Source: Candidatus Paceibacterota bacterium
GTDB taxonomy: Bacteria > Actinomycetota > Actinomycetes > Nanopelagicales > Nanopelagicaceae
Assembly: GCA_035530615.1 (NCBI GenBank)
Contig: DATKUL010000002.1
Coordinates: forward strand, 1,012,322-1,076,321
DNA length: 64,000 bases
Direction of reading: 5' to 3'
This document shows, one piece after another, positions 1 to 64,000 of this stretch (its first letter is position 1; every line of letters starts with the position of its first letter). The notes beneath the pieces were generated by a model. It saw only the letters and a list, made by a program, of their open reading frames with translations, had not been told where the DNA came from and made no database searches. The position numbers and the translations under genes were made by a program.

Positions 1-178
1 CTAAATCATGATAATCGGTGGCCCCGATTGAACCTTCTTCAACTAACTCCGCAATGAAAGCCGGATTTAGATCATAGACAACCGATGAGATGCCCTGCCC
101 GGCGAGTCTACGAACAATATTGGCCCCCATCTTCCCGAGGCCCACCATTCCAAAATTCATTTCTAGAGACTCTGACAT
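1..178 (-). CDS. gnd: 6-phosphogluconate dehydrogenase, N-terminal fragment
   Basis: The first 178 bases encode, leftwards, the start of a Rossmann-fold dehydrogenase and run off the window edge. After a short MSESLE lead the protein reads NFGMVGLGKMGANIVRRL, the dinucleotide-binding GxGxMG motif of 6-phosphogluconate / beta-hydroxyacid dehydrogenases, and then VVYDLNP, the end of beta strand 2. The GGAGA ribosome site lies just before the ATG. The 6-phosphogluconolactonase gene ends 30 bases upstream in the same direction, which supports the decarboxylating 6-phosphogluconate dehydrogenase (oxidative pentose phosphate pathway) over other family members. The substrate-binding half is not visible. 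Confidence 0.8.
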   Translation of the reverse strand, partial: MSESLEMNFGMVGLGKMGANIVRRLAGQGISSVVYDLNPAFIAELVEEGSIGATDYHDL

Positions 179-208
179 CCGTGATTCTCCATTTCGCTTT
201 CTTGAATC

Positions 209-910
209 TTACTCACTTGCAAAAGAATCACGATCTACAAAAAGAAGTGTCTCTTCTTGGCCGTGAACAAGTGTGGCAGGGATCGAGGTATCGTCGAGAA
301 GTATCTTGGCTACCGTATCCCGCTTGTTAAAACCGGAGGCAAGGAGCCAGACCGAAGCAGATTCATTGATCTTCTCCATCGAGAACGAAACTCTCATAGG
401 CGGCGATTTAGGAGCGTTCCTCACGGCAATAGCATCGCCGCCCTCTTTCAAAGATGAAGCACCTGGAAAAATTGAAGCAACATGACCATCGGCTCCCACT
501 CCAAGCAACGTCAAATCCATGGCGATGCCAGCGAGGTCGAATGCATATCTCGACGCAGCCACTTCTAGACTTACGCCAGAATCAGAGGCTAGAACATGGT
601 GTATATGAATTCCCGAATCCGATCGTAAATGCGTGAGTAGCGCATGTGCATTTCTTTCGCCATTCCCAACTTCCACAAACCGTTCATCCGACCACCAAAT
701 ATGTAGCCCAAGAAACTTTTGGGGTTCTGCATTCCAGCGATCTATCAACTGTTCGGTCACCAATCCGCCAGCGATACCTCCGGTGAGCGCCAAGTGAAAT
801 TTACCCTTTACGGCAAGCGCTTCCAGAATCCGGGCTATAACTAAATCACTTACTGAAGAGATCAACTCGTCTACAGACGAGGAAATCTTCATCTCTCGAT
901 TCCCGTTCAT
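209..910 (-). CDS. pgl: 6-phosphogluconolactonase
   Basis: Hydrolyses 6-phosphogluconolactone to 6-phosphogluconate in the cytosol, the second step of the oxidative pentose phosphate pathway. The 233-residue length is normal for the Pgl/SugarP isomerase-like family. Visible family motifs are HLALTGG near residue 38, the WWSDERFV strand near residue 72 and LLGVGADGHVASIFPG near residue 134, which carries the catalytic-site histidine. The usual LSGGSTP loop is altered to LTGGIAGG. It lies between the gnd fragment and an acetyltransferase whose stop codon overlaps its start (ATGA), so translation is probably coupled. Confidence 0.92.
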   Translation of the reverse strand: MNGNREMKISSSVDELISSVSDLVIARILEALAVKGKFHLALTGGIAGGLVTEQLIDRWNAEPQKFLGLHIWWSDERFVEVGNGERNAHALLTHLRSDSGIHIHHVLASDSGVSLEVAASRYAFDLAGIAMDLTLLGVGADGHVASIFPGASSLKEGGDAIAVRNAPKSPPMRVSFSMEKINESASVWLLASGFNKRDTVAKILLDDTSIPATLVHGQEETLLFVDRDSFASE

Positions 911-1503
911 TCCTTATCGATTTTCTTGACACCTGGGTCCGAGAAATTCGCAAGAAACTCATCGCGAGGTATTTCGTAAATGCTCTCGGGGCCATCAATC
1001 TCGTCCATCTGCTCGCCTTTGTATCCAAATCCAAAAGAATTTATTACCCGAATTGATGGAAGATTTGTCGGCGAAACCGTATAGCGCAGAATCTTGACCT
1101 CCGGAAATTGAAGAGCCCAGAGCCAAAATCCTCGCAATGCTTCTCGCGCAAATCCTTGATTTCGAAAATTCTCTTGAATCCCAAGACCAACTTCGATCAT
1201 TCCGCTTGAATCAGGCGCCCCGTGAAAGCTCGTACTGCCGATTATTTCCTTACTCTCTTTCAGAACAATCCAACGAACAAACCACTTATTGAGTGATGGA
1301 TCCACTCTCACCTGTGGAACTCTCCATGCGAGAGGGCCACTTTCGTCCATCAAGTGGCGATGAGGATTTGTATACGGCTTTCCTTCATAGATCACCAAGT
1401 TCTCTGGCTCTTCAAAAAGCGTAATTAAATCGTAGGCACAAATGTGGTGAAGGAGGAGGCGAGGCGTTTCAATGGCATATTGCTCAAGCGTCCAATGGTT
1501 CAC
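907..1503 (-). CDS. GNAT-family N-acetyltransferase (RimJ/RimL-like)
   Basis: Probable acetyl-CoA dependent N-acetyltransferase. The core reads ETPRLLL near the start, then IIGSTSFHG (beta 3) and VGLGIQENFRNQGFAREAL, which is the acetyl-CoA pyrophosphate loop of GNAT proteins, followed by NLPSIRVINSFGF, typical of the RimJ/RimL branch. The acceptor cannot be told from sequence. The open frame reaches a GTG at 1533, but the GTG at 1503 has a GGGGG ribosome site a few bases upstream and gives the normal family start, so I use it (198 residues). It overlaps pgl by four bases. Confidence 0.8.
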   Translation of the reverse strand: MNHWTLEQYAIETPRLLLHHICAYDLITLFEEPENLVIYEGKPYTNPHRHLMDESGPLAWRVPQVRVDPSLNKWFVRWIVLKESKEIIGSTSFHGAPDSSGMIEVGLGIQENFRNQGFAREALRGFWLWALQFPEVKILRYTVSPTNLPSIRVINSFGFGYKGEQMDEIDGPESIYEIPRDEFLANFSDPGVKKIDKE

Positions 1504-1547
1504 GACCCCCACGATAGCCAACCGACCAGCCACGATGTTTCGAATTT

Positions 1548-2222
1548 GTGATGCCCAGGCGATATGGTTTTGCTCTTATGAGGCCCTCATTTCGACTTGT
1601 TCTGGCTGTTACCTCGGCTACCGCGTTTCTGGAAGTAAACAAAACTCCTAGTGCGATCAGAGCCATCCATGGGCTCCAAGAATTCTGGCCCACCCTCCCC
1701 CTCACAATTGCCGTGGATATGGAGCACTCCCCTTTAATCACGGACCTACTTGAGAAAAATCGGATTTCCCACGAATTACTTATCTGCAATCCATGCGATC
1801 CACATGCACTCGCAGCAGCACTTGCGCCGGAGAGCAAAATCTGCGAAGCCTTCATAATCCATGATGCCTCTCGACCACTTACAAGTCCCGACCAATTCTC
1901 ACGAATTGTTGAGGGTTTCAGTGATTTAGTCGATGCAGTCAGACCCGCAATTGCATTTACCGAAACTTTGAAAATTATTGAATCTGATTCCATAATTAAA
2001 GAAACCTTGGATCGAACTTCGGTCAGACGAATATCGACTCCAGAACTCATCCGTACTTCAGCCATTGATTCAAACAGTCGGGACAGCGGATGGTTCCTAC
2101 CCCTCAAAAAAGATGCTCGAACTGCACATGTCGAAGGAACTCCTGAGGCACTGCGAATTAACTCCGTCGGAGAGCGGGATCTACTTGAGTCATTCCTACA
2201 TTGGCGCCAGACCAGCGTCTAA
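1548..2222 (+). CDS. degenerate IspD-like nucleotidyltransferase paralogue
   Basis: Resembles IspD (MEP cytidylyltransferase) but looks inactive. The N-terminal CTP-binding loop, normally LAAGxGxRxG, is replaced by TSATAFLEVNKTP. Later family features survive: IIHDASRPLTSP near residue 103, FTETLKII near residue 137, and a C-terminal GTPEALRINSVGERDLLES that matches the end of IspD. It faces a complete ispD 325 bases away. A role as a partner or regulator of IspD is speculation. The GTG/ATG start at 1548 lacks a good ribosome site; the ATG at 1578 fits the IspD N-terminus equally well. Confidence 0.6.
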   Translation: MMPRRYGFALMRPSFRLVLAVTSATAFLEVNKTPSAIRAIHGLQEFWPTLPLTIAVDMEHSPLITDLLEKNRISHELLICNPCDPHALAAALAPESKICEAFIIHDASRPLTSPDQFSRIVEGFSDLVDAVRPAIAFTETLKIIESDSIIKETLDRTSVRRISTPELIRTSAIDSNSRDSGWFLPLKKDARTAHVEGTPEALRINSVGERDLLESFLHWRQTSV

Positions 2223-2238
2223 AAACCAATTTTATGAG

Positions 2239-2550
2239 TTAGCGGAAAAGCGACTTGATCTCTCGCCAGAACTTTTTTGGTTGCTGCAACACTTTTTTCG
2301 GCGTACTCCACATGACTCCCGCCGGTGACTTCCAAAATCTTCTCCAAAGTCGAGCCGGTTTTGTGGCAATCCTGTTTTCGAGATCTTTGATGTAATGAAG
2401 GCGAAGGTCCCCTGGCTCGTGTTTGACTTGGGTGTGGCAAGTCTGACAAGTACTGGAAACAATCAGCCGACCGGCATAAATAAGCGCGTGCAGAGTTTCT
2501 TGGTCACAATGCGCGCAATGCAATTCTGCATACATCACTTCATCGCTCAT
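2239..2550 (-). CDS. small zinc-ribbon-like protein of unknown function
   Basis: A 103-residue protein with two paired cysteines, CAHC near residue 12 and CQTC near residue 35, spaced like a treble-clef or zinc-ribbon metal site, followed by a basic, tryptophan-containing tail (RLWRRFW, KKFWREIKSLF) that could bind a membrane surface or nucleic acid. The function is not known to me. Its ATG overlaps the ispD stop codon (ATGA), so it is translated with ispD. It ends 16 bases from the convergent IspD-like gene. Confidence 0.7.
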   Translation of the reverse strand: MSDEVMYAELHCAHCDQETLHALIYAGRLIVSSTCQTCHTQVKHEPGDLRLHYIKDLENRIATKPARLWRRFWKSPAGVMWSTPKKVLQQPKKFWREIKSLFR

Positions 2551-3260
2551 TCGGCATACCCCCGCATTTCAAGCACATGTTCGGCGATCACGAGATCTTG
2601 CGGATAGGTAATTTTAACATTCTGCGTCTCTCCTAGCACAGCAATATTTTCAATATCTGGGAAATATTCCTCCATGCAAGCTGCAGTATCGGTGCCCACA
2701 AAATTATCGCGGTGTGCTTGCTGGTAGGCAGACAGAAGCTCCATCGCTCTAAACCCCTGTGGGGTCTGAACGCGGACAATTTTGTTTTCACTCATAAAAT
2801 CGATTTCAAAAGGGTCCACGGTGATCGCAGGAAGTGCGCCTCCGTGATGATGCGCCATCCGTGCGACCTCATCAAAGAGTAGAGCGGTAGCAAGTGGACG
2901 CGCTCCATCGTGAATCAGAACGACATTGATGCTGCCATCTAGAATTGACGGAGCCAAGTGCATCAGTGCGTTGTACTCGGAATCATGACGAGTCTGGCCG
3001 CCTTCAACAAGTTCGATCACCAAGTCAGGAGCTTCGCGTTCGAGAACTTGGTTTGCTAGTGCCGCGTCCTGCGGGCTTATTACGAGCACTGTTCGGCAAC
3101 CTGGGAAACTCTTCACGGCATTGAGCAGCGAGCGCGAAATTATGCGCCGTCCACCCAGCGGCAGCCAGACCTTATTAGTTGCACTGCCAAAACGAGATCC
3201 GCTTCCTGCTGCGAGGACGATCACCGCGATTCGCATAGGTGCAAGTATTGGTGCGGCCAT
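2547..3260 (-). CDS. ispD: 2-C-methyl-D-erythritol 4-phosphate cytidylyltransferase
   Basis: Third enzyme of the MEP isoprenoid pathway; joins CTP and MEP to give CDP-methylerythritol. All diagnostic motifs are present: VLAAGSGSRFG (CTP loop), GGQTRHDS, HDGARPL, the VQTPQGF segment, GTDTAACME and the C-terminal NVKITYPQDLVIAE. The frame opens at a GTG at 3266, but AGAGGA is well placed for the ATG at 3260, which I use; an ATG at 3236 (MRIAVIV) would give a more classical N-terminus. IspF is not adjacent in this window. Confidence 0.93.
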   Translation of the reverse strand: MAAPILAPMRIAVIVLAAGSGSRFGSATNKVWLPLGGRRIISRSLLNAVKSFPGCRTVLVISPQDAALANQVLEREAPDLVIELVEGGQTRHDSEYNALMHLAPSILDGSINVVLIHDGARPLATALLFDEVARMAHHHGGALPAITVDPFEIDFMSENKIVRVQTPQGFRAMELLSAYQQAHRDNFVGTDTAACMEEYFPDIENIAVLGETQNVKITYPQDLVIAEHVLEMRGYAE

Positions 3261-3325
3261 ACGCACATCCTCTCACCTGAGTCGCCTCACTATGTCGGGA
3301 GTGCCGTATATGGCAGACTTCAAAT

Positions 3326-3601
3326 ATGTCCCTTTCTCGCTGGATTGCCCGAAAATCCTTCGATGAGGTGATGCTCAAAGCCGAGCAACTCAAGATGGCA
3401 GCTGCTGCAAAGGAGCGACGCAATTCGGGCCTGTTTACTCAAGCCCAGCAAAATCTGCGGAGAGAACTGCAACTACATGACCGTGACAAGTCCTCGGAGG
3501 CGGTCCAGACGTGTCAACATTGTCACGGTGAACAACTCTCCAGTCATACGCGAATCAAACCCTCACGATCTATGACGAGGGTGCGTATTACGCGTAGGTG
3601 A
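3326..3601 (+). CDS. possible small hypothetical protein
   Basis: An open frame of 91 codons fills most of the 320-base gap between ispD and the SAF-domain dehydrogenase and overlaps the last 14 bases of the latter. The first 60 residues look protein-like (amphipathic, Lys/Ala/Glu rich), then a CQHCHG cysteine pair and a basic tail. There is no clear ribosome site before the ATG, and the C-terminus overlaps a possible terminator. It may be spurious. The rest of the gap shows no RNA gene. Confidence 0.3.
   Translation: MSLSRWIARKSFDEVMLKAEQLKMAAAAKERRNSGLFTQAQQNLRRELQLHDRDKSSEAVQTCQHCHGEQLSSHTRIKPSRSMTRVRITRR
3559..3582 (-). terminator. weak hairpin after the PTS block
   Basis: ACCCTC and GAGGGT form a 6-bp stem with a 12-base loop just after the stop codon of the SAF-domain dehydrogenase, followed on the transcribed strand by TTTGATT. 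It could end the long leftward operon, but the stem is short and the U tract poor. Confidence 0.3.
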
Positions 3602-4877
3602 GACCCAAGTTGTCCTGCATACGGCGCAACTGAACAATCAAACTCGACTCATTGAGCTCGACCTGATCGTATGAAATAAGGTCCCCCACTTTGATCGGCT
3701 TTTGAACAATCGCGCCTTGTACAAGTCCGATGGGCACCAGATTGTCACGACGGGCATCGGAGGCGATATCAGAATATCCACGGACGGTATACCCACCAAT
3801 GCCATCAATTTTATCGCCAGGATTGAGATCCTTCTTAGCCATAGTGCAGACCTCCGCCTGCAGGTGCGGCGCGAAGAGTGAAGATTCCCGATCCAGAACT
3901 GCTCGCGCAACGGAGAGAGGAGCCTCTACCGATGCCAGGTGGAACGGGCGATAAAGCGCGAAATACGGGCCAGAACCCATTCCTAAGTAGGTAAGTTCGT
4001 GATTTATATAAGGTGTGTCAGACCTAACGATAACGAACACGCCAGGTGCAACATCACCGGTGCAGTAGTCAACTACACCAGGGCGATCAAGTACTCCGCC
4101 GTCAGTTTGCAGAGCAAAAACATTCTGCAAAGTCTTGACTGTGGCCGCCGGTCCATACATGCCCCGCTTGGATAATTCCAAACCTGTTGTATTGGCTAAT
4201 GCCGCCATTTCAACCATGGTTTTTGTTCCGTCCGTAAACGAACAGAGCATCTTCGGATTCATCTGCTTGGCATTAGCACGATCTTTGACGGTATCTGGGT
4301 TACTAAGCGGTTCGAAAGGATTGTTCTTGCCTTTTCCGGCAGCAACAACTTCTAATTGAAGGTCACGCGCAAAGTCGACAAGCACTTTAGCCTCCACTGG
4401 TTCGTCACCATGGCAAACCGTGTAAACAGATCCGCCAAGTAGTGCGGTCTTGTGAAGAAGTGGACCAATTGTTACGTCCATTTCAACATTAAGAACCGCG
4501 ACATCCTTCTTGGCGAGAAGACTCTGGTATGTAACCCGTGCACCAATGTCTGGAACTCCAGTCGCTTCCACAACAATGTCATATGGGAGTTCGGAAATGA
4601 ATTCTGTAGTCGTGGTTCCGGCAGCCTTGCCAGATAGAAGCGCATCAGTAACGACCTTCGGGTCGGTGCTAATGATGACGTCATTAATTCCGATGTCTTT
4701 AAATAATGCGTGGATCCGCGCTGGGTCAATATCAACAACGAGTGTGAGTGAAAGTCCAGGCATGCGCGCTATTTGGCAGCCAAAACCGTGCCCCATTTGC
4801 CCGGCGCCGACAAGGGCAACTCGGACATCTCTTCCTAATGTTTTTGCGTGATCTTGAAGTCGCTTTGTGTATGCCAT
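3588..4877 (-). CDS. SAF-domain NAD(P)-dependent oxidoreductase of the sugar-alcohol PTS operon
   Basis: A 429-residue protein with an N-terminal Rossmann domain (VALVGAGQMGHGFG near residue 20, then LVVDIDPAR), a homoserine-dehydrogenase-like middle part and a C-terminal SAF-like region (GDKIDGIGGYTVRG ... VKVGDLISYDQV pattern, last 90 residues). Such proteins are often mis-annotated as flagellar P-ring biosynthesis because of the SAF domain. Lying 23 bases after the glucitol-type IIA, it most likely oxidises the phosphorylated polyol delivered by the PTS; the exact substrate is unknown. It replaces the usual short-chain sorbitol-6-phosphate dehydrogenase, which is absent here. Confidence 0.75.
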   Translation of the reverse strand: MAYTKRLQDHAKTLGRDVRVALVGAGQMGHGFGCQIARMPGLSLTLVVDIDPARIHALFKDIGINDVIISTDPKVVTDALLSGKAAGTTTTEFISELPYDIVVEATGVPDIGARVTYQSLLAKKDVAVLNVEMDVTIGPLLHKTALLGGSVYTVCHGDEPVEAKVLVDFARDLQLEVVAAGKGKNNPFEPLSNPDTVKDRANAKQMNPKMLCSFTDGTKTMVEMAALANTTGLELSKRGMYGPAATVKTLQNVFALQTDGGVLDRPGVVDYCTGDVAPGVFVIVRSDTPYINHELTYLGMGSGPYFALYRPFHLASVEAPLSVARAVLDRESSLFAPHLQAEVCTMAKKDLNPGDKIDGIGGYTVRGYSDIASDARRDNLVPIGLVQGAIVQKPIKVGDLISYDQVELNESSLIVQLRRMQDNLGLTYA

Positions 4878-4900
4878 GCTGCCAACACTCGATTCATTTT

Positions 4901-5272
4901 TTAGTTTTGCGCTATGACTTGAAGTCTATCCCCGACTTTTACCATCGGCAATTCTCTTGCTTCGACGTTTACGTCACCTGGCAACTCGGCTTCCGTAAGT
5001 CCGTTCGCTTTCAAATCTAGATGACCCAGATTCATAAGATTTTCACTTGCAACGGATCCGACTGCGAGCACTGTGAACAAATCATCATTAAGCGCAATCG
5101 TGTCACCAACAATCGGAGCACGTTTGTGATTATCAACTTTGTGCAAAATAGAAAATTCATGAAGTTCTTCTGGTGCGTTCTCCCCAAACCACACCAGAAG
5201 ACCCTGATCCCGAAAATCAGAAACCAATGCACCCACGGCAGTTACCGTGGATGAATAGACAACTTCAGACAA
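4901..5272 (-). CDS. srlB: PTS glucitol/sorbitol-type component IIA
   Basis: Cytosolic IIA of the glucitol family; accepts phosphate from HPr and hands it to IIB. The sequence WFGENAPEELHEFSILH near residue 29 is the family signature containing the candidate phosphorylated histidines, and GDTIALND plus FTVLAVGSVASENL follow as in SrlB. The 123-residue length is normal. The start is TTG at 5272, six bases after the IIB stop, with only a weak ribosome site, suggesting coupling to IIB translation. Confidence 0.88.
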   Translation of the reverse strand: MSEVVYSSTVTAVGALVSDFRDQGLLVWFGENAPEELHEFSILHKVDNHKRAPIVGDTIALNDDLFTVLAVGSVASENLMNLGHLDLKANGLTEAELPGDVNVEARELPMVKVGDRLQVIAQN

Positions 5273-5278
5273 GATAAT

Positions 5279-5650
5279 TCAAACTTCTTTGATGTTGTCG
5301 GCTTTTACACCCGAGACAAATAGATCGGCAGTAATAAACATGGATAGAGGACCCGCTGGGCTCGCACCGTGAATATCCACTGTTGGAACCTTCTTCATTG
5401 GGTACACGCCGACACGCGCGGTTCCGCCACAGTCAATGACGGCAACTGCAATCTTGTCGAATGGAACACTGCTCTTAAAGCCATCGAAAGGTATTCCGCC
5501 CGTTAGTTCGGCGATCCTGGCAGCGACCGCATGGATTCCACCGCCAGTCACTGAATAGATGTAGGGACGTTCATCAGTCGGTGTAATGGTGAGCGGTCCA
5601 CCCCAGCCGCCTTTGCCTGCTTCGATCCGTACGCTCTTGTATTCTGCCAT
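5279..5650 (-). CDS. PTS glucitol/sorbitol-type component IIB (separate polypeptide)
   Basis: Corresponds to the N-terminal IIB part of SrlE: starts MAEYKSVRIEAGKGGWGG, then TITPTDERPYIYSVTGGG and a conserved cysteine in VIDCGGTARVGVYP near residue 92, the expected phosphorylation site. The frame extends upstream to 5791 but overlaps the previous gene; the ATG at 5650 has AAGGAG at the right distance and begins the family homology. In E. coli this domain is fused to a membrane domain; here that domain is the next gene upstream, with a strong hairpin between them. Confidence 0.88.
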   Translation of the reverse strand: MAEYKSVRIEAGKGGWGGPLTITPTDERPYIYSVTGGGIHAVAARIAELTGGIPFDGFKSSVPFDKIAVAVIDCGGTARVGVYPMKKVPTVDIHGASPAGPLSMFITADLFVSGVKADNIKEV

Positions 5651-5700
5651 TGTCGCCGACTCCTTATTCGATGATGATATGAATTTTTCAACTAAAGGTA

Positions 5701-5745
5701 CTTGATACGTGTGCGGGGAGATCACTCCCCGCACACGTATACAAG
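5701..5745 (-). other. perfect 16-bp intra-operon hairpin
   Basis: ATACGTGTGCGGGGAG and its exact complement flank a four-base ATCA loop, with four further pairs (CTTG/CAAG) beyond a one-base bulge. It sits directly after the stop of the membrane subunit gene and about 55 bases before the IIB start. There is no U tract, so an mRNA-stabilising or partial-termination element setting the ratio of membrane to soluble PTS subunits is more likely than a full terminator. Confidence 0.75.
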
Positions 5746-5747
5746 AT

Positions 5748-6296
5748 TTATTTGCTTGTGCTGTAGAGGCCGAAGGATGCGAAGTACGCAATCACAACCG
5801 CCAGTGGACCGGTGATAAGACGAGAGAAGAGCACGGCAGGTACACCGATTTCTACTGTCTGCGGCTCGGCTTCCCCAAGGGCCAAACCAACCGGAATAAA
5901 GTCGCAACCAACCTGTGGATTGATGGCGAAGAGAGCTGGAAGTGAGTACTGAGCAGGAATATTTCCCTTCCCAATTTCAACTCCTAGAAGGGTTCCCACG
6001 ATCTGTGCGATAACTGCGCCTGGTCCAAGCAACGGAGACAGGATTGGGATCGCACAAACGATGGAGATGAGCAATAGGCCAGGAAGAGATGAAGCCGACC
6101 CCTTGATGCCCTTGGCAATCCAGTCGCCGATACCGGTGGTAAGAACCAAACCAATAATGAACGAAATGAAAGCCATGAACGGGATGATGTTTCTAATGAC
6201 TGTGTCGACAGAGTCACGTCCGGCTTGGTACAGAATGCCGACTACGCCACCGACTCCACGGCCGATTTTGACGATAAGGCTTGTGAAACTTGCCAT
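5748..6296 (-). CDS. srlE: PTS glucitol/sorbitol-type membrane component (SrlE C-terminal part)
   Basis: A 182-residue membrane protein equal to the C-terminal half of SrlE. It has an N-terminal segment (GVGGVVGILYQAGRDS), several hydrophobic helices (IIPFMAFISFIIGLVLTTG; LLLISIVCAIPILSPLLG) and the family signature INPQVGCDFIPVGLALGEAEP with the VEIGVPAVLFSR loop. Together with SrlA it forms the sugar-alcohol channel in the membrane. GAGAGG precedes the ATG, three bases after the SrlA stop. The IIB domain is not fused, unlike E. coli SrlE. Confidence 0.88.
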   Translation of the reverse strand: MASFTSLIVKIGRGVGGVVGILYQAGRDSVDTVIRNIIPFMAFISFIIGLVLTTGIGDWIAKGIKGSASSLPGLLLISIVCAIPILSPLLGPGAVIAQIVGTLLGVEIGKGNIPAQYSLPALFAINPQVGCDFIPVGLALGEAEPQTVEIGVPAVLFSRLITGPLAVVIAYFASFGLYSTSK

Positions 6297-6299
6297 GGC

Positions 6300-6902
6300 T
6301 TATGCCTCTCTTTCGGCTTTGGTCATCATTCGCGCGGTAATTGCTTCCGTCACAATTCCGCGGATGAAGATAACGACCAAACCAACTAGTAGGTAACGAA
6401 CGGCAAGGTCTCCTAGGCCGTATCCCAATTGCTGAATACCGGTTGCGATTCCTAGGTAAACGAAGAGTTCACCCGGATTCGCGTGCGGAAAGATTCCCAG
6501 AATTGGGTGTACAAATGAAACCGCTGAGTCGTAGAACGCTGGCTTTAAGCGCTCGGGTAAGAAACGACCCATCGTGTAAGCCATCGGGTTGGTGAGCATA
6601 AAGACCGAAACAAATGGAAGAATTATGTAACGCACTGGGTACCACTGGAATCCAGGACGTGCAGCGGCTCTTCCGAGATTTTCGATCTTCTCTACACCAA
6701 TTAGTCGTACGAGAGCATTCACTGCAGTCAGAAGGACTATCAGTGTTGGAAGAATTCCCCCCATTAGGCCAAGGAGAACCTCTCCGCCTTTATTGAAGAC
6801 TTTTATAAAGTCTTCAGCGGCTGTAGCCAACGTGCCCAGAAAGCCCGTTGGTTTATCAACCGTGACCGCGGCTGCGTATGCAACCAATCCACTTAATGCC
6901 AC
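6300..6902 (-). CDS. srlA: PTS glucitol/sorbitol-type component IIC
   Basis: Membrane subunit for sugar-alcohol uptake, 200 residues. Visible family features are FNKGGEVLLGLMGGILPTL, ARPGFQWYPVRYIILPF and LTNPMAYTMGRFLPERLKP, matching SrlA, with about four hydrophobic helices. A GTG start at 6902 follows an excellent GGAGGG site. It is separated by 57 bases from gutM upstream and three bases from the second membrane subunit downstream. Confidence 0.9.
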   Translation of the reverse strand: MALSGLVAYAAAVTVDKPTGFLGTLATAAEDFIKVFNKGGEVLLGLMGGILPTLIVLLTAVNALVRLIGVEKIENLGRAAARPGFQWYPVRYIILPFVSVFMLTNPMAYTMGRFLPERLKPAFYDSAVSFVHPILGIFPHANPGELFVYLGIATGIQQLGYGLGDLAVRYLLVGLVVIFIRGIVTEAITARMMTKAEREA

Positions 6903-6959
6903 TTCACCCTCCTCAAGGATAAAGGCCGCACGAGCGGCGATTGAAAAGGTCCGGTTGGA

Positions 6960-7379
6960 TTAATTTTCCCGGCCCATTTTTTCCCCTTGGTCCGAACGCG
7001 ATAAATAATCCTTAATGTGTTGCGCGGACATAACAGCTGCTTCACGCACCTTATTAGGATCATCTACCCCCTCTCGCTTTCCCGAGAGAATGTCGTCCAG
7101 TGAGAAACCTATGTAGTTATTTAACTTGCGTGAATTAGCAAAAACTGTAAAGCCTTTGAGTACCAACCCGTCTTGCACAATTTCATTTCCATCAACCGTG
7201 AGCGCTACAAAGGCACGACCGCCGCGATATCGCCGGCCCCCCATACCAACCGCGACTGTTCCTAATTTCCGAAGTGCCGAAAGGTCTGCCTGAAAACGCT
7301 TTGCCTGCATAAAGGCCAGAGCCACCTGTGCGGCCCACATCGCGGCGATGACCAAGAGAATTCGAGTTAAGTTGGTCAT
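6960..7379 (-). CDS. gutM: GutM-family glucitol operon activator
   Basis: A 139-residue protein with a single N-terminal hydrophobic helix (LLVIAAMWAAQVALAFMQ) followed by KRFQADLSALRKLGTVAVG and GGRAFVALTVDGNEIV, the pattern of GutM proteins encoded with sorbitol PTS genes. GutM acts as an activator of the gut operon in E. coli; the mechanism for a membrane-tethered form is not established. Its ATG overlaps the stop of the SorC-type regulator (ATGA). Confidence 0.82.
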   Translation of the reverse strand: MTNLTRILLVIAAMWAAQVALAFMQAKRFQADLSALRKLGTVAVGMGGRRYRGGRAFVALTVDGNEIVQDGLVLKGFTVFANSRKLNNYIGFSLDDILSGKREGVDDPNKVREAAVMSAQHIKDYLSRSDQGEKMGREN

Positions 7380-8353
7380 GCGCTTCGGACCGCCTTTGCT
7401 GGGGTGATGAGTTTGAGGATCTCAGTTGCGCAAGCAACATCAGTGACCAGACTGTCTATGAGACCAGCGCGAGCTGCACCCAAAACTCCCAGTGCTTTCT
7501 CGCCACCAGCCGCGACCCCAATAACTAAAGGAATATCTGCGATCTCTTCCAGCGTAAGACCGACGACTCGATTGTCCATCTCAGCGCTAACCGCACGGCC
7601 CTGGCTGTCATAAAAACGCGCCGAAATATCGCCTGCATAATTCCTGGCAACCAAATTATAGAGAGTCTTGTTCAAATTAAATTGTCTGAGCACGTCTTCG
7701 CTCGACGGTGAACCGCGTGAACCAATGCCTACCAATGCAATATTTGATTCACGAGAAATCTCGAGTACTTGCGCTATAGACGATTCGTTCAGGAGTGTAT
7801 TGCGCGTCTTTGAGTTACTGACTACGGCTGGTGACAGGAGAGGGACGAATTGCGCGTGTAAGTTTTGTGCCAACGTCCGTCCCAACTCTTCAGCACTGAC
7901 CGAGGAAGAAATGGATGCAAGGCCTCCCATCAATTGAGTGACTCGCAAGCCAGGGACAGTCTCATTTTGGGTCTCCACTATGGTGGCCTCAACGCCTCGT
8001 CCCCAAGAAATCGCAATTGTCATATTGGGTTGTAGCGCACGTGTGAGTGCCATCGCGGCAGCCCGTCCAACGGATGTCAATGTGGTTTCTGAACGATCAG
8101 TACCTACTACCTGAACTTCACCAACGCCTAGAGCTTTCTTCAACTGGTAAGAGAGTGAGTCATGGCGAGTTATAGGTGCGACAATTTTTATCTGCACAAA
8201 ACCCATTCGTTTGGCATCGGAAAGCATCCGCGAAATATTGGAACGAGACGTGCCCATGGCGCGTGCAACTTGATCCTGTGACTGCCCCTTCTCGTAATAG
8301 AGGCGTGCCACACGAAGAATTAACTCCGTGTCCCGCGGTTTCACTATCGTCAC
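7376..8353 (-). CDS. SorC-family sugar-binding transcriptional regulator
   Basis: A 325-residue regulator: N-terminal helix-turn-helix (YYEKGQSQDQVARAMGTSRS, then NISRMLSDAKRMG) and a C-terminal SugarP-binding domain with LMGGLAS, VGIGSRG and GDISARFYDSQG, the phosphosugar pocket pattern of the SorC/DeoR(Bacillus) family. It probably senses the phosphorylated polyol and controls the PTS genes. The start is a GTG. A perfect GTTCA-N5-TGAAC palindrome lies a few bases upstream, suggesting autoregulation. Confidence 0.88.
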   Translation of the reverse strand: MTIVKPRDTELILRVARLYYEKGQSQDQVARAMGTSRSNISRMLSDAKRMGFVQIKIVAPITRHDSLSYQLKKALGVGEVQVVGTDRSETTLTSVGRAAAMALTRALQPNMTIAISWGRGVEATIVETQNETVPGLRVTQLMGGLASISSSVSAEELGRTLAQNLHAQFVPLLSPAVVSNSKTRNTLLNESSIAQVLEISRESNIALVGIGSRGSPSSEDVLRQFNLNKTLYNLVARNYAGDISARFYDSQGRAVSAEMDNRVVGLTLEEIADIPLVIGVAAGGEKALGVLGAARAGLIDSLVTDVACATEILKLITPAKAVRSA

Positions 8354-8357
8354 ATCC

Positions 8358-8372
8358 GTTCAGTAGTTGAAC
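8358..8372. promoter_or_regulatory. candidate SorC-type operator
   Basis: GTTCA-N5-TGAAC is a perfect inverted repeat immediately upstream of the regulator start. Several SorC-family repressors bind TTGAAC/GTTCAA-like half sites, so self-binding is plausible. A single copy was seen; none is obvious before gutM or srlA. Confidence 0.35.
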
Positions 8373-8455
8373 AATAGAGTCAGTGTGCTGCCCGCCACAG
8401 CATTAAGCAAGCATTTAGCGCCGAAATGTCGGAAACTTTTTTGAGTATTTTTAAC

Positions 8456-10150
8456 CTACAAGCCCAGAGAAACCAGAGTGGGAAGGTGTCTCCTTGCGAA
8501 ATCTTTTGCATCTTTTGCATTGCGAGCGCGTAAGGCTGCACTGGCCGCCTCTCGCATTTCGAGATGGGAAAGATTGGTCATGGCGATTGCAACGTCTTCA
8601 ATGGTGCTGACATTGCACGACAAAGAAGTCACCCCCAACCCGACAAGTACGGCCGCCAGAGTTGGATCCGATGCTGCTTCCCCGCACACTCCAACCGGAC
8701 AATTGTTGGCACTGCCGGAAGTTGCAACCCGATGTACTGCGTTCAGCAGCGCGGGTTGCCACGGGTCATTGAAGTGGGCCAATGCCGCAGATTCTCTATC
8801 TGCAGCATGCAGATACTGTCCAAGATCATTGGTGCCAATGGACACGAAGTTAGAGACGGAGGTTATTTCATCGGCCAAGAGAACTGCAGATGGAACCTCG
8901 ATCATTACGCCCGCCGTTTTGATTCCCATACTTTTTGCCAGCGCAACGAAGCTTTCGGCCTCCTCAGGCAATGTGATCATAGGAGCCATAACCCATACAT
9001 CCGCTTCCGTAACTTTGATAGCGTCGGCAATGGCCTGCAGTTGCGTCGTCAATAATTCCTTGTTTATTGCAATCGTGCGGTATCCCCGCACTCCTAGCGC
9101 AGGATTTGGTTCATCCGCAAAAGTTATAAATGCCATTGGTTTGTCGGCGCCCGCATCCAGGGTCCTGATGACCACCTTCTTACCCGCAAAAGGCGTAAAT
9201 GCCTTTATATAGATATCACGCTGCTCATCAAGTGTCGGCGGTGTCTGTCGATCCAAATACAGAAGTTCAGTGCGGAGAAGCCCCACACCGTCTGCTCCAG
9301 CATTGATCGCTACCTCAATATCGGAGAGACGTCCGACATTTGCATAAATCGGGATTGAGATTCCGTCAGTGGTTTCGTACCCATTGCGCCCGCGCACCGC
9401 TCTTTTAGAGCGGCGCACAGTTATAGATGCAGTCAGCGCTGCCAATTCGGTTTCCAGTTCGACGGTTGGATCGAAGGTGACCAGTCCCCTTTGGGCATCA
9501 ACACCAACCTTTCCACTCGTATCTTTCTTCGCAGCCTCGACCACGCCTTTGCATGCAACAACTGCAGGGATCGCTAACGTCCGCGCAATAATCGCGGTGT
9601 GGCTTGTCGGGCCGCCTTCTTCGGTAACAATGGCCAAAATCTGACCGAGCTTCAAATCGCTGGTATCGGCGGGCGAAAGATCACGCGCAATAAGTACAAA
9701 TGGATACTCGAGGTGAGGAATTTCCGGATAGCCCACACCGGAGATGACGCAGATAATCCGATCCCTTATATTTCCCACATCGCTTGCGCGTTCGGCCAGG
9801 TAGCCTCCGGCTTCAATAAGAAGTTGCGTGAAAACCTCGCTCGCTTCCCACATTGCATATGCGGCTCCATACCCTTTGTCGATCAAGGATTCAGCTGTAG
9901 ATAGCAGGGCGCTGTCCTGGGCGATCTCGCTAGATGCCTCCAAGATTTCCTGCGCTTCGCCACTCGTTCTAGCCGCACGACTGGCTAATTCATCAGAAAT
10001 TGTCTTCACTGCATGGTGCAAATTCTCGCGCTCTTGCACGGGAGTCAGCGTCGATTTAATTGAAGAGGGCTTTGGTAGTGCAGCAGCCATCACCTGAAAT
10101 GGACCCAATGCCGCTCCCGTACTCGCGGAAATCCCTTGGAGTGCGTCCAA
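8456..10150 (-). CDS. ptsI: PTS enzyme I (phosphoenolpyruvate-protein phosphotransferase)
   Basis: Transfers phosphate from PEP to HPr. The 564-residue length is standard. The phosphohistidine motif GGPTSHTAIIARTLAIPAVV lies near residue 185, and the PEP-binding barrel shows GVGLLRTELLYLDR, ALGVRGYR, GVMIEVPSAV, SIGTNDLGQY and VGVCGEAASDP. A TTG start at 10150 is preceded by GGAGGG. It lies between the E2-like gene and the SorC regulator in the same direction, so the general PTS protein is encoded with its single EII. Confidence 0.95.
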   Translation of the reverse strand: MDALQGISASTGAALGPFQVMAAALPKPSSIKSTLTPVQERENLHHAVKTISDELASRAARTSGEAQEILEASSEIAQDSALLSTAESLIDKGYGAAYAMWEASEVFTQLLIEAGGYLAERASDVGNIRDRIICVISGVGYPEIPHLEYPFVLIARDLSPADTSDLKLGQILAIVTEEGGPTSHTAIIARTLAIPAVVACKGVVEAAKKDTSGKVGVDAQRGLVTFDPTVELETELAALTASITVRRSKRAVRGRNGYETTDGISIPIYANVGRLSDIEVAINAGADGVGLLRTELLYLDRQTPPTLDEQRDIYIKAFTPFAGKKVVIRTLDAGADKPMAFITFADEPNPALGVRGYRTIAINKELLTTQLQAIADAIKVTEADVWVMAPMITLPEEAESFVALAKSMGIKTAGVMIEVPSAVLLADEITSVSNFVSIGTNDLGQYLHAADRESAALAHFNDPWQPALLNAVHRVATSGSANNCPVGVCGEAASDPTLAAVLVGLGVTSLSCNVSTIEDVAIAMTNLSHLEMREAASAALRARNAKDAKDFARRHLPTLVSLGL

Positions 10151-10170
10151 CGTACCCTCCTCTATATGTG

Positions 10171-10186
10171 TCTAGTTATATCTAGA
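10171..10186. promoter_or_regulatory. TCTAG-N6-CTAGA inverted repeat before ptsI
   Basis: An AT-rich inverted repeat with TCTAG / CTAGA arms sits in the 59-base gap between the E2-like gene and ptsI, about 20 bases before the ptsI start. It could be the operator and promoter region of the ptsI-PTS part of the block. No protein can be assigned to it. Confidence 0.3.
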
Positions 10187-10209
10187 TATTGAGTGTTATG
10201 GATGGGGAT

Positions 10210-11292
10210 TTACAGCGCGTCGATGAGTTGGTCGAGCAAACTGGCCGCCTCTAAAGCATCACAGTAACGCAGGTCAACCGTGAGATTGATTTCTGATTCA
10301 CCAAAAGATGCGTGCGGTGCTCCAACAGACAAGGCAGTTGTATGCGTGGGAAGTAGCATAGGAATTGCTGAAGCAATCTTTGTGTGGGAAATGTCGAAAA
10401 TCGAAGTGGTCGCACCACTCAACATCTGCACGGGGACCTTGCCATCTGCTGCCTGCACTCGTGTGGTTTGAATCCACTCTTGCAAGTGGAGCCCTGGAGA
10501 AAGATCAGGGTCCCTAAAAACCGGAATCGCCAGTCCGTACTTCGATTCCATAATCAATCCCACTCCGATGAAGTCGTGAGTGGATTCATCATGTGTCGAA
10601 ACATTAACGTGCGCATTATTTCTGATAATGCGTGCCCACGTGGAAACTAAATGGGCGCTGCCTTGATCCAAAGAAGACGTGGTGTGAGAGCTAAATCGCG
10701 AGAGAGTTATTTGAGGAACTCCGCGGGTTACTGAGAGGGCTTCGGCTACCTTCTTGCGGTTTGCGACTTTACGAGTCTCAATCACGGACACTGCATGTGG
10801 AGCACTCCCCGATGACTTGTTGACATCTTCATAAGTAATCGTGCCAAAAGGTCCGGTTGGGTGGACGCTCTGGAGGTTTATGCCCCGACTTTCCGCGACC
10901 GCCCGGGCTTTAGGCACAGCCATCACAGTCTTTTCAACAACCGGAATAACCTCCGGCTCTGGAACAACTACCGCCTCTAGCGGCGTCACTGCTTCTGCCA
11001 CCTCAGGTACTGCAGGGGTATTGAAATCGAAACTCATCACCTGAGTATCGGTAAGCAGTACGAGCACCGGAGCCCCAACCAACATGGTTGATCCGACCTG
11101 ACCAACAATCTCTTTCACAACCCCGTCCGCGGGCGACTCTACTTCCATATCAATTTTGTCAGTGGCCACATCAAAGAGAATGTCGCCGGATTTCACGGCA
11201 TCACCCACATTGACTCGAATACCTAAGAGTTCGCCCTCCTCCATTGTCATGCTCATCTTCGGCATAATCACTGCGTACTCAAATTTGCTCAT
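10210..11292 (-). CDS. dihydrolipoamide acyltransferase (E2)-like protein, active-site histidine missing
   Basis: E2-type subunit of a 2-oxoacid or acetoin dehydrogenase complex. Residues 1-80 form a lipoyl domain with the modified lysine in ATDKIDMEVESPADG. A peripheral-subunit-binding segment (KARAVAESRGINLQSVHPTG) is near residue 128, and the rest resembles the acyltransferase core. The core ends LTVDLRYCDALEAASLL where active enzymes have DHRxxDG: histidine is replaced by leucine and glycine by alanine. The gene overlaps E1-beta by four bases. It may be a scaffold or use a different acceptor; annotation as an active acetyltransferase would be unsafe. Confidence 0.8.
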   Translation of the reverse strand: MSKFEYAVIMPKMSMTMEEGELLGIRVNVGDAVKSGDILFDVATDKIDMEVESPADGVVKEIVGQVGSTMLVGAPVLVLLTDTQVMSFDFNTPAVPEVAEAVTPLEAVVVPEPEVIPVVEKTVMAVPKARAVAESRGINLQSVHPTGPFGTITYEDVNKSSGSAPHAVSVIETRKVANRKKVAEALSVTRGVPQITLSRFSSHTTSSLDQGSAHLVSTWARIIRNNAHVNVSTHDESTHDFIGVGLIMESKYGLAIPVFRDPDLSPGLHLQEWIQTTRVQAADGKVPVQMLSGATTSIFDISHTKIASAIPMLLPTHTTALSVGAPHASFGESEINLTVDLRYCDALEAASLLDQLIDAL

Positions 11293-12287
11293 CTCCAGTT
11301 TGCCACCACTTCGCGGGCGGCTTTCACGATGTCTGGAATCTGCGGTACTGCGGCCTTTTCCAATTGGGGAGCATACGGAATTGGAATGTTCATTCCTGCC
11401 AACCTCGAGACTGGAGCAATGAGATGGCCAAGGGAAGGACCAGTCGCGACTCTTGCGATAACTTCATTCAAGAATCCTCCATGCTCCGGTGCTTCCTGCA
11501 CAACCATGAGTCGGCCGGTTTTTTCAAGGGACGCATAAACAGGATCCATGTCCAACGGAGAGATTGTTCGTGGGTCGATGATGGTAAGGGTTACTCCATC
11601 TTTATCTAGTTCCTCTGCTGCTGCCATCGCGCGCGAAACCATAATCCCCGTTGCCACAACTGTGAGATCTTTGCCTTCTCGCAGAACCCGCGAAACGCCC
11701 AGGGGAATTCTGTAAGCCTCTTCTGGAACAGGCTCACGACCTGGAATCTTGTAGAGCAGCTTGTGCTCTAAGAAGATGACTGGGTTTGGATCATCGATTG
11801 AAGATAGGAGAAGCCCCTTCGCCTCGTATGGAGAAGATGGAATAACAACTTTCAAGCCGGGAACATTTGCGAACCATCCCTCAAGACTCTGTGAGTGTTG
11901 CGCCGCTGCACCTGTTCCCGAACCTCCGGCGGCGCGAAGCACGAGCGGAACGTGCAGTCCTCCACCGACCATGAAGTGAATCTTGGCTGCTTGATTGACT
12001 ATCTGATCCATCGCTTGTGCCGTGAAATCGGAGAATTGAATCTCCACGATTGGCCGCATCCCGGAGAGTGCCGCACCAACTGCCGCTCCAACGATTCCAA
12101 GTTCAGAAATCGGAGTATCGCGGACCCGCTCACTGCCAAAACGGTGGTACAAATCGCCAGTTACGCCAAAAGCACCACCGTAGATTCCAATGTCCTCACC
12201 GAGAATAAAGACTTCAGGACGCTCTTCCATGGCGATGGACATCGCTTCACGAAGTGCCTCTGACATTGTCAGCATGCGATCGGTCAT
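11289..12287 (-). CDS. 2-oxoacid/acetoin dehydrogenase E1 component, beta subunit
   Basis: Thiamin-diphosphate-dependent E1 beta chain, 332 residues. Motifs: FILGEDIGIYGGAFGVT near residue 26, RVRDTPISELGIVGAAVGAA, EIQFSDFTAQAMDQIVNQAA (cofactor face) and IIDPRTISPLDMD followed by EAPEHGGF in the C-terminal domain. It pairs with the alpha subunit upstream (4-base overlap) and E2-like downstream. Pyruvate and acetoin versions cannot be separated by eye. Confidence 0.92.
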   Translation of the reverse strand: MTDRMLTMSEALREAMSIAMEERPEVFILGEDIGIYGGAFGVTGDLYHRFGSERVRDTPISELGIVGAAVGAALSGMRPIVEIQFSDFTAQAMDQIVNQAAKIHFMVGGGLHVPLVLRAAGGSGTGAAAQHSQSLEGWFANVPGLKVVIPSSPYEAKGLLLSSIDDPNPVIFLEHKLLYKIPGREPVPEEAYRIPLGVSRVLREGKDLTVVATGIMVSRAMAAAEELDKDGVTLTIIDPRTISPLDMDPVYASLEKTGRLMVVQEAPEHGGFLNEVIARVATGPSLGHLIAPVSRLAGMNIPIPYAPQLEKAAVPQIPDIVKAAREVVANWR

Positions 12288-13285
12288 GAGTTCACCTGCT
12301 TAAACACTGCATCAAGTAAGGTCGCAGGATCTGCAGGTTTGCCCTTCGTTGCTTCATTTACCGCGGCAATAACTTGCGAGGTGGCTTGCGCGTGAACCTC
12401 TGCAATCTCGTCCTCAGTAAGGAGTCCCTTACCTCTTACGACATGTTCGAAGAAGAGAATCGGATCCTTCTTTTTCCACTCATCGATTTCCTCTTTCGTT
12501 CTGTAGAGATTCTTATCGGAGCGAGAGTGGCCTTTCCAGCGATAGGTAACAAATTCAAGAAGCGTCGGACCTTCACCCGCCTTGGCACGTTTAACTGCCG
12601 CTTCAGTCGCTTCGTAAACCGCGACCACATCATTGCCGTCAACGGTGTAACCAGGAATTCCATACCCAAGTCCACGTTCTGAAAGATGATCAATTGCGAA
12701 AGCCAACTCTGTTGACGAACTCATTCCGTATTTATTATTTTCGCAGACCAGGACTACTGGCAACTTCCAAATGGCGGCTAGATTGGCCGCTTCATGGAAT
12801 GCTCCTTCATTCATTGCACCATCTCCGAAGAATGAAACTGCGATAGTTCCTTTCTTCATCATCTTCGATGCAAGTGCGGCACCGATGGCAATGGGAATTC
12901 CACCGCCCACAATTCCATTTGCCCCAAGATTCCCAGTTTCGACATCGGCGATATGCATTGACCCGCCGCGACCACCACAATATCCATTTTCTTTTCCCAG
13001 AAGTTCAGCGACCATCCGCATCAAATCGGCGCCCTTCGCGACGCAATGGCCGTGACCGCGGTGAGTTGAAGTAATTTGATCAGTAATATCAAGAGCCATA
13101 CACACGCCGGTAGGCGAAGCTTCTTGGCCTATCGATAAATGCATCGTGCCGTGCATCATCCCACGACCGAAAAGATCCTCAACCGCCTCTTCCAGTTTTC
13201 TGATGCGCGACATGGTGAGAAGTGCATATCGCGCATTCACACTTGATTCGAGTGGATGGCCGGTAAGAAGTTCTAAAGTAGTCAT
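12284..13285 (-). CDS. 2-oxoacid/acetoin dehydrogenase E1 component, alpha subunit
   Basis: E1 alpha chain, 333 residues, first gene of the dehydrogenase operon. The thiamin diphosphate motif is intact: FFGDGAMNEGAFHEAANLAA followed by VVLVCENNKYG. Also seen are STHRGHGHCVAKGAD, GKENGYCGGRGGSMHIAD and KGHSRSDKNLYRTKEE. AGGAAA precedes the ATG. No E3 (lipoamide dehydrogenase) gene accompanies it in this window. Proximity to the PTS suggests that pyruvate released by PEP-driven uptake, or a product of polyol catabolism, is the substrate. Confidence 0.92.
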   Translation of the reverse strand: MTTLELLTGHPLESSVNARYALLTMSRIRKLEEAVEDLFGRGMMHGTMHLSIGQEASPTGVCMALDITDQITSTHRGHGHCVAKGADLMRMVAELLGKENGYCGGRGGSMHIADVETGNLGANGIVGGGIPIAIGAALASKMMKKGTIAVSFFGDGAMNEGAFHEAANLAAIWKLPVVLVCENNKYGMSSSTELAFAIDHLSERGLGYGIPGYTVDGNDVVAVYEATEAAVKRAKAGEGPTLLEFVTYRWKGHSRSDKNLYRTKEEIDEWKKKDPILFFEHVVRGKGLLTEDEIAEVHAQATSQVIAAVNEATKGKPADPATLLDAVFKQVNS

Positions 13286-13387
13286 TTTCCTACTTTCACA
13301 TATGTGCGAGTGTCTGGATGGATGTGTATATTAAACACCACAACCCCTCGTTATACGATCTCTCCACTCAAAAAAGATTGGTCAATC

Positions 13388-13663
13388 ATGGAAGAATTTC
13401 GAACCACCGTGGCATCCCCTGTGGGATTGCACGCTCGGCCCGCCTCCCTTTTCTCGCGCAGCGCGAAGGAATCCGGATGTGTCGTCCGATTGGCCAAAGT
13501 TACAGATGGAGTGATCTCTGAATTTGTCGATGGCTCTAGCATTCTGCGGGTTATGACTCTCGGAGTGAAATGCGGAGATGAAATCGTGGTGCAAGTTGAG
13601 GGTGAAAATGAAGTGGCGACAGCTGGTGCACTGCGCACACTCGCAGAGAGCGCTGCGCACTAA
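13388..13663 (+). CDS. ptsH: phosphocarrier protein HPr
   Basis: Small PTS carrier, 91 residues starting MEEFRTTVASPVGLHARPAS; GLHARPA holds the phosphorylated histidine. The SSILRVMTLGVKCGDE segment matches the region of regulatory Ser46. The open frame extends upstream to 13304 but that part is unrelated to HPr, so the ATG at 13388 is used although its ribosome site is weak. It diverges from the E1-alpha gene across about 100 bases of shared promoter region. Confidence 0.92.
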   Translation: MEEFRTTVASPVGLHARPASLFSRSAKESGCVVRLAKVTDGVISEFVDGSSILRVMTLGVKCGDEIVVQVEGENEVATAGALRTLAESAAH

Positions 13664-13714
13664 AAATTGACAGGCTTTTGACAGGATCAAAACCCTTAAA
13701 AAGGGAGGTGCTAG

Positions 13715-13780
13715 ATGAGAGTGGCACCACTTAGGTCTATTCTTAAAGTAGTGAGGGCCAATAACGCAGGTCTACTCTAA
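13715..13780 (+). CDS. 21-residue leader-type peptide
   Basis: A 22-codon frame beginning MRVAPLRSIL with a textbook ribosome site (GGGAGGTG, four bases before the ATG). The peptide is basic and ends NNAGLL. It lies between ptsH and the wall-anchored protein, 59 bases before the latter start. Two direct TTGACAGG copies (13667 and 13678) lie upstream but without a clear -10 box. It could be a leader peptide or a genuine small protein. Confidence 0.45.
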   Translation: MRVAPLRSILKVVRANNAGLL

Positions 13781-13839
13781 AGATTGAGAGACATCGAGCC
13801 TCGATGTCGAACAAGAGAAAATAACAGAATCGAAATAGC

Positions 13840-14859
13840 ATGAAAAAAGTAAATAAATTAAGAATTCTTACGGCAGTTGTAGCTCTGCCACTGTTGGCAA
13901 TTTTCACAATTCCAGCATCAGTCTCGGCTGCCGTCCCAACCATAACTCCAGGTAGCACTACGAATTTTGCGGTCCTAGGTGGAACAACGATCACAAACAC
14001 CGGTCCGACCACAATAAGTGGCTCAGCCGGCGGAGACATTGGACTCTTTCCTGGTTCTTCATTCACCGGCAGTACAACTGTCACAACGTCGGGAGTGCAG
14101 CACATTGCAGATACCATCGCAAATACTGCGCAAACGGATTTGGTGACCGCTTATGACAGTATCAGCGCGCCAACTCCCGTAATTCTTGCCTCCCCCGAAT
14201 TGGCATCCAAAGTTATTACGCCAGGTACCTACTCAACGACAGAGGGGAGCCTTACCAACTCCGGCGCACTCACACTTGATGCGCAAGGCGATGCAACTGC
14301 TGTCTTTATTTTTCAGGCAGCATCAACTCTGATTACATCCGCAGGAAGCACGATGACACTCATCAATGGGGCGCAAGCCTGTAACGTTTATTGGAAAGTC
14401 GGAAGTTCGGCAACCCTCGGAACTAATTCCACATTCATTGGACGGATCTATGCTCTGACAACAATTACGGCAGAATCTGGCGCCAACATTCGCGGACAGT
14501 TATTGGCGCGGACGGGCGCGGTCAATCTCAATGCCAACGTGATTACCAATGATGCTTGCGTTGTTGCTACTCCGACTCCAACGCCTACACCAACGCCTAC
14601 ACCAACGGCTACAGTCACGCCGACCCCAACGCCGACTCCAACGCCGACCCCAACGCCTACACCAACGGCTACAGTCACGCCGACCCCAACGCCTACACCA
14701 GTTGCTAGTGTCACTCCAACTCCCAGACCAACCACAGTTGCTGGTGGCAAGTTGCCTAAAACCAGTTCACCTTGGTTCAATCTCTTGGCTATTTCAGGAG
14801 GAATGATTCTCCTGGGTGCATTGGGAATGAGATCAAGGAAATTGATCGGCAATAGGTAA
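13840..14859 (+). CDS. ice-binding-fold (DUF3494) secreted protein with sortase-type anchor
   Basis: A 339-residue exported protein. Residues 1-30 are a signal peptide ([17 protein letters not shown] ... SVSAA). Residues 35-235 match the DUF3494 ice-binding/adhesin beta-helix: [78 protein letters not shown] Thr-Pro-Thr-Pro linker (about 245-295) follows, then LPKTS, a hydrophobic helix and a basic tail, the layout of a sortase substrate (LPxTG variant). It probably sits on the cell wall and binds ice or acts as an adhesin. No sortase gene is in the window. A strong terminator follows. Confidence 0.85.
14568..14703 (+). repeat. Pro-Thr coding tandem repeat
   Basis: Hexameric ACGCCTACACCA/ACGCCGACCCCA-type units encode the Thr-Pro linker of the wall-anchored protein. 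A segment of more than 40 bases recurs exactly 60 bases later (14591 onward and 14651 onward), showing recent duplication and likely length variability. Confidence 0.85.
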
Positions 14860-14876
14860 CACACTCATATGTAGTA

Positions 14877-14919
14877 GGCGTGAGCCCTGATAGCGATATC
14901 GGGGCTCACGCCTTTTTTA
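14877..14919 (+). terminator. rho-independent terminator
   Basis: GGCGTGAGCCC pairs with GGGCTCACGCC around a 13-base loop and is followed by six T residues, right after the wall-anchored protein gene. This is the clearest intrinsic terminator of the window. Confidence 0.9.
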
Positions 14920-14973
14920 TCTACCTTTAAACTGTTGTTTTTGCGACTCTGAAACTGTGAGAAACTGCCCCAC

Positions 14974-16572
14974 GTGATTGCAACCCAGAGTCTCGAACTT
15001 CGTGCTGGTGCGCGCCTTTTGGTGAGCGGGGTTACCGTGAGAATTAATCACGGCGACCGAATCGGATTTGTCGGTCGCAACGGTTCAGGCAAAAGCACCC
15101 TTGCCAGAGCCCTGGCCGGGGAGACCATGCCGGCGGGCGGGCAGGTCTTACGTAGTGGTGCCATCGGCTATCTTCCCCAAGATCCCCGAACGGGTGATGA
15201 AGAGGGCACGGTTGTAGAGCGCATCCTCTCGGTGCGTGGGCTGGACCTGATCGTGGCTCGCATGCGCCAAGCCGAAGAAGCGATGGCGACCGCGACCGGG
15301 GAAGAGTTAGAGACTGTAATGAATAGGTATACCCGGGCCGACAATGAGTTCAATGTGGCTGGTGGGTATAGCGCGACCGCAGAGGCTGAGGCGATCGCAA
15401 CCAGTCTGGGAATTCCCGAACGACTCTTCGACCAACCCTTGGACTCTCTGAGCGGAGGTCAGCGCCGCCGCATCGAACTAGCGAGAATCCTCTTTAGCGG
15501 CGCAGAGACCCTGCTTCTCGACGAACCCACCAACCACCTGGATGCCGACTCGGTCGTGTGGCTGCGAGATTATCTGCTGAAATATTCGGGTGGTTTGGTA
15601 ATTATCAGCCACGACGTCAATCTGATCGATACTGTCGTCAATAAGGTTTTCTATTTGGATGCCAATCGAAACGTCATCGACGTTTACAACATGGGGTGGA
15701 AGAAGTACTTACTCCAACGTGAACAAGATGAGCATCGCCGCAAGATCGAGCGCGCAAACGCCGAGAAGAAAGCCGCCATACTGGAGAAACAAGCTGAGAA
15801 AATGCGGGCCAAAGCAACTAAGGCCAAGGCCGCGCAGGGAATGTTTCGCCGGGCAGAGAAATTGCTCTCCGACCTGGAAGAAGTCCGCAAGGTCGACCGC
15901 GTGGCGAAGTTGCGCTTCCCCACTCCTGCCCCGTGTGGAAAGACTCCGCTCTCAGCTACCGGTCTCAGTAAGTCGTATGGGTCTCTTGAGGTATTCACTG
16001 ACGTGGATCTTGCGATTGATAAGGGATCAAGAGTGGTCATCTTGGGTCTTAACGGCGCCGGTAAGACCACTCTATTAAGAATGCTGGCGGGCGATCTCGA
16101 GCCCGATACTGGGGAAGTCGTCAAAGGTCATGGGCTGAAAATCGGGTACTACACCCAGGAGCACGAGTCGTTGGACTTCGAACGAACCATCTTGGAGAAC
16201 ATGACAAGCGCGCATTCTGATTTGCGTGAGCCTGAGGCCCGAAATGTTCTCGGCTCGTTCTTGTTTACCGGCGATGATGTTCACAAACCTGTCAAAGTAC
16301 TAAGTGGCGGCGAAAAAACTCGTCTGGCACTCGCGGTGCTAGTAGTGAGCGCAGCAAACGTCCTTCTTCTCGATGAGCCAACCAACAACCTGGACCCTGC
16401 CTCCCGCCATGAAATCCTTGGTGCACTTGGCGGCTATCAAGGGGCCGTGATTCTGGTTTCGCACGATGAAGGCGCAGTAAGAGCTCTCAAACCTGACCGA
16501 GTTCTGTTACTTCCAGACGGCGATGAAGATCTATGGAATGAGAGTTATCTCGATCTTGTCGAGATTGACTAA
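14974..16572 (+). CDS. ABC-F family ATP-binding protein
   Basis: Two nucleotide-binding domains without membrane segments, 532 residues. First domain: Walker A GRNGSGKST near residue 36, signature LSGGQRRRIELARILF, Walker B TLLLDEPTNHLD. Second domain: GLNGAGKTT near residue 357, LSGGEKTRLALAVL, VLLLDEPTNNLD. A charged, helical linker of about 80 residues (KKAAILEKQAEKMRAKATKA) joins them, as in ribosome-associated ABC-F factors. Likely a translation factor; antibiotic protection is possible but not shown. GTG start. It overlaps the convergent MFS gene by four bases. Confidence 0.92.
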   Translation: MIATQSLELRAGARLLVSGVTVRINHGDRIGFVGRNGSGKSTLARALAGETMPAGGQVLRSGAIGYLPQDPRTGDEEGTVVERILSVRGLDLIVARMRQAEEAMATATGEELETVMNRYTRADNEFNVAGGYSATAEAEAIATSLGIPERLFDQPLDSLSGGQRRRIELARILFSGAETLLLDEPTNHLDADSVVWLRDYLLKYSGGLVIISHDVNLIDTVVNKVFYLDANRNVIDVYNMGWKKYLLQREQDEHRRKIERANAEKKAAILEKQAEKMRAKATKAKAAQGMFRRAEKLLSDLEEVRKVDRVAKLRFPTPAPCGKTPLSATGLSKSYGSLEVFTDVDLAIDKGSRVVILGLNGAGKTTLLRMLAGDLEPDTGEVVKGHGLKIGYYTQEHESLDFERTILENMTSAHSDLREPEARNVLGSFLFTGDDVHKPVKVLSGGEKTRLALAVLVVSAANVLLLDEPTNNLDPASRHEILGALGGYQGAVILVSHDEGAVRALKPDRVLLLPDGDEDLWNESYLDLVEID

Positions 16573-17801
16573 CCGACGATTTCGGTTACTGGTCGATCTG
16601 GCAATTTAAGACGAAGTGCGAAGAAACTGAGCACTACCAATCCACCAAACAGTAGTGATATCCAAAGTGCCCAGAGTCCCGCACCTAGTAGGACGCCAGC
16701 TGCCGCCGGCCCCATGATCATTCCTATCTGCCACGTATTCGTGGATGCGGAGTTGTAACGACCGCGTAGGTGATCGGGTGCAAGTTGGTTGACGACCGCC
16801 GGAAGTATCGGGGACCAGACCATCTCGCCGATAGCAAATATAAACTGACAAACAATTATCGCTGGAACCGCAAATCCATGAGAAATTCCGGCCATTGCCA
16901 ACGCTGCCCAAGCCAAAGCCCAAAATGCCATTGCTATCGCCAGACCCTTGGCCCGTGGCAATTTCTCAAGTTTCTTGATGACCCAGAGTTGGAAAATCGC
17001 GATCATCGCAGTATTGACCGCATAAGCCCATGCCAGACGCGATGGTTTGACATCAGCCACTGTGGTCGCAAAGGAAGTGAATCCAACCTCCAATTGGCTG
17101 TAACTCAAGAATATTGCAAAGAGGGCGACGACCCATACTTTTCGGAAGGTCTTGTCCTGCAAGACATCGCTCCAACTGCCTTCAAGTGATGCGTGATAAT
17201 CCCGTTGCTCTTTTGTACGGTTGCCCGTCTTCTTCAAAGAGAGTACAACAAAGAGGTAAACAATGTATGAGAGTCCGTCCCCGATATAGAGCAACTCAAA
17301 AGTTATGGGCTTGTCCAAGGACACAATAAGAGAGGAGACAATGCCACCTATTCCAAGACCCAGATTTAGAAGCGCAAACTGGGAACCATATATTCTCTCG
17401 CGTAAATGGTCCGGAGTGAGTTCGGTATTGAGCGCACCTTGACTTGGCCACATCGCAGATTGCCCGATCGAACAGATAGTAATTACAAGAAAGGCATCTG
17501 ACGCAGATCGAATAAGAGAAAGGGATGAATATCCGGCTGCGGAAATCAAAAGTGAAATGATCAAAATCGGTTTTGGGCCCCACTTGTCAATCAAAGTGCC
17601 GATTCCTGGCGCGGCGATGAGAGAGATTAAAGCACCATAACTAAATATCAACCCCGCAGTCGAAGTTGGGATATCTCTTATTGAATGAAAATACACAAAT
17701 GCAAAAGGGAGAACCAACCCATTGCCAAGTGCGCTTAATGTGATCCCCAATAACATACGGCGCACGTGAGGAGGCAATCGATCATTCGAGTCTGCGGACA
17801 T
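16569..17801 (-). CDS. MFS transporter
   Basis: A 410-residue major facilitator with about twelve hydrophobic helices. The N-terminal half has the ISLIAAPGIGTLIDKWGPKP loop (A-like motif between helices 2 and 3) and the centre a charged cytoplasmic loop (KKTGNRTKEQRDYHASLEG). FAIGEMVWSPILPAVVNQLA and DHLRGRYNSAS occur in the second half, as in MdtH/YttB-like efflux proteins. Substrate unknown; drug or metabolite efflux is likely. Confidence 0.85.
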   Translation of the reverse strand: MSADSNDRLPPHVRRMLLGITLSALGNGLVLPFAFVYFHSIRDIPTSTAGLIFSYGALISLIAAPGIGTLIDKWGPKPILIISLLISAAGYSSLSLIRSASDAFLVITICSIGQSAMWPSQGALNTELTPDHLRERIYGSQFALLNLGLGIGGIVSSLIVSLDKPITFELLYIGDGLSYIVYLFVVLSLKKTGNRTKEQRDYHASLEGSWSDVLQDKTFRKVWVVALFAIFLSYSQLEVGFTSFATTVADVKPSRLAWAYAVNTAMIAIFQLWVIKKLEKLPRAKGLAIAMAFWALAWAALAMAGISHGFAVPAIIVCQFIFAIGEMVWSPILPAVVNQLAPDHLRGRYNSASTNTWQIGMIMGPAAAGVLLGAGLWALWISLLFGGLVVLSFFALRLKLPDRPVTEIVG

Positions 17802-17887
17802 TGAGCAATTCTAGTGGTGACACTCATCCACCTCGCTACTTAATTATAGAATGACGGGTATCGCCATCACTCCTGAAGGAGGAAGAG

Positions 17888-19948
17888 ATGTTGCAAAGCA
17901 AGAAGTTGAACGCATTTAAGGTCTTACTGTCAGGAGTAATTCTCACTTCGCTTCTCACGCCGCTAATGAGCGCGAATGCGGATGCAACTGAATCGAATTG
18001 GACCAAGAGAGATCCAAGTTGTTCATGTCAGGCGATTTCCTCCTCTGCTGATGGTTCTAAACTTTTCGGCGCCGTCAATGGTGGACGACTTGTGATTTCT
18101 TCAGACTTTGGTGCTACCTGGGTCGCTCGTGAATCAGCTCGCAATTGGAGCGCAGTCGCATCCTCAAGTGATGGAACGAAACTTGTCGCAACTGTTGAAG
18201 GTGGACAGATATACACATCGACCGATTCCGGTGCGACATGGGTTGCACGAGAATCAGTGCGGCCTTGGTTTGGGGTCACCTCATCTAGCGATGGAACCAA
18301 ACTCGCGGCGATCGTGAATCCGGGCCAGATCTACACTTCAGCGGATTCCGGTGCGACATGGACGGCTCATGAATCGCCACGGGCGTGGAGATCAATCGCG
18401 TCCTCCTCGGACGGAACGAAGTTGGTGGCTGGCGTTCGCGATGGGCAAATCTACACTTCAGCGGATTCCGGTGCGACATGGATCGCGCGCGATAGCAATC
18501 GACTCTGGTTCTGGGTCGCATCCTCCGCAGACGGAACACGGTTGGCAGCAGTTGTTTATGGCAACCCCGGAAATATTTATACCTCATCCGACTCGGGTGC
18601 CACGTGGACGGTGCGCTCTCCCGAACTGAATAAGTATTGGCAGGGAATTGCAATGTCTAGCGACGGATCGCGGCTCGTTGCCAGCGCCTACATGGGCACC
18701 GTCTACACATCTCAAGATTTCGGCGTGACCTGGATAACCGACAACTCAATTCAAAATTCGTACGGCGTGGCCTCATCTGCTGATGGCTCAAAGTTCGTCG
18801 CCACGAGCCAGAGTTATATATACACCTCTGGCACGAGCGCGACGCCCACTCCAACTCCAACAGCGTCATCCAGTCCCACCACGCTCACGTGGACGAAACT
18901 CGATCCAAGTTGTCAATGCCAATCTATTGCATCATCGGGCAACGGTCAGAAACTCGTCGCCGCGTCCTCCAACGGAAGAATTTTTACCTCTACCGACTAT
19001 GGGGCAACATGGGTTGCAAGGGAATCTGTACGAAGTTGGAGCGATGTCGCATCATCGAGCGATGGCACAAAATTGGTAGCCACCGCTGAGGCAGGACGTA
19101 TCTACACTTCTACTGACTCTGGCATCACGTGGACGGCCCGCGAATCAGATCGTCCATGGTTTGGTGTTGCATCTTCATCAGATGGCACACAGTTAGTGGC
19201 AATCGTTAATCCCGGTCAGATCTACACCTCTGCCGATTCCGGTGCAACGTGGACTGCTCGGGAAAACACTCGCCAATGGCGCGCAGTTGCCTCCTCCAGC
19301 GATGGCACAAAACTTGTAGCCGTGGTTCGCGATGGACAGATTTATACCTCTAGCGATTCCGGTGTCACATGGACTGCTCGTGAATCCAATCGTCTCTGGT
19401 ACGGGGTCGACTCTTCCAGTGATGGCTCAAAGTTGGCCGCCGTCCTCTATCCAGGAAGTATCTACATCTCGCAGGATTACGGTGTCACATGGACCGCGCG
19501 CGCAACCGACACAGTTAGATATTGGCAAGGTATCGCAATGTCGAGTGACGGATCCAAAATGGCGGCTTCGACTTTCATGGGTAACGAATATGTGAGTCAA
19601 GACGGCGGACTCACTTGGTCCTCAACTAATTCGGTTCGTGATGGTTATGGTGTGGCAAGTTCGAGTGATGGATCCAAGATGGTCATTGCGGTCCCTAGCG
19701 GATATATCTACACAACAGCCACCGTGGTCAAAATTGTCAAAGGAAGCGTACGCGTCAAGAAGGAGAGCGCTAAGCAGTATCTTCTCACCGTCCGGGCAAA
19801 TGGTTCCAAAACGAAGTTCGTGATAACCGCGCTGAAATCTGGGGGCAAGATCTACACATTTACTGGAAGAACATCTGCTAGTGGTAATGCCACAGTTCGT
19901 GTGAAGATGAACCTGGCGGGCTATAAATTCTCCATCAAATTCATTTAA
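17888..19948 (+). CDS. secreted beta-propeller-like protein with two duplicated repeat halves
   Basis: A 686-residue exported protein. A signal peptide covers about residues 1-35 (VLLSGVILTSLLTPLMSANA). Then follow seven or so BNR/sialidase-like repeats of about 42 residues (pattern SSSDGTKLVA...GxIYTSxDSGATWxARES), a [12 protein letters not shown] hinge near residue 325, and a second set of the same repeats. The last 70 residues (VKGSVRVKKESAKQYLLTV...) form a different beta domain. Each half starts with a CSCQ/CQCQ cysteine pair. GGAGGAAGAG precedes the ATG. No catalytic residues are recognisable; glycan or protein binding outside the cell is a guess. Confidence 0.8.
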   Translation: MLQSKKLNAFKVLLSGVILTSLLTPLMSANADATESNWTKRDPSCSCQAISSSADGSKLFGAVNGGRLVISSDFGATWVARESARNWSAVASSSDGTKLVATVEGGQIYTSTDSGATWVARESVRPWFGVTSSSDGTKLAAIVNPGQIYTSADSGATWTAHESPRAWRSIASSSDGTKLVAGVRDGQIYTSADSGATWIARDSNRLWFWVASSADGTRLAAVVYGNPGNIYTSSDSGATWTVRSPELNKYWQGIAMSSDGSRLVASAYMGTVYTSQDFGVTWITDNSIQNSYGVASSADGSKFVATSQSYIYTSGTSATPTPTPTASSSPTTLTWTKLDPSCQCQSIASSGNGQKLVAASSNGRIFTSTDYGATWVARESVRSWSDVASSSDGTKLVATAEAGRIYTSTDSGITWTARESDRPWFGVASSSDGTQLVAIVNPGQIYTSADSGATWTARENTRQWRAVASSSDGTKLVAVVRDGQIYTSSDSGVTWTARESNRLWYGVDSSSDGSKLAAVLYPGSIYISQDYGVTWTARATDTVRYWQGIAMSSDGSKMAASTFMGNEYVSQDGGLTWSSTNSVRDGYGVASSSDGSKMVIAVPSGYIYTTATVVKIVKGSVRVKKESAKQYLLTVRANGSKTKFVITALKSGGKIYTFTGRTSASGNATVRVKMNLAGYKFSIKFI
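18001..19730 (+). repeat. internal gene duplication, two halves of about 0.85 kb
   Basis: 18001-18840 and 18890-19730 encode the same order of seven propeller repeats, starting with a DPSC.CQ motif and ending near YIYT. The halves are clearly homologous at DNA level yet diverged, so the duplication is not recent. Single repeats are about 126 bases. Confidence 0.75.
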
Positions 19949-21659
19949 CCCAGATGATATTCATCTCCTGAACCACCTGGTCATTGATCAGCCATCTGTA
20001 ATGTCGAACTCCAGGAGTATCGACCGTGACCGTCTTCCAGGGATTGGTGTACCCGGGGTTGTTGCATTTCCACTTGGCGAGTTCACCGCCCCAAAAATCT
20101 GTGTAATGCCCACCTGCGCCTAGCGATCTCCACACTCCGTCAACAAACTCATCAAGGGAGATTGATGAGACGTTATTCCAGCACATTGTAAGCGCCCCAA
20201 TAGCACGGGTACCAGTGGGGCAGTATGCATAAGGGAATCCGTCTGCTCTTGGAACTAGATCGGTCAAGCAATCGGCTGCGAGATCCATGTTCGCCGTATA
20301 TCCATCCCACACGCGAAGTTTCAAGATGTCTACGCCTTGGACCGCACTCCCCACATACCGCGTGCGCTCCTTGTCCAATGTGTATTTCATGGTCGATGCG
20401 CAGGTCCCCAGAGTCTCCGGCGTGCCCGCCATTAAGTCGCAAGGATCATCGACTGTGTGCCCGACACCAAAATTATGGAACAACTCATGCACCCACGTCT
20501 TCGAAACGTAATCATCAAAAAATGGAGATGATTTCCCCGTGCAGATCTTGTCTGGCGCAATGTTTTGGATTGCGACGACTGCAACCATCCCCGGGCGGTC
20601 GGCAAAACCGCAATAACTACCACCGAGTCCTGGAACCTCCAGAAAGAATATGTAATCCTTCCGGTTCTCCCCTGGATTTTCCATGGCCTTGATCTCGTTG
20701 AGAAGCACATATGCATCGCTCGTCTGCTTTGGGTTGGCATCAGCGTGAGTGGCCAGGTACTCAGTTGAATATGACGACTTGAGATACTGGATGTCATAGC
20801 CAATGGGACTTCGATCGATGGGGACGGTTAAATTCAATTGCCCCTTGAGGTATGTGCTCCCTCCGTCAAGAACACTGGTCAAGTAGCCATTGGTATCCTT
20901 AAAGTTATCAACTCCATCAGATGGGACCACGTAAATTGCCTTGAGTTGGAATCCAGAGATTGTGTCAGGTAAATCTGCCACTACTCGATCCGCAGAGATT
21001 TCAGTTGTGGCGCTCACTTCTACGGCAGAGGGGATGAAGCCCTCCCCCAGTTGAGTCGCAACAATCGTGCATGGACCGAGTTTGAGAAAAATCAGGACGG
21101 AGTCCGAAACTGTGCACGTGTCGGGTGTCGAACTTGCAAGCGAAACGGTTAGACCTGAACTGCTTGTCGCAGAGAACGCATAAGTTCCCTGACTGAGCAA
21201 GAGTGCTCCTGGGAGGGTGAAATCAATCAGGTTTGTTCCCATGAAAGTCACCGTGAATTGCGCAAATCTTGCGGCTCGGAAATATGCATTCCCTCTCTGG
21301 CTAAGCGATATGGTGCACAATCCCGGAGTACCCGTTGGCTTGAGTTCCCGAACGCCCAAGGTGCATATAGACGGGGTGAAGTTCTTGACAGCGACCTTCA
21401 ATTTTGACGATGACGAGTAATTGAATTTTATGGAGGTATCAGCGATGGTCGCCACGTTTGGAGCTACATAGGAAATAGTCTGTGATTTCTTGAGGATCTT
21501 CCATCTCAATTTTCCAGCAACTTTGACGCATATCAACGATCCAGACTTCAGTCCTGCTTTTGTGCAAGGCACACTGACTTTCGGCGTAGCAGCGAATGCT
21601 TGATTTGATCCAAGCGCGAGAAAAAGAACCAAGCAAATCGTCGCCACGCGTACCTTCAT
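19941..21659 (-). CDS. secreted zinc metallopeptidase-like protein
   Basis: A 572-residue exported protein when started at the ATG at 21659, which begins a good signal peptide (ATICLVLFLALGSNQAFA). Residues 30-220 look like bacterial Ig-like or beta domains (SGLTVSLASSTPDTCTVSDS). The second half has HELFHNFGVGH near residue 397, the zinc site HExxHxxGxxH of metzincins, and several paired cysteines. The ATG shares a base with the PAP2 stop (TGATG), indicating coupling. It overlaps the convergent propeller gene by eight bases. The protein target is unknown. Confidence 0.75.
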   Translation of the reverse strand: MKVRVATICLVLFLALGSNQAFAATPKVSVPCTKAGLKSGSLICVKVAGKLRWKILKKSQTISYVAPNVATIADTSIKFNYSSSSKLKVAVKNFTPSICTLGVRELKPTGTPGLCTISLSQRGNAYFRAARFAQFTVTFMGTNLIDFTLPGALLLSQGTYAFSATSSSGLTVSLASSTPDTCTVSDSVLIFLKLGPCTIVATQLGEGFIPSAVEVSATTEISADRVVADLPDTISGFQLKAIYVVPSDGVDNFKDTNGYLTSVLDGGSTYLKGQLNLTVPIDRSPIGYDIQYLKSSYSTEYLATHADANPKQTSDAYVLLNEIKAMENPGENRKDYIFFLEVPGLGGSYCGFADRPGMVAVVAIQNIAPDKICTGKSSPFFDDYVSKTWVHELFHNFGVGHTVDDPCDLMAGTPETLGTCASTMKYTLDKERTRYVGSAVQGVDILKLRVWDGYTANMDLAADCLTDLVPRADGFPYAYCPTGTRAIGALTMCWNNVSSISLDEFVDGVWRSLGAGGHYTDFWGGELAKWKCNNPGYTNPWKTVTVDTPGVRHYRWLINDQVVQEMNIIWVK

Positions 21660-22276
21660 CACATAACTCGTTCTCTCTCCGCCAGTATTTCTTCCATAAA
21701 TTTCATCAAAAAGAAGCATCCAGTTGCCATGAACATTGAGCCAATTACATCTGTAAACCAGTGTGCTCCTAGCAACAGACGATCAAAAGCCGTGAACACT
21801 GTAACGAGCATGACAAGTAAAACGGTAAGCGCCCTTTTACGTGAATAGATGAGAAGAAGACAGCCACCCGACACGGCCACAAAGGCCACATGGCCGGAAG
21901 GAAAGCCCGGCTCCAAATCAATTTGAGTTGCCAGGTCAAGACCCGGACGTACGCGGTCAAAAAAGTGTTTCGCCAATGTAGCTACGCCTGCAGCACCCAG
22001 CATGAGAGAAAGGGGAACGAAGTCAATCAAATACCAAGCACGGGTCCAATATTGTCGAAATAGGAGAATGATGCAGACCACCACAAGAATGACCACCGGT
22101 GCCGTCAGCGCACTATAGATCTGCGCAAAATGAACCTCGCCAGGAGTGCGGTGCGATTTAAACCATTCCGCGACCGTGGAATCAAATGCTGTCGGCTCAC
22201 TTTTTACAAAGTACCCAAGCTCCACAAAGATAATCATGTTGAGAAGACCTAAGAGTAGGTAGGTGTACCGTCTCAC
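21659..22276 (-). CDS. PAP2-family membrane phosphatase
   Basis: A 205-residue membrane protein with six hydrophobic helices. The three phosphatase motifs are present: KHFFDRVRP near residue 104, GFPSGHVAF near residue 126 and FDRLLLGAHWFTDV near residue 165, with catalytic histidines in the second and third. Likely acts on a lipid phosphate such as undecaprenyl or phosphatidylglycerol phosphate at the outer face. It lies nine bases after clpB and is coupled to the metallopeptidase gene. Confidence 0.88.
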   Translation of the reverse strand: MRRYTYLLLGLLNMIIFVELGYFVKSEPTAFDSTVAEWFKSHRTPGEVHFAQIYSALTAPVVILVVVCIILLFRQYWTRAWYLIDFVPLSLMLGAAGVATLAKHFFDRVRPGLDLATQIDLEPGFPSGHVAFVAVSGGCLLLIYSRKRALTVLLVMLVTVFTAFDRLLLGAHWFTDVIGSMFMATGCFFLMKFMEEILAERERVM

Positions 22277-22285
22277 GGCGATACT

Positions 22286-24421
22286 TCACTTCTCGACAGC
22301 AAGATCCAGTTCTGCCGCTTCGACACTCCCTGCCGAAAATAAAACTCGTGAACCATCTGGAATCTCCCCGCTCAGCAACTTGGTTGCCATCGAATCGCCA
22401 ATCGCTTTCTGGATAAGTCTACGCATCGGTCTAGCGCCGAAAGCAGGATCGTACCCGTGATGCGAGAGCCATTTCTGGGCACTAGCATCGACTTCCACTT
22501 TTATCCGCCTGTCAGCGAGTCTGGACTGCATATCCTGTACAAGCAAAGTCATAATTTTGGTAATTTCACTGGTACCAAGCGGATTGAAGATCAAGACGTC
22601 ATCAATTCGATTGAGGAACTCTGGCTTAAAGGCACCATGAACCGCTTCCATCACCCCCGCCCGCCTCGCCTTCTCATCGAGTGAAGTATCCATGAGGAAA
22701 TGTGACCCCAGGTTCGAGGTCATGATGATGATGGTGTTCTTGAAATCAACGGTCCGACCTTGTCCATCTGTGAGACGCCCATCATCGAAGACTTGGAGGA
22801 GAAGGTCGAAGACTTCGACATGTGCCTTCTCCACCTCATCAAGTAGTAGAACCGAATACGGGCGTCGCCGGACTGCCTCAGTGAGTTGGCCACCTTCTTC
22901 ATAGCCGACGTACCCAGGGGGTGCACCTACCAGTCGAGAGACTGAAAATTTCTCGCCGTACTCACTCATATCGATTCGCACCATGGCGTGCTCGTCGTCA
23001 AATAGAAAATTCGCCAGCGCCTTCGCAAGTTCGGTCTTACCAACGCCGGTTGGACCTAGAAACAAGAAAGTCCCCGTTGGACGGTCTGGATCTGATATCC
23101 CGGCCCTTGATCTTCTAATTGCATTGGCAACCGCCACTATGGCGTCATTCTGACCAATGACTCGATTGGAGAGTTCCTCTTCCAGGGACAGTAATCGATC
23201 ACTATCGGCCTGCAAGAGTCTTCCAACTGGAATCTTGGTCCAAGCCGCCACGATCTCAGCAATGTCATCTTCGGTCACCTCTTCTTTGACCATGGCAGCG
23301 TGACCATTGACAGCGGTGCGCGCTGAATTCAATTCATTTTCGATTTCGCGCATTCTCCCGTACATCAATCGAGCGGCCTTCTCCAACTCCCCTTCTCGCT
23401 GTGCGCGTTCGGCCTGCCCACGAACGTAATCAAGTTCTTCCGTAAGGGCACCAATTCGGTCCAGCAGGTTCTTCTCTTTTTCCCAACGAGACGAGAGCAC
23501 CCCAAGTTTCTCCTCCTGATTCTTTATTTCTTCCCGCAACACAATAAGACGTTCTTTGGAAACCGCATCTTTCTCCTTCGACAGTCCAAACTCCTCCATC
23601 CGCAGTCGGTCCACTGAGCGTTGAAGTTGGTCAATTTCTTCAGGGGATGAATCAATTTCCATTCGAAGGCGCGAAGCAGCCTCATCCATGAGGTCGATCG
23701 CCTTATCCGGTAAGTACCGATGAGTTATGTACCGATTAGAAAGTTTTACTGCCGCAATTAAAGCGCCATCGCTAATTGTCACCTTATGATGCGCTTCGTA
23801 TTTCTCCCGAAGTCCTCTAAGAATTGCAATCGCTTCCTCAACGCTTGGCTCTCCCACCAAAACCTGCTGAAACCTTCTCTCGAGCGCGGCATCTTTCTCG
23901 ATGTATTGTCGGTACTCGTTGAGAGTTGTGGCACCAATCATGTGCAATTCACCTCTAGCAAGAAGCGGCTTAAGCATATTTCCAGCATCCATTGAACCGG
24001 CCATCCCGCCTGCACCTACAACAGTGTGAAGTTCATCAATAAAAGTAATGATTTCACCACTACTTTCGACTATCTCGTCAAGTACAGCCTTAAGTCTCTC
24101 CTCAAACTCACCTCGATATTTTGCCCCAGCTATCAGCGCCCCTAAATCCAAAGAGATGACTCTCTTATCTCTCAAACCAATTGGTACATCTTTAGCCGCA
24201 ATACGAAGGGCTAGCCCTTCTACGATCGCAGTCTTACCCGTCCCCGGCTCGCCAATCAATACCGGATTATTTTTGGTTCGTCTGGAAAGAACTTGGATCA
24301 CGCGCCTAACTTCGTTATCGCGACCAATGACTGGGTCTAACTTTCCGTCCCGAGCTCTCTGTGTTAAATCAACGCCATACTGCTCGAGCGCCGATTTTTG
24401 ATCTGCGTCCTGTGTAGTCAT
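22286..24421 (-). CDS. clpB: ClpB-type disaggregase lacking the N-terminal domain
   Basis: A 711-residue Hsp100 ATPase. It begins [19 protein letters not shown], at the point where normal ClpB (about 860 residues) enters nucleotide-binding domain 1. NBD1 has GEPGTGKTA near residue 59 and [10 protein letters not shown]; a coiled-coil middle domain (about 250-370) is present, marking ClpB rather than ClpC/ClpA; NBD2 has GPTGVGKTE near residue 456 and LLDEVEKAH. The roughly 150-residue Clp_N substrate domain is absent and no remnant lies upstream. This resembles the short form that E. coli makes from an internal start. Refolds aggregates with DnaK; loss of the N-domain should narrow its substrates. 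Confidence 0.92.
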
Positions 24422-24556
24422 TTTATAAACTCCTCACATTGAGAATAGCCCAGTTCTCTGGAAAAATCATAGGCGGAGTGAGATATATTCAGCATGCTAA
24501 TTTCAGCGTAGACTCACTTGAGGTTCCATCAAGAGCAAAAGACGTGGAGATTGACG

Positions 24557-25450
24557 ATGAACACGCGAGCACCTCTCACTGAACGAGGACTAAACACTGG
24601 AAAGAAAGCACGACTTCACCGAATCCTGCATCAATTTGGTTTACGAAACGGAACGGCTCTGTTCCTTCCTTATGACCAGGGTTTAGAACACGGCCCCCGC
24701 GACTTCTTTGCCAATCCAAAATCATCGGATCCTAAATACATTATTCGACTGGCACTCGAAGGTGGTTTTAATGGGATTGCCATTCAAATTGGTCTTGCCG
24801 AAAAATTTTACTGGGAGTTTGCGGGCGAGTTGCCCCTCATTCTCAAACTCAATGGAAAGACAGACATCCCTTCCGATGCGCGTGCTCTCTCACCGGTGCA
24901 TGCGAGTGTTGAGGATGCGGTTCGACTCGGCGCCGATGCGGTTGGTTACACGCTCTACGTCGGCTCACCATCACAAGAGGCAGATTTCGCTCAGTATCGT
25001 GAAGTGCGATCTCAAGCCGAAAAATTTGGTATGCCCCTGATTGTCTGGTCATACCCACGCGGTGAAGCAGTTGACGCTAAGGGAGGCAACAACTCTTTCT
25101 ACGCAACCGACTATGCGGCACGGGTTGCCAGTGAGCTTGGTGCAGACATTGTGAAGGTTAACTTTCCGCACCCCGATCTTCGGACAAACGTGAAGAAGGA
25201 ATATGACTCAGAATTTACCTCTCAACAAGCTATTGACGCCGTGGTCAGGTCAGCGAATAAAACACTTGTCCTGGTTTCGGGTGGCGAAAAATCGGGTGAC
25301 GAAACGATGTTTGAAAAAGCGCGGGAGTCCATGGAAGCAGGCGCAACCGGTCTCATATTTGGACGCAATGTCTGGCAGCGGGAGCATGACGCGTCACTGA
25401 AGTTCGTTGATTCGCTGAGGCAGATTCTAGAAAAGTACCCAAGCTCTTGA
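24557..25450 (+). CDS. class I fructose-bisphosphate aldolase (DhnA type)
   Basis: A 297-residue TIM-barrel aldolase of the archaeal/DhnA class I family. Motifs: FLPYDQGLEHGPRDF near residue 36, LILKLNGKT, GADAVGYTLYVGS, and ADIVKVNFP near residue 194, whose lysine is the candidate Schiff base. LVLVSGGEKSGDE and GATGLIFGRNVWQRE form the phosphate site. Likely cleaves fructose-1,6-bisphosphate in glycolysis or gluconeogenesis. GGAG lies eight bases before the ATG at 24557; an earlier start at 24518 is less likely. It overlaps the next gene. Confidence 0.88.
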   Translation: MNTRAPLTERGLNTGKKARLHRILHQFGLRNGTALFLPYDQGLEHGPRDFFANPKSSDPKYIIRLALEGGFNGIAIQIGLAEKFYWEFAGELPLILKLNGKTDIPSDARALSPVHASVEDAVRLGADAVGYTLYVGSPSQEADFAQYREVRSQAEKFGMPLIVWSYPRGEAVDAKGGNNSFYATDYAARVASELGADIVKVNFPHPDLRTNVKKEYDSEFTSQQAIDAVVRSANKTLVLVSGGEKSGDETMFEKARESMEAGATGLIFGRNVWQREHDASLKFVDSLRQILEKYPSS

Positions 25451-26943
25451 CCTTGAACCCACGTAGCGCCATGCAAAAACAAGAACTACGCGACGTTGCG
25501 CCGCTGTTGGATTCATACCTCTCTTATTTAGAGTCCTTCGAGGAAGGTGCTCGACAACCTTTTACAACTCCTGGTCATAAACAAAGGGCACACCTCCTGG
25601 ATGAGGGGCTGGGCCAAGTGGTCGACAGGGATGTTCCGCTTTTTGGTGGACTAGATGACGTGAAACTCACGCATGGAGTTCTGTTGGAAGCCGAGGCACT
25701 CGCGGCTCGTCTATGGGGCGGAGACTGGGCAAGATTTTCTACGGGCGGTTCCACTCACGCAAATCAGGCAATTCTTCTTTCACTCGGAAAACCTGGCGAT
25801 AAAGTCGCCATGACACGAACCGCACACCGCTCCCAACTCACCGCGCTCGTCCTCGCCGGACTCGAGCCCCTCTGGCTCTCTCCTGACATAGATGTCGCAA
25901 CGGGTGTCCCAACTGGAATTTCGCTCAGTGAATTTGAAAGAGTGTTACCCCAGAAACCTATTGCGCTTCTGCTCACCGAACCTGGTTACCTCGGAACGCT
26001 TTCTGACATTCCGCCACTGATTAAGAGCGCCCATGACCGCGGAATTCCTGTCATTCTCGATGCTGCCTGGGGTGGACATTTTGGTTTTCATCCCGCGCTA
26101 CCAAAGAATCCAATGCAACTAGGAGCCGATGCTTTTGTTACCAGTATTCACAAAGCACTGCCAGGGTATAGCGCATCAGCCATTGCGGTTGCGCGAACTC
26201 GCCTTCTCAACCGTGCTCGCTTAGAGCAAGGGTTCGAATCAACGCATACAACTTCTCCCGCGGGCGCTCCGTTAGCCTCGATCGACGCAGTGCGTGCGCT
26301 TATGGAACATCACGGAAGTGAGTTGCTGGAGAGATTGCTTGCGAATGTTGATCTTTTCCGACGACGGCTCACCGAAGAATTTGGAGATGAAATTCTCCTA
26401 AGTCCGTCGAACTTCGCCAGCGGTCGATTTGACCCCGCAAAAATTGTGGTGAGAGCCGATGTTCTCGGAGCAAACGGTCTAACTATCGAAAGGGATCTCG
26501 CCAGTCTTGGAGTCACGGTTGAGATGGCTGATAGAGACAACTTAGTTATTCACGTCACTATTGCCGATGACATTCACACTCTTACTCGGTTAGCGGAGGG
26601 CTTAATTCCAATATTGAAAAGGAATTCCGGGCCGCGTAGAAAGAGCCACTCAGCACTAAGTTGGTCTATTAAACCAACAATCGCGATGTCATTGCGAGAG
26701 GCGTATTTTGCAGAGAGTGAAATGGTCTCCGCACGCGATGCCATCGGACGAATTAGTGCCGACCTGATTGCTCCATACCCACCTGGAGTCGCGGTATTGG
26801 CACCGGGTGAAATCATTACGCAGACTATTTCGGAGGGCTTGATCTCTGCGAGATCTGATGGGGTCCGCATCGCGTACGCGTCTGATCCGTCCCTGCGCAC
26901 ATTTAGAGTCCTCACCTCGCAGAGCGAGAGAGCGACTTCCTGA
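25447..26943 (+). CDS. PLP-dependent Orn/Lys/Arg decarboxylase family protein
   Basis: A 498-residue fold-type I PLP enzyme of the Orn/Lys/Arg decarboxylase group. TPGHKQRAHL near residue 40 and FSTGGSTHANQ near residue 98 are family signatures; DAAWGGHFGFH gives the cofactor aspartate and FVTSIHKALPGYSA the PLP lysine (about residue 237). The C-terminal domain contains APYPPGVAVLAPGE. It probably makes a polyamine or its precursor; the substrate amino acid cannot be named. The TTG at 25447 overlaps the aldolase stop; an ATG at 25471 is an alternative. Confidence 0.85.
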   Translation: MTLNPRSAMQKQELRDVAPLLDSYLSYLESFEEGARQPFTTPGHKQRAHLLDEGLGQVVDRDVPLFGGLDDVKLTHGVLLEAEALAARLWGGDWARFSTGGSTHANQAILLSLGKPGDKVAMTRTAHRSQLTALVLAGLEPLWLSPDIDVATGVPTGISLSEFERVLPQKPIALLLTEPGYLGTLSDIPPLIKSAHDRGIPVILDAAWGGHFGFHPALPKNPMQLGADAFVTSIHKALPGYSASAIAVARTRLLNRARLEQGFESTHTTSPAGAPLASIDAVRALMEHHGSELLERLLANVDLFRRRLTEEFGDEILLSPSNFASGRFDPAKIVVRADVLGANGLTIERDLASLGVTVEMADRDNLVIHVTIADDIHTLTRLAEGLIPILKRNSGPRRKSHSALSWSIKPTIAMSLREAYFAESEMVSARDAIGRISADLIAPYPPGVAVLAPGEIITQTISEGLISARSDGVRIAYASDPSLRTFRVLTSQSERATS

Positions 26944-26992
26944 GTAAACTTGTGGTCATCTGATATTCACCTAGTAGTTGTTGGAGTGTCCT

Positions 26993-27211
26993 ATGTCTGA
27001 GCAGAACTGGAAAGCCACCGGATTGACCTGTGATCATTGCGCGCAATCTGTCACCAAGAATTTAATGTTGATCGATGGCATGTCAAGCGTTAATGTTGAA
27101 GTGAAACCCAATGAGGTCAGTTCGATTCAAACAGTTGGCGCTCGAGAATTCACGCCCGAAGAGATTTCAAGGGCGATGGCTCAAGCTGGAAAGTACTTTC
27201 TTTCTTCATAA
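26993..27211 (+). CDS. heavy-metal-associated (CopZ-like) metallochaperone
   Basis: A 72-residue HMA domain protein. The metal site is GLTCDHCAQSV near residue 9, the CxxC pattern for copper(I) binding (usual MxCxxC with Leu in place of Met). The rest fits the ferredoxin-like fold (GMSSVNVEVKPNEV ... TPEEISRAMAQAGK). It lies apart from the copper ATPase gene some 18 kb to the right, so it may hand copper to that pump or to another partner. Confidence 0.85.
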   Translation: MSEQNWKATGLTCDHCAQSVTKNLMLIDGMSSVNVEVKPNEVSSIQTVGAREFTPEEISRAMAQAGKYFLSS

Positions 27212-27282
27212 CTTTCCCATGAGCGTCTAGCACCGTCACGATATCACCTGCACTCAAGGGCGCAGAGTAGGCAAAATCAAAA

Positions 27283-29712
27283 CTATTGAGCGATCGCAAT
27301 CCAATCGAGATCGCGCGTACACAATCGGCCAAGTCTTGAAACTGGGACTAGTTTCGCTTTTACATCACCAGCATTCTGGGTCGAAAGATAAATGGGGCCG
27401 AATCTGGAATCGACATCGCCTCCAGGAAGTAATGCAGGCTTATCATAAAGAACAGTCAACGTATGACGACCGGCAGCAAGTTTGACCTTCGTGAGCGTAT
27501 TAGTGAGGAATGAATTTTGTTCAACCATTGATCTTCCAGAGTAAACCTGAACGCCATCCACTAAAATCTTGAGCAGGCCTGGGAACGAACCAGCTATCGA
27601 CAGATCGTAATTGTGTGTGTCATCTACCGTGATTGATCGTGAGAATCCGCCTGAACCCACTCGATCAACTCCACCCGTGAAAGGATTTGTTGGAAACCAC
27701 GTCGCAGGAAGATCTCCATCGGCAAAATTGACGACGTAAACCTTCTTTCTATCGGCAACAAATACTTTGTCTCCCTCTACCATCGTCGAGAGAAAAGCCG
27801 AAACCTGATCACAGGTGGGAGATTGCCCGGGGTAGAAATTGTTTCCTAGAGGAAGAGTCGATTTGATGAGAATATTCCTGTCTACGCGTCTCCACACTTC
27901 GTAGTGTTGCCCAGACCAAACTAATTCGTAGTTCAACGGTGGACGGCTAGCGGTTGGTGACTTCCTCAACACCAGTATTTTGAAATAATCAATCGTCGAG
28001 TTATCAAAGAGATCAATGTCAGCAGCGAACCCCTTGGGAACTTGATTGCCGTCCCGTGTTGGAATCACATGTACTCGAAGCTCGCTCACTGCCTCAGCAT
28101 CCATATCTCTTAAGAAGTATCTGGAGCCGAAGACTGAGTACTCTGTCATGAGTGTGGGACCTTCTCCGGCAAATTGATGACCAATCTTGCGCAGTTCATC
28201 AACTTGCGAGAATGGCGCCAGCCAGACATTTTTGTATGTCATGAGATCCGATATAAAGACCCCCGAACCAAGGAGCAAGACTAGAAGGGTCACCACGTAT
28301 TTAAGTTTGGCCTTGCCCCAAGCAGGCCTTTGGCTCGAATTAAAGAATCGCCAAAGTTCAATTGCTCCTACTGCCGAACAAAGGAGGAATATTGGGGAAG
28401 CAACAGCAATTGCTTTACCGGTGAGCCATATTCCGCCCCAAAAAAAGGAATTAGCTACCACCGCAAGTACTGCGATTAATAGGGATGGCACGATCCATAA
28501 CGATCCCTTGATCGAAAAATAGAGACCGGCCAGCACAAATACGGCCGCAGTGACAATCATGAGCGAAGTCAAGAGTGGATGCATTGGATCCATCCGGAAA
28601 TCCTGGGCGGGCCATATGCCAGCGACCTGGGTGAGTTTAAGCGCTCTGGAAAGATTGCCCGTGTCGCCGATGATCGGGATCAGAATATTGGCAATTGCGT
28701 TATTCCCGGCCCTGAGAAAATAAGTAACTACAACCAAAATGGCGACAAGCCCACCCATCGCGGTATATGCGAGTATTCGACTCCTAGAAAACAATTTCAC
28801 CAATACAGCGATAAAGAGTATGGGCAGGATGAAGCCAAATCCTGCGGCTCCCCCAATGAAATACATGCCTAGGGCGGATACGAATGCATATAGATAATTT
28901 TGTTTGCTCGTTGAAGCCTTATGGGGCTCAAAAATCATGAGCGCAAAAAGCACAATCGGAATCAGAATTACAATTTCTTTGATTGCCCCCCACATAACGT
29001 AGGAATAAATCGTTGAAGCCAGTGACGCAAAGGTGGCAAAAAGTACCTGATAAGTTTTCTTGCTGGTGTAACTTCTGAGAATATAAACAAAAAGCATTGC
29101 CACCAACGCCGCAGAAATCGACATGTAGGGCTGGAAAAACCAAGCGCTTTCCACTCGGGTCAATTTCGCAGTCACGCCAAACGGCATGAACGATCCGACA
29201 GGGTAACTAAAGTGCCCCGCTCCGACTGGGTCAAAGATGGTCTGGATAACACGCGAATAGGTTGATGTGACAAATTCAGGAGTAGTTCTGCCTACGGACA
29301 TGAGCCGATCAGTGATCGCGAGAAATGTCCCTGGGTCATCGAGTTTGACCCAACCCGCCCACGTTGGAGTTCCAGATGCAATTATAGGAAGTCCAAATGC
29401 CAGATAAGTAAGCACTCCGGCCCACATTGCAGCGAAGTCAAAGTGGATCAATGAGCGAAGCCGCGCATACCCAAGGGTTAAGCCGGCAAGACTGAGTACC
29501 CCGATGATCAGTGCAGTGTGTGGAGCGGTAAAGGTACTTATGGTGAGCAAACTTCCAAGGATTGCAATAAGCAAGAAACCCAACGCTGTCGCGACTACAA
29601 AATTAATAGGTCTTCGAGCGAACAAAGCGAGCAGTAGCCCGACGCCGAAAGAAAGTACCAGGAGAAAGATTGGCGCGACTATCCAGACTAGGACCATTTC
29701 GGTCATGGGCAC
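27283..29712 (-). CDS. large polytopic membrane protein, possibly GT-C-type glycosyltransferase
   Basis: An 809-residue protein whose first 480 residues contain about a dozen hydrophobic helices (VWIVAPIFLLVLSFGVGLLL at the start), followed by about 320 mostly hydrophilic, probably external residues with a beta-rich C-terminal part (YDLSIAGSFPGLLKILVDGV) and a CTRDLDWIAIAQ end. This plan resembles actinobacterial GT-C or YfhO-like wall glycosyltransferases, but I see no decisive catalytic motif. It starts 220 bases from the DsrE2 gene; that gap holds nothing convincing. Confidence 0.65.
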   Translation of the reverse strand: MPMTEMVLVWIVAPIFLLVLSFGVGLLLALFARRPINFVVATALGFLLIAILGSLLTISTFTAPHTALIIGVLSLAGLTLGYARLRSLIHFDFAAMWAGVLTYLAFGLPIIASGTPTWAGWVKLDDPGTFLAITDRLMSVGRTTPEFVTSTYSRVIQTIFDPVGAGHFSYPVGSFMPFGVTAKLTRVESAWFFQPYMSISAALVAMLFVYILRSYTSKKTYQVLFATFASLASTIYSYVMWGAIKEIVILIPIVLFALMIFEPHKASTSKQNYLYAFVSALGMYFIGGAAGFGFILPILFIAVLVKLFSRSRILAYTAMGGLVAILVVVTYFLRAGNNAIANILIPIIGDTGNLSRALKLTQVAGIWPAQDFRMDPMHPLLTSLMIVTAAVFVLAGLYFSIKGSLWIVPSLLIAVLAVVANSFFWGGIWLTGKAIAVASPIFLLCSAVGAIELWRFFNSSQRPAWGKAKLKYVVTLLVLLLGSGVFISDLMTYKNVWLAPFSQVDELRKIGHQFAGEGPTLMTEYSVFGSRYFLRDMDAEAVSELRVHVIPTRDGNQVPKGFAADIDLFDNSTIDYFKILVLRKSPTASRPPLNYELVWSGQHYEVWRRVDRNILIKSTLPLGNNFYPGQSPTCDQVSAFLSTMVEGDKVFVADRKKVYVVNFADGDLPATWFPTNPFTGGVDRVGSGGFSRSITVDDTHNYDLSIAGSFPGLLKILVDGVQVYSGRSMVEQNSFLTNTLTKVKLAAGRHTLTVLYDKPALLPGGDVDSRFGPIYLSTQNAGDVKAKLVPVSRLGRLCTRDLDWIAIAQ

Positions 29713-29903
29713 CTAAACCTCTTCATCCCAAATATGGGACTGTGCGTATCCAGGATCTCAGAACGACCGAGAACAGGTTGTGACATGGCGCAAACTTACT
29801 CCCCAAATGAGAAGTCGCACAGCGTGCAAATCCCACATCCACCTATTGATGTTGGGCAGACCGACTACCTCGTAACTGTCTGACAAAACCACATACTTCT
29901 CTT

Positions 29904-29932
29904 CGCTCGCATGGAATTTCCGTGCGCCAGCG
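29904..29932 (-). terminator. possible terminator of the sulfur operon
   Basis: An imperfect hairpin (CGCTCGCATGGAA against TTTCCGTGCGCCAGCG) lies directly after the DsrE2 stop codon. It has a strong central stem with mismatches but no U tract, so it is only a candidate. Confidence 0.35.
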
Positions 29933-29933
29933 A

Positions 29934-30449
29934 CTAAATAAAGAGAAGTTGAGCCCCTTCAGTCATTTCAATGAAATCAGAAGCACTGATGATCGCCTCG
30001 ACGTCATCCCGCAGATCGCCTGCCTCCAATTTATTCATGTCAGCCGAAAGGCGACATGCCCACAAGTGCCCGCCTGCGGCAACAATTTGATCCAGAAACT
30101 CTGGTACTTCCGGAATGTCAAGGTCAGCCAATGACTTCTTTAGCATCTTTGTGGCCATACCTGTCATCCCGGGTGCCATAAATTGCGGAATATGCGCATC
30201 GCCCCCCGGCATATGCAGTGCCGTATTGCCAGCGGGACTGAATTGAAGATCATTCATCCGAGACTTCGTAATTATGTCAAAACCCCAGAAGGTGAAAAAG
30301 AGGTGGACTTCTACGCCTTCTCCGAGCGCGGCATTTCCAAGAATCAAACCTGGGTATGCCATGTCCAAATTTCCCTTTGAACAGATGATGGCGAGTTTAC
30401 GATCAGAGTTATCTGAACCAAAATTCGGAACTATAGATGGTGTTGTCAT
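29934..30449 (-). CDS. DsrE/DsrF-like (DsrE2-type) sulfur carrier protein
   Basis: A 171-residue DsrE-fold protein. LAIICSKGNLDMAYPGLILG near residue 20 is the signature of DsrE2-type proteins, its cysteine being the likely persulfide carrier. LFFTFWGFDII follows, and a second cysteine occurs in HLWACRLSADM. A start at 30449 has AGGAGA correctly placed. It is the third gene after SQR and DsrC/TusE, so it probably relays sulfane sulfur in the cytosol. Confidence 0.85.
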   Translation of the reverse strand: MTTPSIVPNFGSDNSDRKLAIICSKGNLDMAYPGLILGNAALGEGVEVHLFFTFWGFDIITKSRMNDLQFSPAGNTALHMPGGDAHIPQFMAPGMTGMATKMLKKSLADLDIPEVPEFLDQIVAAGGHLWACRLSADMNKLEAGDLRDDVEAIISASDFIEMTEGAQLLFI

Positions 30450-30459
30450 TTCATTCTCC

Positions 30460-30774
30460 TCACACACAGCCCTTGGGCTTTGGTAGTCCTGCTATGTAAG
30501 CCATCTTCTTAGCTGGCTTCTTTGGGAAAAGTGCAAACTGCTCTTTTACTGGGATGCCGCCCACGGTCTGCACCCGGCGCGATGTTGCAGTCTCGCCTTC
30601 AGTCTTGTAATCCTCGCGAAGGAATCTGATGGCCTTCCAATGTTCATCCGTAAGGTCGATTTCTATCTGTACGGCAAGAGCCTTGGCGATCTCTTCATCC
30701 CACTCGTCATACTTGGTAAGAAAGCCCTCTTCATTGACATTGACTTGCTTGCCTGCGATCTCGATAACTGGCAT
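30460..30774 (-). CDS. DsrC/TusE-family sulfur relay protein
   Basis: A 104-residue protein of the DsrC/TusE family. It has the EEGFLTKYDEWDEEIAKALA N-terminal part, RFLREDYK, and the C-terminal arm IAGLPKPKGCV with the conserved penultimate cysteine. The second cysteine of true DsrC, 11 residues earlier, is an alanine here, so it can carry a persulfide but cannot form the trisulfide used in dissimilatory sulfite metabolism. It lies 21 bases after SQR and 10 bases before DsrE2. Confidence 0.88.
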   Translation of the reverse strand: MPVIEIAGKQVNVNEEGFLTKYDEWDEEIAKALAVQIEIDLTDEHWKAIRFLREDYKTEGETATSRRVQTVGGIPVKEQFALFPKKPAKKMAYIAGLPKPKGCV

Positions 30775-30795
30775 TTCGTTCTCTCCTTAGAGTTG

Positions 30796-32040
30796 TTACT
30801 TCTTGGAAACCTGATTTTTCCCTGCCATGGACATATGAGACGAGATCGGGATTTTCCTACCTTTAATCAACATATTCCAATAGATCCATCTGAAGGCTAA
30901 TTTGCCCAAGTGGTTGAGGCGACTCTCCTTCAACAACGGAAGTGGTCCGATTACCGGAATTGGGAACTTTCCAGTGAGTGGCTCAGTCGTGTAATTGAAG
31001 TCGATGAGCAATCCCTTGCCATTTCCAGATTCGATAAAGCAGTTGGCGTGCCCATCAAAGAGTTCCTTCATTTTCCGCCCGTTGACGTGTTCAATAAAAT
31101 TGTCCGCAAACATATCGACGGCAAAGTGCGCGACCGATCCGGCCTTTGAAGCTGGAATATCGGAAGCATCACCAAGGGCAAATATATTCGGATACTTCTT
31201 TGACAAAAAGGTCTCTTTATCTACAGGGACAAAATTCAATTCGTTGCCCATACCTGATCTCGCTATGAACTCCTGCCCCATGTTTACGGGAATGGTGACG
31301 AGTAGGTCGAAAGGTATTTCCCGTTCGTCCATCGAAACCAAAGTCTTCGTCTCTGGATCAACATGCTCGATCATAAAATCTGGTTCGAGGGCGATGTCCC
31401 GTTTGGTAAGCATCAGACCCAATTTCTCTGAAGAAACCGGTTTGGTAAAGGCTCCTTCGAGTGGGGTTACATAAACGATCTCCACTTTGTCGCGCATATT
31501 CCGCTTTGCAAAGTATGCATCGGCAAGAAAAGCGAACTCAAGCGGAGCCACTGGACACTTGATTGGCATCTCCGAAATATGTACAACCATCCGACCGCCT
31601 TGCCAAGTGTCCAAAGCCTTTGCAAGTGCTTCGGATCCTTCTAGCGTGTAGAAATCAAAGGCGCTTTTGTACCAAATAGCCGGATCCAGCAAACCAGGTG
31701 TTTGGTCAGGACGAGGAGATGCGCCGGTGGCTATGACAAGTTGGTCATATTCAAGCGTCCTGCCGTCGGCAAGTTTAACCCGATTGTTTTCCGGCTCTAC
31801 TACGTCAATCTCCGCTTGAATGTAATCTACGCCACTCGGCAAAAAAGAGTCCCGCTTCTTAACGAGTTCTTCTGCTTTATACCCTCCAAACGGAAGGAAC
31901 AACAACCCTGGTTGATAAAGGTGATTGTTATCACGGTCTACGATGGTTATGGACCATTCATCGCTTTTCAATTTCTTGCGAAGCTTGTTAACAATCATGC
32001 TTCCCGCAGTACCGCCACCCAGAACAAGTAATCTCTTCAT
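30796..32040 (-). CDS. sulfide:quinone oxidoreductase-type flavoprotein
   Basis: A 414-residue FAD enzyme. It begins KRLLVLGGGTAGSMIVNKL (FAD dinucleotide motif), has VIATGASPRPDQTPG near residue 105 and NIFALGDASDIPAS near residue 285. Cysteines in MPIKCPVAPLEF (about 160) and HANCFIESGNGKG (about 330) match the two redox cysteines of SQR; a third is not seen. It probably oxidises sulfide to sulfane sulfur at the membrane, feeding quinone. The ATG at 32040 has AGGAGA; the frame continues to 32061. First gene of an operon with DsrC/TusE and DsrE2. Confidence 0.85.
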   Translation of the reverse strand: MKRLLVLGGGTAGSMIVNKLRKKLKSDEWSITIVDRDNNHLYQPGLLFLPFGGYKAEELVKKRDSFLPSGVDYIQAEIDVVEPENNRVKLADGRTLEYDQLVIATGASPRPDQTPGLLDPAIWYKSAFDFYTLEGSEALAKALDTWQGGRMVVHISEMPIKCPVAPLEFAFLADAYFAKRNMRDKVEIVYVTPLEGAFTKPVSSEKLGLMLTKRDIALEPDFMIEHVDPETKTLVSMDEREIPFDLLVTIPVNMGQEFIARSGMGNELNFVPVDKETFLSKKYPNIFALGDASDIPASKAGSVAHFAVDMFADNFIEHVNGRKMKELFDGHANCFIESGNGKGLLIDFNYTTEPLTGKFPIPVIGPLPLLKESRLNHLGKLAFRWIYWNMLIKGRKIPISSHMSMAGKNQVSKK

Positions 32041-32239
32041 TATCTCTCCTTTAGTAGGCACACTACTATCAACTCTTCATCAATAAAACAGATACGCGAT
32101 GTGACAAAGTTTCCAAAAAGAGGAGAGCCCGCCCTAAGGACATATTTGTGCGTAAAAGTCGCATTTAAAGGGAGGAATCCTGCGCGAGAGAGTATGAATT
32201 GTGTCTCTATTCTTGAGTTTGCCTCTATAGACTTCACAA

Positions 32240-32674
32240 ATGCCTAAGAGACTTTTACTGTTACGCAACGAGCTACTTAAGTTTGGTAGCGTCGGCGCGA
32301 TTGCCTATGTGGTTGGTGTAGGCGGTTTTAATCTTCTTGTCCATATTCCTAGTGCTCCTCTTGCGGACAAGCCAATTACTGCCTCGCTTATTTCAGGAGT
32401 TTTCGCGGTTCTGGTCGCATACATCGGAAACCGATATTGGACATGGCGACATCGCCCAAAAAACTCTCTCAGACGCGAAGTGATCATCTTCTTTGCGGTT
32501 AATGCCGTTGGCTTAGGCTTTAGTGCACTAAGCCTTGGTATTTCACGTTACGTTTTCGATCTCCACTCAGCCCTGAGCGACAATATCTCTGCAAATATTA
32601 TTGGGGTCGGTCTCGGCACAATCTTCCGATTCATTGGCTACCGGACGTGGGTTTTCCCAAACCAATCAACCTGA
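32240..32674 (+). CDS. GtrA-family membrane protein
   Basis: A 144-residue protein with four hydrophobic helices. LLKFGSVGAIAYVVGVGGFN opens the family domain; FAVLVAYIGNRYWTWRHR and GTIFRFIGYRTWVFP are diagnostic GtrA ends. GtrA proteins are thought to flip or present polyprenyl-linked sugars for wall or surface polysaccharides. It lies 200 bases from the divergent SQR gene; the gap holds no RNA gene that I can see. Confidence 0.88.
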   Translation: MPKRLLLLRNELLKFGSVGAIAYVVGVGGFNLLVHIPSAPLADKPITASLISGVFAVLVAYIGNRYWTWRHRPKNSLRREVIIFFAVNAVGLGFSALSLGISRYVFDLHSALSDNISANIIGVGLGTIFRFIGYRTWVFPNQST

Positions 32675-32679
32675 ACAAA

Positions 32680-32985
32680 TTAATTCTGGCGAATAAACTG
32701 AATATGCCATTTCTCGGGACCTTCATTTAAGAAAGTGACCTCGAAAGCACCAGGAGATCGATCTTCCAACTGGGCTAGAAGTGGAACCGGTTTGTGTGGC
32801 GCCAACAAAATCATTCCGGCGCCAACCTTAAGAGAATCGAGCGCTCCAAAAATCGCTGCATGCCGAACTTCATGCGGGATCAACGTAGCATCGAGCTCTG
32901 GGTAGTTTGAGGCACTCTCGGCACCGCAATTGCAAGTGTGAGCCTCATTATTCTTTGAAATTTCCGTTATTTCTATAGATTCCAT
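32680..32985 (-). CDS. DUF2249 (TusA-like fold) protein
   Basis: A 101-residue protein of the DUF2249 family: LIPHEVRHAAIFGALDSLKV near residue 35, then GMILLAPHKPVPLLAQLEDR and GAFEVTFLNEGPEKWHI. The N-terminus carries HTCNCGAES, a cysteine pair not typical of the family core. Members have a TusA-like fold and are found with hemerythrin, nitric-oxide or sulfur genes. Here it diverges from a Cys-containing regulator by 27 bases, so the two are likely functionally linked. Confidence 0.82.
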   Translation of the reverse strand: MESIEITEISKNNEAHTCNCGAESASNYPELDATLIPHEVRHAAIFGALDSLKVGAGMILLAPHKPVPLLAQLEDRSPGAFEVTFLNEGPEKWHIQFIRQN

Positions 32986-33012
32986 GCCATTAATTTACTA
33001 CACTTTGGTTCC

Positions 33013-33699
33013 GTGGAAAATACTAAATTAGGCCCAAAGGGCTGTGAAGACCAACACATTAATCAGACTCTCTCTATGGAGAGGCGGCTCATTCTCACTC
33101 TCCTACGCCGCAAGAAGAGCGCGATCCGAGTGCAGGAAATGGCAAACGAACTCAGGTTGCATGAAAACACAGTCCGGGAACATCTCGACGGTTTAGTTCT
33201 TTCCCACCACGCTCGTAGAATTTCAATCCCTTCGATTGGCCGCGGACGTCCTTCTTATGGATATGAAGCACTCAATGATTTTATTTCACAAGTTGAGCCC
33301 GCAGCCAGGGAGTATGCATCCCTAGCGATGGCTCTGGCGAAACAGCTTGCGTTTACAAAGGGGAATACAAAAGCCAATGCTGTATCTGCTGGGGAAGAAT
33401 GGGCAAAAGTATTTCGAAATTCTGACATACATTCTTCACTCAGGCCGCAACAAGTAAGAAAGCGCCTCATCGAGGTTCTTACTTCGCTTGGATTTTCACC
33501 TAAACCACATCCCAAGAAGAATCTCATCCGGCTCGAAACGTGTCCCCTATTGGCCGCAGCCCGTGAAGAACCCGAGGTTATCTGTTCGGTTCATCTTGGG
33601 TTGATCCGAGGACTCGTATCCCATTCGGGAATGAACGTAAATAAGGTGAAACTCACTCAATTTGCCGAACGAGGAAGTTGCCATCTGACTCTGCCTTAA
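33013..33699 (+). CDS. winged-helix regulator with SufR-like cysteine C-terminus
   Basis: A 228-residue transcription factor. A winged helix (RVQEMANELRLHENTVREHL near residue 40, then ISIPSIGRGRPSYGYE) is followed by a helical linker and a C-terminal effector domain with cysteines in LETCPLLAAAREEPEVICS and RGSCHLTL. That spacing resembles SufR-type regulators that hold an Fe-S cluster, so it may sense redox, nitric oxide or iron. It starts with GTG and diverges from the DUF2249 gene, its probable target. Confidence 0.78.
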   Translation: MENTKLGPKGCEDQHINQTLSMERRLILTLLRRKKSAIRVQEMANELRLHENTVREHLDGLVLSHHARRISIPSIGRGRPSYGYEALNDFISQVEPAAREYASLAMALAKQLAFTKGNTKANAVSAGEEWAKVFRNSDIHSSLRPQQVRKRLIEVLTSLGFSPKPHPKKNLIRLETCPLLAAAREEPEVICSVHLGLIRGLVSHSGMNVNKVKLTQFAERGSCHLTLP

Positions 33700-33785
33700 T
33701 TCGTTACTAACCAGAAGGCAAGCGCGCACCGGTCTATATTCCCTTAACTTCATACTGGGCGGGCCTCAAGCGTCATTCTCTTAAC

Positions 33786-33899
33786 TCAGCAGCAACTTGC
33801 TGAATCCGTTGAGCAGCAGGCTTCCGAGTCAGTCGAACACGCACATACAGTGGCATCCGAACAACAATCCTCTTTGGTTTCAATCTTTATATCAGCCAT
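33786..33899 (-). CDS. 37-residue cysteine-rich micropeptide divergent from ArsR
   Basis: A 38-codon frame with a clear AGGAG site six bases before its ATG. The peptide starts MADIKIETKED and then has cysteines at 12, 13, 19, 21, 28, 29, 36 and 37, that is CC, CxC, CC and CC, eight in 37 residues, separated by Ser/Thr/Asp/Ala. It is acidic and ends with the last CC pair. It diverges from arsR across a 41-base gap containing an ArsR-type palindrome. The pattern suggests binding of arsenite or a soft metal, metallothionein-like. I know no named family for it. Confidence 0.65.
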   Translation of the reverse strand: MADIKIETKEDCCSDATVCACSTDSEACCSTDSASCC

Positions 33900-33910
33900 T
33901 CGATTCTCCT

Positions 33911-33926
33911 ATCGAAGTTTGTCGAT
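33911..33926. promoter_or_regulatory. ArsR-type operator
   Basis: ATCGA-N6-TCGAT is a perfect 5-bp inverted repeat midway between the divergent micropeptide and arsR starts. ArsR/SmtB repressors bind ATCAA-N6-TTGAT-like sites, so this one probably controls both genes. Confidence 0.6.
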
Positions 33927-33940
33927 GTATAGTTGGGCAT

Positions 33941-34228
33941 ATGATCCAGTCGCTCTTCCTCCAGAAATCACCCCAGGCAACCGCGCGCTTAGCAGAGCAG
34001 TACAAAGCTCTGGGCGATGCCACGCGACTCTCCCTCCTCATGGCGGTGGCTCAAGGTGAGAATGCGCGAGCCTGTGTCTGCGATCTGACCCCGGATACAG
34101 GTCTGGCCCAGAGCACGGTAAGCCACCACCTCAAGATCTTGGTTGAGGCAGGACTCTTGAGCAGAACACAGAAAGGCAAGTGGGCCTTTTATGAAGTGAC
34201 CAATGAGGCGAAGAAGTTACTCAAGTAG
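33941..34228 (+). CDS. arsR: ArsR-family metalloid-responsive repressor
   Basis: A 95-residue winged-helix repressor starting MIQSLFLQKSP. EQYKALGDATRLSLLMAVAQ is the family opening; the recognition helix is GLAQSTVSHHLKILVEAGLL. RACVCDL in helix 3 is the classical cysteine site for arsenite/antimonite. The frame continues upstream to 33797, but that part overlaps the divergent micropeptide and has no family match. An MMPL transporter starts 30 bases downstream. Confidence 0.87.
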   Translation: MIQSLFLQKSPQATARLAEQYKALGDATRLSLLMAVAQGENARACVCDLTPDTGLAQSTVSHHLKILVEAGLLSRTQKGKWAFYEVTNEAKKLLK

Positions 34229-34258
34229 AAAAAAGAGAGTTCTGGTTAGACTCCAAGA

Positions 34259-36418
34259 ATGCTCGAAAGATGGACGCGCGCGGTAATACGCCATCGATTG
34301 GTAATTACTGCGGGATGGCTGATTCTGATCGTCCTTGGGCTCATCGCGGCATCCAATCTTGGTCCTCATCTCACGACATCGCTTTCAGTCCCCGGTAGCC
34401 AGTCGGAAAAAGCCGATCAAATACTTTCCAGACATTTTCAAGAAAATATTGAAGGCACCTTCACGGTAGTTTTCAAATTCAAGAATGCATCAAAAGATGA
34501 AATTGAAGGATTTAAGGCAAAAATTAGATCAGCGACATCGACAATTCCTACGGCGACCGTAACTCTTGAGAAGGCGTTAGGTGGCATTCTTTACGCAAAT
34601 GTTGGAACATCTTTCAAGTTGACTGATGCCGCTTACTACACCGATGAACTCCGAAGCGCTCTATCAGAACAAGGATTAGAGGGCGCACTCGTAACCGGCC
34701 CTCCTGCGATTTATCGAGATGTCACGCCCGTTCTTGCCTCCGATTTACATCGCGGTCAAGGGGTGGCGATTCTGCTCGCCTTGTTGCTGCTGTTCTTAGT
34801 TCTTGGAGCGTGTTGGGCTATCGCAGTTCCTTTCATATTTGCCGCTGCCACAATTTCATTGACGCTCGGAGTCGTTTACTTATTGGCGCAAAAATTCTTG
34901 ATGGTCCTATATATTCCAAATATCGTCGAGCTCATCGGTCTCGGCCTCGCTATCGACTACTCCTTACTCATCGTCCATCGCTTCCGGCGAGAACTCCTTG
35001 AAAAGGATGAGACCGCTACAGTCGATGCGGTTGTCAAGACAATGCAGACTGCGGGTCGCACGGTCATACTCTCGGGCGTAAGCGTCGCGATCGGTCTGGC
35101 TACATTGCTACTCGTGCCCGTACCATTCGTGCGCTCCCTAGGTGCGGCAGGGCTACTGGTTCCGATCGCATCGATTACCGCTGCCCTTACCCTCCAACCG
35201 GCCTTGCTCTCTTACCTTGGCAAAGGTGGAACCAGCCCGAGAGGTTTCGCAGGACTCCTGGCGAAGAAGGATGTTATGAATGGGATATTCGCCAGAGTTG
35301 CCCACTTCGTCATTCGTCGTCCAGTATCTGTCCTGCTTTCTTCAATGGCAATTCTTGGAATATTCACTTCCGCGCTCTTCTGGCTACAAGCAACTCCTAG
35401 TTCGTTGACCGCAATACCTGCCGAACTTGAGTCAGCGCGCGCACTCTCGGTGGTGGAAGGCAACTTGGGATCCGGAATTATCACTCCCATTGAAATCGCC
35501 TTTGATCTTGGTGCACCAGGAAAAGCGACTCTTGAACGGGTTGTCGACGCTCGAATCTCTCTGGCAGAACGAATTCTTAAAGACCCCGAGGTTTTCACTG
35601 TTGCAATCGGCGAAAAGGCACCATTTGTTGATCCCACCGGACGCTACCTGCGAATGTTTGTGATCGGAAGTCACGCCTTGGGAGCCGAAGCGTCTCAAAA
35701 ATTAGTGGGCAATTTGCGCAAAGTGTACATCCCTCAATCTGACTTCCCAGACGGTACGAGAATATTTATCGGTGGAGCCCCCGCCCAGGGAGCAGATCTA
35801 CTTGAAAGAATCTTTACATCATTCCCGTGGATAGTTCTGCTCATACTCCTGCTTGTCTACGCAGTTCTGCTTCGCGCATTCCGTTCAGTCATTCTCCCGC
35901 TGAAAGCCATCTTGATGGATTTGATTTCAATCGCGGTCGCATACGGATCATTGGTACTCGTCTTCAGATTTGGGGCAGGATCCTCGATTCTTGGCACCTA
36001 TCGACTTGATCAAATTGAAGCATGGGTCCTTATCTTTCTCTTTGCAGCTCTCTTCGGACTCTCAATGGATTACGAAGTCTTCATCGTTTCAAGAATGCGA
36101 GAAGCCCGCAGTCGTGGAGCGACAAATACTGAGGCAATTGTTGAGGGTATGGCACATACCGGCGGCGTTGTTACCGCAGCGGCCGTCATTCTCGTGGGTG
36201 CACTCAGCGGTCTGGTCTTTGGCCACTTCGCCGGTTTACAGCAACTCGGTATCGGCCTCTCCTTGGGAGTCCTTGTTGATGCGACGATTATTCGTGGACT
36301 CCTACTACCAAGTGCGATGGTTCTACTGGGCCGATGGAATTGGTGGCTTCCAGCGTCAGTAGCCAAAATTGTAAAGACTAAAGCCTCGCCTCTCGGAGAG
36401 CGAGAGGCGAGGCTTTAG
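34259..36418 (+). CDS. MMPL/RND-family transporter
   Basis: A 719-residue membrane protein with two repeats of an exported loop plus about five helices (twelve helices in total). IGLGLAIDYSLLIVHRFRRE near residue 222 and ALFGLSMDYEVFIVSRMREA near residue 600 are the paired MMPL motifs with the proton-relay aspartates. Members export lipids or drugs. Its position 30 bases after arsR suggests shared transcription, although an arsenic role for MMPL proteins is not established. The last codons lie within a terminator hairpin. Confidence 0.9.
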   Translation: MLERWTRAVIRHRLVITAGWLILIVLGLIAASNLGPHLTTSLSVPGSQSEKADQILSRHFQENIEGTFTVVFKFKNASKDEIEGFKAKIRSATSTIPTATVTLEKALGGILYANVGTSFKLTDAAYYTDELRSALSEQGLEGALVTGPPAIYRDVTPVLASDLHRGQGVAILLALLLLFLVLGACWAIAVPFIFAAATISLTLGVVYLLAQKFLMVLYIPNIVELIGLGLAIDYSLLIVHRFRRELLEKDETATVDAVVKTMQTAGRTVILSGVSVAIGLATLLLVPVPFVRSLGAAGLLVPIASITAALTLQPALLSYLGKGGTSPRGFAGLLAKKDVMNGIFARVAHFVIRRPVSVLLSSMAILGIFTSALFWLQATPSSLTAIPAELESARALSVVEGNLGSGIITPIEIAFDLGAPGKATLERVVDARISLAERILKDPEVFTVAIGEKAPFVDPTGRYLRMFVIGSHALGAEASQKLVGNLRKVYIPQSDFPDGTRIFIGGAPAQGADLLERIFTSFPWIVLLILLLVYAVLLRAFRSVILPLKAILMDLISIAVAYGSLVLVFRFGAGSSILGTYRLDQIEAWVLIFLFAALFGLSMDYEVFIVSRMREARSRGATNTEAIVEGMAHTGGVVTAAAVILVGALSGLVFGHFAGLQQLGIGLSLGVLVDATIIRGLLLPSAMVLLGRWNWWLPASVAKIVKTKASPLGEREARL
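36380..36416. terminator. 16-bp palindromic terminator overlapping the MMPL stop
   Basis: AAAGCCTCGCCTCTCG and its exact complement flank a five-base GAGAG loop. AAA/TTT ends make it usable on both strands, fitting its place between the convergent MMPL and secreted-protein genes. The hairpin encodes the last residues of the MMPL protein. Confidence 0.75.
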
Positions 36419-36434
36419 AACGATTGCTTGCGAA

Positions 36435-38123
36435 CTACTTTACGATTGTTATTGCGAAGTGGTACGCAGGGATCTGATAGCCAAGAGCTAAACCGACATA
36501 GTCGCGGTCAGCCGATAACACCGGCACCATTCCGTATGGAGTATTGGCAAATGACGGCTGCTGTGTGTACAGAATTGGGTGAAGATCAATGATGTGAGTA
36601 CCTGGGGCTCCTGTAGCCCTGATGTGCACCACCATGTACCCATTTGAATTGAATCCACAGCCATACCCAATGTAACTATTGTCATAGGTGACGGCCAGAG
36701 TGTTATCTAGTTGCGTCCAACCAACTCCCTTAATGCTTATAGTGATTTCTTCACCGGCTTTAAACTTCGTGGTTGGCTTGCCGGTACCACCTGTAGCAAA
36801 GGCTTCTGGGGTTCCAGAGTTATCGGCCTTTGCGATACCCATTCCGATAACTTTGCCTGCTTTATCGTAGAAAGGTACGATGCTCTGCTTTACATAGAAT
36901 GGAACCTGAGCTTCAATTACGTCACCTTGCTTTACTTGAATGACGTGCCATCCACCTAGGTGATCTGGAATTGTAACTTCTTTGCTCATCGTGTTTCCCG
37001 TGACATCAACGCTTGCTAATGGCAAGGAGTTATAGACCCAGCAAGTTCCAGTGCAATTGACACGGTTACCGACGACGGTAGCCCACACGATTTGGTGCGT
37101 GCCCTTTGTAGTCAATCCGGTGACATTAACGGTGGTCTTCGTGTTGATAGGACCGCTCGTAGCTGACAATGTTGCTACAGCAGTGGTGTTCGGATCTAAC
37201 CCGACAGTCGACAACGTGGTTCGTTGAGTCAAAGTTGGTTCAACTTTCGCTGGCCAAGTGATTGACGCCTTAGGGGCCCCGTTGTCCTTCGTGACCTTGA
37301 AAGCGGCTACGGCACCATTTGCATAAGGAACTGGTGATTGCAAGATATTGAGGTAGGCAAAAGTAATGGCATCCTTTACTTCTACATAGTGAGTTCCGAT
37401 TGGTCCTGCGGCACGAATAACAACCTTACCGGTTCCACGTGTCCACAGAGCCTGCATTTCACCTGCATAACTGCTATCCCAGTGGACTGCCGCACCCGCG
37501 GTGTAAAGGCTTGCACCAAGACCCGTATATGTGATGGTGATCGGTGTTCCAATTGGGCCGCTCTTGGGCGAGATAGTCAGGGTGCGTGTCATCTGGAAAC
37601 CACCGTGGCCCACGGCGACACCATTTTGAACTGCAAAAATATCATGAATGCCACCGAAGTCTGATGGGACTTTGGTCGGATAGGTAAAAGCTCCGCTGGC
37701 ATCTGTGGTGACAGATGCGATATCTACGTTGTACTTGGTGTACTTAGTGCCCAAATAATTGACGCTATTTGGCTGAACATCTGCGACCCAGGTTCCATCT
37801 GCTGTCGACCAAGTCAACATCAGAGCAGTGCTGGCAGGAAGTCCTTTTCCGGAAATCACCATCGGCTTTCCGACTGTGCTCTGATCGGGAGTGACGGTTA
37901 AATTGAGCATATTTTCTGGAGTGGTGAAAGCTGCGGACTTCACTCCTGTAAATGGAAGTGGTGCCACGTCTGGCAGACCAGATGGTACGACCAGTGGAAT
38001 TGGAACGACTGGATTAGTGTCGGCGCCGCTAGCTGGACTCATCATCGCTATCGGAAGTATTGAAACTACTAACGCGCGAAGAACCAAGGTTCGTCTTCGT
38101 TCTGATAAGAATTTTGATCTCAT
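36435..38123 (-). CDS. secreted multi-domain Ig-like protein
   Basis: A 562-residue exported protein. A basic N-terminus and hydrophobic stretch (VLRALVVSILPIAMMSPASGA) form the signal peptide. Three or four beta-sandwich segments follow, each with a pattern such as VTPDQSTVGKPMVISGKGLP or ISPKSGPIGTPITITYTGLG, reminiscent of IPT/TIG domains, and GTHYVEV/GTHIIDLHP strand ends. One cysteine pair (NCTGTC) is present. No enzyme motif or wall anchor. Probably extracellular binding or structural. Confidence 0.7.
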   Translation of the reverse strand: MRSKFLSERRRTLVLRALVVSILPIAMMSPASGADTNPVVPIPLVVPSGLPDVAPLPFTGVKSAAFTTPENMLNLTVTPDQSTVGKPMVISGKGLPASTALMLTWSTADGTWVADVQPNSVNYLGTKYTKYNVDIASVTTDASGAFTYPTKVPSDFGGIHDIFAVQNGVAVGHGGFQMTRTLTISPKSGPIGTPITITYTGLGASLYTAGAAVHWDSSYAGEMQALWTRGTGKVVIRAAGPIGTHYVEVKDAITFAYLNILQSPVPYANGAVAAFKVTKDNGAPKASITWPAKVEPTLTQRTTLSTVGLDPNTTAVATLSATSGPINTKTTVNVTGLTTKGTHQIVWATVVGNRVNCTGTCWVYNSLPLASVDVTGNTMSKEVTIPDHLGGWHVIQVKQGDVIEAQVPFYVKQSIVPFYDKAGKVIGMGIAKADNSGTPEAFATGGTGKPTTKFKAGEEITISIKGVGWTQLDNTLAVTYDNSYIGYGCGFNSNGYMVVHIRATGAPGTHIIDLHPILYTQQPSFANTPYGMVPVLSADRDYVGLALGYQIPAYHFAITIVK

Positions 38124-38267
38124 GATCTTCTCTTCTCTCCGTTAAAAACTAAGAGTTTCTTAGTTTAAGGATTCGGGACAAAATTTTTTTATCCTGATTC
38201 TTGAAGTCCGAGACTTCGATCCTTGTGATCGTCAACTCGGACTCCAAGAGTCATCAGTTGGCTTGGA

Positions 38268-39221
38268 TTAAGCCTTTGGAACTGCGTACAGCGTGAGCTG
38301 GGAGGAAGGAGTGAAGTTTGACTTCCAGGTTCCAACTGCGCCTGCGAGAGGAGGGTCTACCGCCAAGGTTCGGAAGAATGGAACGCGCTCATAAACGTAT
38401 CTTCCATCTACTTTCACAGCAACGCCGTTGACCATCTTGCGTGACAACCTGGTTGTAAGGACTTTCACCGAAGTCTGCTCCTTAGCAATCATCGTTACCT
38501 TGAAGTTGATGACACCCAAGGTGCTGTACTGACCTACAGCTGTTCCAGTCCTAATAACGGCGGTCCAAAATGCAACGCCACTGTGGTTTCCATAAGAGAG
38601 AGGAATTGGATCAGCAATGCCAGCAACTTCAATGTATGCCTTCTCCGTATTTGTTGGATCCATTACCGCTCCAGCCAAATCAGCGTTATTGGCGTAGACG
38701 CGGAACACGATTCCTTGTCCAACGATGAACTCACTCGTGATCGCGCAACTTACGCCAAATCGTGGTGCAAGTGGACCAGAAGTTCCGCTCGCGAGGACGG
38801 TATCAACGTACATGTGAATCGGTGAAACTACCCCTTGAACTGGTACACCAACTTTTACGGTGAAGGCAGCGGCATCAATTGGAGTGAAGGCAGCGGCATC
38901 AGTTGGCGTAAATGATCCATTAAGAACAGTGGCGCCACTTGCTGCCGGCATCCATGAACATTGTGCTACAAATGGTGTAACTGTGGTGGTAGCAACTGCT
39001 TCGCAACCCTTAATTACTACCCCGGCTGCTGAGAACTTCACAGTTCCTGCGTTATTTGCGGTGGCTTTGATAATCGCTGGAGTAAGTCCAAACACCGCAC
39101 TTCCTCCAGAAAGCACGAGCGTTGAGGGAGCAGCCACTGCAAAAGCAGGGGCACCTCCCACAACTGCGCCACCGACTGCTGCAAGAGCACTGATGACAAT
39201 GCTCGAGATAAATCGTTTCAT
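38268..39221 (-). CDS. secreted protein of unknown function
   Basis: A 317-residue exported protein with signal peptide MKRFISSIVISALAAVGGAV up to PAFA. The first part looks like an Ig-like repeat (LVLSGGSAVFGLTPAIIKAT, then GTVKFSAAGVVIKGCEA); an eight-residue duplication (TDAAAFTP/IDAAAFTV) follows. The rest is beta-rich with no recognised motif. It lies between two other secreted-protein genes in the same direction. The function is not known. Confidence 0.7.
   Translation of the reverse strand: MKRFISSIVISALAAVGGAVVGGAPAFAVAAPSTLVLSGGSAVFGLTPAIIKATANNAGTVKFSAAGVVIKGCEAVATTTVTPFVAQCSWMPAASGATVLNGSFTPTDAAAFTPIDAAAFTVKVGVPVQGVVSPIHMYVDTVLASGTSGPLAPRFGVSCAITSEFIVGQGIVFRVYANNADLAGAVMDPTNTEKAYIEVAGIADPIPLSYGNHSGVAFWTAVIRTGTAVGQYSTLGVINFKVTMIAKEQTSVKVLTTRLSRKMVNGVAVKVDGRYVYERVPFFRTLAVDPPLAGAVGTWKSNFTPSSQLTLYAVPKA
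38860..38907 (-). repeat. 24-bp tandem duplication within a coding region
   Basis: Two adjacent 24-base copies (38860-38883 and 38884-38907) differ at only two positions. They encode the doubled DAAAFT segment of the secreted protein and keep the frame. Confidence 0.85.
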
Positions 39222-39265
39222 ATCCCTACTCCTTTTTTCTCTATTTATACGCGTCTGTTTGAGAA

Positions 39266-39943
39266 CTATTTGGTGGTGATGTTGCCGGTGAGAGTCAAAG
39301 TCAGTGCCGTGCTCTCGCTAAAACCGGCGTCTTTAGACTTAATAGCAAAGGATCCCGTCACTTTGAGAGTTCCAGTAGCCCCCGCATATTTTCCACTTCC
39401 ACCAGTGACAGTGGCGTTGCCTGTAATTGTGATTGTGGTTGGTGCGGCGCCTTCAGCTGCACATGCCTTAGCGGTTGAATCGAAGGCAACCTTCAAGGTG
39501 TTTCCGCCCCCACTAAGAACTCCAGTACCATCAAATGCGTCACATTGATTTTGTGGCGCAGCTGATCCGGTTCCTGTTAACTCATCCAAGCCAAGGACGT
39601 TTCCGGTTCCAGCTGCCGTTACTGAAGTGGCGCGGACGTCACTGTCGCTCCAAAGAATGGACATCTTTCCTTTGTATGTTCCAGAAAAGGCGACCGTTCC
39701 CGCAGTGGTTTTCGCCGGAGTCGCTGTTGGCTTTGGCGTTACTTTCACCACTGGTTTCTTCGTTGTATAACCCTTTGGACATTTTGGACTAACAGCAGTT
39801 ACCTTCTTTACGATCTTTCCCTTGTAACACTTGATCGTCTTTTTAGTTACCGCATTTGCAACCGTTGTATTCGCGGTGACTAGACCAAATACCGCAATGA
39901 CAATTAATGCTTTTGCTAATGTTGATTTACGTACGTTTTTCAC
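39266..39943 (-). CDS. small secreted protein with Lys/Cys repeat-like N-terminus
   Basis: A 225-residue exported protein. After a signal peptide (ALIVIAVFGLVTANTTVANA) comes TIKCYKGKIVKKVTAVSPKC followed by PKGYTTKK, a cysteine-bearing Lys-rich segment I associate with secreted proteins of small freshwater Actinobacteria. A proline/threonine linker leads to a beta-rich domain (SGTYKGKMSILWSD ... GGSGKYAGATGTLKVTGSF). GTG start with GAGGAA. The role is unknown. It is the first gene downstream of the 32-bp repeat array. Confidence 0.72.
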   Translation of the reverse strand: MKNVRKSTLAKALIVIAVFGLVTANTTVANAVTKKTIKCYKGKIVKKVTAVSPKCPKGYTTKKPVVKVTPKPTATPAKTTAGTVAFSGTYKGKMSILWSDSDVRATSVTAAGTGNVLGLDELTGTGSAAPQNQCDAFDGTGVLSGGGNTLKVAFDSTAKACAAEGAAPTTITITGNATVTGGSGKYAGATGTLKVTGSFAIKSKDAGFSESTALTLTLTGNITTK

Positions 39944-40052
39944 TTTAATTCCTCATCTCTCCCTGAGTTACAGCCTCTTTTTCTTATGCCTGAATCCTTT
40001 CACCCCATCCTTGATCGAGGTAATTCTAGTTGAGGGCTAGCACTTCGCAAAG

Positions 40053-40180
40053 TATTCCATTAGTCACACACTGTTTTTTTTAACTATTCCCTACGTCACA
40101 TATGTATTTCGCAAAGTATTCGCTACATCACACTTTTTGAAAACGACATACTCCATGCGTCACACAATAACTTTCTTAAA
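40053..40180. repeat. four tandem 32-bp iterons in a divergent promoter region
   Basis: Copies start at 40053, 40085, 40117 and 40149, exactly 32 bases apart. Each opens with TATTCCnTnnGTCACAnA (variants TATTCG.., TACTCC..); copies 2 and the segment before copy 1 also share TTCGCAAAG just before the motif. Read on the other strand the core is TGTGAC, a Crp-like half site. The spacing equals about three DNA turns, so a bound protein would line up on one face. The region (39944-40458) lies between the secreted-protein gene and the copper-linked gene; the remaining about 280 bases hold nothing I recognise. Confidence 0.7.
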
Positions 40181-40458
40181 CCTTTCGCTGGGATCGTGCA
40201 AGTCAAGGATAGCTGGAAACGTCCCGCAAATACCTGATCCGCAGTAAAAGAATGGTTTATTTGCCTCTTGCAGCCAATATCGCATTGCAAATTTGTGACG
40301 ATCGAACTATTCGTTGAGACCTGCAGAACCTCCATATCCTAAACATCAGCAATCACGACTTTCTTTCTCAAATCTTTACGCAAAATGCGTCGTACTCGAG
40401 ATAGTCAGCCGCCAGAATCAACTCCTGCATACCCTGCTTATCGCACATAGGAGATGAA

Positions 40459-41571
40459 ATGAAGAAATTTGGCAAGATTGCGGCTGCATTAATAGCCGTG
40501 GGTGGGGTTGCACTTTTAAGCATCCAACTCACTAGGGACTCGACTTCGATCAATCCAATCGTTTCCTCTGAGATCTTTGTGGGAGGTGACCTACACACGC
40601 TGACCGTGGCAGGTTCACAAATCGTCGTCACAGGTCATGAGAGCGCAGCGATCTCCACAGATGGAGGAAGCAACTGGAAAGCCCTCAAGACTCTTGCAGG
40701 TGCCGATGTCATGGGGTGGGCCTCCGGTACCAATACAGTCTTTGCAGGAGGGCACATCGGCCTTTTCAGATCTCAAGGCAATAATGATGATTTTGCTCGG
40801 GTTAAATTCTACGAGGGATTATCAGATGTTCACTCTGTGGGTGCGTCCGGACAATTTGTATACCTAGCCTCACCCGATATCGGACTCATGGCTTCGGTGG
40901 ATGATGGCAAGACATGGACTCTTCGAAATTCCCAAATGGGAAAGGGATTCATGGGTTCGATATTGGTCGATTCAAAAAATCCTATGAAAATTCTCGCCGC
41001 TGACATGCAACAAGGATCGCTCTCGAGTATGGACGGCGGGAAGAGTTGGAAAAGCTTGGGTGGTCCCGATGGCCCAATGGCGATGGCGTGGAATCCATCC
41101 AATAATTCAGAGATAGTAGTTATAGGTATGACCGGCGCAGGAATGAGCCTGGACGGCGGAAAGACATGGTCAAGTATTGCTGTTCCGAGTGGAGCAGCGG
41201 CAATCTCGTTTTCCAAGAATGGAAAACGAATATACGCCGCATCCTTGCAGGCTCCATTTGCTCGCATATTCATAAGTTCTGATCGTGGAAAAAGTTGGTC
41301 TCCACTCAAGGCCGCAAGCAATTCCCTCAATTCGGACGTTGCTGCAGATCAACCAACGAGTGACATGGATCCAAACATGCCTGGGATGGACCACTCAGCC
41401 TCATCTGATGAACATAACGAGGAGCCAAAACGCCCACTCGCCGCTGTTCTCGGAGTCTTCGGACTAGCCTCGTCCGTAGTGATTTCAACTGCGGGGGTAT
41501 TGAAACGAAAAGACCGAGTCGCGCGTGAAAAGAAGTTAGCGCAAAGAAAAACACGCGGTGACCAGAAATGA
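40459..41571 (+). CDS. membrane-anchored BNR/sortilin-like protein with Met/His metal tail
   Basis: A 370-residue protein. An N-terminal hydrophobic segment (IAAALIAVGGVALLSIQL) is a signal or anchor. BNR-type repeats follow (ISTDGGSNWK, ASVDDGKTWT, SSMDGGKSWK, MSLDGGKTWS, ISSDRGKSWS), about five to six blades. Near residue 300 is DMDPNMPGMDH, a Met/His-rich stretch suited to copper, then a second hydrophobic helix and a basic tail. AGGAGA precedes the ATG. It overlaps the polyferredoxin gene by four bases, pointing to a joint role in metal or redox chemistry at the membrane. Confidence 0.78.
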   Translation: MKKFGKIAAALIAVGGVALLSIQLTRDSTSINPIVSSEIFVGGDLHTLTVAGSQIVVTGHESAAISTDGGSNWKALKTLAGADVMGWASGTNTVFAGGHIGLFRSQGNNDDFARVKFYEGLSDVHSVGASGQFVYLASPDIGLMASVDDGKTWTLRNSQMGKGFMGSILVDSKNPMKILAADMQQGSLSSMDGGKSWKSLGGPDGPMAMAWNPSNNSEIVVIGMTGAGMSLDGGKTWSSIAVPSGAAAISFSKNGKRIYAASLQAPFARIFISSDRGKSWSPLKAASNSLNSDVAADQPTSDMDPNMPGMDHSASSDEHNEEPKRPLAAVLGVFGLASSVVISTAGVLKRKDRVAREKKLAQRKTRGDQK

Positions 41572-42968
41572 AAACTACAGACAATTTAACGGAATTGGAA
41601 GTTGAAGACCAAACCATCGAGTCTCGTGGAGTCGATCTACTTAAATTTCGACCAGTAAAAGCCTTTATGACGAGCCGATATTTTCCCAAAATATTTCAAA
41701 TTCCCGTCGCAGCCGTCTTCGGTTTAATCGGATACCAACTTCTTGCCGGCCCATCTAGCGCACATGAAAATCCCGGAACGGCCCTCATGTGGGTTCTGTG
41801 GTGGCCGCTCATTCCGATCGTTTTTCTCTTCTTAGGCAGGTTCTGGTGCGCTATTTGCCCATTTGCCACGCTTTCGGATTTTGTCCAAAAATTGGTTGGC
41901 GTTAACCGACCAGTTCCAGCGTTTCTAAAGCGTTATGGGATCTGGATTATCGACGCCACTTTTATCGCGATCACGTGGGCTGATCATGTATTCGGAATCG
42001 TTTCGTCCCCATGGGGCTCTGGGATCCTGCTTTTGCTCATAACTTTCGCAGTAATAGTCTCTGGCGCTTTCTTCCAACGCCGCACCTTCTGTCGCTACCT
42101 CTGTTTTCTGGGTGGCCTCTCCGGAAACTATGCACGAACTGGAATGATCGCCTTAAGGGCAAATACTGATATCTGCGAAACATGCTCCTCTAAGGCGGCG
42201 TGTTTTAACGGCACCGAAAAAGCTCCAGCTTGTCCGCTATTCACTTTTCCGAGGACGATGGACTCGAACTCGAACTGCGTTCTGTGCGCAAACTGCATAA
42301 AGAACTGCCCAAATGATGCGATTACATTGACACTACGGAAACCAACGAAAGAACTTTGGTTTATTCGCAGTCCAAAAGTTGAAGAGTCATTTTTGGCGAT
42401 GGCAATTATGGGAATTGTCCTTATCCAAAACATAACGATGTTGGAGGTTTGGGATCAAATACTTTCCTCCGTGCATCGGATAACTGGGATAACAAACAGT
42501 GCAATCATTTTCACAGGAGTATTTGCCCTGGGTGTCATGCTTCCAGTTGCATTACTCTCCCTTGTCGCCCGAATCGCTTCGCGGAGTAACTTAGAGAGCA
42601 CATTCCAAAATTTTGCACGATTTGGATATGCGCTCATCCCCCTAGATGTTGCCGGCCATGTCGCCCATAACCTCTTTCATCTTCTAGCCGAGGGCAAGTC
42701 GGTCTACTATTCCGTGGGATCATTATTTGGAAGCCAGGCCACTGGCTCCGCTGCTCTCGTGAGTAACGGGACAATTCGAATCCTTCAGTTCTTCATCTTG
42801 GCACTTGGACTCTGGGGTTCAATGTACACAGTTCGTCGAATCACCTATCGCCGTTACTCGAGTGCCAGAATGCGCAAGTCAACGTTGATTCCTTATACGG
42901 CACTCGTCGGAATCCTCATGGCTCTAAATGTGGCGATGTTTCTCTTCCCTATGGCACACCGCATGTAA
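41568..42968 (+). CDS. FixG/NapH-like membrane polyferredoxin
   Basis: A 466-residue membrane protein with about nine hydrophobic helices. WCAICPFATLSD near residue 100 and FCRYLCFLGGLSG near residue 174 are the membrane cysteine motifs of the NosR/CcoG/NapH group. A cytoplasmic insert has CETCSSKAAC...CP and CVLCANCIKNCP, enough for two [4Fe-4S] clusters. It likely passes electrons through the membrane. CcoG reduces copper for oxidase assembly in other bacteria; the neighbouring Met/His protein makes a copper link attractive but unproven. Confidence 0.83.
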   Translation: MKTTDNLTELEVEDQTIESRGVDLLKFRPVKAFMTSRYFPKIFQIPVAAVFGLIGYQLLAGPSSAHENPGTALMWVLWWPLIPIVFLFLGRFWCAICPFATLSDFVQKLVGVNRPVPAFLKRYGIWIIDATFIAITWADHVFGIVSSPWGSGILLLLITFAVIVSGAFFQRRTFCRYLCFLGGLSGNYARTGMIALRANTDICETCSSKAACFNGTEKAPACPLFTFPRTMDSNSNCVLCANCIKNCPNDAITLTLRKPTKELWFIRSPKVEESFLAMAIMGIVLIQNITMLEVWDQILSSVHRITGITNSAIIFTGVFALGVMLPVALLSLVARIASRSNLESTFQNFARFGYALIPLDVAGHVAHNLFHLLAEGKSVYYSVGSLFGSQATGSAALVSNGTIRILQFFILALGLWGSMYTVRRITYRRYSSARMRKSTLIPYTALVGILMALNVAMFLFPMAHRM

Positions 42969-42973
42969 AAAAA

Positions 42974-44074
42974 TCAAATAATCGGTAGGGCGAGAGTGAA
43001 TATCGATCCTAAGTGACGGCCATCGCTAGTCGCGGTGAGCGTTCCGCCATGACCTTGGGCGATGCTTCGGGCAATGGTTAGGCCAAGCCCAGAACCAGAA
43101 TCTCCCGACGTCCGAGCGCTATCCCCTCGGTAGAGGCGGTCGAAAATGTGTGGAAGTTGGTGTGCCTCCATCCCTTCTCCACTGTCTTGGACTATGAACT
43201 GCACAAGACTCTTCACTGCTTTGACCTCTAAAGTCACCTCGTCGCCACGAGAAGTATGTCGGAGGGCATTTTCCAAAAGATTGGAGAGAACTTGTCCAAT
43301 GCGCTGGGCGTCAACATGCAGCATCGGCAACTGGTCTGCTACTTGAAATTTAAGTCTCACATCCTTGTTCTCATATCTTGGCCGCCACGCGGCAAAGGCC
43401 GAGATGACAATCGCGCTGGGATCAACAGGATAAATGACTTTGCTGAGCGATTGATCAAGATTTTGGGATACATCCCGAACGTCGTGGGATAAACGGTTAA
43501 GTTTTCCAAGTTGATCACGAATTGTCTTCCACGAATGTGCATCGCCACGAACAACCCCGTCCTCAATACCATCAATGATTGCGCCAACGGTAGCGATCGG
43601 AGTACGAAGTTCGTGTGCAAGATCGCTTAACATGCGCTCTTGATTTTCTTTACTAAGCGCCAAGTCCGCCGACATCCCTGCCAACGCGGTGGCCAGTCGA
43701 TCGAGTTCTGACGATGACCTATCAAAATTCGGTTGCACTCCCGAATTGCCCGCAGCGAGCGTTTCGGCGAATAAAGTCACCCTCTCTATTGGTTTTACGA
43801 TCCTACGCATAAATACCCAAGCTATTAACCCAGAAAGTATCAGTGAAGTGAGTGCCGAGATAATGAGTGCAAGATTAAATGAGGCAGTAAAAGCCTCGGT
43901 TACGTGTGCATGAGCCTCTTCGGAGGTGATCCCCGCTTCTTCCAGGTGCTTGTGAAATATTGAAGGCGCGATATATGACGCGGTGCCGATAAGTATCAAT
44001 CCAGATAACAAAATAAGAAGTGTCTGCCCGACTAGCATCTGAGTCATGAGACTCCGCTTGCGATGGATTCTCAC
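42974..44074 (-). CDS. sensor histidine kinase of the copper operon
   Basis: A 366-residue kinase with two N-terminal helices around a short external loop rich in His/Glu (EEAGITSEEAHAHVTEAF), a HAMP linker near residue 95, the phosphoacceptor box LSDLAHELRTPIATVGAI near residue 155, NLLENALRHTS and GSGLGLTIARS. The external histidines could bind copper. Its start overlaps the response regulator stop by four bases; together they sit behind copA. Confidence 0.9.
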   Translation of the reverse strand: MRIHRKRSLMTQMLVGQTLLILLSGLILIGTASYIAPSIFHKHLEEAGITSEEAHAHVTEAFTASFNLALIISALTSLILSGLIAWVFMRRIVKPIERVTLFAETLAAGNSGVQPNFDRSSSELDRLATALAGMSADLALSKENQERMLSDLAHELRTPIATVGAIIDGIEDGVVRGDAHSWKTIRDQLGKLNRLSHDVRDVSQNLDQSLSKVIYPVDPSAIVISAFAAWRPRYENKDVRLKFQVADQLPMLHVDAQRIGQVLSNLLENALRHTSRGDEVTLEVKAVKSLVQFIVQDSGEGMEAHQLPHIFDRLYRGDSARTSGDSGSGLGLTIARSIAQGHGGTLTATSDGRHLGSIFTLALPII

Positions 44075-44778
44075 TTCAATTCCATTCCATAACCAATTCC
44101 ACGGACAGTTCGAATTAAATCCTCTGAAGCCCCCGCATCAGTGAGCTTCTTTCGCAGGTGGCCAATATGTACGTCCACGACGTGAACCTCACCGAACCAC
44201 TCGCCTCCCCATACTGACTCAAGAAGAGACTTACGAGAAAAGACATTCTTAGGGTGTTCAATCATGGTTTCCAAGAGATCGAACTCTGTCCTTGTGAGCT
44301 CTACTGACGCCTGCCCGACCATAACCGTCCTCGAACTCGCATTTAAGGTGACGGATTCAAAAAGAAAGACATTTGAAAGTGATTCATCATCGCCTTCACT
44401 CGATTTCGTTCGAGGCCTACGCAAGATTGCTCTAGAGCGTGCAATGAGCTCTCGCGGCGAAAATGGTTTCACCACATAGTCATCTGCGCCTACCGCAAAG
44501 CCAACCACTTTATCTACTTCTTCATCGCGAGCGGTCAGCATCAAGATGTATGCATCAGAAAATGTTCGAACCTGCCTGCACACTTCAATACCGTCAAAGC
44601 CTGGCAGCATCACATCTAGAATTATGAGGTCGGGCGGTGCTAAGCGAGCTTTCTCCACCGCGCTTGGACCATCAAGTGCCTGATCGACGATATAACCTTC
44701 ACGTTCAAAATAACTCACGATCACAGCCGCAAGCTCTGCTTCATCCTCGACTACAAGGACACGAAGTGGATTACTCAT
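44071..44778 (-). CDS. OmpR-family response regulator
   Basis: A 235-residue regulator. The receiver domain has VVEDEAELA and [13 protein letters not shown] (phosphorylated Asp about residue 53) with [15 protein letters not shown]. The C-terminal winged helix shows [16 protein letters not shown] and [12 protein letters not shown], then [10 protein letters not shown]. Paired with the kinase downstream and overlapping copA upstream by four bases, so it probably controls the copper operon. Confidence 0.92.
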
Positions 44779-46886
44779 GCATGCCTACCTCGAAGTCTCA
44801 AAGCGTTGGCGATCACGGAGGTAGAACTTAGACTCATTGCCAGCGCTGCAATCATGGGCGAAAGGATCAATCCAGTAAAGGGATACAGGACTCCGGCCGC
44901 AATTGGCACCCCTAGAGAGTTGTAGACGAAGGCAAAAAATAGATTCTGGCGCATATTTGCGACCGTATCCTTCGAAAGTCTCCTTGCCGCTGCAATTGAA
45001 CGTAAGTCCCCCTTTACCAATGTAACTTGCCCACTGTGCATCGCAACATCGGTGCCAGTACCCATTGAGATTCCGATATTAGCCTGAGCAAGTGCCGGTG
45101 CATCGTTCACACCATCTCCAGCCATTGCCACAAATTTTCCTTGGTTCTGAAATTTGCGAACTAACTCCAGTTTGTCGGATGGTTTCACATCGCCATAAAC
45201 CTCTGTAATATTTAATTTTGAGGCAATACTCCTGGCACTACTCAAGTTATCTCCGGAAGCCATAACCAAATGGATGCCTGAACTCATGAGATCAGCAACT
45301 GCTTCAGGGGATGTCTGCTTTATCTTGTCGTTGAGAGAGATCAATCCCAATATCGCATCATCTTCTGAGACAAACATGATGCTTGATCCATGGGAACTAA
45401 CTTCAGTGGCTTCGAGTCGCATCGGTTCGATATCAATCTTTGAATTGACCAAGAACTGAGCGTTTCCAACCAGTACGCGTTTTCCATCCAACTTTCCCTC
45501 TACTCCGAAGCCGGGGTGAGATTTGAATTCAATCACTTTTCCCACGTGCAGATTTTCCTTGGCTGCTTCCCGAACAATTGCGGTCGCCAGAGGGTGTTCA
45601 CTTAGACTTTCGAGAGTCGCTGCAACAGATAGAACACGACTTTCTTCGATTCCAGAAACCGCGATGACACTCTCCACATATGGCCGTCCCTCCGTCAAGG
45701 TGCCAGTTTTATCAACGATCAAAGTATCGATTTTGTGAAAATTCTCAATTGCAGCGGCGTCTTTAAAGAGGATCCCAGAAGTTGCTCCTCTACCCGATGC
45801 GACCATGATAGACATCGGTGTTGCCAAGCCGAGGGCACAAGGGCAAGCAATGATGAGTACGGCTACCGCATTTATTACCCCATACGTCCAAGAAGATTCG
45901 CCACCGAGTAAACCCCAGACTATAAAGGTCAGTATTGCCACGGCAATTACAGTTAAGACGAAGTAGCGGGAGACCGTATCCGCCATCCTCTGCATGGGCG
46001 CTTTGGACCGTTGCGCCTGAGAGACCAGACTTACAATCTGCGAAAGGACGGAAGCGGATCCAACCTTCTCGGCCCTAATGTGAAGTGAACCATCGGAATT
46101 TATCGTCCCTCCAATAACTTTATTGGTTACTTCTTTTAGTACTGGCAAAGGTTCACCGGTAAGCATGGACTCGTCAACGCTACTCATACCTTCTATCACT
46201 TCCCCATCGACAGGAATCGTCTCTCCAGGGCGGACAATCAATATATCTTTGACCATGACCTGCGTAAGCAGAACCTCCTCATCTGACCCGTCAGCTTTGC
46301 GTCGGCGGGCAGTCTTAGGGGCCAATTTCAAAAGAGCCTTAATTGCCGAAGATGTCTCTGCCCTCGCCTTAAGCTCAATGACCTGCCCCAGCAAGGTCAA
46401 GGAAATGATTACTGAGGCAGCCTCGAAATAGACGCCTACCTTCCCATCCGTCCGGAACGAAGCGGGAAAAATGTCTGGGACTGCTGTGGCGGCGAAGCTA
46501 TACACGTACGCCGCCCCGGTGCCCAAACCAATGAGGGTCCACATATTTGGACTCCTATATATGAACGACATCCACGCACGCTGGAAGAATGGTTTCCCAG
46601 CCCAGAGAATCACTGGTGTCGCAATTAGTAGAGACAACCACTCTCCACGGTCCGCAAGCGCACCCGGAAGACCAGATCCAACAATGGCGACGAAAATCGC
46701 TAGCACAGTAAGTGGTAATGACCAGAGAAAACGCTTCTTGAGATCAAGGAGCTCAACATTCTCGACCTCGGTCTCGAAATCCGCTTTTGGTTCAAGCGAC
46801 ATTCCGCATTTGGGACAATTCCCTGGCTCAAATCTCACAATTTCCGGATGCATCGGACACGTGTACTCGATTACATTGTTATTCAT
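44775..46886 (-). CDS. copA: copper-translocating P1B-type ATPase
   Basis: Exports copper across the cytoplasmic membrane using ATP. The 703-residue protein starts with a short metal-binding segment ([12 protein letters not shown] ... [11 protein letters not shown]) instead of an HMA domain. Eight helices surround the CPC motif ([11 protein letters not shown]), the phosphorylation site is DKTGTLTEG, the nucleotide domain has SEHPLATAI, and [15 protein letters not shown] closes the P-domain. Upstream lie DUF305 and a small membrane protein; downstream the two-component pair. All point to copper detoxification. Confidence 0.93.
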
Positions 46887-46922
46887 TTAGCTCTCCTATC
46901 TCAAAAAAGACTACCTCCCCGC

Positions 46923-47522
46923 CTACTTTCCTAATTTGATAATCATTTTCTTCATGGCTGCAATTTCTGTGCTCTGAGCTTTCTTGATATTGGCCGCCAA
47001 AACTTTCACATCACTTCTTGTCGAGGCGGAAATCCACGAAACCATCTGCAAGGCTCCGGCGTGGTGCTCAACCATCGCCATCAAAAAGCTCTTGTCGAAC
47101 GCTCTTCCTTTGAGGCTCTTCAATTGGGCAAGTTGAGTTGGGCTTAGCATTCCGGACGCTCCCATGGAGTGACTCGACGTCATAGATTGGCCAGAGCTCT
47201 TGATCCAGGAAGTCATTTGAGCGATTTCACCTTTCTGAGCAGCAATAATTTTCTTAGCAAGTCCAATAACATTGGCATTGCTTGAATTCTTCAACGTGTA
47301 CCAAGACATGGTTATTGCCTGCCGGTGATGTGGAATCATCGCCTGGGCGAACATGATCTCCATATCACCGTAAGCCATAGTGGAGGCACTCGAAAGCCGT
47401 GGCGGCAGAGCGCTGGCTGGGAAAATAGCAAATGAACTAAACATGACAGATACAACTGCTGGTAAGAAAATTCGACGAAACATTATTGGACCTCTCTCAA
47501 TTTGTGGACATGGAAAATACAT
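46923..47522 (-). CDS. DUF305 exported protein
   Basis: A 199-residue exported protein, signal peptide to about residue 37 (VVSVMFSSFAIFPASA). The DUF305 domain shows MIPHHRQAITMSWYTLK near residue 59 and MVEHHAGALQMV near residue 147, the doubled HH helices typical of the family, with several methionines. DUF305 proteins accompany copper resistance genes in many bacteria; a role in periplasmic or surface copper binding is inferred. It lies 37 bases before copA. Confidence 0.88.
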   Translation of the reverse strand: MYFPCPQIERGPIMFRRIFLPAVVSVMFSSFAIFPASALPPRLSSASTMAYGDMEIMFAQAMIPHHRQAITMSWYTLKNSSNANVIGLAKKIIAAQKGEIAQMTSWIKSSGQSMTSSHSMGASGMLSPTQLAQLKSLKGRAFDKSFLMAMVEHHAGALQMVSWISASTRSDVKVLAANIKKAQSTEIAAMKKMIIKLGK

Positions 47523-47536
47523 TTGAGGGGTCAGAA

Positions 47537-47920
47537 TTATGTTCTTGAAACTCCTATGCGTGAAAGAACGAGTGTGGGTGACAGGGCTCCGCTTAGATAG
47601 AATTTTGAGAATACGAAGAGATCCCGCCCAACAAGCTCATCACGCCACTTTTGCGACTTCGCGTAAAGTTTACGACTCCAAGTAAGTAGAACAATCAAGG
47701 CAATGCTCACGCATACTTCGGCACTGGTTCCGGATACACCGAACGAACTTGAGTCGCCAGAAGAAATACCGTGGTGCCCCGCCGCTGAAGTCAGTCCCGT
47801 TCCGTGGACCGATTGAGACGCCATGCATTGATAATGCACGATGGCGACTCCAGAAAAAATGAGAATAATGCCCATCAACCAGAAGCTCAGTTTGCGAATA
47901 TTGCTCGGCGATGACAGCAC
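47537..47920 (-). CDS. small membrane protein at the head of the copper operon
   Basis: A 127-residue protein with two hydrophobic helices (FWLMGIILIFSGVAIVHYQC and VCVSIALIVLLTWS) around a short external loop containing GHHG and several serines, similar in layout to DUF6153-like actinobacterial proteins. It may bind a metal in the loop. GTG start with a poor ribosome site, so the N-terminus is uncertain. Fifteen bases separate it from the DUF305 gene. Confidence 0.6.
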   Translation of the reverse strand: MLSSPSNIRKLSFWLMGIILIFSGVAIVHYQCMASQSVHGTGLTSAAGHHGISSGDSSSFGVSGTSAEVCVSIALIVLLTWSRKLYAKSQKWRDELVGRDLFVFSKFYLSGALSPTLVLSRIGVSRT

Positions 47921-48014
47921 TTGATGAGAGTACCAGCGCCAGCAATTATGGGCATTTTATCGATCAACCCAAAGCTGACTTATACTCAAGATTTACTGTG
48001 AGAGGCTAGGTGAC

Positions 48015-48620
48015 ATGAAACTCAGTAGCGACGTAACTACGCTGGTCGCACTTTTTGCGATCGTCAGCCCTATTACTTCGATCCCCGTCTTTCTTAGTTT
48101 GACCGAAACCGTCTCTAAGGAGAAGAGGCGAATCATCGCCCTGCAAACCGCCCTCGTTTCGGGGTTGACGCTCTTCGTTGCCTACTTCGTCGGTGATGTC
48201 ATTCTTAAATTACTTAGCATCCAGATGGATGCTTTTCGAATTGCGGGCGCGCTAATCATCGGAGCCATCGGGTGGAGCATGGTCATGGGTCGGAAAAATT
48301 CCATCCTCGAAGCCTCTCCTATGGGGGCTGCCATTGTCCCCCTCGCTATCCCGATGATGGCCGGACCTGGCGCGATTGCAACAGTGATAGCAATTGGCAA
48401 TTCTGACGTCGGAATAGTCCGTATCGCGGATGTGATAATAATTCTCGTTCTTTCGATTCTAACCGGCATCTTGCTACTTGCAGCAGAGCCCATCGAACGA
48501 ATTCTGGGAGAGCAAGGACTCATGGTGGTTACACGAATTTTTGGCTTGCTACTACTCGCAATTGCAGTCTCCACCGTGATGTCAGCTATCGCTTCAGCAT
48601 TCCCTGGTCTCACGCAATAA
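48015..48620 (+). CDS. MarC-family integral membrane protein
   Basis: A 201-residue protein with six hydrophobic helices. LVALFAIVSPITSIPVFLSL near the start, IAGALIIGAIGWSMVMG near residue 75 and VPLAIPMMAGPGAIATVI near residue 110 are diagnostic of the MarC/YchE family. The function of the family is unknown; it was once linked to antibiotic resistance in error. AGGTG precedes the ATG. It overlaps the convergent flavoprotein gene by eleven bases. Confidence 0.9.
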   Translation: MKLSSDVTTLVALFAIVSPITSIPVFLSLTETVSKEKRRIIALQTALVSGLTLFVAYFVGDVILKLLSIQMDAFRIAGALIIGAIGWSMVMGRKNSILEASPMGAAIVPLAIPMMAGPGAIATVIAIGNSDVGIVRIADVIIILVLSILTGILLLAAEPIERILGEQGLMVVTRIFGLLLLAIAVSTVMSAIASAFPGLTQ

Positions 48621-50013
48621 GCGGTAATAATTCAGTAAATATTTGGCTAGCCAGTTCTTTAAGCGGAGTTTCAAAGGCTTGGCCATAAGTTGGAAAAGCG
48701 TGAACGACATCGCACCAGAGTGATAATTGAATTTCCGCCCGAATAGCCAGCGATGCTTCGGCCATCCACTCATCAGCGTGCGGACCAATAGCAGAAGCGC
48801 CAATGAGCACGCCGCGGACGGGATCGGCCGTCAGAACGAGTAGACCGCCTGCTTCCCCATCGGTAACCGTTCGAGAGACGTCCTTCAGATCGATGCTAGC
48901 CGTTAGATATCCCTCCCGGTTCATCGAATTGGCCATTTTCCCAACGCTTGCAACTGGTGGATCTGTATATATTGCTCGTGGAATCGCCACATAATTCGCG
49001 ACCTGTTCCATACCTAGCAGGTTAGAAGTAACAATGTGCCCTTGATAACTTGCCGTGTGGGTGAATGGAGCAATACCTGTTACATCTCCGGCTGCCCAAA
49101 CATGCCTTTGGCCGACGACCCGGCAATGTTCATCAATAAGCACGGTCCCTTTCTTGTCGAGCTCGATCCCCAGAATTCCCAAGCCAAGATTCGTCGTATC
49201 TGGATGGCGGCCGGAGGCAATAATAATTTTCTCCACGATGCAATAAGAACCGCTTGAGAGATGAACCAGAATCTGGTTTTCGGTTGCAAGTTCGACTTTA
49301 AGCACTTCTGTATTGAGCAGAATAGTTACGCCATCATCCTCTAAATTCTCCGCAAGTCTGGCGGCAACATCGAAATGCTCTTGGTCGGCGAGTTGGGGTC
49401 CAGATTGGACAAGTGTGGTTTCTGATCCAAAACGAGTGAATATTTGCGCCAATTCGCAACCAACGGGTCCGCCACCAATAATCAGCACGGAGCGTGGACA
49501 GTCACCCGCAGATAACGCTTCATCACTCGTCCAAGAGTCCACCGTTTCCAAGCCCTCAATTTTTGGAATTGTGGATAGAGATCCCGTGGCGATTACCAGA
49601 TCCTTCCAACCCAACTCCAGTTGATTAATCGATATCAGATTGGGTCCGGTCACAAACCCACTGCCTCGAAATAGTGCGATACCCGCCGCCTTCACGGCCG
49701 CGCTGCTTGCGGAATCGTCTCGATAGTCAGCTATCCGGTCGCGTCGTGCAGCGGACCAATGGAACGCCTCATTGTCACTATCCATAATGAGGGGCGTACT
49801 TGAAGCACCAAATGCGACAGTATTTTTTGCCAATTTTCTTATTTGGGTACTTCGCAACATTGCCTTGCTGGGAATGCAGGATACATAGGCGCATTCTCCA
49901 CCCACTCGCAATTTTTCAATGAGAGCGACCGAGCGGCCAGCCTTGGAGAGAGTCTTGGCGATCAACTCTCCAGCCGATCCTGCACCCAAAACAACCACAT
50001 CAAATTGCTTCAT
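48610..50013 (-). CDS. MerA/lipoamide-dehydrogenase-like flavoprotein
   Basis: A 467-residue class I pyridine nucleotide-disulfide oxidoreductase. FAD site VVLGAGSAGELIAKTL at the start, redox disulfide GGECAYVSCIPSKAM near residue 37, NAD(P) site SVLIIGGGPVGCELAQIF near residue 168, HVWAAGDVTG near residue 300, and a C-terminal HAFPTYGQAFE that supplies the dimer-side histidine/glutamate pair. The CC tail and HMA domain of mercuric reductase are absent, so mercury reduction is unlikely. A general disulfide or quinone reductase is the safest call. It does not lie with the E1/E2 genes, so acting as their E3 is only a possibility. Confidence 0.85.
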   Translation of the reverse strand: MKQFDVVVLGAGSAGELIAKTLSKAGRSVALIEKLRVGGECAYVSCIPSKAMLRSTQIRKLAKNTVAFGASSTPLIMDSDNEAFHWSAARRDRIADYRDDSASSAAVKAAGIALFRGSGFVTGPNLISINQLELGWKDLVIATGSLSTIPKIEGLETVDSWTSDEALSAGDCPRSVLIIGGGPVGCELAQIFTRFGSETTLVQSGPQLADQEHFDVAARLAENLEDDGVTILLNTEVLKVELATENQILVHLSSGSYCIVEKIIIASGRHPDTTNLGLGILGIELDKKGTVLIDEHCRVVGQRHVWAAGDVTGIAPFTHTASYQGHIVTSNLLGMEQVANYVAIPRAIYTDPPVASVGKMANSMNREGYLTASIDLKDVSRTVTDGEAGGLLVLTADPVRGVLIGASAIGPHADEWMAEASLAIRAEIQLSLWCDVVHAFPTYGQAFETPLKELASQIFTELLPLIA

Positions 50014-50165
50014 TTTTTCACGGTACGCCTAAAGAGGAACAATAACAACGAAAAATGTCTCAATAAATGCACATCTTTGAAGATATATTCACAGAGAATT
50101 TATAGAATAACGACTTGCTTTTAGGATTACAGTGAAGGAATCCAACTAGTTTCTGGAGAGAATAG

Positions 50166-50195
50166 ATGGAATGCGGCTGTCGGAATGGTAGCTAA
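50166..50195 (+). CDS. possible nine-residue upstream peptide
   Basis: MECGCRNGS, ten codons with stop, follows a strong GGAGAG site and overlaps the ATG of the UbiA-family gene in another frame. It might couple or attenuate translation of UbiA. Paired cysteines recall cysteine-rich upstream ORFs of mycobacteria, but chance is not excluded. Confidence 0.25.
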   Translation: MECGCRNGS

Positions 50196-50955
50196 ATATC
50201 TCCGCGCGGCGCACTTTCTGCCAACACTTATAGTAACCACGCTCGTCCTACTACTTTCGAGAACGTTATTCAATACTGGAGATTCAATTCTGATTGCACT
50301 TACAATTTTTAGCGGTCAGTTAGTTGTTGGCTGGAACAATGATCTGATTGATGCACCGCGAGATCGACTACAAAAAAGATGGAGAAAACCCGTAGCATCG
50401 GGCGAACTTGCTGAATCAGACTTGAAATTGGCCATTTATGCTGTATTGGCACTTTGCGTAGCCCTCTCACTCCTTGGACCCTTGGGTATTCGTGGAGGTT
50501 CGCTACACCTGCTCGCTGTTGGATTTGGCCTTTCTTACAATCTCTACTTTAAGAACAATTTACTTTCCCCCATTCCATTCATGTTTGCCTTCGCTGCCCT
50601 GCCTGCCACTCTCTATGTTGCTGCACACAAGACTCCCCCTCTGTGGATAGTTATTTGTGGGGGTTTATTTGGAATAGTTGGACACTTCGCAAACGTGCTG
50701 AAGGATATGGACGAAGATCTCACACTTGGAATCCGTGGCCTGCCACAAATCGTTGGTACCAAAAAAAGTATCTTTATTGCTGCAATTGGCCTAATTTCTA
50801 TCTCATTAATTATTTCAATGCACCGGCAAACTCTGATTCCTTGGTTTGTGATTTCACTTCCCCTCGCAATTGCATTGATCACTTATAACCCAAGAAAATT
50901 TGGACATCCAACAATTATGTTGCTCGCACTCATGGACGTCTATCTGTTGTTTTAA
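50185..50955 (+). CDS. UbiA-family prenyltransferase
   Basis: A 256-residue membrane protein with about eight helices. WNNDLIDAPRDRLQKRWRKP near residue 50 is the first aspartate-rich NDxxDxxxD motif and KDMDEDLTLGIRGLPQ near residue 173 the second. Members attach a polyprenyl chain to an aromatic or sugar acceptor. The short length and position give no hint of the acceptor; menaquinone-type or wall arabinose-donor enzymes are both conceivable. Confidence 0.83.
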   Translation: MVAKYLRAAHFLPTLIVTTLVLLLSRTLFNTGDSILIALTIFSGQLVVGWNNDLIDAPRDRLQKRWRKPVASGELAESDLKLAIYAVLALCVALSLLGPLGIRGGSLHLLAVGFGLSYNLYFKNNLLSPIPFMFAFAALPATLYVAAHKTPPLWIVICGGLFGIVGHFANVLKDMDEDLTLGIRGLPQIVGTKKSIFIAAIGLISISLIISMHRQTLIPWFVISLPLAIALITYNPRKFGHPTIMLLALMDVYLLF

Positions 50956-51009
50956 CTGGATTAGCTGCTCTCCACTCTTTAGACATCGATCGCAACCACT
51001 CATGTGGGG

Positions 51010-51258
51010 TTAACGTTTTCGAAATTTTCTAGGATCAATTTTTTTCGCGTGATATTTCGCTTTGATCAACAGTGATTCAGCCCAAGTAAATTCAACGGCC
51101 AGAACTATCAACCCTAGAATTACAAGTGGCATAGTAAATGGTCCTGGGAGTACAACGAGCGCGACTCCCAACGCGATCAGAGTAGAGCCAATTACCAGAA
51201 CGATAGTTTTTCGAACAGATCCCGGAAGAGCCGCCCAGAGTTTGCGCCAGACCATCAT
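51010..51258 (-). CDS. PGPGW-family small membrane protein
   Basis: An 82-residue protein: amphipathic start, VIGSTLIALGVALVVLPGPF near residue 22, then VILGLIVLAVEFTWAESLL and a Lys/Arg tail. This matches the putative transmembrane PGPGW family (TIGR02611-like), common in Actinobacteria and of unknown function. Its start overlaps the TerC stop by four bases, so it is also under the riboswitch. Confidence 0.85.
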   Translation of the reverse strand: MMVWRKLWAALPGSVRKTIVLVIGSTLIALGVALVVLPGPFTMPLVILGLIVLAVEFTWAESLLIKAKYHAKKIDPRKFRKR

Positions 51259-52247
51259 GAGTCTTCATCCGTATCCAAAAGGGTAATTCGACCAGCGTGA
51301 GCCTTCGCCGAAGGATCCGCCTTACTCTTGATCAAGCTGGCTACGGTTGAGACCACCAAAATTAATCCAATAACGCCGAGGCTTGCGACCGTCGGGACTT
51401 TAGGAATTTCTTCGAAAATCTCATGAAAATAAGTCAAGATCAATTTGACGCCAATAAAAATAAGAATGAAAGAGAGACCAAGCGATAGGTAAATTAACTT
51501 ATCAAGCAAGCCCTTAAGCAAGAAATATAGAGCTCGTAATCCCAAGAGGGCAAACGCATTAGCGGCAAACACTAGGTAAGGCTCAGATGTCACACCAAAG
51601 GTTGCTGGAATTGAATCCAGGGCAAAAAGCAAGTCAGTCGAGGCGATGGTAACGATGACTAAGAGCATGGGGGTAGCAAAGCGCTTTCTATTTACACGGA
51701 TAAAGAGGTCGCTTCCATGAAATTCATCAACTATCGGGATTGACTTTCGGAGTCGGCGGACAACGAAATTCTCATTGGGATCGGGATCTTCATCCCAATG
51801 CCTAAACAAACCAATACCAGTCCAGACCAAAATTGCTCCGAAGATAACGAACGTGAAACTAAATGAGGCAAGAGCCACTGCCCCCACAGCGATAAAGGCC
51901 GCCCTCAATACCAGCGCGAGTAAGACACCAATAAGAAGTATTCGCTGGTGATAAATACTTGACACCGCAAATTGAGTCAAAATTATGACAAAGATGAAGA
52001 GGTTGTCGACGGAAAGAGAGTACTCGACCATATATGCGGCAAAGAATTCCAACCCAGAGGTCGAGCCAAAATAGTTCCACACCCAGAGTCCGAAGCCAAC
52101 TGAGATGCTGACGTAGAAGATAGTCCAAGCAATTGCTTCTTTAAACTTCACATCGTGAGGCTTTCTGCTTGCGGTAAACAGATCAATAAAAACTAAAATC
52201 AAAATGACCGCAACAGTTATCGACCAGGTTAATAAAGACACATTCAT
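51255..52247 (-). CDS. TerC/Alx-family membrane protein (probable manganese exporter)
   Basis: A 330-residue protein with about nine helices. EYSLSVDNLFIFVIILTQF near residue 75 and IASTDLLFALDSIPATFG near residue 200 are the paired acidic motifs of the TerC family. NAFALLGLRALYFLLKGLLD follows. E. coli Alx and related members export Mn2+. AAGGGAG lies before the ATG and a yybP-ykoY-type riboswitch lies in the leader, which strongly supports manganese. Confidence 0.93.
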   Translation of the reverse strand: MNVSLLTWSITVAVILILVFIDLFTASRKPHDVKFKEAIAWTIFYVSISVGFGLWVWNYFGSTSGLEFFAAYMVEYSLSVDNLFIFVIILTQFAVSSIYHQRILLIGVLLALVLRAAFIAVGAVALASFSFTFVIFGAILVWTGIGLFRHWDEDPDPNENFVVRRLRKSIPIVDEFHGSDLFIRVNRKRFATPMLLVIVTIASTDLLFALDSIPATFGVTSEPYLVFAANAFALLGLRALYFLLKGLLDKLIYLSLGLSFILIFIGVKLILTYFHEIFEEIPKVPTVASLGVIGLILVVSTVASLIKSKADPSAKAHAGRITLLDTDEDS

Positions 52248-52278
52248 TGAAGACTCCCTTGATAGCCATTAGTAAGAC

Positions 52279-52372
52279 ATGGTCAAGGTCTCCCTAACCG
52301 TTTTCACGGCCAGCATCTCGGGTTTTTACACCGTATTGACGAGGTAGCTGTAGTGAGGTACTCCCCTTAAAC
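52279..52372 (-). promoter_or_regulatory. yybP-ykoY (Mn2+) riboswitch before terC
   Basis: On the transcribed strand the leader contains AAGGGGAGTACC at its 5' side, then TCGTCAATACGG, and AGGGAGACCTTGACC at its 3' side. These are the conserved blocks of the yybP-ykoY manganese riboswitch: AAGG pairs with CCTT to close the aptamer and the GGGAGTA and AGACC loops are in place. The aptamer ends about 30 bases before the TerC start, so translational control is likely. It controls a TerC-family gene, a classical target. Confidence 0.85.
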
Positions 52373-52505
52373 ATCTGAACTGTAATCCCAAACACAAAGT
52401 AAGGCAAAATAAGAATGGGTGGCTGATTTCGCCGCGACCCATTAATCCCTATGATTACTAAATTCTTTTCCATGATTCCCACATGAAAACGGGGGCACAT
52501 TACTT

Positions 52506-54101
52506 ATGGCTTTTGAGTCTTTTACAATCCGCGGGGCCACCGTGATCGATGGGTCTGGAAGCGCAGGCACTAAGACCGACGTTGTGGTGATAGACGGGAG
52601 AATCGCTGAAGTTGGAAGGATACTTAAGGGGGACGAGCGCGGCAGAATTATTGACGCCACTGATTTGACCCTCTCGCCCGGATTTATCGATATGCACGCT
52701 CATTCCGATCTTGCTGTCATTTCAGATCACGAACACCTGGCAAAAGTGACGCAAGGCGTCACTCTAGAGGTTGTTGGACAGGACGGACTTAGTTACGTTC
52801 CATCAAATGAGGACACGTTGGCGATATTGCGCGAACAACTGTTTGGTTGGAATGCTGATCCCGCAGGGATCGAATGGAACTTTAGGTCAGTAAAAGACTA
52901 TCTGGCCGTTGTGGACCGTGGAGCTGCGGTAAATGTTGCATATCTAATTCCCCATGGCAATGTTCGAATGCTTGCATGTGGCAATGAGCCCGGAGAGGCT
53001 TCTTCGGAGCAGATGGCTTATCAACTCGCACTTGTTGAAGAAGGTATGCTCCAGGGTGCGGTAGGGATGTCCGCCGGCCTTACATATGTCCCTGCAATGT
53101 ATGCCAGCGACAAGGAAATTTCCCAACTAACAGCAGTAGTCGCTAAGCACGGTGGTTACTATGCGCCCCATCACAGAAATTACGGAGCAAAGTTTCTAGA
53201 AGCAATAGATGAATGCATTGAAATTTCACGATCTTCATCGTGCCCGCTACACCTCACGCATTGCCATATGAGCGCACCGATTTTCCATGATAAGACAGAA
53301 CTACTCTTTGAGAGATTAGCAAAAGCCGAGGCCGATAACTTGGATATAACATTGGATTCGTATCCTTATTTGGCGGGTTCGACGTACCTCCACGCTCTTC
53401 TTCCCTCGTGGTGCCAGGCTGGCAGCAAGGAGGAAATGCGCAATCGAATTATTCACCCGGAGATGCGCGCGAGAATTAAGAATAACCTAGAAGTCACAGG
53501 TTCGGATGGAAATCAAGGGGGCATAGTCAACTGGTCAAGCATTGTTATTGCTGGCGTCACGAAAAAACACAATGAGAAATATATTGGCCGTAAACTTCTT
53601 GAGTTGTCCACTGCCAAGAACCAAGACCCATCTGAGTTTTATCTTGATCTCGTAGTAGACGAAGATTTTCGTGCTTCATGCATTTTATTTTCTGGCTACG
53701 AACCAAATGTTCGATCCATTATGCAACATCCAAAACATATGGTTGGCACCGACGGCATTCTTACAGGTAATCGCCCACATCCTCGTGGTTACGGCACTTT
53801 TGCAAGGTACCTAGGATTTTATGCTCGACAAGAGAAGATCCTGAGCATGGAAGGTGCCGTCAACCGCATGACGGGGCGCCCAGCGCAGCGACTCTCCCTA
53901 AAGGACCGCGGCCTAGTCCGAAAGGGTTATGTAGCTGACTTGACCCTCTTTGATGCAACCACCGTTATCGATCGATCGACCTATGAAAATCCTCGAATTC
54001 CTGCGGCTGGGTTTGAAACAGTTTGGATTGCAGGCGTTGAAACCCTAAAAGGCGGTAAACGAACTGATAATCTGCCAGGCCGAGCAATCCGATCCTGCTA
54101 A
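52506..54101 (+). CDS. N-acyl-D-amino-acid deacylase (D-aminoacylase) family amidohydrolase
   Basis: A 531-residue metal-dependent amidohydrolase. The beta-sandwich opening IRGATVIDGSGSAGTKTDVV is followed by GFIDMHAHSDLAV (metal histidines), LVEEGMLQGAVGMSAGLTYV near residue 178, and a C-terminal GTDGILTGNRPHPRGYGTF typical of D-aminoacylases, with PAQRLSLKDRGLVRKGYVAD. Acts on N-acyl-D-amino acids or related imides. It lies alone on this strand, next to the ROK regulator; a link to D-amino acid or wall-fragment use is plausible. Confidence 0.87.
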   Translation: MAFESFTIRGATVIDGSGSAGTKTDVVVIDGRIAEVGRILKGDERGRIIDATDLTLSPGFIDMHAHSDLAVISDHEHLAKVTQGVTLEVVGQDGLSYVPSNEDTLAILREQLFGWNADPAGIEWNFRSVKDYLAVVDRGAAVNVAYLIPHGNVRMLACGNEPGEASSEQMAYQLALVEEGMLQGAVGMSAGLTYVPAMYASDKEISQLTAVVAKHGGYYAPHHRNYGAKFLEAIDECIEISRSSSCPLHLTHCHMSAPIFHDKTELLFERLAKAEADNLDITLDSYPYLAGSTYLHALLPSWCQAGSKEEMRNRIIHPEMRARIKNNLEVTGSDGNQGGIVNWSSIVIAGVTKKHNEKYIGRKLLELSTAKNQDPSEFYLDLVVDEDFRASCILFSGYEPNVRSIMQHPKHMVGTDGILTGNRPHPRGYGTFARYLGFYARQEKILSMEGAVNRMTGRPAQRLSLKDRGLVRKGYVADLTLFDATTVIDRSTYENPRIPAAGFETVWIAGVETLKGGKRTDNLPGRAIRSC

Positions 54102-54107
54102 AAATTC

Positions 54108-55337
54108 CTAAGCGGCCCCGCGAAGAATCGACATAAGAGTCGCTCGATCAACCGCGTCAACGCCACGACGAAGGGCGCCGTAGGCTGTCGCCAAATCCCT
54201 TAGTTCGGAGATAACGATCGTGGGCGCGATCAGCGTTATTTTATGAACCGACTCCGAAATCTTCCCGAGATATGGCTCTAGTGCGGGCGCAAGCCCGCCA
54301 CCTAAAATGAAAATCTCGGGGTTGGTAATACAACAGACCGAAGCAATTCCCCTAGAAAGTAAATCCAATTGTTGACTAACAAGCTCATTAGCTAACTTAT
54401 TACCCTTAGTCGCAGCTTCATAAATGAGTTTGGCGGAGACTTTTCGATTCTCGGCCATATCAATAATTTCTTGAGCTCCTTCCTTCTTTTTCGAGCCCTC
54501 AAAATTTCGCTCAAGCCCTGCTGCGCTGGCTTGGAATTCGAAGTTTGCATTTGCAGGAGATTTACTAGAACTAACCATTTGCAAAGGTAAGTTCCCCACT
54601 TCACCCGCAATCCCATTGAAGCCCCGATAAACTTGACCATCAATCAAAAGGCCAAGGCCAATTCCAACTCCAATTGACATCGTGGCGGCGTTGCCCAAGC
54701 CCTTTGCCCCTCCCTTCCAATGTTCTCCGCATATTGCCAGATGAGCTTCATTTTCGACGTGCACTTCCACCTTGAAAAGTTTGGAAAGTTCAGCACTCAA
54801 CGAGAAATTTTCCCATTCAGGCAAGTTGTAGGCTCTGGCAATCTCTCCGGTTGTGGGATTGATCGTTCCGGGAGATCCAGCGACAATCGCTCCAACATCA
54901 GAAATCTTCAACGAATTTGCCTTCAAGAGCTGCCAGACCGAATCATGAATTTTCGAAAGAGTGGCCTTTCGGCCACCTTTTTGCGGAGTCGGTTCGGTGA
55001 GCCTGGCTAGAACATTTCCTTCTAAATCGGAAATGAGTACTCTGATCTTGGAACCGCCTATATCTATTCCGACTATCTTCTTGCGATCCTTGTTGAATGA
55101 AATTAACTGCGCCTTAGGGCCAGGCTTGCCAGATAGCGAATCGATCTGAGACTTTGAGAGGCAGATCAACTTCTCCTTTAGCAAGATATCCAGGGCCTCA
55201 TTCACAGTTGGTTTGGACAGGCCCGATATCTCACCTATCACGCGGCGAGTGATGGGGCTGTTCATCCGCACGGTTTCGAAGACCCGCGCCACATTCAGCC
55301 GCCGCAAACCTGCCGGTGACCCAGAAGAGGACTTCAT
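54108..55337 (-). CDS. ROK-family transcriptional regulator, zinc cysteine motif absent
   Basis: A 409-residue protein from the ATG at 55337 (frame open to 55421). The N-terminal helix-turn-helix reads ITRRVIGEISGLSKPTVNEA. The ROK domain has VGIDIGGSKIRVLISDLEGN near residue 89 and SIGVGIGLGLLIDGQVYRG. The usual zinc site GHxxx...CxCGxxGCxE is lost: the sequence reads GEVGNLPLQ with no cysteines after it. It diverges from the ABC operon, which it probably represses in response to a sugar. Confidence 0.83.
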   Translation of the reverse strand: MKSSSGSPAGLRRLNVARVFETVRMNSPITRRVIGEISGLSKPTVNEALDILLKEKLICLSKSQIDSLSGKPGPKAQLISFNKDRKKIVGIDIGGSKIRVLISDLEGNVLARLTEPTPQKGGRKATLSKIHDSVWQLLKANSLKISDVGAIVAGSPGTINPTTGEIARAYNLPEWENFSLSAELSKLFKVEVHVENEAHLAICGEHWKGGAKGLGNAATMSIGVGIGLGLLIDGQVYRGFNGIAGEVGNLPLQMVSSSKSPANANFEFQASAAGLERNFEGSKKKEGAQEIIDMAENRKVSAKLIYEAATKGNKLANELVSQQLDLLSRGIASVCCITNPEIFILGGGLAPALEPYLGKISESVHKITLIAPTIVISELRDLATAYGALRRGVDAVDRATLMSILRGAA

Positions 55338-55369
55338 GAAGGACGCCGGCAGAAACTCCGAGAAGGTAC

Positions 55370-55399
55370 TTGACAGAATAGGAAGACTCCTTGTTCTAT
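55370..55399 (+). promoter_or_regulatory. possible promoter of the ABC operon
   Basis: TTGACA at 55370 and TTCTAT at 55394, with an 18-base gap, face the ABC genes. The -35 is consensus, the -10 matches only half. It lies between the ROK start and the ATPase start. Confidence 0.3.
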
Positions 55400-55488
55400 T
55401 GCCTACCTGAGTAAACCACATTTATGGCTCTTAAACGAGAGCAGTCAATCAGGTTAATCACTACATGGCCAAATGAAGGAGAGTCCTA

Positions 55489-56271
55489 GTGGAGCAAGCA
55501 ACTCGCATCAGCATTTCTGAAGTCTCAAAAATTTACAAAAATGGGACTAATGCCGTCGAGGCGGTCAAAAACTTCACGGAAAGTGTCAAGGATGGAGAAT
55601 TTATTTGCGTTGTAGGGGCTAGCGGATGTGGGAAAACAACCTTGCTATGGTGCTTGTCGGGTTTACATCCTGCAACCTCAGGCGAAGTCCATATTGACGG
55701 CGAACTCCTTGAAAAGCCTCTGCCGGATCGCATCGGAATGGTTTTTCAAGATTCCAATCTTTTGCCTTGGCGGACACTTATCGAAAATATCGAACTTCCA
55801 TTTGAGATTAAAAAGGCGCCTGTAAATCACGAACTTATCGAAGAACTCCTAGAAGTTGCAGGTCTGAAAGGTTTTGAAAACTCCTACCCTGGAGAACTCT
55901 CCGGTGGCATGAAGCAACGTGGCTCTATTGTCCGGGCGCTTGCGCAAGATCCAGAAGTTCTATTGATGGACGAGCCGTTTGGCGCTCTTGACGCGTTCAC
56001 TCGCGAAGAAATGAACCTCTTCCTTCTAAAAGTTTGGGAACGGAAGAAAAAGACGATTGTCTTTGTTACGCATTCGATTTCCGAGGCAATCTTCTTAGCC
56101 GACCGAGTGTGGGTGATGTCGCCACGCCCTGGTCGCCTATCGCGAGTTGTAAACGTTGAGTTTGCTCGACCCCGCCAAATCGATTTGCAATTCGAACCTG
56201 ATTTCATCGAAATATTAAAGTCGATTCGCGAAGATGTTGAAGGTTCCAAGTCTCTGAAAGGAAACAAATAA
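55489..56271 (+). CDS. NitT/TauT-type ABC transporter ATP-binding protein
   Basis: A 260-residue ATPase of the SsuB/TauB/NrtD class. Walker A GASGCGKTT near residue 42, Q-loop GMVFQDSNLLPW, signature LSGGMKQRGSIVRALA and Walker B VLLMDEPFGALD. It energises uptake by the permease that follows, whose ATG shares a base with its stop (TAATG). GTG start with AAGGAGAG. Confidence 0.93.
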   Translation: MEQATRISISEVSKIYKNGTNAVEAVKNFTESVKDGEFICVVGASGCGKTTLLWCLSGLHPATSGEVHIDGELLEKPLPDRIGMVFQDSNLLPWRTLIENIELPFEIKKAPVNHELIEELLEVAGLKGFENSYPGELSGGMKQRGSIVRALAQDPEVLLMDEPFGALDAFTREEMNLFLLKVWERKKKTIVFVTHSISEAIFLADRVWVMSPRPGRLSRVVNVEFARPRQIDLQFEPDFIEILKSIREDVEGSKSLKGNK

Positions 56272-57125
56272 TGACTACCGCCGACTTGGCAAACAAAATT
56301 CCAGACTTCAATTCTAAAGCGGGATCTGGCGATCAAGGCCCCCTCAATATGAGCGCTGTAGCAAATATCCGCCGCGCAAAAGGTGCCCTCGAAGTAGCTT
56401 CTGTCCTGGCCCTTGCAGTTGCCGTCGGTACTCTATTGGAATTAATTCTAATTTGGACGAAAACACCGGCCTACGTATTCCCCCGCCCAACAGCGGTTAT
56501 TTATAGTCTTTTCACGGATTTCAGCAAACTTTATTGGAAGCCGCTGCTCCAGACAGGGCAAACCTTCTTCATCGGTCTTTTTATTGGATCGATCATCGGT
56601 TTGGCACTTGCCGTATTGGTTACTTTGAAACCTAGGCTGGATATTTACATTTCCCCTTACATCATCATTCTAGTTACTACCCCAATGGTCGCATTAATTC
56701 CATTTCTAATGCTCAAGTTTGGATTTGGAATGGCTCCAAGAATCATCGCCATTGCTCTAGCGACTGGCCCGATGGTAATGATTAACTCTGCTACTGGTTT
56801 CCGCCGAACCAACGCGGAACTTATTGCCTTGGGAAAGAGTTATGGGGCAACCGAGTTTCAGATTTTTCGTAAGATTCGCTTTCCATTTGCCCTTCCAATG
56901 ATCATCGTTGGATTTATGGTCGGATCGATTTTTGGTCTGTTAACGGCTGTTGGCTCGGAAATGGTTGGAGGCGGAAGCGGACTTGGGAACCGTTTGATTT
57001 ATTTTTCATCTCTAGTGCAAATGTCCAATTTCGGTGCCGTCCTTGTAATCGTTTCAACGCTAGGGGTTGGAATCTATTCATTCTTCACGTTGGTAAATAA
57101 GAAATGGGCCAATTGGGATGCATAA
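56271..57125 (+). CDS. NitT/TauT-type ABC transporter permease
   Basis: A 284-residue permease with six helices. The EAA loop is IALGKSYGATEFQIFRKIRF near residue 183, in the cytosol, where it meets the ATPase. The N-terminal 30 residues are a soluble lead. SSU72-type transporters of this group import sulfonates, nitrate, pyrimidines or small aromatics; the substrate is not clear here. Confidence 0.9.
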   Translation: MTTADLANKIPDFNSKAGSGDQGPLNMSAVANIRRAKGALEVASVLALAVAVGTLLELILIWTKTPAYVFPRPTAVIYSLFTDFSKLYWKPLLQTGQTFFIGLFIGSIIGLALAVLVTLKPRLDIYISPYIIILVTTPMVALIPFLMLKFGFGMAPRIIAIALATGPMVMINSATGFRRTNAELIALGKSYGATEFQIFRKIRFPFALPMIIVGFMVGSIFGLLTAVGSEMVGGGSGLGNRLIYFSSLVQMSNFGAVLVIVSTLGVGIYSFFTLVNKKWANWDA

Positions 57126-57140
57126 GCAAAAACTAGGAAT

Positions 57141-57168
57141 TGCGTTCTAATGCCGAACCTAGAACGCA
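57141..57168 (+). other. 9-bp perfect hairpin between permease and binding-protein genes
   Basis: TGCGTTCTA and TAGAACGCA flank a ten-base loop in the gap between the permease and the solute-binding protein. It could be an mRNA processing or protecting structure that lets the binding protein be made in excess. Confidence 0.55.
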
Positions 57169-57217
57169 GATAAGAAAAGCAAGTCCGCTAACAGCAACCA
57201 AAGGAAGAGGTACAAAA

Positions 57218-58318
57218 ATGAGAAATAGAAAGCTATGGCTGGCGGGGGTATCGGCATTGGCCGCACTCTCTCTTGTTGTTGGTCCGACGGTTTCAAATGC
57301 AGCGACAAAGACTCAGACGATAACCTGGATGTCACCACGTGGCTCTCTAGATGTTATGGATGACTACATGCTTCACGTCGCCATGGATCGCGGATACTTT
57401 AAGAAACTCGGTATAAAGGTTAAGTTGATTGCCGGACCATCTGATGGAACAGCTGCCACGAAGTTCGTTGCACAGAAACAAGCTGACGTTTCATATCCGA
57501 GCCCAGGAATTTTACTTTCGTCGGTAGCGGCCGGAGTTCCAGTCGTCTCAGCGTTCAATATGATCCCAGGACAAGTTTTCAATTTTGCGGTACCTAAAGG
57601 AAGCCCCTTGAAATCCATTAGTGACCTAAAAGGCAAGAAAATTGCGGTCGGATCACCCGCCTGGGCTTCAATTATTAATCCAATGTTGGTAGAAGCTGGA
57701 GTTGATCCAAGTACCGTTGAAATAATTGATGCCGGATGGCCAACCTGGTCTCAGGCAATTGCCTCCGGTAAAGTCGATGCTGGCCTCGGTTGGGATGGAC
57801 TTCGAGCCCAATGGGCAGCAACAGGCATTAACGTCGATTGGATCATCGGCAAGGAAACATCAAAACAACCATCAAACGGATATGACATTCGCGCCTCAGA
57901 ACTGAAAACCGCTGCCGGCAGAGATCTTTACACTCGTTTCTTACGCGGTGTTGCGATGGGACTCGAATTTGCGAAGGTTAATCCTCGGGCAGCCGCGCAA
58001 ATCACCTACAACCGCTTGCCTGCTCTGGGAGCGACCCTCGCACCACAACTTGCAGTTGATTCAATGCGTGAGGAACAAGTGGGACACATGATCTCTCGTC
58101 TCGATGGCAAGGGATGGGGATACCACTACCCACAAGCATGGGCAGACTATCTAAAGGTTGTAGCAGACATGGGGCAAACGCCTCGTTTGATCAAGCCTTC
58201 AGAAGCCTATTCAAATCTCCTTATCGCCGGTGCAAATAAGTTCGACCATGCACGCGTCGCTAAAGATGCAAAGGCTTTCAAATTGAACGCCGTATTTGCA
58301 AAGGTCTCAGTTAAGTAA
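57218..58318 (+). CDS. NMT1/THI5-like ABC solute-binding protein
   Basis: A 366-residue exported protein: signal peptide LWLAGVSALAALSLVVGPTV ending near SNAA, then ITWMSPRGSLDVMDDYMLHV and MDRGYFKKLGIKVKLIAG, the opening of NMT1-type substrate-binding proteins. SDLKGKKIAVGSPAWAS and GKVDAGLGWDGLRA follow. GGAAGAGG precedes the ATG at 57218; the frame is open to 57140 but the added part overlaps the hairpin. It binds the unknown ligand outside the cell. Confidence 0.9.
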   Translation: MRNRKLWLAGVSALAALSLVVGPTVSNAATKTQTITWMSPRGSLDVMDDYMLHVAMDRGYFKKLGIKVKLIAGPSDGTAATKFVAQKQADVSYPSPGILLSSVAAGVPVVSAFNMIPGQVFNFAVPKGSPLKSISDLKGKKIAVGSPAWASIINPMLVEAGVDPSTVEIIDAGWPTWSQAIASGKVDAGLGWDGLRAQWAATGINVDWIIGKETSKQPSNGYDIRASELKTAAGRDLYTRFLRGVAMGLEFAKVNPRAAAQITYNRLPALGATLAPQLAVDSMREEQVGHMISRLDGKGWGYHYPQAWADYLKVVADMGQTPRLIKPSEAYSNLLIAGANKFDHARVAKDAKAFKLNAVFAKVSVK

Positions 58319-58328
58319 GCCAGACATA

Positions 58329-58370
58329 ATTGAGTGAAGTCGCCTCGAAGCAGAGGCGACTTCACTCAAT
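58329..58370 (+). other. 18-bp perfect hairpin after the binding-protein gene
   Basis: ATTGAGTGAAGTCGCCTC and its exact complement flank a six-base GAAGCA loop. There is no U tract, and the next gene starts 40 bases later in the same direction, so it more likely stabilises the upstream mRNA or gives partial termination than ends the operon. Confidence 0.75.
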
Positions 58371-58409
58371 ACAATCAAGAGAATCTTCATAAATTTGAAA
58401 GGAAGTTTC

Positions 58410-59594
58410 ATGGGACGCCTCTCTATGTTTTCGTACTCATGGGACTTAGAAGAAAATGGAGTTTCTCAAAGCATCAATGAATTTAGGGAAATTGGCATCA
58501 ACTCCATAACCCTGGCGAGTAGTTATCACGCCGGAAAGTTTCTCCGCCCTAAAGGGAAGAATGGAAAGATTTATTTTCCAGAGGACGGAACTACTTATTT
58601 TGCGTCAGACCCGTCCAGATATGGATCAATAAAGCCGATTCCGAATTCTATTTTTGGGAATGGTAATGTCCTTCAGGAACTAACGGAGATCAAAAACTTC
58701 TCCGTGAACGCGTGGCTCGTACTTTTTCACAATTCAAGACTTGGCTCTAAGAATTTGGATTCGACTGTCAGGAACGCCTTTGGTGACCCCTATATCTATG
58801 CGCTCTGTCCGTCCGCCCCTGAAGCACGTAACTATGCAATTGGTCTGACAAGCGACCTGACTGATAACTATGACGTCTCCGGCATCTCCCTTGAATCGAT
58901 CGGCTTTCCTCCCTACGAACATGGGTATCACCATGAGATGAGTTTTGTAAAACCTAATAAGTGGCTCACGTCATACCTAGGACTTTGCTTCTGCGAGTAT
59001 TGCGTCAACGGAGCCGAACAGAGTGGTATCGACGCCATGGGGCTTAAAGCCAAAGTCGCTTGGAATATTGATGCATATTTATCAGGGGAGATAGATTTCC
59101 CAGATGACATGGCCGAGGCATTCTGGCTCGCCGACGTCGCTGAAGATGCCGACTTGCATGAATATTTGGTCTTCAGATCTAGTGTGGTTACCTCACTTGC
59201 CACGGAGATTCGCGCAAGGGTTCGAAAAGAGGTAGAGGTTGCCATCATTCCTTCGGTGGCCAGACCGACAGGTGGCGCCTGGTATGAAGGTGCAGATTTG
59301 TCCGCGCTGGCGAAAGTTACCGGAGTTATCGAGGCGTGTTTCTACGAATCGTCTATCGACCGCATTAAAGCCGACTTGGCAGATACCAAACGTCGCATCG
59401 GTGGAAATGGAAAAATTAAGGGCATCCTTCGACCGGCATTTCCTGACCTAATAAATGAAAAAGCAGTCTTTGACGCGGTCCAAGCACTTCACGAGGGTGG
59501 CGTCGAAGATATTGGCTTCTATAACTATGGTCATATCCGTAGTCAAAGTCTTAATTGGATTGCAAACGCGCTGGCATCGGTGGTCGGAAAATGA
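58410..59594 (+). CDS. TIM-barrel glycoside-hydrolase-like protein of unknown substrate
   Basis: A 394-residue cytosolic protein. SMFSYSWDLEENGVSQSINE and GINSITLASSYHAGKFLRP open what looks like a (beta/alpha)8 barrel. LGLCFCEYCVNGAEQSGID near residue 191 is a CFCxxC motif seen in many uncharacterised glycosidase-like barrels. DVSGISLESIGFPPYEHGY precedes it, with acidic residues possibly catalytic. GKIKGILRPAFPDL lies near the end. AAAGGAAG precedes the ATG at 58410. It lies between the ABC genes and the SDR, so it may act on the imported compound. Confidence 0.65.
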   Translation: MGRLSMFSYSWDLEENGVSQSINEFREIGINSITLASSYHAGKFLRPKGKNGKIYFPEDGTTYFASDPSRYGSIKPIPNSIFGNGNVLQELTEIKNFSVNAWLVLFHNSRLGSKNLDSTVRNAFGDPYIYALCPSAPEARNYAIGLTSDLTDNYDVSGISLESIGFPPYEHGYHHEMSFVKPNKWLTSYLGLCFCEYCVNGAEQSGIDAMGLKAKVAWNIDAYLSGEIDFPDDMAEAFWLADVAEDADLHEYLVFRSSVVTSLATEIRARVRKEVEVAIIPSVARPTGGAWYEGADLSALAKVTGVIEACFYESSIDRIKADLADTKRRIGGNGKIKGILRPAFPDLINEKAVFDAVQALHEGGVEDIGFYNYGHIRSQSLNWIANALASVVGK

Positions 59595-60382
59595 CGGGAA
59601 GATTTGATGGAGCCGTGGTGGCAATTACGGGGGCCGCTGGTGGAATTGGGCAGGAGCTTTGTCGCCAATTTGGGCGCGAGGGCGCAACTATCTTTGCTGT
59701 CGATAAAAAGGAGACAGTTCTGGCGCTTGCTGACGAGCTGGCAGAGGAGGGCATTGTTGTACACGCAAAAGTCTGTGACATCAGCGATGCTTCCGCCATC
59801 GCCGAGAGCATTGCAAAATTTAGTCAAGATATTAGCTCTATTGATGTATTGGTTAACAATGCTGGCTTTTCGGATCATCCAACGTTGGAAAAAACTCCAC
59901 CGGAGGCATGGAGCTTTGACATAAATGGAAATCTCAATGGCGCGTACAACTGTGTGCATGCCGTTCTACCCGGAATGCAAAAGAAACGCAAAGGAGTAAT
60001 CATCACGGTTGGCTCAGTTAATGGGCTCTCTGCGTTGGGAGATCCAGCCTATAGTGCCGCAAAGGCGGCTCTTGTCAGCATGTCTAAAGCCATCGCGATG
60101 GAGAACGGTCGCTACGGAATTCGCGCAAACGTCGTATTGCCAGGTACCGTCCGCACCCCTATTTGGAATGACAGGGCAACTAAGGATCCGTCGGTCCTTT
60201 CAAAACTCGTCCGCTGGTACCCATTGGCTCGCTTGGTAGAGCCATCTGAAGTTGCCAATGCAGTCCTGTTCCTTGCCTCAGAACAAGCCTCTGCGATTAG
60301 TGGTGCTGAGTTGACAGTGGATTGCGGACTCACAGCTGGAAACATTGTCATGTCCCGTGAATTGACTTTGGAAGATTTCTAA
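59591..60382 (+). CDS. short-chain dehydrogenase/reductase
   Basis: A 263-residue SDR. NAD(P) motif AITGAAGGIGQELCRQFG near residue 11, DVLVNNAGFSDHPTLEK, and the catalytic serine and YSAAKAALVSMSKAIA (Tyr/Lys) near residue 155. The end is typical (ASAISGAELTVDCGL). The start at 59591 overlaps the previous stop (ATGA). It likely oxidises a hydroxyl of the polyol-type substrate of this operon. Confidence 0.9.
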   Translation: MTGRFDGAVVAITGAAGGIGQELCRQFGREGATIFAVDKKETVLALADELAEEGIVVHAKVCDISDASAIAESIAKFSQDISSIDVLVNNAGFSDHPTLEKTPPEAWSFDINGNLNGAYNCVHAVLPGMQKKRKGVIITVGSVNGLSALGDPAYSAAKAALVSMSKAIAMENGRYGIRANVVLPGTVRTPIWNDRATKDPSVLSKLVRWYPLARLVEPSEVANAVLFLASEQASAISGAELTVDCGLTAGNIVMSRELTLEDF

Positions 60383-60403
60383 CTACTAGCAAGGGAAGAA
60401 GAT

Positions 60404-61405
60404 ATGAGTGAACTAAGAATCGGAGTAATTGGGCTCGGCTGGTTCGGCGAAATCCACTGCGATGCAATCATCGGGACTCCAAGTTTGAAGTTGACTTCAC
60501 TCTGTACCAGAAACGAAAGCCGGCTTAAAAGTCTAGGCGAGAAATTCGGCGTCGAAAAATTACACACAAATTACCAGGATCTTCTGGCGGATCCAGAGAT
60601 AGATGCCGTTTCGATTACCACAATGTGGGATCAACACACAGATATCGCCATAGACGCTCTCAGAGCCGGGAAGCATGTATTCCTAGAAAAGCCTATGGCT
60701 TCCACTGTTGCCGACTGTCAGAAGATTATTGAAGCGTCTGAGGAGTCGAAAGGAATACTTCAAATCGGCCACATTGTGCGCTTTAATCCACGCTACCGGA
60801 CGGCGAAGAAGGCAATTAGTGAAGGTGCAATCGGCCAGATTCTCTCATTGAGCTCGCGTCGAAATATCCCCGCAGCATGGACTCCAGACATCTTGAACAA
60901 GATCGGACCAATCGTCGGAGATGCGATCCACGATACTGACATCATGCTCTGGCTAACCGGTGACAGAATCATCAGCGCCTACGCCCAAACGGTTGACCTG
61001 CGTAAGTTGAAAAACCCAGATATCGCGCAAACTATGTACCGTTTTGCAAACGGAGCCTCCGCCACGTTAGAGACTGTATGGTGCATGCCAGAACATACTC
61101 CGTTTGATATTGACGAACGTATGACAATTATCGGCACTGAGGGCCTGATTCATATTCAGGATACTTTCCCGAATCTTGGAATCGTTACAAAGACAAGTGG
61201 CTTACGAAGTCCAGATACAACTTACTGGCCAGAGTTTGATGGTTATCGCGGAGGCGCTCTGCGGGAAGAATTCCTTTACTTTGCGGACTGTGCAATGAAA
61301 GGTATACCGCCCACGGTGAGCACTCCAGTAGATGCTATGCGCGCGCTCGAAGCAACGCTCGCTGCCGAAGAATCAGCACGTACAGGCAAGGTCGTAACTA
61401 TCTAA
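60404..61405 (+). CDS. Gfo/Idh/MocA-family oxidoreductase
   Basis: A 333-residue enzyme. RIGVIGLGWFGEIHCDAIIG is the dinucleotide site and GKHVFLEKPMASTVADCQKI the EKP motif. GDAIHDTDIMLWLTGD near residue 175 supplies the Dxx(H/D) catalytic aspartates. Members oxidise sugars, inositols or amino-acid-linked polyols with NAD(P). It ends eight bases inside the convergent second Gfo/Idh/MocA gene. Confidence 0.9.
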   Translation: MSELRIGVIGLGWFGEIHCDAIIGTPSLKLTSLCTRNESRLKSLGEKFGVEKLHTNYQDLLADPEIDAVSITTMWDQHTDIAIDALRAGKHVFLEKPMASTVADCQKIIEASEESKGILQIGHIVRFNPRYRTAKKAISEGAIGQILSLSSRRNIPAAWTPDILNKIGPIVGDAIHDTDIMLWLTGDRIISAYAQTVDLRKLKNPDIAQTMYRFANGASATLETVWCMPEHTPFDIDERMTIIGTEGLIHIQDTFPNLGIVTKTSGLRSPDTTYWPEFDGYRGGALREEFLYFADCAMKGIPPTVSTPVDAMRALEATLAAEESARTGKVVTI

Positions 61406-62417
61406 GGCTTGATATCGAGATAGAGCGACCCTCTAAAAGTGAAGCTCTAGCGGCCAGCGCCACCTGAAGTGCTGCAATTGCTGACGACGTGGGAGAAACG
61501 TCAAAAGTGCCGCCGTTACTAGCCTGTTCAAAGAAGTATTGAACTTGTCGGCCATAGGGGTCGTCGTTTGCAATTCTCTGTTGCGCGTTTCCTAATGACG
61601 AAAAAATGTGCCAACTGTTTACGCCCGCATCGTTGCCCTGAGAAGACTCTTCGGTTGCGGACATCGCGGAAAATTCATAGTGCGCCATACCCTTTGTCCC
61701 CAGTAAATCTATAGTGCTAGTAAACGGAACCCCCTCGCCTGTATTCATGCAACTTTGGACTTGACCTATTCCACCACTTTCGTATTGAACAATTATTTCG
61801 GCTGGACCGCTCGGACTAGTTTGCACCGCGAATACTTCTGTTGGATTTCCCAAATAGAGGTTCAGTTGATCAAAGTCGTGAATCGAAAAATCTACCAACA
61901 TTCCGCCCGTTTGGCTGGCATCGTCAAGCCACGCTGCCCATGAGGGCTTTTGTGAAAATCGACGCGCATGAACCGAAAGGACTTTACCCAACTCGCCCGA
62001 ATCACTAGCCGAACGTAATTTTTGATATCCCAAAAAGAAGCGAACAACGTGTGCGACCATCAACGATCCTGAACTTCTTGAGGCCACATCGGCAATCGCT
62101 TTTGCATCAGCAATTGTCAGCGCAATGGGCTTTTCTAGTAATACATGCTTGCCAGCAGAGAGAAGTGCTATTGCGATATCTTTATGTGTTGGAGTGGGCG
62201 TACATACAGAAACAAATTTCACGCCCTTATCTTTCAAAATCACATCAAGATCCGAAATATACGTAGCATGCTTTGCAAGCGGAACTGATCCTTCTTTCGG
62301 CCTTGGTGTGCATATGTATTTGATCGCGTCTGCTTGACCAGCACTTGCCCACGCCGCTGCATGGGCATTACCCATATAGCCCTGACCGATAATTGCTATT
62401 GAGGACTTGTCAGGCAT
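61398..62417 (-). CDS. second Gfo/Idh/MocA-family oxidoreductase
   Basis: A 339-residue enzyme with IAIIGQGYMGNAHAAAWASA (cofactor loop), GKHVLLEKPIALTIADAKAI and GGMLVDFSIHDFDQLNLYLG (catalytic His/Asp). It differs from its neighbour throughout, so it is not a recent copy. Transcribed with the TIM-barrel isomerase upstream (six bases), away from the ABC operon. Confidence 0.9.
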   Translation of the reverse strand: MPDKSSIAIIGQGYMGNAHAAAWASAGQADAIKYICTPRPKEGSVPLAKHATYISDLDVILKDKGVKFVSVCTPTPTHKDIAIALLSAGKHVLLEKPIALTIADAKAIADVASRSSGSLMVAHVVRFFLGYQKLRSASDSGELGKVLSVHARRFSQKPSWAAWLDDASQTGGMLVDFSIHDFDQLNLYLGNPTEVFAVQTSPSGPAEIIVQYESGGIGQVQSCMNTGEGVPFTSTIDLLGTKGMAHYEFSAMSATEESSQGNDAGVNSWHIFSSLGNAQQRIANDDPYGRQVQYFFEQASNGGTFDVSPTSSAIAALQVALAARASLLEGRSISISSLR

Positions 62418-62423
62418 ACATAC

Positions 62424-63233
62424 TCACGCAGACAGTCGTTTAATGGTATCTACCGAGTAAGCCAATGACTCGTGGACGTCTTCAACCCCATTGGGTCCAG
62501 AAGGCGTGAATTCGATTTCAATGCTAAGGGCTGTTGTGCATCCCTTCTTCTTTAGAATATTTAGGATCCTGTGGAAATCGAGGTCACCACGTCCGATCGC
62601 AGGGAAGTTCCACTCATTTTGCGCACCGGATTTTTCTTTTAGGTGTATGCCTATGATCGAATCAGTTGACGCCTCTAAGTCATCATAGGGCTCAGTGGCT
62701 CCGTAGAAAACTACATTACCCGTATCGTAATTCAAGCGAACATTTGGTAAATCTACTTTCTTAAGAAGTGCAATAACTCCTTGACCCGTTGCATAATTGT
62801 TACCGTGAGTTTCAACTGCCAGGTCGAGTCCGAGGTTTTGCGCAAATTCGCCGAGCTCCCGAAGGATACCAACGAGTTCAGTATCATCGCCGACAACTGA
62901 ATCATCACCATGAGTCTCACCGGTGCTTAAAGTTACATACTGAACTCCAAGGCGTTTTGCCAATTGAAGATTCTTCCTAAAGGTCTCTTGTCCATCCTTA
63001 GTCTGAATATTCGTATGACCACACATTCCAATTGCTCTGATGTCATTTAATTTTAGCAAATCTAGTACTCGCGCGACCTCTGCATCTGAATAGTCGTTTC
63101 GCACATGTTCGGTCCAACCATTCACCGCAGCTAATTCAATAAGTTTAATGCCGGCGCGATGAGCACCTTCGACGGCCTCTTCCAACGTGAACCCATGGTA
63201 GGTGTTGCTGTTTAGACAAATTGCATTATTCAT
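62424..63233 (-). CDS. sugar phosphate isomerase/epimerase-like TIM barrel
   Basis: A 269-residue xylose-isomerase-like barrel. GVQYVTLSTGETHGDD near residue 97, LDLAVETHGNNYATGQG (metal Glu/His), VRLNYDTGNVVFYGA and GIHLKEKSGAQNEWNFPAIG followed by GDLDF are the metal ligands of this family (2-keto-myo-inositol dehydratase, epimerases). CTTALSIEIEF supplies the last Glu. Likely a ketose or keto-inositol isomerase/dehydratase acting with the two dehydrogenases. Confidence 0.85.
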   Translation of the reverse strand: MNNAICLNSNTYHGFTLEEAVEGAHRAGIKLIELAAVNGWTEHVRNDYSDAEVARVLDLLKLNDIRAIGMCGHTNIQTKDGQETFRKNLQLAKRLGVQYVTLSTGETHGDDSVVGDDTELVGILRELGEFAQNLGLDLAVETHGNNYATGQGVIALLKKVDLPNVRLNYDTGNVVFYGATEPYDDLEASTDSIIGIHLKEKSGAQNEWNFPAIGRGDLDFHRILNILKKKGCTTALSIEIEFTPSGPNGVEDVHESLAYSVDTIKRLSA

Positions 63234-63266
63234 TGGAGCTCCCTTTGATCAAATCGGAATTTAAGG

Positions 63267-63620
63267 TTAGAACCAGCCAGTTTCATTTGGATTTCTGTAC
63301 TGCATGAATTCGACAACCGCACCACCGACCAAAACGAATGCAACACGTACAAAGCCATCGGCAACGTCGAAAGGCTGAAGCAAAATTTCGTAACCTTTGA
63401 TGGATTCATCTAAATTGTCTACCCGGTATGCGACATGGGGAAGATTTCGAATTGGGCCGGTAACGGGAGTGTCATGCTCGTAGCGAAGAAACTCCACATT
63501 TGCCGCATGAGCTCGCGGGTTCGTCACCCAGACTCGAGTGGAATCCACGAAAGTCTCGTCGCTCTGCTGCGATTCAGTGATAACTCCTATATGGTCGAAG
63601 CGGCTACGATCAAAAGTCAT
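63267..63620 (-). CDS. VOC/glyoxalase-fold protein
   Basis: A 117-residue protein of the vicinal-oxygen-chelate superfamily: FDHIGVITESQQSDE near the start, ANVEFLRYEHDTPVTGPI, LPHVAYRVDNLDESIKGYEI and VLVGGAVVEFMQY. One metal-ligand pattern (His near 11, His near 71, Glu near 106) is recognisable. It could be an epimerase, dioxygenase or lyase for the same pathway. It lies 33 bases before the isomerase gene. Confidence 0.75.
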   Translation of the reverse strand: MTFDRSRFDHIGVITESQQSDETFVDSTRVWVTNPRAHAANVEFLRYEHDTPVTGPIRNLPHVAYRVDNLDESIKGYEILLQPFDVADGFVRVAFVLVGGAVVEFMQYRNPNETGWF

Positions 63621-63796
63621 GCCAATTCCATCCTCTCCGAGATCTAAATTACCTATTTGCTACGGTAAAGGAATTCTCTACTGCCAAAATTAATGTGTCA
63701 ATACCTCTTCCTATTCGACTAATAGCAAAAATTGACTTCGATCCCCTCTGAATTTCCGGATGAAGAGTTTGACCGCTGCTCAGGTCCAAGGATAAA

Positions 63797-63825
63797 TAGT
63801 ACAAAATTGACCCTTTTTAGTACAA
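63797..63825 (+). promoter_or_regulatory. paired TAGTACAA boxes before the antitoxin
   Basis: TAGTACAA occurs at 63797-63804 and 63818-63825, 21 bases apart (two helical turns), just before the antitoxin ATG. YefM-type antitoxins bind TGTACA-like sequences, and the AGTACA core here fits autoregulation. Confidence 0.5.
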
Positions 63826-63832
63826 TCTTCTT

Positions 63833-64000
63833 ATGTCAGATTTGTCCATCTCGAATGTTCGCGCGGATCTTGCCAAAGCCGTTTCTCGCGCCAAAAGAAA
63901 TCCAGTGACTATCTCAAGGCATGGCAAGCCTGTTGCTGTACTGATTAGCCCATCACTGTTCGAGAAATTTGTTGAGTCAATCGAAGAACTGGAAGACATT
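63833..64000 (+). CDS. Phd/YefM-family antitoxin, N-terminal part
   Basis: Fifty-six codons run off the window end. SISNVRADLAKAVSRAKRNP, TISRHGKPVAVLIS and PSLFEKFVESIEEL match Phd/YefM antitoxins: the N-terminal part binds DNA, the helical rest wraps the toxin. A Txe/YoeB or Doc toxin would be expected just beyond the window. The two TAGTACAA boxes lie directly upstream. Confidence 0.85.
   Translation, partial: MSDLSISNVRADLAKAVSRAKRNPVTISRHGKPVAVLISPSLFEKFVESIEELEDI

Follow-up and report, generated by a model that had tools for sequence, protein, structure and literature searches.

The window (the whole 64,000-nucleotide stretch of DNA analysed) contains four 16-bp units lying between two divergent genes at 39266-39943 on the minus strand and 40459-41571 on the plus strand, an arrangement that the first-pass annotation had placed correctly. 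The units begin at 40053, 40085, 40117 and 40149 with a spacing of 32/32/32 bp, read TGTGAYnnAnnnRATA on the minus strand and depart from TATTCCNTNNGTCACANA by 0, 0, 3 and 1 mismatches, respectively. The minus-strand gene, referred to here as A1, heads an operon of three genes encoding secreted proteins. The features of the region are as follows.

36435..38123, minus strand: third operon gene, secreted protein without a Pfam family, on the same strand in 67 of 72 loci
38268..39221, minus strand: second operon gene, secreted protein without a Pfam family, on the same strand in 70 of 72 loci
39266..39943, minus strand: target gene A1, secreted 225-aa protein with a C-terminal beta-barrel
39994..40002, minus strand: extended -10-like element TGAAAGGAT (consensus TGnAAaGAT), at a fixed distance to unit 1
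40033..40044, no strand: palindrome AGTGCTAGCCCT (consensus AGnGnTAnCnCT), candidate operator for a second regulator, located by gapless alignment
40053..40068, minus strand: unit 1 (proximal), TGTGACTAATGGAATA, PWM score 18.3, aligned without gaps with 64 homologue promoters
40085..40100, minus strand: unit 2, TGTGACGTAGGGAATA, PWM score 23.4
40117..40132, minus strand: unit 3, TGTGATGTAGCGAATA, PWM score 20.1
40149..40164, minus strand: unit 4 (distal), TGTGACGCATGGAGTA, PWM score 14.9
40459..41571, plus strand: divergent gene, BNR/Asp-box, F510_1955-like

When the window was simulated 300 times with a first-order Markov model, evenly spaced chains of sites with at most three mismatches per site never exceeded a length of two, compared with four in the window itself. 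The sequence TTCGCAAAG, which had been reported to precede two of the units, does so at 40044 and 40108 (units 1 and 3) but is absent as a conserved element in relatives and looks like a local duplication. In the genome-wide motif search called for by the first-pass annotation, the relaxed pattern occurred without mismatch in the 2.16-Mb genome at this locus only, with single-mismatch matches elsewhere close to the level of the reversed-pattern control and the final consensus GTGAYNNANNNRATA giving 17 matches compared with 13 in the control. As these other matches are near the control level, those inspected lying mostly in coding sequence, a wider regulon of the 16-bp motif was rejected. No match was found in plasmid DNA or in a first scan of genome contigs, and single units were rejected as promoters, having no -10 element in register.

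Conservation of the array and the gene it serves

Scanning genome contigs with the A1 alignment identified 72 loci, mostly from freshwater actinobacterial MAGs (Nanopelagicaceae or Planktophila) together with the complete genome IMCC19121 and a few Acidimicrobiia, with the promoter set (n = 72) formed by adding the window promoter and setting locus L158 aside. At least one site was present in 66 of the 72 homologue promoters, many of which come from related genomes and are hence non-independent, the total of 120 sites comparing with 1.3 per set in shuffles. Six promoters had no site, three of them from Acidimicrobiia, the few genomes of this group with an A1 homologue (L139, L140 and L157) being without the array. 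Across the 120 sites G2, T3 and G4 are invariant (120/120), with A5 in 119, T15 in 119, A14 and A16 each in 118, A9 in 114 and T1 in 95; position 13 is A or G, and T8 is found in only 40 of the 120.

Both copy number and spacing vary among these promoters, with one copy in 26, two in 30, three in six and four in four. The spacing is 29-32 bp in 40 of the 54 intervals (27 being exactly 30 bp) and 40-41 bp in six, the exceptions being 23, 25, 28, 35 (twice), 44, 55 and 63 bp; the few arrays with spacings of 23, 25, 28 or 35 bp are out of phase and count against a phased model. Many congeners of the window genome have two to four units upstream of their A1 homologues, spaced 32/32 in G017, 30/30 in G013, G015 and G005, 29/29 in G006, 32/31/35 in G002, 23/25/28 in G033 and 40 bp in G009, G010, G014, G019 and G020. 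The proposed comparison with relatives has thus upheld the motif, its orientation and a spacing of mostly 29-32 or 40-41 bp but not the exact 32-bp interval, which is not a conserved property, the commonest interval being 30 bp.

The association of the array is with the A1 operon exclusively. Searches of 201 genomes of the family and 296 of the order for the tandem-array pattern and the site-plus-palindrome pattern matched roughly one locus in each genome and almost nothing in the controls; each of the 86 loci retrieved (57 + 29) has an A1-family gene next to the site. Upstream of relatives of the plus-strand gene no array was present in any of the six cases read (five in the genus and one from the window's own genome), such that array control of gene 40459 was rejected. 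Because A1 homologues carry the array and relatives of the plus-strand gene do not, the array is assigned to the minus-strand gene alone, with the divergent gene probably outside its control. The earlier proposal of cooperative binding by a regulator with about three-turn phasing at a promoter is well supported by the family-wide motif, orientation and prevailing spacing, while the implied service of both divergent genes was not borne out. The array is a promoter element of the minus-strand operon 39943-36435, conserved in Nanopelagicaceae.

No Pfam match above the cut-off was obtained for the three operon proteins, and literature searches found no study of the A1 operon or the 16-bp motif. 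Among the best structural neighbours of the A1 model, at Z of about 10-13, are dirigent proteins, allene oxide cyclases and Diels-Alderases. A Foldseek search with the model gave no match at E <= 0.001; the neighbours suggest a fold, not a function. Residues about 26-64 of the A1 protein (39269-39943) contain the segment CYKGxxVKKVTAxxPKCPxGY, which recurs in many otherwise different family proteins, at up to 14 places per genome, and is possibly a surface-attachment module. An MMPL transporter belongs, with the three operon genes, to the conserved neighbourhood; at 33797-36418 on the plus strand it and an ArsR-type regulator lie convergent to the operon, and the MMPL neighbour is seen again in G090 and G134. 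On the other side, the region 40459-47522 encodes the F510_1955-like BNR protein, a NapH-like 4Fe-4S protein, a two-component system, an HMBD-bearing P-type ATPase and a DUF305 protein, a cluster probably concerned with copper handling, parts of which are grouped at a distance from the array operon in G002, G005, G006 and G018.

Promoter geometry and a second promoter

With 65 promoters aligned without gaps at their gene-proximal unit, the palindrome AGnGnTAnCnCT occupies positions 25-36 and TGnAAaGAT positions 67-75. Within the palindrome G26 is conserved in 63 of the 65, G28 in 61, T30 in 60, A31 in 62 and C35 in 64, while the second element has T67 in 51, G68 in 57, A71 in 62 and T75 in 53. 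The sequence TGnAAaGAT resembles, and may well be, an extended -10 element, with transcription predicted to start near 39987; no conserved -35 box was present in the alignment of 65 promoters, and therefore transcription should depend on activators contacting RNA polymerase. By analogy, the centre of the proximal unit, near -73 from the predicted start, would be in a class I activator position as known from E. coli CRP promoters. Tandem CRP-dependent class I promoters of E. coli have several activator sites about 31-32 bp apart, and like them the A1 promoter would have its sites aligned along one side of the helix, with the proximal one predicted near -73, and has no good -35 box. It differs in having up to four units and a conserved adjacent palindrome, and activation is only the presumed mode of action here.

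The palindrome was rejected as a CIRCE or HspR site, the half-sites being alike but the spacing and core of those sites different. A literature text search for GAGTGCTAGCACTC gave no match, and exact matches to the palindrome genome-wide were at about the control level. Several exact palindromes elsewhere nevertheless precede one gene, encoding a 193-aa membrane protein (G000:C2:325441-326019; L263, L268), with the palindrome or a close variant present once or twice in all 28 promoters of this gene examined. A small GerE/LuxR-type HTH gene (about 106 aa) lies directly upstream of the 193-aa gene in 29 of 30 loci, its product scoring 23.3 bits against Pfam GerE, just under the cut-off of 23.5. 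This gene is linked to the palindrome at the 193-aa gene and shows no linkage to the array operon. Homologues of the 193-aa protein were also found in other actinobacterial families.

In the window genus the promoter of the 193-aa gene reads GTGAYnnAnnTAACT followed by TTAAnnTAnnTCACA, which ends 9 bp before the GnG of the palindrome, the same distance as the RATA end in the A1 promoter. The equal distance indicates an identical 16-bp frame before the palindrome, with the GTGA-type half on the opposite side. Such mirroring between the two promoters points to a reader of two-fold symmetry whose site has a strong half and a weak half. In the 1.86 of 2.16 Mb covered (86% of the genome) the module of site and palindrome occurs exactly twice, at the A1 and 193-aa promoters. 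A second palindrome lies upstream in the A1 promoters of L100, L111, L130, L136 and L137, in which the 16-bp motif is missing or weak or is present as a single site, as if 16-bp sites and palindromes could substitute for one another.

Candidate regulators and readings of the array

The GlxR consensus is TGTGANNTANNTCACA, with the half-site TGTGA(n2)TA (PMC4254451), which is the left half of the array unit. This genome has a CRP-family gene (L380:16869-17420, adjoining nth) for a 227-aa GlxR/Mt-CRP orthologue, the best PDB matches of which are GlxR and mycobacterial CRP, with an identical recognition segment VGASRETVNKALA. The array shares its left half and its 16-bp frame with actinobacterial GlxR/CRP operators, and the encoded orthologue shares the recognition segment of GlxR; the array differs from those operators in its tandem same-strand units and in the replacement of the inverted second half TCACA by nRATA, TCACA being present only in the promoter of the 193-aa gene. 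RATA is nearly invariant in the 120 sites, which a degenerate CRP half-site would not predict, and no perfect TGTGA-N6-TCACA site was present in the 86% of the genome sampled. For these two reasons the array is not claimed to be a CRP operator, and the CRP assignment is provisional: the chances that the orthologue binds the array are about even, with those of another regulator somewhat lower. For the palindrome the most plausible reader, going by linkage alone, is the GerE-type protein. The palindrome resembles the operators of GerE/DosR-type LuxR-family regulators in being dimeric and, at the 193-aa gene, in having a small GerE-type HTH gene close by, with AGnGnTAnCnCT differing in sequence from the DosR box and the reader here being a candidate.

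The model put forward, which we consider to have an even chance of being correct, is of a phased activator-operator array combined with a palindrome for a second regulator. Each 16-bp unit would hold one regulator dimer, with about three (sometimes four) helical turns between units, so that successive dimers would sit along the same side of the helix. The centre of the proximal unit is a fixed 22 bp or so, or two turns, from that of the palindrome, which would hold a second dimer, probably of LuxR/GerE type, with units and palindrome together upstream of the presumed extended -10 promoter. The likeliest array binder would be the CRP/GlxR orthologue of this genome, favoured because the left half of the unit is the CRP half-site TGTGA(n2)TA, and activation is presumed in preference to repression. 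A broader reading, offered tentatively and on balance doubtful, is that a two-factor logic operates in Nanopelagicaceae, in which a CRP-family or unknown regulator reading asymmetric one-and-a-half sites in phased arrays would act with the small LuxR/GerE-type protein on a cell-surface regulon of two promoters, copy number tuning the output between species.

The chief competitor, somewhat short of an even chance, is that the phased array is bound by a non-CRP regulator, for example of OmpR type, with TGTGAY and RATA both specific contacts. The strict asymmetry of the unit, in which GTGA and ATA are nearly invariant, is in keeping with this, as is the presence of OmpR-type regulators (PF00486) in 32 of 32 genomes, with five to nine per array-bearing genome compared with three to five in others. 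OmpR-type sites usually contain a direct repeat, however, and the unit has none internally, its consensus lacking the two half-sites about 11 bp apart that are a trait of OmpR-type operators. In addition, the nearest response-regulator gene (44071-44778) is an unlikely source of the binder, belonging to a copper-type cluster which is located apart from the operon in G002, G005 and G006. In G090 a phosphate-type response regulator lies close to the operon; it was likewise set aside, being 18-19 kb away in G134 and G189 and on a different contig in G000, with no consistent link across genomes. An AraC-family binder was rejected, PF12833 matching in none of 32 family genomes compared with nine of 14 control genomes.

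A role in repression or DNA structuring, in which a cooperative nucleoid-type filament silences or bends the promoter, would account for the regular spacing of about three turns and the varying copy number; the motif is, however, sequence-specific, occurs at a single promoter in each genome and keeps a fixed distance to the palindrome and the -10-like box, which makes this improbable, and the DNA-structuring protein suggested by the first-pass annotation is accordingly an unlikely binder. The word iteron had also been used there, and a replication, centromere or other maintenance site, which we regard as very improbable, would likewise have tandem 16-bp direct repeats at a single locus per genome. 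In plasmid replication iterons, too, one unit is directly repeated at constant intervals, whereas the array is chromosomal and at a promoter, has no replication gene, varies in copy number (one copy in many species) and spacing, keeps a fixed distance to promoter elements and tracks the gene, not genome position or a replication gene; neither a replication initiator gene nor an origin is associated with it, its conserved neighbours being the secreted-protein genes and the MMPL transporter. The duplication of TTCGCAAAG with two of the units, itself not conserved, is what a recent functionless tandem duplication would give, but such an event, or chance, hardly merits consideration for the array as a whole, conservation in 66 of 72 promoters and the simulations having refuted a chance origin of the motif itself.

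Tandem activator sites are known, with the asymmetric units, variable copy number and fixed partner palindrome being new here. Little seems to be known of the promoters of abundant streamlined freshwater actinobacteria, and literature searches found no paper on promoter motifs in Nanopelagicales. Since this promoter is conserved, its elements are mapped and two candidate regulators are named, it is open to direct testing, and because spacing and copy number vary while the proximal geometry is fixed, these promoters provide a natural series for the tuning of promoter output by phased arrays.
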